From a virus: a stretch of 24,990 nt of DNA. Shown in pieces: positions 1 through 24,990 of this stretch; position 1 is the first letter of the stretch; every line of letters begins with the position of its first letter. A model generated the notes under the pieces. It saw only the letters and a program-made list of their open reading frames with translations. It made no database searches and was not told the DNA's origin. The stretch spans positions 1-24,990 of the IMG/VR virus record IMGVR_UViG_3300021964_000492. One strand, 5' to 3'. A program made the translations under genes and the position numbers.

Positions 1-1
1 T

Positions 2-157
2 GCCTACACCTCTTGGAGAGCAGGTTTCCGTGACGGTATAGTTCAAACTACAAATAATGTATTGATGCACTTGGAAGATGAGGGTATAATTGATATAAGC
101 GAAGAAGGTGAAATAACTTCAGCACATAAAGGAGAAGCAGTAGATGTCAAATCTTAA
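2..157 (+). CDS. C-terminal end of an unidentified protein (5' end outside window)
   Basis: The frame is open from base 2 and closes with TAA at 155-157, giving 51 visible residues that begin AYTSWRAGFRDG and end in an acidic, polar tail. The start lies upstream of the window. I do not recognise the family; the WRAGFRDG segment and the following hydrophilic helix-like stretch are the only visible character. The next gene starts inside it (ATG at 144, different frame), so the two look translationally coupled. It is called real because of the overlap and because codon use matches its neighbours. Confidence 0.55.
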   Translation, partial: AYTSWRAGFRDGIVQTTNNVLMHLEDEGIIDISEEGEITSAHKGEAVDVKS

Positions 158-308
158 AAGTGTTATGATGGATGTTGACGACGATATTATTAACATGATG
201 AATGTTGGTATGGCACCAGACGAGATCGAAGAGGCAATTGAGATGACTCATGGGACATTTTGGGTCGGTCGAGTTGAAGAAATTTTAAATGAAAACGTAA
301 GTGATTGA
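144..308 (+). CDS. Small acidic protein, unknown function (54 aa)
   Basis: ATG at 144 follows an AAAGGAG ribosome binding site about 8 bases upstream and overlaps the end of the preceding gene by 14 bases. The product begins MSNLKSVMMDVDDDI and is strongly acidic and methionine-rich, with a central APDEIEEAIEMTHG segment that looks helical. It has no signal peptide, membrane segment or cysteine. Small acidic proteins of this kind are common in T4-like genomes. I do not recognise it, and no function is assigned. It is followed by the promoter at 339-366, so it closes one transcription unit. Confidence 0.6.
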   Translation: MSNLKSVMMDVDDDIINMMNVGMAPDEIEEAIEMTHGTFWVGRVEEILNENVSD

Positions 309-338
309 TTATAAACTAAATTTATTTTCAGAAAAGTA

Positions 339-366
339 TTGACATTACTTTTGGTTATGGTATAAT
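339..366 (+). promoter_or_regulatory. Sigma70-like promoter (early type)
   Basis: A perfect -35 TTGACA at 339-344 and a perfect -10 TATAAT at 361-366 are separated by 16 bp. It lies 35 bp upstream of the ATG at 401 in the only intergenic gap of this part. The host RNA polymerase should read it without phage factors, which suits early expression of the run of small genes 401-2476. Confidence 0.85.
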
Positions 367-400
367 AGATCTGTAAGTTGGGAAAACAGGAAATTATACT

Positions 401-652
401 ATGACTACTATTGAAATTCGAACTTTTGAAGGAAGTGTCAACAAACTTATCGACGAGGCATTAATTGCTCGTGGTTATACTGGTCGTTCCGGCAAAAAAT
501 CTTATATTCTTGACTGGTTTAATGGTACCTTATTTATCCAAGGTATCAAATTCGATGACATAATTGCCGTAAAAAACAACGTTGAAAAGTTTACTGATAT
601 GATTTTTTGTAGGATTGGCAAAAGTAATGAATTTGCCATTGACTTTAAATAA
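401..652 (+). CDS. Hypothetical protein (83 aa), first gene after an early promoter
   Basis: ATG at 401 is preceded by ACAGGAAA as a ribosome binding site and by a consensus sigma70-like promoter. The 83-residue product begins MTTIEIRTFEGSVNKLIDEA and has alternating charged and hydrophobic residues suggesting a compact alpha/beta fold. There is no signal peptide, membrane segment or recognisable motif. The stop is directly followed by the leader of the lipoprotein gene, so the two are probably co-transcribed. Function unknown; being first behind a host-type promoter, it is probably expressed early in infection. Confidence 0.75.
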   Translation: MTTIEIRTFEGSVNKLIDEALIARGYTGRSGKKSYILDWFNGTLFIQGIKFDDIIAVKNNVEKFTDMIFCRIGKSNEFAIDFK

Positions 653-670
653 TTGAGAGAGGAATATATT

Positions 671-1156
671 ATGAAAATGGCAATACCAATGGTCATCCTA
701 TCACTTGCTATGGCGGGATGCGCAGGAAAAAACATAAGGAATGTCCAAGATACCAATGTCATCGACTTAGCAGAAGAGACTGGTGTTCCTACTTGGTACA
801 TTGAACCTCAACCAGACAACGAAGAATATGTCTATGCAACTGGTACTGGTCTTGCAGTAGACATTCAATTCTCTATGGACAAAGCATATCATCAAGCAAA
901 GGTTGGTCTTGGTGACAAACTTAGTGCTGTTGTCTCGTCTGAAATGATCAGCACCATCTCCGATTCTAGTTCCCAATCACAAAAGATTTCCAAATCTGGA
1001 TACGAGGGGATTGATGTCTCTAAGTACAAGGTTGTAAATAAAGTCGTGTTCAAAGAGGGAGAAGAGAAGTATCGTACATATGTACTTCTAAGAATTAGAA
1101 AGTCTGAAGCAATAGTTCTGCCTTTTGAGAAATCTGAATTAGAAGATGAGGCATAA
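671..1156 (+). CDS. Lipoprotein, LPP20-like (161 aa)
   Basis: The start chosen is ATG 671, which has GAGAGAGGAA upstream; an in-frame TTG at 653 would remove the signal peptide from the N-terminus. The product opens with a lipoprotein signal, MKMAIPMVILSLAMAGCAGK, in which MAGC is a lipobox and Cys17 the expected lipidation site. The mature part contains VPTWYIEPQPDNEEYVYATGTG, then an S-x-x-A-x-x-x-A helix and a V-x-K-V-V-F-K region, the layout of LPP20/FlgP-type lipoproteins. That family assignment is moderate and based on pattern only. It is predicted to sit in the host envelope, where a phage lipoprotein could act in superinfection exclusion or lysis; this role is inference. Confidence 0.7.
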   Translation: MKMAIPMVILSLAMAGCAGKNIRNVQDTNVIDLAEETGVPTWYIEPQPDNEEYVYATGTGLAVDIQFSMDKAYHQAKVGLGDKLSAVVSSEMISTISDSSSQSQKISKSGYEGIDVSKYKVVNKVVFKEGEEKYRTYVLLRIRKSEAIVLPFEKSELEDEA

Positions 1157-1158
1157 AA

Positions 1159-1395
1159 ATGTTGAATTTTGTTTCAAATCTTGTTATAATAGCATTTCTG
1201 TTTTTGGTTGCTTCGCTTATGGTAGAGTTGCACAACAATCCTCCACAAGTTGAAGCAAAGCAAGTGAAGTGCAATTGTAAAGAGTTACCAAAGGATTACT
1301 TTGTGGTTACCACTAAAGAGCAAGAGATGTGTGTAGACTACACTGGTGAGACTAGGGTTTACAAAGAAATTGAAAGTGCTAAAGTCATTAAATAA
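1159..1395 (+). CDS. Single-pass membrane protein, unknown (78 aa)
   Basis: ATG 1159 follows the lipoprotein stop by two bases, with GATGAGG as a ribosome binding site inside the end of that gene. Residues about 3-21 (FVSNLVIIAFLFLVASLMV) form a hydrophobic segment, followed by a polar tail carrying three cysteines (CNC and EMC). The short N-terminus and the absence of a clear cleavage site suggest an anchored protein with its tail in the periplasm, but a signal peptide is possible. It is probably co-transcribed with the lipoprotein gene. Function unknown. Confidence 0.65.
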   Translation: MLNFVSNLVIIAFLFLVASLMVELHNNPPQVEAKQVKCNCKELPKDYFVVTTKEQEMCVDYTGETRVYKEIESAKVIK

Positions 1396-1405
1396 GGAGA
1401 TCGTT

Positions 1406-1711
1406 ATGAGTAGTTTAATTCAAAATTTTGTAGAAGATGAAGGTTACAATCCAGATTACAAACAACTGAACATGGTTGAACAACTAGGTAAAGTGATCGA
1501 TTCTAAAGATCTCCCTAAACCTAGAGATTGGGTTGTTACTGATGATGGAGATACTATCAGAGGTATCAAGTGGTTTGAAGCAAATGCTATGAAAGATGGT
1601 CTAATGAAAATACAGAAGACTGCTGATAGGTTATATGCTCAAGACCAAATACAAACAACTGTTGGGTTCACTCGAATTCTAAACTTCGTTAGGAAGCAAA
1701 TCAAAGCATGA
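1406..1711 (+). CDS. Hypothetical protein (101 aa)
   Basis: ATG 1406 has a strong AAGGAG ribosome binding site 8 bases upstream. The longer reading frame from 1346 is rejected because it overlaps the previous gene and lacks such a site. The product is soluble, with a VVTDDGDTIRGIKWFEANAM segment near the middle and a basic C-terminus. No family is recognised. Its stop overlaps the next start as ATGA (1708-1711), which indicates translational coupling to the following coiled-coil protein. Confidence 0.7.
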   Translation: MSSLIQNFVEDEGYNPDYKQLNMVEQLGKVIDSKDLPKPRDWVVTDDGDTIRGIKWFEANAMKDGLMKIQKTADRLYAQDQIQTTVGFTRILNFVRKQIKA

Positions 1712-1905
1712 CATTAGCATCTAATAATGTGATACACTACAACTTCACCGTCTATAAAAGTGACGGTGAGTTGTCTGACGAAGAAGTAGAGGAACTGAAA
1801 GAGCAACTTGCGTACTACAAAGCAAAACTACAGTTCCTCAAAGTTGAAAAAAATACAACAGAATATATTATACACAACATCAACGATACATTGAGAGGAT
1901 ATTGA
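1708..1905 (+). CDS. Small coiled-coil protein (65 aa)
   Basis: The start overlaps the preceding stop as ATGA. Residues about 20-50 (GELSDEEVEELKEQLAYYKA and onward) show a heptad-like pattern of leucines with many charged residues, consistent with a coiled coil that dimerises. There is no membrane segment or known motif. It belongs to the small-gene run under the promoter at 339-366. Function unknown. Confidence 0.65.
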   Translation: MTLASNNVIHYNFTVYKSDGELSDEEVEELKEQLAYYKAKLQFLKVEKNTTEYIIHNINDTLRGY

Positions 1906-1906
1906 G

Positions 1907-2476
1907 ATGAACATATTTCATTTACATGAAGATCCAGTACAATGCGCACAGTGGCATTTGGACAAGCATGTTGTTAAGATGCCCACTGAGTATGCACAAT
2001 TACTATCTACTGCACATCGCATGATTGATGGTGAGTTGTATCATGAAACTAGAGTAAATGAAAAGACTGGCGGCAAACGAACTGTGAAGAGATGGAAACT
2101 ACCAGATGAACGTGAAGAAAACCTATATCATGCTTGCCACTTTGGACATCCATCTGCTGTATGGGTGAGAGAGTCTAAAGCAAATTACGATATGTTATTC
2201 CGTCTGTATACTGCTGTCCTTGATGAGCACAAGTATCGCTATGGTTGGGATAAGAAACCGCATGGTGCATCTCTGCCTTGGTTGTGGTTACAACGTGCTC
2301 CTAATAACATTCCAGATATCGGTTTGACCGAATTGCCTCCAGCAATGAAAGCATTTCCAGAATGTATCGTGAAAGGTAATCCGATACAGAGTTACCGTAA
2401 TTATTATAACGTTGCAAAGAAAAATTTTGCGACATGGAAGAAAAGGAATGCGCCGGAGTGGTTCTGTCCTGCCTAA
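1907..2476 (+). CDS. Conserved phage protein with HxDKHVVKM motif (189 aa)
   Basis: ATG 1907 has GAGAGGA just upstream, inside the end of the previous gene. The product opens MNIFHLHEDPVQCAQWHLDK followed by HVVKM and a histidine-rich helix (EYAQLLSTAHRM). A second conserved-looking block is HPSAVWVRESKANYDML, and the C-terminus has SYRNYYNVAKK and PEWF. I recognise this arrangement as a family seen in many T4-like and other marine phages, usually annotated only as a hypothetical protein. The conserved His, Asp, Glu and Lys would fit an enzyme or nucleic-acid binding role, but that is inference. It has no signal peptide. Confidence 0.8.
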   Translation: MNIFHLHEDPVQCAQWHLDKHVVKMPTEYAQLLSTAHRMIDGELYHETRVNEKTGGKRTVKRWKLPDEREENLYHACHFGHPSAVWVRESKANYDMLFRLYTAVLDEHKYRYGWDKKPHGASLPWLWLQRAPNNIPDIGLTELPPAMKAFPECIVKGNPIQSYRNYYNVAKKNFATWKKRNAPEWFCPA

Positions 2477-2505
2477 ATAATTTTAATATAAAATGATGAG
2501 GTAAC

Positions 2506-2826
2506 ATGCCAAACTATACGTTTCAGAACAAAGAAACTGGTGAGATCACAGAAGAGTTCATGAGCATCTCTGCGAGAGATGCTTTTGTTGGAGAGAATCC
2601 CCATCTCCAACAATTAATCACTGGTGCGCCCGCATTGGTGTCTGGTACTAATTTCAATACAAAACAAGATGAAGGTTGGAAAGAAAACCTTTCACGTATT
2701 GCCGAAGCACATCCAAATTCTGCCCTTGCAGAAAAAGTCGGAGGAAGACAGACTAAGCAAGCAAAAACTTCCGACATTCTAAAAAAGCATAAGGTGAGCA
2801 AGGGGTCATATAAAATGAATCTTTAA
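2506..2826 (+). CDS. FmdB-like phage protein without zinc cysteines (106 aa)
   Basis: ATG 2506 follows a GATGAGG ribosome binding site. The N-terminus MPNYTFQNKETGEITEEFMS resembles the FmdB/zinc-ribbon family start (MPxYxF), but the four zinc-binding cysteines of that family are absent and replaced by a NKETGE turn. The middle contains a NPHLQQLI-x-APALVSG block and the C-terminus is basic (KKHKVSKGSYKMNL). Similar cysteine-less proteins are common in T4-like marine phages. A virion or assembly role is plausible but not shown by the sequence. Confidence 0.7.
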   Translation: MPNYTFQNKETGEITEEFMSISARDAFVGENPHLQQLITGAPALVSGTNFNTKQDEGWKENLSRIAEAHPNSALAEKVGGRQTKQAKTSDILKKHKVSKGSYKMNL

Positions 2827-2851
2827 CCACAACCATAAACAAGGAGAGTGC

Positions 2852-3628
2852 ATGTCAGACTTCCTTTCTGCATCGACTCTTAATAATGAATACAGCGACA
2901 ACATCATCGACAATTTTCACGTAGAACGAAAGAGAGCAAAACGGGCAAAAAAACAAGCAAGAAGCAACAACGGACTTAAACCAAGTAATATTAGTCCAAT
3001 TACAGAAACACAAAAAAAAGTTTTCGAATCATATTATTACGGTAACAACTTGATGTTACATGGTTGTGCAGGAACTGGCAAAACGTTTATTGCATGCTAT
3101 TTGGCAATAAAGGACGTATTAAATAAAGATGAGAGTTTTGATAATATACAAATAGTAAGATCAGTAGTCCCCACCAGAGATATCGGTTTCCTTCCTGGGA
3201 ATCAAAAAGAAAAATCAAAAGTATACGAAGCACCATATTATAGCATCTTCACCGATATATTCAGAAGAGGTGATGCTTATGATATATTGAAGTCTAAGAG
3301 TGTGGTTAAATTTGAGACTACATCTTTCATAAGGGGGTTGACTTTTGATGACACTATTGTTATAGTAGATGAGTGTCAGAATTTGACTTTTCATGAATTA
3401 GATTCTGTTATAACCAGATTAGGTGATAACAGCAAAATCATATTCTGTGGAGATTTCACACAGTCAGATTTTGTAAGACACAATGAGAAGAGTGGAATAC
3501 AAGATTTTATGCGTGTTATAAATAAAATGAAATATTTTGATTCTTTTAATTTTGATAGAAACGACATAGTGAGGAGTGATCTAGTAAAAGATTATATCTG
3601 TACAAAACTGGATCTTGGAATGATTTGA
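2852..3628 (+). CDS. phoH: PhoH-like ATPase (258 aa)
   Basis: This is a P-loop ATPase of the PhoH family. Walker A is GCAGTGKT at residues 71-78, preceded by the family's GNNLMLHG. Walker B is IVIVDECQN at about 169-177, with a characteristic arginine-finger/sensor region (IIFCGDFTQSD) near 195-205 and the RGLTFDDT block before Walker B. PhoH is among the most common accessory genes of marine phages; links to phosphate stress and RNA metabolism have been proposed, but its role in infection is unsettled. AAGGAG precedes the start. The stop TGA overlaps the TTG start of the next gene, so the two are coupled. Confidence 0.93.
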   Translation: MSDFLSASTLNNEYSDNIIDNFHVERKRAKRAKKQARSNNGLKPSNISPITETQKKVFESYYYGNNLMLHGCAGTGKTFIACYLAIKDVLNKDESFDNIQIVRSVVPTRDIGFLPGNQKEKSKVYEAPYYSIFTDIFRRGDAYDILKSKSVVKFETTSFIRGLTFDDTIVIVDECQNLTFHELDSVITRLGDNSKIIFCGDFTQSDFVRHNEKSGIQDFMRVINKMKYFDSFNFDRNDIVRSDLVKDYICTKLDLGMI

Positions 3629-4305
3629 CACAATTTATACATAAGCAATTCCCAATAGATTGGGACATAAAACAGCAGAGTATTAATGGGAAACGGCACT
3701 ACTTCACACCAGAAGGAAGTGCCTATCCTTCTATTACGACATGCTTATCTGTTCTATCTAGAAAAAGTATTATGGAGTGGCGAAAGCGAGTAGGGGAAGA
3801 AGAAGCAAATAAAATCTCTACCCAAGCAGCACGTCGTGGCACAAAGGTGCACCAGATGTGTGAAGATTACATTAATAACGAACTAGATGAAAAGAAATTC
3901 TTACCTACTGACAGGGAAACCTTTAGAACAATCAAACCAATAATAGAGTCTTCTATAGATAACGTATACGCACAAGAGGTTGGTTTATATTCGGACTATC
4001 TTGAAGTAGCAGGTCGTGTTGACTGTATTGCTGAGTGGGAAGGTAAGATATCGGTGATCGATTTCAAGACCAGTCGTAAACCAAAGAAGAAGGAATGGAT
4101 ATCAAGTTACTTTCAACAAGCATCCGCATATGCAATAATGTGGGAAGAAAGAACTAAGATTCCGATCAATCAATTAGTTATTTTAATTGCAGTAGATGAT
4201 AATGAACCTCAAGTCTTTATTGAACGGAGGGATAATTGGGCAAAGGATCTTATAAATACCATTAAACAGTATAAAGAAGAAGAGAAGAAAAATGCTATCG
4301 TTTAA
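3625..4305 (+). CDS. PD-(D/E)XK nuclease, RecB/MGME1-like exonuclease (226 aa)
   Basis: A RecB-like nuclease core is visible: H75 in KVHQMCEDY, D133 in GRVD, D146 and K148 in VIDFKTS, and the QASAY motif at about 165-169. This order (H...D...D-x-K...Q-x-x-x-Y) is that of the PD-(D/E)XK superfamily and of single-strand exonucleases found in T4-like marine phages. The likely role is processing DNA during phage recombination or host DNA breakdown. The start is TTG at 3625, overlapping the PhoH stop as TTGA, with GGAA as a weak ribosome binding site; no ATG occurs in frame before residue 50, well into the conserved part. Confidence 0.85.
   Translation: MTQFIHKQFPIDWDIKQQSINGKRHYFTPEGSAYPSITTCLSVLSRKSIMEWRKRVGEEEANKISTQAARRGTKVHQMCEDYINNELDEKKFLPTDRETFRTIKPIIESSIDNVYAQEVGLYSDYLEVAGRVDCIAEWEGKISVIDFKTSRKPKKKEWISSYFQQASAYAIMWEERTKIPINQLVILIAVDDNEPQVFIERRDNWAKDLINTIKQYKEEEKKNAIV
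4251..4258 (+). promoter_or_regulatory. T4-type late promoter TATAAATA
   Basis: An exact TATAAATA octamer, the T4 late -10 element read by the gp55/gp33 polymerase, lies 34 bases upstream of the kinase ATG at 4292. It falls inside the end of the nuclease gene, where no other intergenic space exists. It implies late expression of the kinase gene. Confidence 0.65.
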
Positions 4306-4960
4306 ACAACATATTGAAGAAGGGGTCAATGACCCATCGATATTTAAAGCAGTATTTTTAGCAGGTGGACCGGGGAGTGGTAAATCCTTCATTGTTGGTA
4401 AAACTGCATTGACTGCATTAGGATTTAGAGTTATAAACTCTGATCCGGCATTCGAATCACAATTAAAGAAAGCATCATTAACTACTTCACCTGAAGATAT
4501 CTTTAGTCCAAAGGGACAAGCGGTTCGTGCAAAAGCAAAAGAACTCACTAAGAAACAGATGGCATTAGCAGTCAATGGTCGACTCGGTTTAGTGATTGAT
4601 GGTACCGGAAAAGATTACGAAAAGATTGCTAGGCAAGCAACACAACTACGTGAAATCGGATATGATGTTGCGATGATTTTTGTTAATACTGATTTAGAGA
4701 CAGCAGTTGCAAGAGATCAAAAACGTGCTAGAACCTTGGGTAAAGCAGAAGTAACTAAGATGTGGAGTGGTGTACAAAAGAATATTGGTAAGTTTCAGAA
4801 TATGTTCGGTAGATACATGTACATCGTAGATAACTCTGAAGGTGCTAACTTTGAGGGTGCATCCATGTCTGTATATAAAAGAATCTCTCAGTGGGCAAAA
4901 GAAGATCCTAAAAATCCAGAAGCACAAAAGTGGATTAAATCCCAAAAGAAAAAGGCATAG
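4292..4960 (+). CDS. P-loop kinase-like protein with capsid-targeting-like N-terminus (222 aa)
   Basis: Walker A is AGGPGSGKS at residues 24-32, followed by INSDPAF, then VIDGTGKDYEKI in the middle and a lid-type arginine region (ARDQKRARTLGK) near 144-155. This is the layout of zeta-toxin/AAA_33-type small-molecule or polynucleotide kinases. The substrate cannot be read from the sequence. The first residues MLSFKQHIEEG match the capsid-targeting sequences of T4 internal proteins (for example MKTYQEFIAEA), including an I-x-E site for the prohead protease. A late promoter lies just upstream. It may therefore be packaged in the head; that is inference. AGAAGAGAAG serves as ribosome binding site. 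Confidence 0.8.
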   Translation: MLSFKQHIEEGVNDPSIFKAVFLAGGPGSGKSFIVGKTALTALGFRVINSDPAFESQLKKASLTTSPEDIFSPKGQAVRAKAKELTKKQMALAVNGRLGLVIDGTGKDYEKIARQATQLREIGYDVAMIFVNTDLETAVARDQKRARTLGKAEVTKMWSGVQKNIGKFQNMFGRYMYIVDNSEGANFEGASMSVYKRISQWAKEDPKNPEAQKWIKSQKKKA

Positions 4961-4973
4961 CATGTGATTCTTT

Positions 4974-5513
4974 ATGATGAATGAATTTCGTGATAAACTT
5001 ATTGAATCGGCAAAAAGAAGAAAATGGTGTTATCTTGGGAAGGCAGAGTTCGAACTGCCAACTTGGGATGACATCTTTTTCAATATTGAAAAGATTCGTA
5101 AGGACAGTAAAGCATGGAGACGTGATCCTAATCTAAACTTTCAAATGTATGACACTAAGGGCATTGCTCCCATAGAAAACATACGAAAATATTTCAAAGA
5201 TATATTCCATAAAAACAATGTTTCGGCACATGCATATTTTGGTATATGTAATGAACGTGGAGCATTAGGATTGCACAAAGATAAGATGGATGTGATCTAC
5301 GTAGGTGCAATCAATACAACTACTATGACAATATGGAATGGTGGCAAAGAAGACTTAAATAAGAAGTGTCTATTTGAACAAAAGTTTGAACCACTTGACA
5401 CTATCTACATTCCTGCAGGAACTCACCATCAAATACAAATACACGAACCACGTGTCTCCCTCTCATTCGGTGTTGAGGGACTCGAAGAGAATTTCCCACC
5501 AGAATATCTATAG
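4974..5513 (+). CDS. 2OG-Fe(II) oxygenase-like protein (179 aa)
   Basis: The C-terminal half shows a double-stranded beta-helix pattern with iron ligands H101-x-D103 (LHKDKMD) and a distal histidine in GTHHQIQIHEPRVSLSF (H141 or H142), followed by R150 as a likely 2-oxoglutarate-binding arginine. Such proteins hydroxylate or demethylate nucleic acids, proteins or small molecules; the substrate here is unknown. The family is abundant in T4-like marine phages. The start ATG 4974 is followed directly by a second ATG and has no strong ribosome binding site, so either methionine could be used. It is followed closely by the carbamoyltransferase gene. Confidence 0.75.
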   Translation: MMNEFRDKLIESAKRRKWCYLGKAEFELPTWDDIFFNIEKIRKDSKAWRRDPNLNFQMYDTKGIAPIENIRKYFKDIFHKNNVSAHAYFGICNERGALGLHKDKMDVIYVGAINTTTMTIWNGGKEDLNKKCLFEQKFEPLDTIYIPAGTHHQIQIHEPRVSLSFGVEGLEENFPPEYL

Positions 5514-5524
5514 GAACAATTATT

Positions 5525-7246
5525 ATGGCATATAATGATGTGTATATTGGAATAAACTATTCCCACGATGCGAGTGTGGCAGTTATACATAAAGGCGAAT
5601 TATTATATTATCGTGGCGAGGATAGGTACAATAGACAAAAAAGTACATCAGCACTAGGAAGGTGTCTGACAGAAGCACACGACATTGCTAGGGATATCGC
5701 AAAAGAACAAAATGTTAGGATGATAACGGTCGTTTCTTCGGTAGTATATACATATCGTCAAAATATAAGTTGTAATGAACATGCTCACGATACAATTAAA
5801 TTGGCATATGACGTTTTGATGGGAACAGGATGGGAAAATTCTGAATACCGGCATTTAATGCACCATGAATGTCACGCAGGACTGTCATTTTATAATTCTG
5901 GTTTTGATGAAGCAATTTGTTTAGTGATTGATGGTGGCGGTGGAGCAGTTCCAGATCATAACATCGTCCGTGAATCAGAGTCAATATATTATATGAATTA
6001 TAATGATACTGAATATTTGTATCAGAGGGGGTCAATATTAGGCACATCAGTACTTAAAGAAAAACTAGGTGTTGTAACTCCAACAAAAAGTAAATTTGAA
6101 AAGACCGATATTTTAACACTACCGACATATGGTGGACTGTTTAAGAATGCAGGACATTTGTTATGCGAAAAATATGTGAAAAATCGTCCACGGAAAAACT
6201 CTTCAGATTCAGCAGGAAAGGTAATGGGTCTTTCGGCATACGGCAAACCAAACAAGAATATACCAAACCTTGCCTTTTTTGATAAATTCCCTACTAGAAA
6301 ATTTGCTGAATTTATACACAGTCATCTCTCCACTGAAAAAGAATTACCAGAAAATATGCCACCAGAAGATATTGCATACGCAATACAGTCACAAAGCACC
6401 GATGCTGTATTTGAATATATTGAGTATGCATTATCGTTAAAACCTTCTGTTAAAAATGTTTGTCTATCTGGAGGATTCTTCTATAATGTGGTAAACAACT
6501 ACAAAATATTAAAACGTTTTCCAGATATCAATTTCTTCTTCGAACCGATCGCTGGAGATCAAGGAACGGCACTTGGTGCCGCAATGTTAGCATATCGTAG
6601 GGATACAGGAGATAAAGAGAAAAGACCATTGACAACTGTTTGTCTTGGAAGTCAAGCAAACTATGAGAGAGACTTACTTCCCAACGAAAAAGAAATTCAT
6701 AACGTTACACCAAAAGATGTTGCCGAATTAATTGCTGACAGAAATGTGGTTGCGATATATCAAGGAAGAACGGAATGCGGTCCAAGAGCATTAGGCAATC
6801 GCTCTATTCTATATGATCCACGTGATCCAGATGGACGTGATGTTGTCAACACAATTAAAAATAGAGAGTGGTATAGACCGTTCGCTGGAACTGTACTTGA
6901 AGAATGCGCACATGATTGGTTTGATATGGCAAATCTAAAGTCTAGTCCGTGGATGATGTTTGCAGTTGATTGCTATGAGGATAAACGTGATATAGTCCCA
7001 GCATTACAACACAACGATGGCACATCAAGAATACAGACAGTTAATGAAGAACAGAATAAACATTTCTATGATTTAATACAAGAGTTTCGTAATATAACAG
7101 GGATTCCAATGGTGTTGAATACATCATTCAATTTAGCAGGTGATGTGATTGTCGATAATATGAAAGAGGCATGTTATACTTGTAGAAACGGTAACATACC
7201 ATATCTCTATTGTCCTGAGAGAGAAATGTTAATAAAATTTTCTTGA
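5525..7246 (+). CDS. Carbamoyltransferase, NodU/CmcH/TobZ family (573 aa)
   Basis: Both domains of the family are present. The N-terminal Kae1-like part has NYSHDAS (11-17), the HHECHA metal-binding motif (113-118), VIDGGGG, and GKVMGLSAYGKP. The C-terminal YrdC-like part has YQGRTECGPRALGNRS near 412-427, followed by WYRPFAGTVLEE and VLNTSFN. The length is normal for the family. These enzymes transfer carbamoyl from carbamoyl phosphate through a carbamoyl-adenylate to a hydroxyl on a sugar or antibiotic. The glycosyltransferase at 7877 and the nearby oxygenases suggest modification of a glycan, either virion, host surface or DNA-linked; this is inference. AGGAAC lies upstream of the ATG. Confidence 0.92.
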   Translation: MAYNDVYIGINYSHDASVAVIHKGELLYYRGEDRYNRQKSTSALGRCLTEAHDIARDIAKEQNVRMITVVSSVVYTYRQNISCNEHAHDTIKLAYDVLMGTGWENSEYRHLMHHECHAGLSFYNSGFDEAICLVIDGGGGAVPDHNIVRESESIYYMNYNDTEYLYQRGSILGTSVLKEKLGVVTPTKSKFEKTDILTLPTYGGLFKNAGHLLCEKYVKNRPRKNSSDSAGKVMGLSAYGKPNKNIPNLAFFDKFPTRKFAEFIHSHLSTEKELPENMPPEDIAYAIQSQSTDAVFEYIEYALSLKPSVKNVCLSGGFFYNVVNNYKILKRFPDINFFFEPIAGDQGTALGAAMLAYRRDTGDKEKRPLTTVCLGSQANYERDLLPNEKEIHNVTPKDVAELIADRNVVAIYQGRTECGPRALGNRSILYDPRDPDGRDVVNTIKNREWYRPFAGTVLEECAHDWFDMANLKSSPWMMFAVDCYEDKRDIVPALQHNDGTSRIQTVNEEQNKHFYDLIQEFRNITGIPMVLNTSFNLAGDVIVDNMKEACYTCRNGNIPYLYCPEREMLIKFS

Positions 7247-7270
7247 CTTTTGAGTTAAAGTAGTGTAACG

Positions 7271-7278
7271 TATAAATA
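7271..7278 (+). promoter_or_regulatory. T4-type late promoter upstream of the riboswitch pair
   Basis: An exact TATAAATA lies 25 bases after the carbamoyltransferase stop. Initiation about 6-10 bases downstream would begin just before the first riboswitch at 7286, so the leader RNA would consist almost entirely of the two aptamers. A TTGACT at 7243-7248 is present but lacks a convincing -10 at the right distance. Confidence 0.75.
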
Positions 7279-7285
7279 GTTGTAT

Positions 7286-7338
7286 CGTTCATCCATATGT
7301 AAGTATGGACGGAAGTAGACTACTCGGTCGAAGGAACG
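7286..7338 (+). promoter_or_regulatory. Glutamine riboswitch, glnA/Downstream-peptide class, copy 1
   Basis: The conserved blocks CGTTCATC (7286-7293), GACGGAAGTAG and CGAAGGAACGCA match the glutamine aptamer consensus (glnA and Downstream-peptide RNA motifs). P1 pairs CGTTC 7286-7290 with GAACG 7334-7338. P2 pairs CCATA 7293-7297 with TATGG 7304-7308. P3 pairs GACT 7318-7321 with GGTC 7326-7329 around an ACTC loop, with one T-G wobble. The conserved bases lie in the junctions as expected. Copy 2 starts 62 bases downstream with different stem sequences but the same pairing. Confidence 0.88.
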
Positions 7339-7347
7339 CATTATCAT

Positions 7348-7394
7348 CGTTCATCTCGTAAGAGACGGAAGTAGGTAATGTTACCGAAGGAACG
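7348..7394 (+). promoter_or_regulatory. Glutamine riboswitch, copy 2
   Basis: The same blocks as copy 1 are present: CGTTCATC, GACGGAAGTAGG and CGAAGGAACGCA. P1 is CGTTC 7348-7352 with GAACG 7390-7394. P2 is TCTC 7354-7357 with GAGA 7362-7365 around a GTAA loop. P3 is GGTA 7374-7377 with TACC 7382-7385. P2 and P3 are completely different in sequence from copy 1 yet still pair, which is covariation support within one locus. The CACCT just after P1 (7395-7399) can pair with GGGTG (7414-7418), the end of the ribosome binding site for the downstream ORF, suggesting translational control. Confidence 0.88.
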
Positions 7395-7423
7395 CACCTA
7401 ACTGTAAAAAGGAGGGTGTTACT

Positions 7424-7531
7424 ATGACAATGTGGACTCGATATTGTCGGGAGAAAGCACAACAAGACTATCATAAGTCTCTAATGCTTAAAATCTTATT
7501 GTTACGTGCAATACACGAAACAGATAAGTAA
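7424..7531 (+). CDS. 35-aa riboswitch-controlled peptide
   Basis: ATG 7424 has a strong AAAAAGGAGGG ribosome binding site (GGAGG 7411-7415) and lies 30 bases after the second glutamine aptamer. The product begins MTMWTRYCREKAQQDYHKSL and ends in ILLLRAIHETDK. It is basic and mostly helical, with one cysteine. Glutamine riboswitches of the Downstream-peptide type characteristically precede short ORFs, and in cyanobacteria the related glnA motif controls glutamine synthetase inactivating factors, which are small basic proteins. This peptide could play such a role, but I see no clear sequence match to IF7/IF17. It is closed by a terminator hairpin. Confidence 0.75.
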   Translation: MTMWTRYCREKAQQDYHKSLMLKILLLRAIHETDK

Positions 7532-7536
7532 TCTCC

Positions 7537-7566
7537 AAGGGGGGTCTGTTATGCAGTCCCCCCTTT
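7537..7566 (+). terminator. Terminator hairpin after the riboswitch peptide
   Basis: AAGGGGGG at 7537-7544 pairs with CCCCCCTT at 7558-7565, with an extra CTG/CAG pairing inside and a short T tract after it. The very strong G-C stem separates the peptide transcript from the tmRNA promoter 7 bases further on. Confidence 0.75.
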
Positions 7567-7572
7567 CTACTA

Positions 7573-7580
7573 TATAAATA
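7573..7580 (+). promoter_or_regulatory. T4-type late promoter of the tmRNA gene
   Basis: An exact TATAAATA directly follows the terminator and lies a few bases upstream of the tmRNA acceptor segment. It gives the tmRNA its own transcription unit, under late control. Confidence 0.75.
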
Positions 7581-7645
7581 GAAATGTTCAGCGAAGCAGA
7601 CTGAAGACGGACTGGACGGGAGTGCGAATCTCCCCACCTCCACCA

Positions 7646-7657
7646 ATAAACTTCTAT
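7646..7657 (+). other. Intervening spacer of the permuted tmRNA
   Basis: Twelve A/T-rich bases lie between the encoded CCA end of the acceptor half and the first G of the coding half. In two-piece tmRNAs this loop is cut out by tRNA-type processing (RNase P at the 5' end of the coding piece, 3' trimming to CCA). It is short compared with many bacterial versions. Confidence 0.8.
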
Positions 7658-7742
7658 GGGGGTGAATTAGGTATCGACAGACGGGATAGGAAAGTGGAGA
7701 ACTGGTGCGCAAGCAACCATAATCGCAAGACTTAAAGTAACT

Positions 7743-7775
7743 GCAAACGATAACGAATTTGCACTTGCTGCCTGA
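7743..7775 (+). other. tmRNA proteolysis-tag reading frame (ANDNEFALAA)
   Basis: From the resume codon GCA at 7743 the frame reads A-N-D-N-E-F-A-L-A-A and stops at TGA 7773-7775. With the alanine brought by the charged tmRNA the added tag is AANDNEFALAA. The N-D-N core and the ALAA end match alphaproteobacterial-style tags and ClpXP signals, not the picocyanobacterial tags ending PVAA. Upstream AAAGTAACT fits the resume-codon setting region. Confidence 0.93.
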
Positions 7776-7803
7776 TTGAATTAGGTTAGCGGAGTTTTTT
7801 TGG

Positions 7804-7845
7804 GGAAGTTTTTTCTTAGCAACAGAATAAAAACTTCCTTTTTTT
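7804..7845 (+). terminator. Rho-independent terminator after the tmRNA
   Basis: GGAAGTTTTTTCT pairs with AGAATAAAAACTTCC around a short loop (7804-7838), followed by seven T (7839-7845). It ends the tmRNA transcript before the glycosyltransferase gene. Confidence 0.85.
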
Positions 7846-7876
7846 ATAGGGTGATTATTATAAAAACGAAGGAACA

Positions 7877-8563
7877 ATGAAAGTATTTGTGGGGTATGAC
7901 ACTAGAGAAGATATAGCATATCAAGTATGCAAACACAGCATTATAAGCAAACAACCCATTGCTGATGTAAAACCAATAAAACAACAAGAGTTAAGGGATT
8001 CTGGTTGGTATACACGACCAGTTGATAAGTTAGCATCAACAGAATTTACGTTTACAAGATTTTTAATTCCAGAACTCACAAACTTTGATAGTTGGGCACT
8101 ATTTATAGATTGCGATACAATTCTCACGACAGACATCAAAAAACTTTTCGATCAGGCAGACAGTCGTTATGCAGTGATGTGTGTACAGCACGATTACACA
8201 GTAAAAGAGAAGTTTAAGATGGATGGACAAAAACAGACATTCTATCCACGAAAGAACTGGTCGAGTGTTGTACTTTGGAATTGTGGACACCCTAGTAATA
8301 AGGTTTTGACTACAAATTTGATTAATGACCCCACCATAACTGGAAAGTATTTACATAGATTTGCTTGGTTAAAGAACGAGGAAATTGGAAAACTAGATCA
8401 TACATGGAATTATTTAGTTGGTATATATAATGATAGGGAAACTCCAAGTTTAATCCATTATACTGAAGGGGGTCCATGGTTTGAGAATTATAGACACTGC
8501 GAATTCCATAACGAATGGAAAGCAGAATTGCAAGATATGATGAATAAAAGGGAAATACTATGA
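7877..8563 (+). CDS. Glycosyltransferase, GT8-like (228 aa)
   Basis: The product opens MKVFVGYDTREDIAYQVCKH, a start I recognise from glycosyltransferases of T4-like marine phages. A D-x-D nucleotide-sugar/metal motif lies at 78-80 (FIDCDTIL), preceded by TRFLIPEL. LDHTWNYLVG and a terminal LIHYTEGGPWF are typical later blocks of GT8-type enzymes. The donor and acceptor are unknown; with the neighbouring carbamoyltransferase it may decorate a surface or virion glycan. AAGGAACA precedes the start and the stop overlaps the next ATG as ATGA. Confidence 0.85.
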   Translation: MKVFVGYDTREDIAYQVCKHSIISKQPIADVKPIKQQELRDSGWYTRPVDKLASTEFTFTRFLIPELTNFDSWALFIDCDTILTTDIKKLFDQADSRYAVMCVQHDYTVKEKFKMDGQKQTFYPRKNWSSVVLWNCGHPSNKVLTTNLINDPTITGKYLHRFAWLKNEEIGKLDHTWNYLVGIYNDRETPSLIHYTEGGPWFENYRHCEFHNEWKAELQDMMNKREIL

Positions 8564-9027
8564 AACCAGTAGAGAGAATATTATTTTTAATAGCAACATT
8601 TATGGCAGTAGTAATTACGTCTCACCCATCATATGCCAATCAAGAATACTTGGCAGATCCAGCACTACAAGTACGAGAAGGAATTGACGAACTAAAGTTT
8701 GATCATTCTGATATCAAACAAATCCGTGGAACAGATCTAAAAGAAGCATATTGGGATATCTACGGACACTACCCCTCAAAAGTAAAGTTGTACAAACGAA
8801 GAATGAAGTTTAACGTTGACTGCAATCCTCTTTCAAAAGAAGACGATTTTTTAGAAGATGGACCACAACCACCAAAGGTTGCACTCGCTACTATTGCATT
8901 AGGAACTATCGATAACTTTATGATAAAGATTATTCAAATACCACCTGGAGCAGAAGAGTGGATTGCTTGGGATGATGTATCGTTTATAACTCAAGAACAT
9001 ATAACAAAAATTTGTATAAGAGGTTAA
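8560..9027 (+). CDS. Exported protein, unknown (155 aa)
   Basis: The start overlaps the glycosyltransferase stop as ATGA. Residues 1-26 form a signal peptide: a basic start, a hydrophobic core (ILFLIATFMAVVI) and an S-Y-A cleavage site before NQEY. The mature protein is about 129 residues, with two cysteines (DCNP and KICIRG near the very end) that could form a disulfide in the periplasm. No family is recognised. It is followed at once by a second exported protein, so the pair probably acts in the host envelope. Confidence 0.75.
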   Translation: MKPVERILFLIATFMAVVITSHPSYANQEYLADPALQVREGIDELKFDHSDIKQIRGTDLKEAYWDIYGHYPSKVKLYKRRMKFNVDCNPLSKEDDFLEDGPQPPKVALATIALGTIDNFMIKIIQIPPGAEEWIAWDDVSFITQEHITKICIRG

Positions 9028-9028
9028 T

Positions 9029-9340
9029 ATGAAATATTTAATTGCAGCAATATTTGCTTTTACAGCAACCGCAACGATAGCAGATGATTCACCTTATTGT
9101 TTGACCAAAGCACATTTAGCAAGAGACATGGCATCAGAAATTCTTCAAGGATTAGATCCAAGCAAAATTAACTTTGCATTTCCTAATGTAAGAAGTCCAG
9201 AGGAAGCAAAGAAAGCACAAGAGTTTGCCGATAAACTTATGGCAGAAGTGCTAGAAATGATAAAAACTGAAGATGATACAAGAGTAATATATGAAACCGT
9301 GAAAGATAAATGTGTGAATCCGTATGAACTTGAAACTTAG
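9029..9340 (+). CDS. Small exported protein, unknown (103 aa)
   Basis: Residues 1-18 (MKYLIAAIFAFTATATIA) are a clear signal peptide, cleaved before DDSPYC. The mature domain is helical and has two cysteines, one near its start and one near its end (DKCVNP), a typical layout for a small disulfide-closed periplasmic helix bundle. AAGAGG upstream serves as ribosome binding site. It lies one base after the preceding gene. Function unknown. Confidence 0.75.
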   Translation: MKYLIAAIFAFTATATIADDSPYCLTKAHLARDMASEILQGLDPSKINFAFPNVRSPEEAKKAQEFADKLMAEVLEMIKTEDDTRVIYETVKDKCVNPYELET

Positions 9341-9348
9341 GAGAATAT

Positions 9349-9498
9349 ATGGCAAAAATGAAAATGAATATAGAGGATGCGTGGAGAAAGGACAAAATAG
9401 GAAAGCGCACTTCTATCGGTGGGGCAAGACCTAAAACTGCCACAATGAATAAGAGTTACAAACGTGGTTATAAGAAGTATCGTGGACAAGGAAGATAA
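9349..9498 (+). CDS. Small basic protein (49 aa)
   Basis: ATG 9349 has TTAGGAG 7 bases upstream. The product begins MAKMKMNIEDAWRKDKIGKR and ends KKYRGQGR. It is rich in lysine, arginine and glycine (SIGGARPKT, YKRGYKKYRG), consistent with a nucleic-acid-binding peptide. The N-terminal MNIEDAWRKDKIGKR part looks like a short docking helix. Small basic proteins of this look occur in other T4-like marine phages; function unknown. Confidence 0.7.
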   Translation: MAKMKMNIEDAWRKDKIGKRTSIGGARPKTATMNKSYKRGYKKYRGQGR

Positions 9499-9502
9499 GT
9501 AA

Positions 9503-10495
9503 ATGAAATTAATACCATTAGAAAATGGTGCAGTTGAAATTGCTGATATTGATATATCAAAACTGACAGGTAGTGATTATGAGCAGATAAGAACTATTCT
9601 AAGGAAAGAGAGTGTTATTCTGATAAGAGAACAGACAACGAAATCTTTAGAATATGCTAAATTGATTCAGGCAGTAAGTAAAGGTGAGATACGAAATTGG
9701 AAGGACTTTGCATGGGACGGAGAAGGAAATCCTATTGAAGTTCTAATTAAATCTGGGAAATATCCAGATCCATTTAAGTGGGACGAAAATGTACCTTATC
9801 CTGTAGAAAGAGTGACTGGAGAAAAAAGAAAAAATGAATTGACGGGAATCTTTCCAACTGGAGTATTGGACTGGCACTGCAACTTAAATCATCCTACCTC
9901 TGCCGATGGTGTATCATTACAAGCAATTAGCGAGGGTACCAGAAACACGAGAACTAGTTTTTTGAATACTGCTCTCGCATATAAGCATATGCCCAATGAT
10001 TTGAAACAACGAATACAAAATGTATATTGTGAATATACGTTTAATATACAAAATTGGGCACTAATGGATAATCCAGATCAAAAGGCATACAGTGAAACAA
10101 TACGAGCACCATATGCAATGTGGTTAGTACAAAAAAATATTATAGGTATTGAGGGAGTATATTTTCATTTCTTAAATGATGCTAAAATTATTACCGAAGA
10201 TGAGACATTATATTCAGATTTAAAGGAATATCTATTTCAGGAAAAATTTATGTATCATCACGATTGGGAAATTGGTGACATAATTTTGATGGATCAGTTA
10301 TTATCTTTACATAAAAGAAGACTAGAAGAAGATGATGTATTCAGAAAACGGTTGTTACATAGATATACATTCAGAATAACTGGTTATGGAAGTCCTAACA
10401 AAATACTAGAACAGAATGATTTTGAAGTAAATCATACTACAATGAAAGAATTTAGGCAAAATATATCCGAAAAATACTACGAGAGTAAGAAATAA
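9503..10495 (+). CDS. TauD/TfdA-like 2OG-Fe(II) oxygenase with H-x-N motif (330 aa)
   Basis: The fold is recognised from the N-terminal R-K-E-S-V-I-L-I-R segment, the central LDWHCNLNHPT block, and the C-terminal WEIGDIILMDQLLSLHKRR followed by LLHRYTFR. The iron ligands should be H125, residue 127 and H270, with R287 or R291 binding 2-oxoglutarate. Position 127 is Asn where TauD-type enzymes have Asp (H-x-D). Asn at this place may weaken or alter iron binding, so activity is uncertain. The substrate is unknown. It follows the small basic gene closely and ends just before a terminator. Confidence 0.8.
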   Translation: MKLIPLENGAVEIADIDISKLTGSDYEQIRTILRKESVILIREQTTKSLEYAKLIQAVSKGEIRNWKDFAWDGEGNPIEVLIKSGKYPDPFKWDENVPYPVERVTGEKRKNELTGIFPTGVLDWHCNLNHPTSADGVSLQAISEGTRNTRTSFLNTALAYKHMPNDLKQRIQNVYCEYTFNIQNWALMDNPDQKAYSETIRAPYAMWLVQKNIIGIEGVYFHFLNDAKIITEDETLYSDLKEYLFQEKFMYHHDWEIGDIILMDQLLSLHKRRLEEDDVFRKRLLHRYTFRITGYGSPNKILEQNDFEVNHTTMKEFRQNISEKYYESKK

Positions 10496-10502
10496 TGTAT
10501 AA

Positions 10503-10532
10503 TGGGGAGATTTATTCTCCCCAAACTTTTTT
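10503..10532 (+). terminator. Terminator after the oxygenase gene
   Basis: TGGGGAG (10503-10509) pairs with CTCCCCA (10517-10523) around a 7-base loop; six T follow at 10527-10532 after AAC. It separates the block 7877-10495 from the exported-protein pair that follows. Confidence 0.75.
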
Positions 10533-10582
10533 ATAACCTAAATAAGTTACGTGTAAATAACACAACAAAAAAAGGAAGTTAC

Positions 10583-11137
10583 ATGAACAAAAAGATAGCA
10601 CTTATACTAGGTGCGATCTTTGTTATGTTTAGTGGAACTTTTGCAAATGCTGCTGATCCTATTGTTACAGAAAGCACTAGTAACAGCACAGTGACTACAT
10701 CTGGGAAAAATGAGACAACAGTCAAGTCTCCTCCCCCTTCTGCGATATCACCTAGTATCAATAATTCGAACTCCGACGTGTGTACAGTTGCGTACTCTGG
10801 AGCAGTACAAACACAAGTATTGGGTATTTCTGCTGGTGGAACCATCAGAGATCTAAATTGTGAACGACTGAAATTGTCGAAAGTGTTATATGATATGGGT
10901 ATGAAGGTCGCTGCAGTTTCAAACCTATGTCAAGATGAAAGAGTATTCCGTTCCATGGAAATGGCAGGTACTCCTTGTCCGTTTATGGGTAAGATTGGTG
11001 ATGAAGCAGCGCAACTTTGGGAAACCTACCCTGAGTTGAGACCAGAAAGAATAAAAGAAGAGGAAGAGAAAAATGATTTTCTCAAAGGTCTTGGCAGCGG
11101 CATCCTTGGTGCTGTTATGCTTCTCCTACTCCTCTAA
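10583..11137 (+). CDS. Exported/membrane protein conserved in T4-like marine phages (184 aa)
   Basis: ATG 10583 is chosen because AAAGGAAG lies upstream and it exposes a clear signal peptide (IALILGAIFVMFSG, cleavage after ANA). The in-frame ATG at 10502 lies inside the terminator. A low-complexity Ser/Thr/Asn region (about 25-65) precedes a conserved-looking cysteine domain: SGAVQTQVLGISAGG, ERLKLSKVLYDMGMKVAAVS, CQDERVF and AGTPCPFMGKIG. The C-terminus is a hydrophobic anchor ending in LLLLL. I recognise the cysteine domain from T4-like marine phage genomes, where its function is not established. Its last 65 bases overlap the start of the next gene. Confidence 0.8.
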   Translation: MNKKIALILGAIFVMFSGTFANAADPIVTESTSNSTVTTSGKNETTVKSPPPSAISPSINNSNSDVCTVAYSGAVQTQVLGISAGGTIRDLNCERLKLSKVLYDMGMKVAAVSNLCQDERVFRSMEMAGTPCPFMGKIGDEAAQLWETYPELRPERIKEEEEKNDFLKGLGSGILGAVMLLLLL

Positions 11138-12968
11138 ATCTGCTCATGCTGATGTAAACCAATTTGGTGTCGACTGTTCGTTGACACCATGGATGTCTTC
11201 GTGTGGCACCCCAACATCAGATCTTGATGGGGTGACGGAATATAGCATCAGCGACGATGGACAGGCAGCAGTCGATCTGCCCTTCAACTACACATTTCCC
11301 GACGGAACAGTTGTGACAAAATCGTTTATGAAATCAAACGGTGCAATTGTGTTTATGTTGGCAAATGGTAGTCGACCTGGAGGTGCACCAAACAATTCCT
11401 TCTGTTGTAGTGGGCAAGATGTTGCTAGTCAAGATTTCTCAAACGTCACAGGATTACCATTCTTCAGTTATTCAATTGCCGCATTGTGGACAGACTTGAT
11501 TGACTTGAATGTTGATGTGGATGGAGATGGTATTGAGGATACAGGATTCTTCACCCAAGAATTAGATACAAACAAAGATGGAAACACAGACACACTAAGG
11601 TATTTCTGGCAAAACATTTCTGAATTTTTTAATAGAGAAACGCACAATACATTTGGTGCGGAAATTTCTGCCGATGGTTCAACAAAAATCCACCACTTTG
11701 ATATTGACATAAGAAACCATTCCGTGACTGTTGGTGTGTTCGGAGATCCAAGAGCAGGTGATATACAACAGTTTGAGTTCTCGCAAGGTAGTTATAGTAA
11801 CGACCAGTTCACCACATATGAATTTAATCTTGCTGGGGCATGTGAAGCAAATCCACTGATAAGCACTTCTTGTAACGGTCATGCCGAAGCACTTGCTGAA
11901 CTTATATTTCAACAGAACTGTGCCGCAGATCCACTATTCGATTCTTCTTGTCCTGGGTTTGCGCAAGCATTCCTAACTCAACAATGTAATGCAGACCCAC
12001 TGTTCGATTCTAGTTGTAATGGATTCGAAGAAGCACTCTTTGCACAAAACTGTGAGGCAGACCCATTGTTTGATGAGGCATGTCCAGGATTTGAGCAAGC
12101 ACACTTTGAGACATTTGTTCTGCCAACACTACAACAACAAGAACAAGAGGCAGCAGGACTAAGTGACGAGGCAGATACAACAGTAACGACCACTGAAGAA
12201 GATCTCGCATTTTCTAGCGATCCCGTTGCGTCTATAACTGAAGTGGCAATCACTGGAGATCCTGCTGTAGATGAAGTCTTGAGCGAACCAGAACCAATTG
12301 TAATTGATATACCAGTGATTGAACCACAACCAGTTGCAGAAGAACCACCAACACAAGAGATTGCGGCAACAGAAGAAGAACCTGTCGAAGAAATAATTGA
12401 AATTGCTGCAGTTGAGGAAGAGGTGGAGGAACTAGTAGATGAACCAGTCGAGGAAGAGGTGGAGGAACTAGTAGATGAACCAGTCGAGGAAGCATCGGAA
12501 GACGAGGAATCAGACGAGTCCAGTAGTGATGTGGAAGAGCAGAGTGATTCAGAGGGGGATGAGACTAACGACGAATCCGCAGAATCAGAGAGTGATGACT
12601 CCGAATCTGATGGTGAGGGGGACTCTGAATCCGAAAAGTCAGATAGCAAAGATAAGAAAAAATCAGAAAAGAAGAAATCTAAGAAAGAAAAGTTGAAAGA
12701 CATAGCAACTAAGAGAGCAATGCAACTTGCAGAAAGAATGAGCAATGCCGCAACGTTGGAAGCACAACAGGCAGTACAAGCACAGATACTCACGTTAATT
12801 AACTATGTTCCAGATTTCTTGAAATATGGGGGTGCGTTACAAGGAGGATATTATGCCGACGCAACTTCATATCCAGACAAAGAATTACCGCAGAATCCAT
12901 CAGCACTTCGCAATGGATTAGCACAACAATTGTTACACGAGAAGATGATTGATATGCAATACGAATAG
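11073..12968 (+). CDS. Large secreted NIDO-like protein with Cys repeats and acidic region (631 aa)
   Basis: A signal peptide covers residues 1-27 (cleavage after AHA). Residues about 28-255 look like a NIDO-type extracellular beta domain (SISDDGQAAVDLPFNYTF, FPDGT, SNGAIVF, HHFDIDIRNHS). Residues 255-347 hold four repeats of about 23 residues with the pattern C-x-ADPLFD-x-x-C-x-GF. A long Glu/Asp/Ser-rich stretch (about 360-523) includes a 12-residue duplication, then comes a Lys-rich patch (523-543) and a helical C-terminus. The start ATG has AGGAAGAGAAA upstream and lies within the previous gene. Similar repeat proteins occur in T4-like marine phages; a structural or host-surface role is possible but unproven. 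Confidence 0.75.
   Translation: MIFSKVLAAASLVLLCFSYSSKSAHADVNQFGVDCSLTPWMSSCGTPTSDLDGVTEYSISDDGQAAVDLPFNYTFPDGTVVTKSFMKSNGAIVFMLANGSRPGGAPNNSFCCSGQDVASQDFSNVTGLPFFSYSIAALWTDLIDLNVDVDGDGIEDTGFFTQELDTNKDGNTDTLRYFWQNISEFFNRETHNTFGAEISADGSTKIHHFDIDIRNHSVTVGVFGDPRAGDIQQFEFSQGSYSNDQFTTYEFNLAGACEANPLISTSCNGHAEALAELIFQQNCAADPLFDSSCPGFAQAFLTQQCNADPLFDSSCNGFEEALFAQNCEADPLFDEACPGFEQAHFETFVLPTLQQQEQEAAGLSDEADTTVTTTEEDLAFSSDPVASITEVAITGDPAVDEVLSEPEPIVIDIPVIEPQPVAEEPPTQEIAATEEEPVEEIIEIAAVEEEVEELVDEPVEEEVEELVDEPVEEASEDEESDESSSDVEEQSDSEGDETNDESAESESDDSESDGEGDSESEKSDSKDKKKSEKKKSKKEKLKDIATKRAMQLAERMSNAATLEAQQAVQAQILTLINYVPDFLKYGGALQGGYYADATSYPDKELPQNPSALRNGLAQQLLHEKMIDMQYE
12414..12485 (+). repeat. Two perfect 36-bp tandem repeats in the acidic region
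   Basis: The units 12414-12449 and 12450-12485 are identical, each coding EEEVEELVDEPV, with a partial third copy (GAGGAAG) after. The identity at synonymous sites indicates a recent in-frame duplication, and the unit number may vary between related phages. Confidence 0.9.
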
Positions 12969-13033
12969 AGTTTTTTTAGTTGTACTCTAATATAAACAAC
13001 TATGCTTTTTTCAATAACATAAGGAGACTTTAA

Positions 13034-13120
13034 ATGTCTTTAGATTGGAACTTAGCAGTGCATGTTGCTGTCGTTACTGTAGTTGTTAACTTAGTAGGTA
13101 ATGCAACAGGTTGGTGGTAA
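13034..13120 (+). CDS. 28-aa membrane peptide
   Basis: ATG 13034 has AAGGAG 8 bases upstream and the frame stops at 13118-13120. The peptide starts MSLDWNLAVHVAVVTVVVNL and ends GNATGWW. It is a single hydrophobic helix of about 17 residues flanked by tryptophans, as in small membrane-embedded peptides. It stands alone, followed by a hairpin at 13156-13180. The ribosome binding site and context support it as real despite its length; function unknown. Confidence 0.6.
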   Translation: MSLDWNLAVHVAVVTVVVNLVGNATGWW

Positions 13121-13155
13121 ACCACAAACCACGTTAAATATATGAATTGAGGTTT

Positions 13156-13185
13156 TGGTGGGTTCCTTAAAAACCCATCACTTTA
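13156..13185 (+). terminator. Terminator-like hairpin after the 28-aa peptide gene
   Basis: TGGTGGGTT (13156-13164) pairs with AACCCATCA (13172-13180), nine pairs with one G-T, around a 7-base loop. The T tract after it is short (CTTTAC), so termination may be partial. Confidence 0.6.
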
Positions 13186-13210
13186 CTATAAACTAAACGG
13201 AGGATGTTAG

Positions 13211-13807
13211 ATGGACGTTATACAATTTATTGTTGATCAGTTATATACATGGTGGCAATTTACTATTGTCGGTATATTAATTCTTGTAGGTTGGATTGCT
13301 AATATGTTTGGCGTAGATCAGGATGAACCGTTGGTTGGGTTGTCTTACAAAGAAATGCCACATATGCAACCACTTAAAATCGAAACCGCAAGTAAAGGGT
13401 TTTGGGGTGCAATTTGGATGTGGTTGATGGGTGTACGACAGTGGGAGATTGCGAAAGATTGGCACTTTGAAGTGAATGGTGAGAAATATGTAATTCCAAA
13501 AGGATTTACATTCGATGGAGCATCTGTTCCGAAGTTTCTTGCATCATGGTTGTCACCAACTGGAGTGTTATTGATTGGCGGTCTTGTTCATGATTATGTT
13601 TATAAATATACTGTATTGCTACACAAGAACAAAAAAGATACTTCACTGCCAATGAATCAAAAGAAAGCAGACCAATTGTTCCGTGATATTAACATAGAAC
13701 AGAATGGTTTTCATTTGCTAAATAACTTAGCATACTGGGCATTACGACTTGGCGGTTTTGTGGCATGGAATGGTCATAGAAAAAGAAATGCAAAAATAGG
13801 AGAATAG
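13211..13807 (+). CDS. DUF1353-domain membrane protein (198 aa)
   Basis: An N-terminal membrane segment (about 15-34, WQFTIVGILILVGWIANMFG) precedes a DUF1353 domain: WHFEVNGEKYVIPKGFTFDG, ASVPKF, SPTG, GLVHDYVY and ADQLFRDI, then a hydrophobic C-terminal segment. DUF1353 occurs widely in phages, often near lysis or tail genes. The conserved H-D pair in GLVHDY suggests a metal-binding or enzymatic centre, but its activity is unknown. CGGAGG upstream is a good ribosome binding site. The following small membrane gene starts two bases after its stop. Confidence 0.82.
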   Translation: MDVIQFIVDQLYTWWQFTIVGILILVGWIANMFGVDQDEPLVGLSYKEMPHMQPLKIETASKGFWGAIWMWLMGVRQWEIAKDWHFEVNGEKYVIPKGFTFDGASVPKFLASWLSPTGVLLIGGLVHDYVYKYTVLLHKNKKDTSLPMNQKKADQLFRDINIEQNGFHLLNNLAYWALRLGGFVAWNGHRKRNAKIGE

Positions 13808-13809
13808 TT

Positions 13810-13971
13810 ATGAGTTGGGTTAAGAATAGATTATTAGAAAGAACATCTTGGGACGGTATTGTTTGTATCGGAGTCGGTGCAGCATTCATCTTACTTGGAC
13901 CGTTAGCAAAGATTGCGGCATACGGTGCAATTGCGTATGGTGTATGGACTCTTTGGAAGAAGGAGAATTAA
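13810..13971 (+). CDS. Small two-segment membrane protein (53 aa)
   Basis: ATG 13810 has ATAGGAGAATAG upstream, inside the previous gene's end. The product starts MSWVKNRLLERTSWDGIVCI. Two hydrophobic stretches follow, GIVCIGVGAAFILLG and KIAAYGAIAYGVWTLW, separated by a short PLAK turn, and the C-terminus is KKEN. A short hairpin-type membrane protein with charged ends resembles class II holins, but nothing specific identifies it as one. It is in the same run as a DUF1353 protein and the wall hydrolase at 15541. Confidence 0.7.
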   Translation: MSWVKNRLLERTSWDGIVCIGVGAAFILLGPLAKIAAYGAIAYGVWTLWKKEN

Positions 13972-13974
13972 AAT

Positions 13975-14454
13975 ATGTATGAACATAGAGTTAGAGTACG
14001 TGGTGTAGTTAATGGACAAGTCGTAGAAATTGATTTGGATATAGGTTTTGGCATATCTCTAAATTTTCAAACTGTAACTATTGGAAATATAGATACGCCA
14101 AGATGCGATACAGGCGATGAAACAGAAAATGCATTTGGACAAGCATCGAAAAACAGATTGACAGAACTTCTTGGGGGTGTTGCTGACATAATATCAGACG
14201 ACATAACCTTAACAACTAATGCCGATTTTTATGAAATTCTAAAAATCCAAATCAACAATGATGATACACTTTCACAAATAAATTTAGGTCTTGCTAGTGT
14301 AGATTTTATTTTGTCTGATGGTAGAATGGTATCAGAGGTTATGGTGGAAGAGGGATATGCTGTGCCTTATTCTGGTGGTTCTACAGAAGGACTGGCAGAA
14401 TTGCATCTAGCAAATCGTGAAAGATTAATTTCCGAAGGCAAAGTGACCCTATAG
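13975..14454 (+). CDS. Degenerate SNase-like protein, probably inactive (159 aa)
   Basis: It aligns end to end with the next gene (shared MYE-RV, DLGFGI/DIGFGI, IDTP, SDGRMVSEVMVEEGY, N-R-RLISEGKV). The catalytic residues of the staphylococcal nuclease family are lost: the DGD metal motif is NGQ (13-15), Arg35 is Thr35 and Glu43 is Arg43, and the region around the second catalytic arginine has diverged. D40-T41-P42 remains. It is therefore a diverged duplicate that may bind nucleic acid or the partner without cutting. The reading frame is intact, so it is still selected as a protein. GAAGGAG precedes the start. Confidence 0.8.
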   Translation: MYEHRVRVRGVVNGQVVEIDLDIGFGISLNFQTVTIGNIDTPRCDTGDETENAFGQASKNRLTELLGGVADIISDDITLTTNADFYEILKIQINNDDTLSQINLGLASVDFILSDGRMVSEVMVEEGYAVPYSGGSTEGLAELHLANRERLISEGKVTL

Positions 14455-14889
14455 ATGTACGAGTACAGAGTACATGTTTTAAGAGTGGTTGATGGAGATA
14501 CAGTTGATGTCGACATTGATCTCGGTTTCGGTATTTGGTTGCGCAACGAACGTGTGCGGATTATGGGAATTGATACACCTGAGTCCAGAACACGGGACAA
14601 AGTAGAAAAGATATTTGGACTTGCAGCAAAATACAAATTAAAAGAACTTCTTGGTAAGACTGCGATTCTAAAGACTCAGGTCAATAAAGATGGTGAGGAC
14701 ATGAAGGGTAAATTTGGTCGTGTTCTCGGAGACTTTGTTGCACCTGATGGTAGAATGGTAACGGAAATTATGATTGAAGAAGGTTATTGTGTACCGTATT
14801 TTGGTGGTTCCAAAGAAGAACTTATTGAAATGCATATGAAAAATCGTGACAGATTAATTTCAGAAGGAAAAGTAAAACTGGAGAAATAA
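14455..14889 (+). CDS. Thermonuclease (SNase) family nuclease, intact catalytic site (144 aa)
   Basis: All key residues of the staphylococcal nuclease family are visible and fall at nearly the same numbers: D13 and D15 in VVDGDTVD, R35, D40, T41 and E43 in VRIMGIDTPES, and R89 in KFGRVLGD. It has no signal peptide, so it should act in the cytoplasm, cutting host or phage DNA or RNA with calcium. Its ATG directly abuts the stop of the degenerate paralogue, with no spacer; AGGCAAAGTG upstream is a weak ribosome binding site, suggesting coupling. Confidence 0.9.
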   Translation: MYEYRVHVLRVVDGDTVDVDIDLGFGIWLRNERVRIMGIDTPESRTRDKVEKIFGLAAKYKLKELLGKTAILKTQVNKDGEDMKGKFGRVLGDFVAPDGRMVTEIMIEEGYCVPYFGGSKEELIEMHMKNRDRLISEGKVKLEK

Positions 14890-15474
14890 ATGTCAGAACA
14901 AACAGAAATGGAGATTGCGGGAGTAAAGTTCAAAGGTGGAAAAATCTTTGTCGTTTTGACTGCACTCTCAACTCTTGCTGGTGGAGCATGGGCAACTTTC
15001 GAGTTCTATAAAGATTATATGGACATGAGGGAAAAGATTGAAACTTATGTCGCACCAGACTTGTCTGGGTTCGATAAGAAACTTGCAGTTCTACAGGAAG
15101 AGTTAAGTTCCATGTTTGAGGTTGTTAATGTTGAGATGAAGGCACTACGAGAAGAAGTCAGTCTGATGGACCAGAATATGGGTCAGACGGCAGACAGAGT
15201 GTCAGACATCAAGAATGACTTGCGTGACGATTTGGTTCGTATGGAGAAGATTATTGATCAAGTAGAGGATAACGTTAAGGAAACAGAAAATGATGTCCGA
15301 AGCATGATACAGAATGCAGAGGAGCGTTTTGAGAATAAACGTGATGCATTGCAAAATGACTATGATCAAGCAAAAGATCGTCTAACTGTAAATACTGCAC
15401 GTGAATTGAAGGAACTTGAAGATAGATTGAATAAAAGATTACAGAGGGCACTAGACAATCCTTTAGCAAATTAA
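14890..15474 (+). CDS. Membrane-anchored coiled-coil protein (194 aa)
   Basis: The start directly abuts the nuclease stop. One membrane segment lies at about 18-37 (IFVVLTALSTLAGGAWATF). The rest, from about 60 to 185, is a long heptad-rich coiled coil (LAVLQEEL, MEKIIDQVEDNVKETE, ELEDRLNKRL) without prolines. The layout is that of a tethered rod in the host membrane or a virion component. I recognise similar proteins in T4-like marine phages but no function is established. It ends just before the promoter at 15478. Confidence 0.75.
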   Translation: MSEQTEMEIAGVKFKGGKIFVVLTALSTLAGGAWATFEFYKDYMDMREKIETYVAPDLSGFDKKLAVLQEELSSMFEVVNVEMKALREEVSLMDQNMGQTADRVSDIKNDLRDDLVRMEKIIDQVEDNVKETENDVRSMIQNAEERFENKRDALQNDYDQAKDRLTVNTARELKELEDRLNKRLQRALDNPLAN

Positions 15475-15477
15475 TGC

Positions 15478-15506
15478 TTGACATTTAAGTCCATACGTAG
15501 TATAAT
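15478..15506 (+). promoter_or_regulatory. Sigma70-like promoter upstream of the wall hydrolase
   Basis: Perfect TTGACA (15478-15483) and TATAAT (15501-15506) with 17 bp between. The sequence ATGCTTGACATTTA around the -35 is repeated exactly before gp32. Confidence 0.88.
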
Positions 15507-15540
15507 TAAGTCTGATTTTGGATATTGAGAGGTCCAATGT

Positions 15541-16074
15541 ATGATAAGAGTTATACTTGTAGCATTAATGCTTTTGGGGTTTACTACTGTATTTAATCCT
15601 GCAATAAGTCTTGACACCTTTGAAAAAGTAGAGTATACTGACGAAGAAATAACTTGGTTAGCAAAGAACGTTTACTTTGAAGCAAGAAATCAGGGGACGG
15701 CAGGAAGACTTGCCGTTGTCATGGTCACATTGAATCGTGTCTTTGATAATAGGTTTCCAAATAATATCAAACAGGTTGTACTTCAGAGTATAACAAGACC
15801 CTCATGGAAAGATCCCAATAAGAGAATACCAGTTAAACATAAATGTCAGTTCTCTTGGTATTGTGATGGAGAGAAAGATGTTATTGATGATTGGAAAACA
15901 TTTGCAGAAATCAAAAGATTAGTATTCACTTATTTGGAGTTTGGTAGTAGAATTGATATAACTGATGGAGCAACACATTATCATGCTGATTATGTCAACC
16001 CATCTTGGGCAGAAACTAAAACGAAGACGATTGAAATAGAAGATCACATTTTTTACAGATGGGAAAAGATTTAA
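15541..16074 (+). CDS. SleB/CwlJ-type cell wall hydrolase (177 aa)
   Basis: A signal peptide or anchor (MIRVILVALMLLGFTTVF) precedes a Hydrolase_2 (SleB/CwlJ) domain: WLAKNVYFEARNQGTAGRLA with the catalytic-type glutamate in YFEAR, VMVTLNRV, FPNNIKQVV, CQFSWYCDG and GATHYHADYVNPSWA, ending HIFYRW. These enzymes cleave peptidoglycan glycan strands. With an export signal it could act in lysis or in envelope remodelling. It is unusual that a host-type (early) promoter drives it, unless lysis is controlled otherwise. GAGAGG lies upstream of ATG 15541. Confidence 0.88.
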   Translation: MIRVILVALMLLGFTTVFNPAISLDTFEKVEYTDEEITWLAKNVYFEARNQGTAGRLAVVMVTLNRVFDNRFPNNIKQVVLQSITRPSWKDPNKRIPVKHKCQFSWYCDGEKDVIDDWKTFAEIKRLVFTYLEFGSRIDITDGATHYHADYVNPSWAETKTKTIEIEDHIFYRWEKI

Positions 16075-16075
16075 T

Positions 16076-16297
16076 ATGCTTAATATAATGACTTCACAGA
16101 AATTTTCTCTTTTAATAGAAGAGACGGTAAAAGAAAAGAAACTATCATATATGGATGCCATCGTGTGGTGGTGTGAGAAAAACGAAATGGAAATAGAAGT
16201 TGCAGCAAAACTCTGTAATGGTGTGATCAAAGAGAAGTTGAGATACGAAGCAGAAGAATTAAATTATCTAGAAAAATCAGCAAGATTACCGATCTGA
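16076..16297 (+). CDS. 33: gp33-like late transcription coactivator (73 aa)
   Basis: It is short, helical and acidic, with FSLLIEETVKEKKLSYMDAI, then VWWCEKNEMEIEVAAKLCNG and EKLRYEAEELNYL, ending in RLPI. This matches my memory of gp33 in T4-like marine phages, and its position directly before gp59 and gp32 repeats the T4 order 33-59-32. gp33 links the sliding clamp gp45 to RNA polymerase and enables gp55-dependent transcription from TATAAATA promoters, which are seen in this window. ATG 16088 (MTSQKFS) is an alternative start. GGGAAAAG precedes 16076. Confidence 0.75.
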   Translation: MLNIMTSQKFSLLIEETVKEKKLSYMDAIVWWCEKNEMEIEVAAKLCNGVIKEKLRYEAEELNYLEKSARLPI

Positions 16298-16346
16298 TTA
16301 ATGGTTTTACTTAGTGCAATATTGGCACTACTACAATAAATATTCC

Positions 16347-16370
16347 GTAACACAAAAGTTACACTTTTTT
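16347..16370 (+). terminator. Weak terminator-like hairpin before pqqA
   Basis: GTAAC (16347-16351) pairs with GTTAC (16358-16362) around a 6-base loop; ACTTTTTT follows. The stem is short, so it could equally be part of the pqqA leader. An AATAAATA at 16335-16342, one base off the late consensus, precedes it. Confidence 0.4.
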
Positions 16371-16389
16371 ATTTTGAAGGAGAACACAT

Positions 16390-16461
16390 ATGTGGACAAA
16401 ACCAGAGTATACTGAAATGCGATTTGGATTTGAAGTAACGATGTACATCGCAAACAAGTAA
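16390..16461 (+). CDS. pqqA: PqqA-like PQQ precursor peptide (23 aa)
   Basis: The frame has a strong AAGGAGAA ribosome binding site 6 bases before ATG 16390. The peptide starts MWTKPEYTEMRFGF and ends EVTMYIANK. PqqA is a ribosomal precursor whose Glu and Tyr are cross-linked by PqqE and become pyrroloquinoline quinone. Here the length is 23 residues as in Klebsiella PqqA, and W2, K4, P5, R11, G13, E15, V16, T17 and Y19 fall at the same positions, including the reacting E15 and Y19. No other pqq gene is in the window, so host enzymes would be needed. It lies alone between gp33 and gp59 with its own terminator. Confidence 0.88.
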   Translation: MWTKPEYTEMRFGFEVTMYIANK

Positions 16462-16473
16462 GTAGCAAACTAG

Positions 16474-16497
16474 ATGCCCCTTAATTGGGGCATTTCT
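16474..16497 (+). terminator. Terminator after pqqA
   Basis: ATGCCCC (16474-16480) pairs with GGGGCAT (16487-16493) around TTAATT, followed by TTTCT (the stem's last T joins the tract). It isolates pqqA from gp59. Confidence 0.75.
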
Positions 16498-16513
16498 ATC
16501 AGGTGATTATATT

Positions 16514-17131
16514 ATGAATGGATTTGAATATTATAAAATATGGAATGCAATATCATCCCATTTCAACAAGTCTTCCTATGACTATTTTAAATACAACGGA
16601 ATCATCAAAGTTTCCAAATCATCTTACGAATCAAGAAGAGACAGATATTTCTTCGAGAAAGCATCCAAGAAATATAATTCAGAAGAATTCAAAAAATTTC
16701 TTGTGGCAAGTCTCTCGGATCCCTACATAGAAAGTAACTGGATTGGTCAGTTACTCTCAGCAAAGAATGAGATAATTTTTAAAAAATGGAAAAAAAGAAT
16801 TGAGTCATTAACATATAATTTTAAGGAGGAGATTAACAAAATAATAGATGCTGAGTCGGACTTCGACTCACTGTTTGCATTTAAAGATGGGAAACACCCA
16901 CTTTTATTTCGTTTGTATAGTAGAAAAAAAGTTTCACTTGAAACTCTTGTGATTTTAGATCAGTTGGTGAACTATACATTATTGTGGGAAAAGAAAGATG
17001 ATATTGTTATCAATGACATCGTATACATAATAAAGAAGTATAGTCCATTCTTCTGGCAATTCACTGGAGCATCGGTGGATAAACTTAGAAACATAGTGTT
17101 GGAGGAATACAAAAATGGAACCAGTTACTAA
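16514..17131 (+). CDS. 59: gp59-like helicase loader (205 aa)
   Basis: The product resembles T4 gp59 in length and pattern: an N-terminal HMG-like part with DYFKYNGIIKVSKSSYESRR followed by DRYFFEKASKKY, matching T4's KYN...RRDKYFFQKLSEKY, then ANW/ESNWIG, FKFEE/YNFKEEI and SFETFILLD/SLETLVILD blocks. gp59 loads the gp41 helicase on forks coated by gp32. Position between gp33 and gp32 fits. The promoter is not obvious; it may be read through from upstream. The end overlaps the next small gene. Confidence 0.9.
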   Translation: MNGFEYYKIWNAISSHFNKSSYDYFKYNGIIKVSKSSYESRRDRYFFEKASKKYNSEEFKKFLVASLSDPYIESNWIGQLLSAKNEIIFKKWKKRIESLTYNFKEEINKIIDAESDFDSLFAFKDGKHPLLFRLYSRKKVSLETLVILDQLVNYTLLWEKKDDIVINDIVYIIKKYSPFFWQFTGASVDKLRNIVLEEYKNGTSY

Positions 17132-17267
17132 CACAAACATTGTTGAATTGGAAAAACAACTTTGCTCTCTTATGAAAGAAAACAAAGATTTAAAGAAGAG
17201 GGTTAAAGAGTTGGAAGTTAATCTATCATACGTAATTGCGCAACCCACGTTAGGAGTTAAAACTTAA
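17115..17267 (+). CDS. Small leucine-zipper-like protein (50 aa)
   Basis: ATG 17115 lies in the end of gp59 (17-base overlap) with GGAGGAA upstream. The product starts MEPVTNTNIVELEKQLCSLM and has a heptad pattern L-x6-L-x6-L (VELEKQLCSLMKENKDLKKR), so it is a short dimeric coiled coil. No family is recognised. The strong ribosome binding site and overlap support it as a gene. Its location suggests a link to replication genes, but this is inference. Confidence 0.65.
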   Translation: MEPVTNTNIVELEKQLCSLMKENKDLKKRVKELEVNLSYVIAQPTLGVKT

Positions 17268-17315
17268 AAGCATCAAAAGGTAGCACCTCCATCCAAATGA
17301 AAGAGAGGTAGTACA

Positions 17316-17633
17316 ATGATGGTAAAAATATTTGCTGTAATGCTATTGGGAATTAGCACAGTAAAAGCAGAAAAAAGGATCCATATAGAAGATATGGCAC
17401 AACCAGAACAGTGTGTTTATGCTGCAAAGTTAGGTGCTGCTGCTTCGTGGATAAGGTTACAAAAGTTAGCAACCAGTTGTGACACCATCAAGTATATTTG
17501 GCATGGAGATGAAACCGAATTTGAAATAGATTTTATCAAGAGAGTCGGGTGTAATGGATTTATGATGAATTTAGATCCCATGAAAACGGGTGACTCGATA
17601 TACAAACAATGCATGGAGGAAAGGAGAATTTAA
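17316..17633 (+). CDS. Small exported cysteine protein (105 aa)
   Basis: Residues 1-18 (MMVKIFAVMLLGISTVKA) form a signal peptide. The mature part has four cysteines (EQCVY, TSCDT, VGCNG, KQCME), suggesting two disulfides in the periplasm. No family is recognised. GAGAGG precedes ATG 17316, and an upstream ACCTC (17285-17289) can pair with GAGGT (17305-17309), partly hiding that ribosome binding site. It lies between replication genes, which is unusual for an exported protein. Confidence 0.72.
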   Translation: MMVKIFAVMLLGISTVKAEKRIHIEDMAQPEQCVYAAKLGAAASWIRLQKLATSCDTIKYIWHGDETEFEIDFIKRVGCNGFMMNLDPMKTGDSIYKQCMEERRI

Positions 17634-17651
17634 AAAAACTAAATAAAATGC

Positions 17652-17680
17652 TTGACATTTACTACAACATGGTATACAAT
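17652..17680 (+). promoter_or_regulatory. Sigma70-like promoter of gp32
   Basis: TTGACA (17652-17657), 17 bp, TACAAT (17675-17680). The -35 region ATGCTTGACATTTA is identical to that before the wall hydrolase at 15478. It lies 63 bp upstream of gp32. Confidence 0.85.
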
Positions 17681-17743
17681 ACATACACTATATGATGAAA
17701 CATGTGGACAAACTAAAATACAATTAATACGGAGAATACAAAT

Positions 17744-18655
17744 ATGGCAAATTCATTTGCAAATCTAAAGAAGTCACGCAATGACTCTCTTAACAAACTT
17801 CTAGCAGAGTCTAAGAAACTCAACGAAGGCAGTACACAATCTTCTTCAAATGAGGATAATCGGTTCTGGCAACCTCAAGTAGACAAAGCAGGTAACGGTT
17901 ATGCTGTTATTCGTTTTATGTCAGAACCCCCAAACGAAGATCTCCCCTACGTAAGAACTTTCAGTCACGGATTCCAAGGAAATGGTGGTTGGTACATTGA
18001 AAACTGTCCAACAACAATTGGTGGGGATTGTCCTGTCTGTAAACACAACAACGAATTGTGGAACTCAGGAATTGAAGCAAACAAAGAAATTGTTCGTAAG
18101 CAGAAACGTCGTCTGTCTTACATTTCTAATATCATGGTTATTAAGGATCCTGCTAATCCTGAAAACGAAGGTAAAGTCTTCTTATACAAGTATGGTAAGA
18201 AAATTTGGGATAAACTAAACGACATGATGAATCCAGAGTTTGAGGATGAAGTAGCAAGAAGTCCATTTTGTTTTTGGGGTGGAGCAGACTTCAAACTGAA
18301 GATTCGTAAAGTAGAAGGATATCGTAACTACGATAAATCAGAGTTCGATTCACCATCAGAGTTATTTGATGGCGATAACGAAAAACTGGAAGCAGTCTAT
18401 AACGAATTGCATTCGCTCAGTGAGTTCGTTGACCCTTCACAGTTTAAGTCTACTGCAGATTTGACTGCTAGACTTGACAGAGCACTTGGTAATGCCAAAC
18501 CTACTCCACGTGCGGCAACACCTATGATGGAAGATAATGTTGTGGAAATGCCTACTGGAAAAGAAGCATCTGCACCTGTGCAGAAATCTGCTCCAAGTAC
18601 GGCAGAAGATGATGATGATTTATCTTTCTTCGAGAAGTTGGCAAACGAGGAGTAG
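17744..18655 (+). CDS. 32: gp32-like single-stranded DNA-binding protein (303 aa)
   Basis: The three gp32 parts are visible. The N-terminal B domain is basic (FANLKKSRNDSLNKLL) for cooperativity. The core has the zinc site H75, C88, C96, C99 in FSHGF, ENCP and CPVCK, as H64-C77-C87-C90 in T4, and the blocks FWQPQVDKAGNGYAVIRFM and WGGADFKLKI. The acidic C-terminal tail (AEDDDDLSFFEKLANEE) contacts partner replication proteins. It coats ssDNA in replication, recombination and repair and works with gp59. Its length matches T4 (301). It has its own promoter and a strong terminator. ACGGAG precedes the start. Confidence 0.95.
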   Translation: MANSFANLKKSRNDSLNKLLAESKKLNEGSTQSSSNEDNRFWQPQVDKAGNGYAVIRFMSEPPNEDLPYVRTFSHGFQGNGGWYIENCPTTIGGDCPVCKHNNELWNSGIEANKEIVRKQKRRLSYISNIMVIKDPANPENEGKVFLYKYGKKIWDKLNDMMNPEFEDEVARSPFCFWGGADFKLKIRKVEGYRNYDKSEFDSPSELFDGDNEKLEAVYNELHSLSEFVDPSQFKSTADLTARLDRALGNAKPTPRAATPMMEDNVVEMPTGKEASAPVQKSAPSTAEDDDDLSFFEKLANEE

Positions 18656-18684
18656 CACTCCTTTTCTGTAACTACCAAGTATTT

Positions 18685-18712
18685 GGGGGAGCATTTGCTC
18701 CCCCTCTTTTTA
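18685..18712 (+). terminator. Strong terminator between convergent gp32 and tail operon
   Basis: GGGGGAGC (18685-18692) pairs with GCTCCCCC (18697-18704) around ATTT, followed by TCTTTTTA. On the minus strand the same stem is followed by a weaker AAATAC, so it chiefly stops gp32 transcription, but it sits just after the end of the minus-strand operon as well. Confidence 0.88.
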
Positions 18713-20680
18713 TGGACCGTATACTGCGTTTATGACTTCTGTTTGAATTGGAGACAATCTCTGTTTTGCTGAATTTGCTGGCATGACAACAGTACTACTG
18801 TTGGTGTTAGTTACCGAACTGCTTGCATTTACTGGCGAAACAGTCACAATATTACCAAATGAATCATATGATTGTCGTGATGCTCTGTCAACCAGTGCAC
18901 CATTCATAGGAACTCCTGCGGTGACACTACCAGAAGGAATTTTTACTCCAAACAGATTTGCCAATCCAGTCTTCAAATTATCACCAAAGTTAAATGGTCC
19001 ACCAAAATTTAATTTTTCCCATAGTGGAGATGTTGCAATTCTTTCCCCTAATCCTTTAAATGGATTTTCAAAATCTGGTATTTTAAATTCTGGCAATTCA
19101 AATGATGGTAGCGAATCCTTAAACTTTTGGAGATCTAGATTTAACAATCCACCGAAGATATCTCCAGTGTCCGAATCATAGAACCATTTTAGGATTGATG
19201 TTATCTTCTCGCCCAAATAACCTAGTGGATCGAAATTTTCTGGTATCAGTGACTTCAACCACCGACCAATGCTCTGTACACCCCCAAGTACACCATCCCA
19301 TAAGTCTTGTATTGCTTGCTCTGGATTTTCAAATAGGGTGCCAAACCATTCAATGGTCTTTTCTCCCATATCCCAAACGGTATTTAAAAGTTTTATGAAT
19401 TGATCTTTGAATGAGAAACTGTCTAACCATTTTTCTACATTCTTAAAATTAAGTTTACCCATAACCCAAGATATGAGAGACTTCAACAGATCTAATGGTG
19501 CACCAAAGAAGTCTCCAATTGCAGTGGTGAAGAATGCTTGTGCTTTGTCTCCAAACGTTCCCTCGGTATTAAACGCTGCAACTAATCCTTGGAACACAGA
19601 CATTATTGCACCAACAATCTGACCGATAATCGGAATTTTTCTTAGTGCACTACCTAATCTAGCAAGTGCACGTGCAACAAATCCTGGACCTTTTGTTGCT
19701 GCCTTTGCTCCCGCACCTGCTTCTTCACTAAATCCTAACCAAGTTTTTATTCTACCGAAGATCGAACGCATGGATTCAATGACGTTATCAATTACTGTGC
19801 CACCCCAATTACGAACAGCAATCCATTTCTTTCTAGTTTCTTTCAACCATTTCGGAGTAGTTACGACTGGTTTTCCGTCTACACCAAGTCCAATTGCTCG
19901 ATAGAATCTACTACGAAGGTTAGCAAATCTTTCTCCAATTGCTGCGGATATCGTCAATCCCCCCGGACCACGAAGAGTTTCTGCTAGTTTACCAGTGACT
20001 CTCGTTTTTCCTGTTCCTTGTGGATCTATACCGAATACTCGTAGTGTCCGATCCCTTACCCCCTTAAACCAATCTCCGATAAGTTGAGTTGCTGGGACTC
20101 GTCTTTGTTGTTGTGCTTGTCTTCTTGTTCTTTGAGTTTCTTCTTGTACTCGTCGAGTTCTTCGTTTATTTTCTTCTTCTATCTTCTGTTTTGCTTTAGC
20201 ACTTGACTTTTCAGTTTTGAACAAATCATCCATCATTCCGCTAACTGCGGTGCTAACTCTTCTTGCTGCTCTTACTGATGTACGTCCTGCCGATTGACCT
20301 GCTTTCAGTTCCCAACCACGGAAACCCATTTCGGTTGCCTTGTCTGCAGCAAGGAGTGCAGCAGATATGCCAACGAGTTTCAGAAGATCCTCTAAAGTCT
20401 TGTTAATAACTGGAGAACCTTTATCTTTACCTTTTGCTACATCATCTTTCTTTCTCGCATCTTCTCTCATTTTTTCAAGAAGTGCAAAATTGTCACGAAC
20501 ACCCTGTTGCATCATCTTTTCGTTTAGACTGAACAACTTATCTAAAGTGTTCGCCATACGATCAAATGAACTCTGGAGTTTAGTGAACCCCTTTACGAAT
20601 GACGCATCAATTTTTTTAAACCCACTCTTATTAGCGGATTGCAACTCTTCTAATGCGTTTAATACTGGTAAGTCTGCCAT
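18710..20680 (-). CDS. Putative tail tape measure protein (656 aa)
   Basis: The N-terminus (ALEELQSANKSGFKKIDASF and onward) is a long helical segment with repeated F-x-K/L spacing. A basic Arg/Gln-rich region follows (about 165-200). A membrane-like hydrophobic stretch lies near the middle (LRKIPIIGQIVGAIMSVFQG), then tryptophan-rich helices (WLDSF, WFGTLF, WLKSLI) and a Ser/Val/Asn-rich C-terminus. Helical length, a central hydrophobic segment and position at the end of a tail operon fit a tape measure or T4 gp29-like hub protein. I recognise no exact family, so this is a position-based call. It is the last gene of the operon. Confidence 0.55.
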   Translation of the reverse strand: MADLPVLNALEELQSANKSGFKKIDASFVKGFTKLQSSFDRMANTLDKLFSLNEKMMQQGVRDNFALLEKMREDARKKDDVAKGKDKGSPVINKTLEDLLKLVGISAALLAADKATEMGFRGWELKAGQSAGRTSVRAARRVSTAVSGMMDDLFKTEKSSAKAKQKIEEENKRRTRRVQEETQRTRRQAQQQRRVPATQLIGDWFKGVRDRTLRVFGIDPQGTGKTRVTGKLAETLRGPGGLTISAAIGERFANLRSRFYRAIGLGVDGKPVVTTPKWLKETRKKWIAVRNWGGTVIDNVIESMRSIFGRIKTWLGFSEEAGAGAKAATKGPGFVARALARLGSALRKIPIIGQIVGAIMSVFQGLVAAFNTEGTFGDKAQAFFTTAIGDFFGAPLDLLKSLISWVMGKLNFKNVEKWLDSFSFKDQFIKLLNTVWDMGEKTIEWFGTLFENPEQAIQDLWDGVLGGVQSIGRWLKSLIPENFDPLGYLGEKITSILKWFYDSDTGDIFGGLLNLDLQKFKDSLPSFELPEFKIPDFENPFKGLGERIATSPLWEKLNFGGPFNFGDNLKTGLANLFGVKIPSGSVTAGVPMNGALVDRASRQSYDSFGNIVTVSPVNASSSVTNTNSSTVVMPANSAKQRLSPIQTEVINAVYGP

Positions 20681-21025
20681 TTAATTTGCTTTTCTTATCT
20701 TGTTATAAATTACGGCAATTAACATTGCACCGATTCCTGTTACTACTGCTTCTGTCCATGCCACACCAAAGTGAGAAGGATGAATAGCAATATCAGCAAC
20801 CATTGTAAAAATACCTGTCAACCAAATATATGCGATATTCTTTTGATTTTCAGCAAAATCAAACAATGAGGCAACCACAATTGCTAGACCAGTAAAGAGT
20901 CCAGTTTGTGATGCCACCATTGCATGATTGAAAGTAAATACTGTCAGGTCACCTTGTACCATACAGATTCCACAAGCAGTGAATGCTTGTGAAAACTTTT
21001 CGAAGAATAATTTTAATTTACGCAT
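20681..21025 (-). CDS. Multi-pass membrane protein (114 aa)
   Basis: About three to four hydrophobic segments are visible: residues 15-24 with CGICMVQG, ASQTGLFTGLAIVVASLF, IAYIWLTGIFTMVADIAI and AVVTGIGAMLIAVIYN. The N-terminus is basic (MRKLKLFFEK) and the C-terminus KIRKAN. It directly abuts the tape-measure gene (stop at 20681, next start 20680). A holin or an ejection-pore component are possible roles; nothing decides between them. It is co-transcribed with tail genes. Confidence 0.7.
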   Translation of the reverse strand: MRKLKLFFEKFSQAFTACGICMVQGDLTVFTFNHAMVASQTGLFTGLAIVVASLFDFAENQKNIAYIWLTGIFTMVADIAIHPSHFGVAWTEAVVTGIGAMLIAVIYNKIRKAN

Positions 21026-21028
21026 AAC

Positions 21029-21364
21029 TTATTTTTTCTTGTTTTGAAATGCTTGACCACCAAAGAATGCGGCAACAATTGCTGCAACTGACACAAAGTA
21101 TGTCGCTGCCATATCGCCAAGAATCTTCGATGCTTGCTCCAATCCAATCCACACTGCCATTACAACTGCGAATGGATATAGAAGCATACCACCCAAAGCA
21201 AACCATGCCATGCTACGCTGTGCGTCACGCATTGCATCTTGGTCTTCAAGTTCTTTTCTTTTAAACTCAAGATACATGTCCCTTTCATCATCACTTACTA
21301 CACCATCACCGTTAGTGTCTGCTGGATGGTAACTTGCTCCTTTTTTTACTTCTTCTTCTGCCAT
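21029..21364 (-). CDS. EF-hand membrane protein (111 aa)
   Basis: Residues about 16-27 (DTNGDGVVSDDE) are a complete EF-hand loop with Asp, Asn, Asp, Gly and terminal Glu at the calcium positions. A charged helix (RDMYLEFKRKELEDQDAMRD) follows, then two membrane segments (WFALGGMLLYPFAVVMAVWI and YFVSVAAIVAAFFGG). The C-terminus is basic. The soluble calcium-binding part would face one side of the host inner membrane. It sits between gp26-type chaperone genes and the other membrane gene. Function unknown; a calcium-responsive role in tail assembly, ejection or lysis is only conjecture. Confidence 0.75.
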   Translation of the reverse strand: MAEEEVKKGASYHPADTNGDGVVSDDERDMYLEFKRKELEDQDAMRDAQRSMAWFALGGMLLYPFAVVMAVWIGLEQASKILGDMAATYFVSVAAIVAAFFGGQAFQNKKK

Positions 21365-21367
21365 GTA

Positions 21368-21544
21368 TTATGCCCTTTGCTGTTTTTGTTTTTCTTCTTG
21401 TTCCTCAAGATAGTTTTTTAACAAAGTCACATACAAGTCACGTTCCCATGGTATCATATTTTCTAATTCAGTTAGAGAATATTTATGATGTTGCATCAAA
21501 GCAAAATTCAAATGGTACATATTTGCTAATGTTTCATGCACCAT
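21368..21544 (-). CDS. Tail assembly chaperone partner, likely made by -1 frameshift (58 aa from ATG)
   Basis: The frame is open from 21601 to the stop at 21368. Its first ATG is at 21544, with no ribosome binding site, two bases after the gp26 stop. The product contains MQHHKYSLTELENMIPWERD followed by LYVTLLKNYLEEQ, which resembles the short downstream partner in G/GT tail chaperone pairs and gp51-position proteins of T4-like phages. A slippery heptamer at 21553-21559 would fuse it to gp26 as a 295-residue protein. Coupled re-initiation at 21544 is the alternative. It precedes the EF-hand gene by 3 bases. Confidence 0.7.
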   Translation of the reverse strand: MVHETLANMYHLNFALMQHHKYSLTELENMIPWERDLYVTLLKNYLEEQEEKQKQQRA

Positions 21545-21546
21545 AC

Positions 21547-22254
21547 TTACATAAAAAAACTTTGTAATCCCTCCAATGTTATATTCTCTTCTTTGCCACA
21601 CTTCTCACATTTCCAATCAAGTTTATGCTGTAGTTTTGGCATTTGTTCTACAAAATCGACAATCTTTTGGAACTGCGATTGATTCAAAGTATTCACCCAC
21701 TCATTAATTTCAGCATCAGTGAATTCATTATATACATTCTCTTCATCAAAAATATACTCAATACCTTTATTAATAATTGCAAACATTTTTTCAGTGTCAT
21801 CCTCATAGTCTGGTATAGAAGTCATATCTGCCACACTTAGAAATTTTAGTTTGACACCAATATCATCTGTTAGCATTACTTTTGATTCTGGAATTTCACC
21901 TTGCACTTTAATATCATCAATTTTCAACTTTACGTCTGTTCTATGCTTACATTCACTTTCAGAATCTTGGTGACCTACCTGAAGTTCGATAACCTCTCCT
22001 ACAGACTTACCACGCAATTGTAAAAATAGAAACTCAACATCAAACATTGCAAGGTTTTTCATATCGACTGGAGTTAAAATACAACCCTCCAATATCTTCA
22101 TAATTGCATTTTGAATTTCATCTTGGTCTTCACCCTCAAGTGCCATTAAGAGAAGTTTTTCCTCTCTAACCAAAAATGGTCTGAATTTAATTTCTTCACC
22201 CGTTGATGGGATCTGCGTAATAAATTCGGGTGTCGAAATATTAGGTAATGCCAT
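21547..22254 (-). CDS. 26: gp26-like baseplate/tail chaperone protein (235 aa)
   Basis: This matches the T4 baseplate protein family (gp26 type): MALPNISTPEFITQIPSTGE, EIKFRPFLVREEKLLLMA, ILEGCILTP, FDVEFLFLQLRGKSVGE and DMTSIPDYEDD, with a helical second half. The C-terminus has a CxxC (WKCEKCGKEE) and an earlier C-K-H, a possible zinc site. T4 gp26 is a baseplate hub assembly protein; the family looks like tail-assembly chaperones (lambda gpG). Its last codons contain T_TTT_TTT, a -1 slip site. It starts 15 bases after the previous gene, with GGAG at about 22267. Confidence 0.85.
   Translation of the reverse strand: MALPNISTPEFITQIPSTGEEIKFRPFLVREEKLLLMALEGEDQDEIQNAIMKILEGCILTPVDMKNLAMFDVEFLFLQLRGKSVGEVIELQVGHQDSESECKHRTDVKLKIDDIKVQGEIPESKVMLTDDIGVKLKFLSVADMTSIPDYEDDTEKMFAIINKGIEYIFDEENVYNEFTDAEINEWVNTLNQSQFQKIVDFVEQMPKLQHKLDWKCEKCGKEENITLEGLQSFFM
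21553..21559 (-). other. Candidate -1 frameshift site T_TTT_TTT
   Basis: On the minus strand the end of gp26 reads AGT TTT TTT ATG TAA. The last T of AGT plus two TTT codons form a T_TTT_TTT heptamer in the correct phase for a -1 slip. After slipping, reading continues TAT GTA AGT ATG into the 21368-21544 frame. Confidence 0.65.
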
Positions 22255-22268
22255 AATTTATCTCCATG

Positions 22269-23027
22269 TTAAAAATTTCTTAATAATGTAAACGGTGAGT
22301 TCTGACCAATTTTTGCTTGGACTGCTTTAAACCCACCGCCAAGTGTCGTTCCTCCGATACTACCAATACCAGGAATTCTTACATTCCCTGCTATTGTTCC
22401 ATCAGTTCCAATACGGAACGCACCCTGTGTACCAAGGGTCGGTTGATCTCTCTTATTAAATATTGCCTTATAGTTTCTATAAGCAAAGGTAACATTTATT
22501 TTTGCGATATCATCTTGACCCCAACTCATTGATATCGGTGAAATGATAATTGGATATGCCTCTTGTAGAGTATGTATCGAATGTAATTCACCGTTAGATC
22601 CATATTGTCTAATTGTTACTACCCCAATATAACTATCGAAATAGTTAGTATTAAATTTAGATGCTACGTATTTCTCAAATCTAGAAGATAAGAACCCATC
22701 TTCAAAAGCACCTGTATTTGTAATCTTATCTTGCCATATCTCGAAATATTCTTTTTCTCTCATATCTTGAGACATGGTAACTGTTAATGTCACATCTCCA
22801 TAAACTTGTCCACCATACGGAACCTTATTTATAGGACCATAATTAGAGAATTTATGCTCGGCAGTCATAAGAGAACGACCTGGGATCTCAACCGCATCTG
22901 TTCTAATCATCAAACTTTCTTCTTCCGAAGGATCTCCGGGTCCTGTGCATTGGACTTCAAAGTGTGATGTTTTTGCGACTCCGCTTTTATTGATAGCGGA
23001 TATCATCTTTTGTACGTTAAATGTCAT
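22269..23027 (-). CDS. Tail-tube-fold baseplate protein, gp19/gp54-like (252 aa)
   Basis: A tail-tube fold is recognised from the strand pattern and blocks: SHFEVQCTGPG, MIRTDAVEIPGRS, KVPYGGQVYGDVTLTVTMSQ, REKEYFEIWQDKI, YIGVVTIRQYGSNG and EAYPIIISPISMSWGQDDIA. These match gp19-type tube and gp54/gp48-type tube initiator proteins of T4-like phages. Lying between gp4 and gp26 genes it is more likely a baseplate hub/tube component than the main tube, but the exact T4 counterpart is uncertain. The ATG overlaps the previous stop as ATGA. Confidence 0.8.
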   Translation of the reverse strand: MTFNVQKMISAINKSGVAKTSHFEVQCTGPGDPSEEESLMIRTDAVEIPGRSLMTAEHKFSNYGPINKVPYGGQVYGDVTLTVTMSQDMREKEYFEIWQDKITNTGAFEDGFLSSRFEKYVASKFNTNYFDSYIGVVTIRQYGSNGELHSIHTLQEAYPIIISPISMSWGQDDIAKINVTFAYRNYKAIFNKRDQPTLGTQGAFRIGTDGTIAGNVRIPGIGSIGGTTLGGGFKAVQAKIGQNSPFTLLRNF

Positions 23028-23614
23028 CTTAGCATCTTCCTACTATCGGCAAAGACACGACTCTTACTTGCTTTCTCAAATCTCTCGGTTGGTAAAAACA
23101 AAGCAATATCCCATTCAACAGATTTTATTTCGATAAACTGAGAACGAACATGCTCATTTAAATACTTCTTAAATGTCGGTTTAAAATATCTAAACCTTGC
23201 TGCCGATTTTAGTGTATCGTAAGAAATTCTTAACTTAGTAGATTCGTCGTATCTTCTATTGTTAGATATATTATATAATGCATCCATCAGAACGGCACGA
23301 AGTTTTGGTGGTAGATAATGTAAGTTGATACCATAAAACCCACCCTTTGTTTCCTGAACCATAAAAATAAGTGGAAACCTATCATAGTATGGTAGTTCCT
23401 TTTTCATTTTGGGATCATATCTAAAATGATACATTCTACCACTACTGACACTAGATTGACCCTTATCATCATCTAATATAGATTGAGGATATGCATTGAT
23501 GTTTCTGGTCGTTCGTGCTTTGTCACGAAACCAGTTTCTAGCATCTTGCGTTCTTGCTGGTATCTGACCTTGACGGATACCACGCAACAAAATGTCATCG
23601 AATACAACTGCCAT
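23024..23614 (-). CDS. Conserved T4-like structural protein next to gp4 (196 aa)
   Basis: Distinct blocks are visible: GRMYHFRYDPKMKKELPYYD, RFPLIFMVQETKGGFYGINL followed by HYLPPKLRAVLMDALY, RYDESTKLRISYD, and EWDIALFLPTERF near the end. I recognise this set from T4-like marine and other exo-T4 phages but not its function. It holds the place of gene 53 after gene 4 in T4, yet its sequence does not look like T4 gp53. A baseplate or neck role is likely from context only. It starts right after the gp4 stop (23615/23614). Confidence 0.7.
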   Translation of the reverse strand: MAVVFDDILLRGIRQGQIPARTQDARNWFRDKARTTRNINAYPQSILDDDKGQSSVSSGRMYHFRYDPKMKKELPYYDRFPLIFMVQETKGGFYGINLHYLPPKLRAVLMDALYNISNNRRYDESTKLRISYDTLKSAARFRYFKPTFKKYLNEHVRSQFIEIKSVEWDIALFLPTERFEKASKSRVFADSRKMLR

Positions 23615-24043
23615 TTAAATTCCTAATTCTTTTTCGGTAATTATTTTAAACTTCCAATTTCTATCTGCGCAAAAGTCTCTTGCTGCATCCCACTTAGCAC
23701 TATTTATACCCCATGTTCTTACCTCATATAAATATTGTTTAGTAATTCTAGATCTTTTTTTAGGTTCTACAGTTTCTTTAAAGGGTTTAATCTCAATCAG
23801 ATAGACATCGCCATTTTTAGTTTTCATCCAAACATCAGGGAAGTATCTGTGTTTTCTACCGTCGATCGGAGATTTATACGGTATAATAATCTCTTCGCTT
23901 GACCATTTAATTACATCAGGATTTCTATCCATGTAGTTAAACACACGCAGTTCCCAAGAACTTCGATAAATGATATTCCTGTGATCTCCCTTATATTTTT
24001 CGGGATTTTTTATTTTATATTTACCTTGATGTGGTGTTGGCAT
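23615..24043 (-). CDS. 4: gp4-like head completion protein (142 aa)
   Basis: The start chosen is ATG 24043 (MPTPHQGKYKIKNPEKYKG), which fits the family; the longer frame to 24067 would add a few unrelated residues. T4 gp4 family blocks are clear: IIYRSSWELRVFNYMDRNPD, VIKWSSEEIIIPYKSP, HRYFPDVWMKTKNGDVYLIE with IKP. The D-V/E-x-K arrangement (FPDVW, LIEIKP) is a TnsA-like endonuclease fold. T4 gp4 finishes the head after DNA packaging so tails can join, and may trim DNA ends. It is the first gene of the minus-strand operon. Confidence 0.9.
   Translation of the reverse strand: MPTPHQGKYKIKNPEKYKGDHRNIIYRSSWELRVFNYMDRNPDVIKWSSEEIIIPYKSPIDGRKHRYFPDVWMKTKNGDVYLIEIKPFKETVEPKKRSRITKQYLYEVRTWGINSAKWDAARDFCADRNWKFKIITEKELGI
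23701..23708 (-). promoter_or_regulatory. Possible late promoter on minus strand within gp4
   Basis: TATTTATA on the plus strand reads TATAAATA on the minus strand, 87 bases before the next gene start at 23614. It would provide late transcription of the baseplate genes. It lies in coding sequence, so it could be chance. Confidence 0.45.
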
Positions 24044-24046
24044 GGT

Positions 24047-24054
24047 TATAAATA
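24047..24054 (+). promoter_or_regulatory. T4-type late promoter of the baseplate gene at 24094
   Basis: An exact TATAAATA lies in the 50-base divergent gap between gp4 (minus) and the baseplate gene (plus), 39 bases before its ATG. Confidence 0.75.
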
Positions 24055-24093
24055 GACAAGATCTCACAATTTACAATTACTGGAATATTTAGG

Positions 24094-24990
24094 ATGCCAC
24101 AATTCAATAATTTAAAATCCGTCGTAAATGCAGGAAAATCCGTAACTGGTTCTGTTAGTGGTGCAATAGAACAGGTAGCAGGTGCCGCAGGTAAAGGTGC
24201 ATTTGGTGTTAATGTCGGAAAAAATGGCATCTCAATATCAGGCAACTTTAATGAACTTCTAAAAAAGAAGCAAGTTGGCAACTTAGTCAAGTCACCACTT
24301 AAGTCTTTATATACTGATCTCAAGGTTAAAGACCCGATCATATTTCCTCTAGACTTAGATAACGAACATTACATAATGTTTAAAATAATGAAGTCTAGAA
24401 GAGAGAATAGAACAGATACCAAAAAGAATGATACGTTTCAAAATATCGTATTACCAGTACCATCTAATCTAGCAGTGCAAAGTGGAGCAAATTATAGTGA
24501 TGCTAACTTAGGTGTATTCGGAGGTATGGCAGCAGGAAGAATTACTGGTTCTGATGTGAGTGATGCTGTATCATCTCTCGGAGATATGATTGCGACAAGA
24601 ATCGAGCAAGCAGGTAATGCCATGAAAACCGTCGACAGTGATGCAGGAGTGTTTACTATGGCAGGACAAGCATTAGGTCCTGATGGTGCGACTAAGGCAA
24701 TCGGAATGTTTGGTCCTGCAATCGCAGCAGCAACTGGCGCAAAGGTAGCAGGTGGACTTGGTAGTTTATTGGCATTAGGCGGTTCTGCTGAAGGTGTTGT
24801 CGCTGGGATTGGACTGAGTGAAGGTCTTGCGTTAAATCCACACTTAGCAGTAGTTTTTAATAATGTTGGATTTAGATCTCATTCATTTACGTACAAGTTT
24901 ATTGCTAGAAATCAAGAAGAATCTGATGCTATCAAAAGAATAATTAATACATTTAAATATCACATGCATCCATCATATGATTATGGAACT
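24094..24990 (+). CDS. gp48/gp54-like baseplate tail-tube protein, 3' end outside window (299 aa visible)
   Basis: The frame is open from ATG 24094 to the window end. The product begins MPQFNNLKSVVNAGKSVTGS with a Gly/Ala/Ser-rich N-terminus, then HYIMFKIMKSRREN, IVLPVPSNLAVQSGANYSDA, a long Gly/Ala-rich helical region, and LNPHLAVVFNNVGFRSHSFT followed by YKFIARNQEESDAIKRII and NTFKYHMHPSY. The last blocks are those of T4 gp48/gp54 tube cap and initiator proteins, which seat the tail tube on the baseplate. A late promoter stands at 24047. Which of the two it is cannot be settled here. Confidence 0.8.
   Translation, partial: MPQFNNLKSVVNAGKSVTGSVSGAIEQVAGAAGKGAFGVNVGKNGISISGNFNELLKKKQVGNLVKSPLKSLYTDLKVKDPIIFPLDLDNEHYIMFKIMKSRRENRTDTKKNDTFQNIVLPVPSNLAVQSGANYSDANLGVFGGMAAGRITGSDVSDAVSSLGDMIATRIEQAGNAMKTVDSDAGVFTMAGQALGPDGATKAIGMFGPAIAAATGAKVAGGLGSLLALGGSAEGVVAGIGLSEGLALNPHLAVVFNNVGFRSHSFTYKFIARNQEESDAIKRIINTFKYHMHPSYDYGT

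Follow-up and report, generated by a model that had tools for sequence, protein, structure and literature searches.

A T4-like phage represented in an IMG/VR virus record appears to carry its own permuted, two-piece tmRNA gene, as a sequence-only reading of the locus had proposed, and this raises the question of whether the gene is real and intact, how it came to be there and what a phage would gain from it. Here, we analyse the entire record (24,990 bases, part of a genome; referred to as the window). Phage-borne permuted tmRNAs are already published, and in marine T4-like phages they occur commonly at a single fixed position. A two-piece tmRNA, together with a glutamine riboswitch, was described in the OM43 phage Melnitz, and 53 two-piece tmRNAs were counted in phage genomes, 50 of them marine or aquatic (Buchholz et al. 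2022, PMC9004378). What we add is a conserved genomic address, a composite promoter, doubt on riboswitch control and a phage-only clade.

The gene is located at 7586-7837 on the plus strand of the window by covariance models, ARAGORN and direct reading (Table 1). The covariance-model search that the sequence-only reading had proposed returned, with cmscan, a full-length match to RF04321 (tmRNA_permuted; 7586-7775 on the plus strand, model positions 1-213 of 213) at 103.9 bits with an E value of 1.4e-19 and a gathering score of 47, as well as a match to RF01849 (alpha_tmRNA; 7545-7837, model positions 1-355, 3' part included), whose score is modest (56.5 bits against 50) and whose 5' leader portion overlaps the promoter and a hairpin. 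ARAGORN independently calls a permuted tmRNA. As claimed, the acceptor and T-arm piece precedes the tag piece, which opens with the 5' strand of the acceptor stem, and 12 bases separate the two; this intervening sequence, ATAAACTTCTAT, is expected to be removed in processing. Direct reading also bears out the seven-pair acceptor stem with its G3-U70 pair and the encoded CCA, and with the A discriminator the alanine identity set is complete. The 3' boundary has to be moved: the gene had been taken to end at 7790, whereas the RNA body extends to a 3' hairpin that ends at about 7837 and is followed by a T run, and the hairpin loop, GCAACAGAA, agrees with the RF01849 consensus 3' end. In a two-piece fold, the T arm and the acceptor stem arise without constraint; the folding energy of the whole RNA is no better than that of shuffles, which is hardly surprising for an RNA with pseudoknots, and the evidence is therefore the covariance-model score. 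A chance match and a mis-binned bacterial contig were both rejected as readings, and the gene is real and, judged from its sequence, looks intact.

Table 1. Features of the tmRNA gene, its promoter and the neighbouring riboswitch unit in the window
Feature	Position	Strand	Basis
Two tandem glutamine riboswitches (neighbour, outside tmRNA)	7284-7398	+	RF01739, 59.5 and 62.6 bits
35-aa microprotein frame under the riboswitches (neighbour, outside tmRNA)	7424-7531	+	frame with ribosome-binding site
Terminator-like hairpin closing the riboswitch/microprotein unit (neighbour)	7537-7567	+	-21 kcal/mol, z -4.9
TATAAATA, T4-type late promoter of the tmRNA, predicted +1 at 7586	7573-7580	+	motif and fixed distance among relatives
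Acceptor piece (5' helix strand, T arm, acceptor 3' strand, A discriminator, encoded CCA)	7586-7645	+	RF04321, sequence, two-piece fold, covariation
Acceptor 3' strand CACCTCC	7635-7641	+	sequence
Discriminator A	7642	+	sequence
Encoded CCA	7643-7645	+	sequence
Intervening sequence ATAAACTTCTAT, 12 nt	7646-7657	+	sequence; SAR11 spacers of about equal length
Coding piece (GGGGGTG, tag frame, 3' hairpin with loop GCAACAGAA)	7658-7837	+	RF04321, RF01849, sequence
Acceptor 5' strand GGGGGTG	7658-7664	+	sequence
Tag frame ANDNEFALAA, stop TGA at 7773-7775	7743-7775	+	sequence, ARAGORN, RF04321 alignment
3' hairpin (loop GCAACAGAA), then T7; probable intrinsic terminator	7802-7846	+	fold z -1.05, weak alone

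All acceptor pairs are intact across 80 distinct phage acceptor regions, with four different Watson-Crick combinations seen at pair 5-68 and four at pair 6-67. G3-U70 is invariant in these sequences, but positions 3 and 70 were set by the search pattern; since the patterns fixed positions 1-4, 69-72 and 7, invariance there is not independent evidence. The tag had been read correctly as ANDNEFALAA, its codons running from GCA at 7743 to GCC at 7772. ARAGORN reports a longer tag, ARLKVTANDNEFALAA, by starting this frame at a GCA further upstream, and we place the resume codon at 7743 because of homology to TGCAAACGA. Among 105 distinct phage tags, for which the final two residues are partly imposed by the filter used, Leu is found at -3 in 85, Ala at -4 in 93 and Tyr or Phe at -5 in 72. 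Phage tags retain [YF]-A-L-A-A ends, and the same ending occurs in SAR11 tags (ANESYALAA, ANDKFALAA). To judge by its sequence, the phage tag resembles a normal degradation signal, and the ending common to phage and SAR11 tags argues against a rewritten signal, not against an altered tagging rate.

The assignment to a T4-like phage is upheld by PHROG matches in the window to a gp32-type SSB (3.6e-114), a PhoH-like protein, an exonuclease, a baseplate hub, a tail tube and a DNA end protector. Relatives of the gp32 in cyanophages are about 54% identical, and the closest exonucleases belong to Phage C48C1 (the nearest, 61%) and Melnitz, both Kyanoviridae by record; no permuted tmRNA was found in Phage C48C1. 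At the nucleotide level, the complete window had zero matches among 50,697 phage records, and a distant blastn search with the tmRNA matched only 35 bp of a Maribacter phage Panino tmRNA. The window has a G+C content of 37%. An alphaproteobacterial host is a guess, if a reasonable one, because the acceptor type of the window was found mostly in Pelagibacteraceae in the bacterial pattern scan and SAR11 tmRNA spacers measure about 12 nt.

A permuted tmRNA in a T4-like phage had been called striking, a judgement that is not supported: Melnitz, the Pelagibacter (SAR11) phage HTVC008M and dozens more carry one, and pattern scans of viral contigs found at least 120 stretches with the permuted acceptor region and at least 119 combining the pattern with TATAAATA and the acceptor type of the window. 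The Melnitz gene (MZ577097, Methylophilales phage) is confirmed here at 113.4 bits, and that of HTVC008M lies at NC_020484 145161-145370, where the record has no feature. In marine T4-like phages the tmRNA is often found at one and the same address, PhoH - exonuclease - tmRNA - gp32, which Melnitz and HTVC008M also fit. The gene order kept elsewhere runs from the 1907 and 2506 proteins through PhoH, exonuclease, tmRNA and gp32 to the baseplate hub, tail tube and gp2, often on the opposite strand. In an unbiased set, 42 of the 62 listed loci with at least 2.5 kb of upstream sequence have the exonuclease ahead of the tmRNA in the same orientation, and gp32 lies downstream in 20 of the 31 listed loci with at least 4.5 kb; for the listed loci of the late-promoter set, the counts are 52 of 58 and 20 of 22. 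Behind the tmRNA of the window lies a gene for a GT8-like glycosyltransferase (7877-8563), which has 522 relatives in viral contigs, the best 80 at 77-85% identity, and is much closer to its relatives than other window proteins are to theirs. It was rejected as a linked tmRNA partner, a tmRNA being present in 0 of the 80 loci examined. Carbamoyltransferase relatives were found only as distant matches.

The comparison of phage and bacterial tmRNA sequences suggested by the sequence-only reading sets the window apart from the sampled bacteria. In a tree of 168 sequences, built on a short alignment with bacteria sampled by one acceptor pattern and mostly SAR11, the window and Melnitz fall within a phage-only set of 48 rows (99/93), and all 88 bacterial rows are placed in another set (98/93) together with two viral contigs. 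This evidence makes recent capture from the bacteria sampled here unlikely, and the phage-only clade and the conserved address point to long retention under selection; the gene appears to have descended within a marine T4-like phage lineage.

The predicted start site of TATAAATA coincides with the first base of the acceptor piece, where the RNA model also starts, in line with the late-type promoter that had been proposed for the gene. As the window contains 10 copies of TATAAATA against 2.5 expected, its exact position rather than its presence is the evidence. Among the matches listed, 42 of 111 viral contigs (38%; 0.4 expected from background) have TATAAATA at -58 to -89 relative to CTCCACCA, with most copies before phage tmRNAs at -66 to -69, whereas at bacterial loci it is found in the -58 to -89 interval in 2 of 117 and at -75 to -55 in 0 of 117. 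A sigma70 -35 box (TTGAC) lies upstream of TATAAATA in 68 of the 76 distinct promoters of this kind before phage tmRNAs, nearly always 18-19 nt ahead (a 17-18-bp spacer behind the hexamer), compared with only 13 of 93 other TATAAATA sites on the same contigs. Because of this enrichment, most TATAAATA-type phage tmRNA promoters look composite, made of a host sigma70 early and a phage late element, and readable in principle as both. In the unbiased set of 109 distinct upstream regions among the matches listed, 41 have TATAAATA, 32 of these 41 also have TTGAC, and 57 have neither. The Melnitz promoter reads TTGACA-17-TATAAATA, a composite arrangement that reconciles its published early-promoter assignment with the late motif. 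In the tmRNA promoter of the window, no TTGAC -35 box was found and a hairpin sits in its place, so that this tmRNA may be late-only; relatives with a sigma70 -35 box probably have a tmRNA that is active early too. These promoter conclusions are drawn from motifs, with predicted start sites.

Ahead of this hairpin, the window carries two glutamine riboswitches, which start 6 nt past another copy of TATAAATA (7271-7278), and a microprotein frame. No terminator was called in the region by a strict scan, and the T tail of the hairpin is short; homologous cassettes terminate in a hairpin and T6. Positions 7303-7542 of the window are 90% identical to the viral loci L150 and L176, and positions 7310-7510 are 87% identical to L130 (cassette spans: window 7284-7542, L150 2140-2384, L176 4793-5037 and L130 3431-3636). 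Beyond the cassette, similarity to the window was not detectable in the loci compared, no tmRNA was found in the three loci, and a search of the cassette against phage records gave zero matches. As the cassette is 87-90% identical between phages otherwise lacking detectable similarity at these loci, it looks mobile. The next unit beside it in all three is a freshwater-2 RNA (RF02980; L150 2004-2087 and L176 4657-4740 on the minus strand, L130 3748-3835 on the plus strand), which lies behind a TATAAATA motif and apparently leads a structural-protein-like gene. In a set of about 120 viral contigs, the glutamine riboswitches stand almost without exception before a microprotein frame of roughly 27-65 aa, belonging to several families, and for nearly all phage riboswitches fetched the short frame lies mostly 20-30 nt past the riboswitch. 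The family with the N-terminal motif M-x-x-[WYF]-x-x-[WYF]-C includes the window frame and an unannotated Melnitz frame, MTLYQQWCYLKAQKEYRRRQKILMYFRIRLKG, which is related to the window microprotein and lies downstream of the Melnitz riboswitch (46398-46589; L126 2399-2590); the record annotates an opposite-strand frame instead. We read this most simply as control of the microprotein by the riboswitch, with the riboswitch unit and the tmRNA as separate units, although read-through from the former into the latter is possible given the short T tail.

Melnitz resembles the window in being a marine T4-like phage with a permuted tmRNA of the same clade after PhoH and the exonuclease, with TATAAATA immediately before the RNA and a glutamine riboswitch and related microprotein frame nearby. 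It differs in its tag (ANDNYVPVDYALAA), in its sigma70 -35 box, in having a single riboswitch after the tmRNA rather than tandem riboswitches before it, and in a 142-nt intervening sequence that holds a reading frame, where the window has 12 nt. Intervening sequences of 103-142 nt occur in many phage permuted tmRNAs (Melnitz (L126), L187, L234, L552-L607). Most of them contain a short frame, such as MIEKFFLRFKWYRNFVEKQEKKRIKYLGL, and some frames stop inside the tmRNA coding piece (GGGGGCGAAATAG); they are putative, the sample being too small for a codon test. HTVC008M shares the permuted tmRNA and its address with the window; in contrast, its tag is ANFNEYALAA, it has no TATAAATA immediately before the tmRNA, and the tmRNA overlaps the end of the preceding frame. 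The two-piece tmRNAs of SAR11 (RF01849, RF04321) have the same permutation, G3-U70 stem, spacer of about 12 nt and ALAA degron; unlike the window gene, the genes of the bacteria have no TATAAATA at that distance, and they cluster away from the phage sequences. The one-piece tmRNAs known from phages, such as those of mycobacteriophage cluster C, are also phage-borne but are not permuted and belong to a different lineage.

We consider it probable that the window encodes an intact permuted tmRNA of a marine T4-like phage lineage that serves in ribosome rescue late in infection by means of host factors. In the proposed model, the phage late transcription complex would start the RNA near 7586, host RNase P would cut ahead of G7658 and host nucleases would expose the CCA, after which the RNA would be charged by host AlaRS and delivered by host SmpB and EF-Tu to ribosomes that have stalled on broken mRNA. 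Such a ribosome would append Ala and ANDNEFALAA, halt at UGA and be recycled, and ClpXP would clear the tagged product. No SmpB gene was found in the window record, so that host SmpB would have to serve. The phage would gain ribosomes freed late in infection, when mRNA fragments would be abundant. Counting against rescue is the need for a second copy, as the host presumably has its own tmRNA.

The phage RNA could instead act as a decoy, competing with the tmRNA of the host for SmpB or AlaRS and obstructing quality control in the host without itself rescuing ribosomes, for which there is a precedent in the tag-less tmRNA of mycobacteriophage DS6A, an inhibitor of the endogenous tmRNA (PMC11915505). 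A decoy would need no tag frame, stop codon or degron end, yet all are kept in the 105 distinct phage tags, and this maintenance of tag and acceptor makes such a role quite improbable. A main gain from degrading particular host or phage proteins or from recycling amino acids, rather than from freeing ribosomes, has been suggested for Melnitz (PMC9004378) and would fit the intact degrons of the phage tags. However, tmRNA picks its substrates by stalling alone, and with a phage degron equal to that of the host (SAR11 tags) no special targeting is visible; we regard selective proteolysis as an unlikely main function.

If the neighbouring glutamine riboswitches controlled the tmRNA, as has been stated for Melnitz, rescue would be linked to nitrogen status, and in the window both riboswitches do lie upstream on the same strand, with a T tail short enough to permit read-through. 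However, the stretch between the riboswitches and the tmRNA holds the microprotein frame, a strong hairpin and another TATAAATA, separate from that of the riboswitches; the cassette occurs without a tmRNA in L150, L176 and L130; the riboswitch follows the tmRNA in Melnitz and several contigs; and of 120 listed late-promoter tmRNA loci, the window alone has a riboswitch in the stretch searched. We therefore find such control very hard to credit. tmRNA genes are common integration sites, and the acceptor type (GGGGGTG/CACCTCC) and short spacer of the window resemble those of SAR11, as would be seen in a recently captured host gene or an integration-site remnant lacking phage function. The phage-only clade, the conserved address and the intact pairing across 80 sequences led us to reject recent host capture, no integrase was identified among the subset of window proteins scanned, and we give the capture or remnant explanation next to no weight.

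Rescue of ribosomes late in infection thus stands as the preferred reading. A fuller account, which we put forward only tentatively, is that the tmRNA is an old, phage-owned rescue gene with one address and composite early/late promoters, and that in the window lineage, where a mobile microprotein cassette that senses glutamine lies alongside, the early element has disappeared and the tmRNA has become late-only. The findings indicate that ribosome rescue is no oddity but a common and long-standing part of marine T4-like phage genomes. They call the published riboswitch control of the Melnitz tmRNA into question, with the unannotated microprotein as the more likely target, and the conserved place and promoters of the tmRNA make its timing testable in cultured phages.
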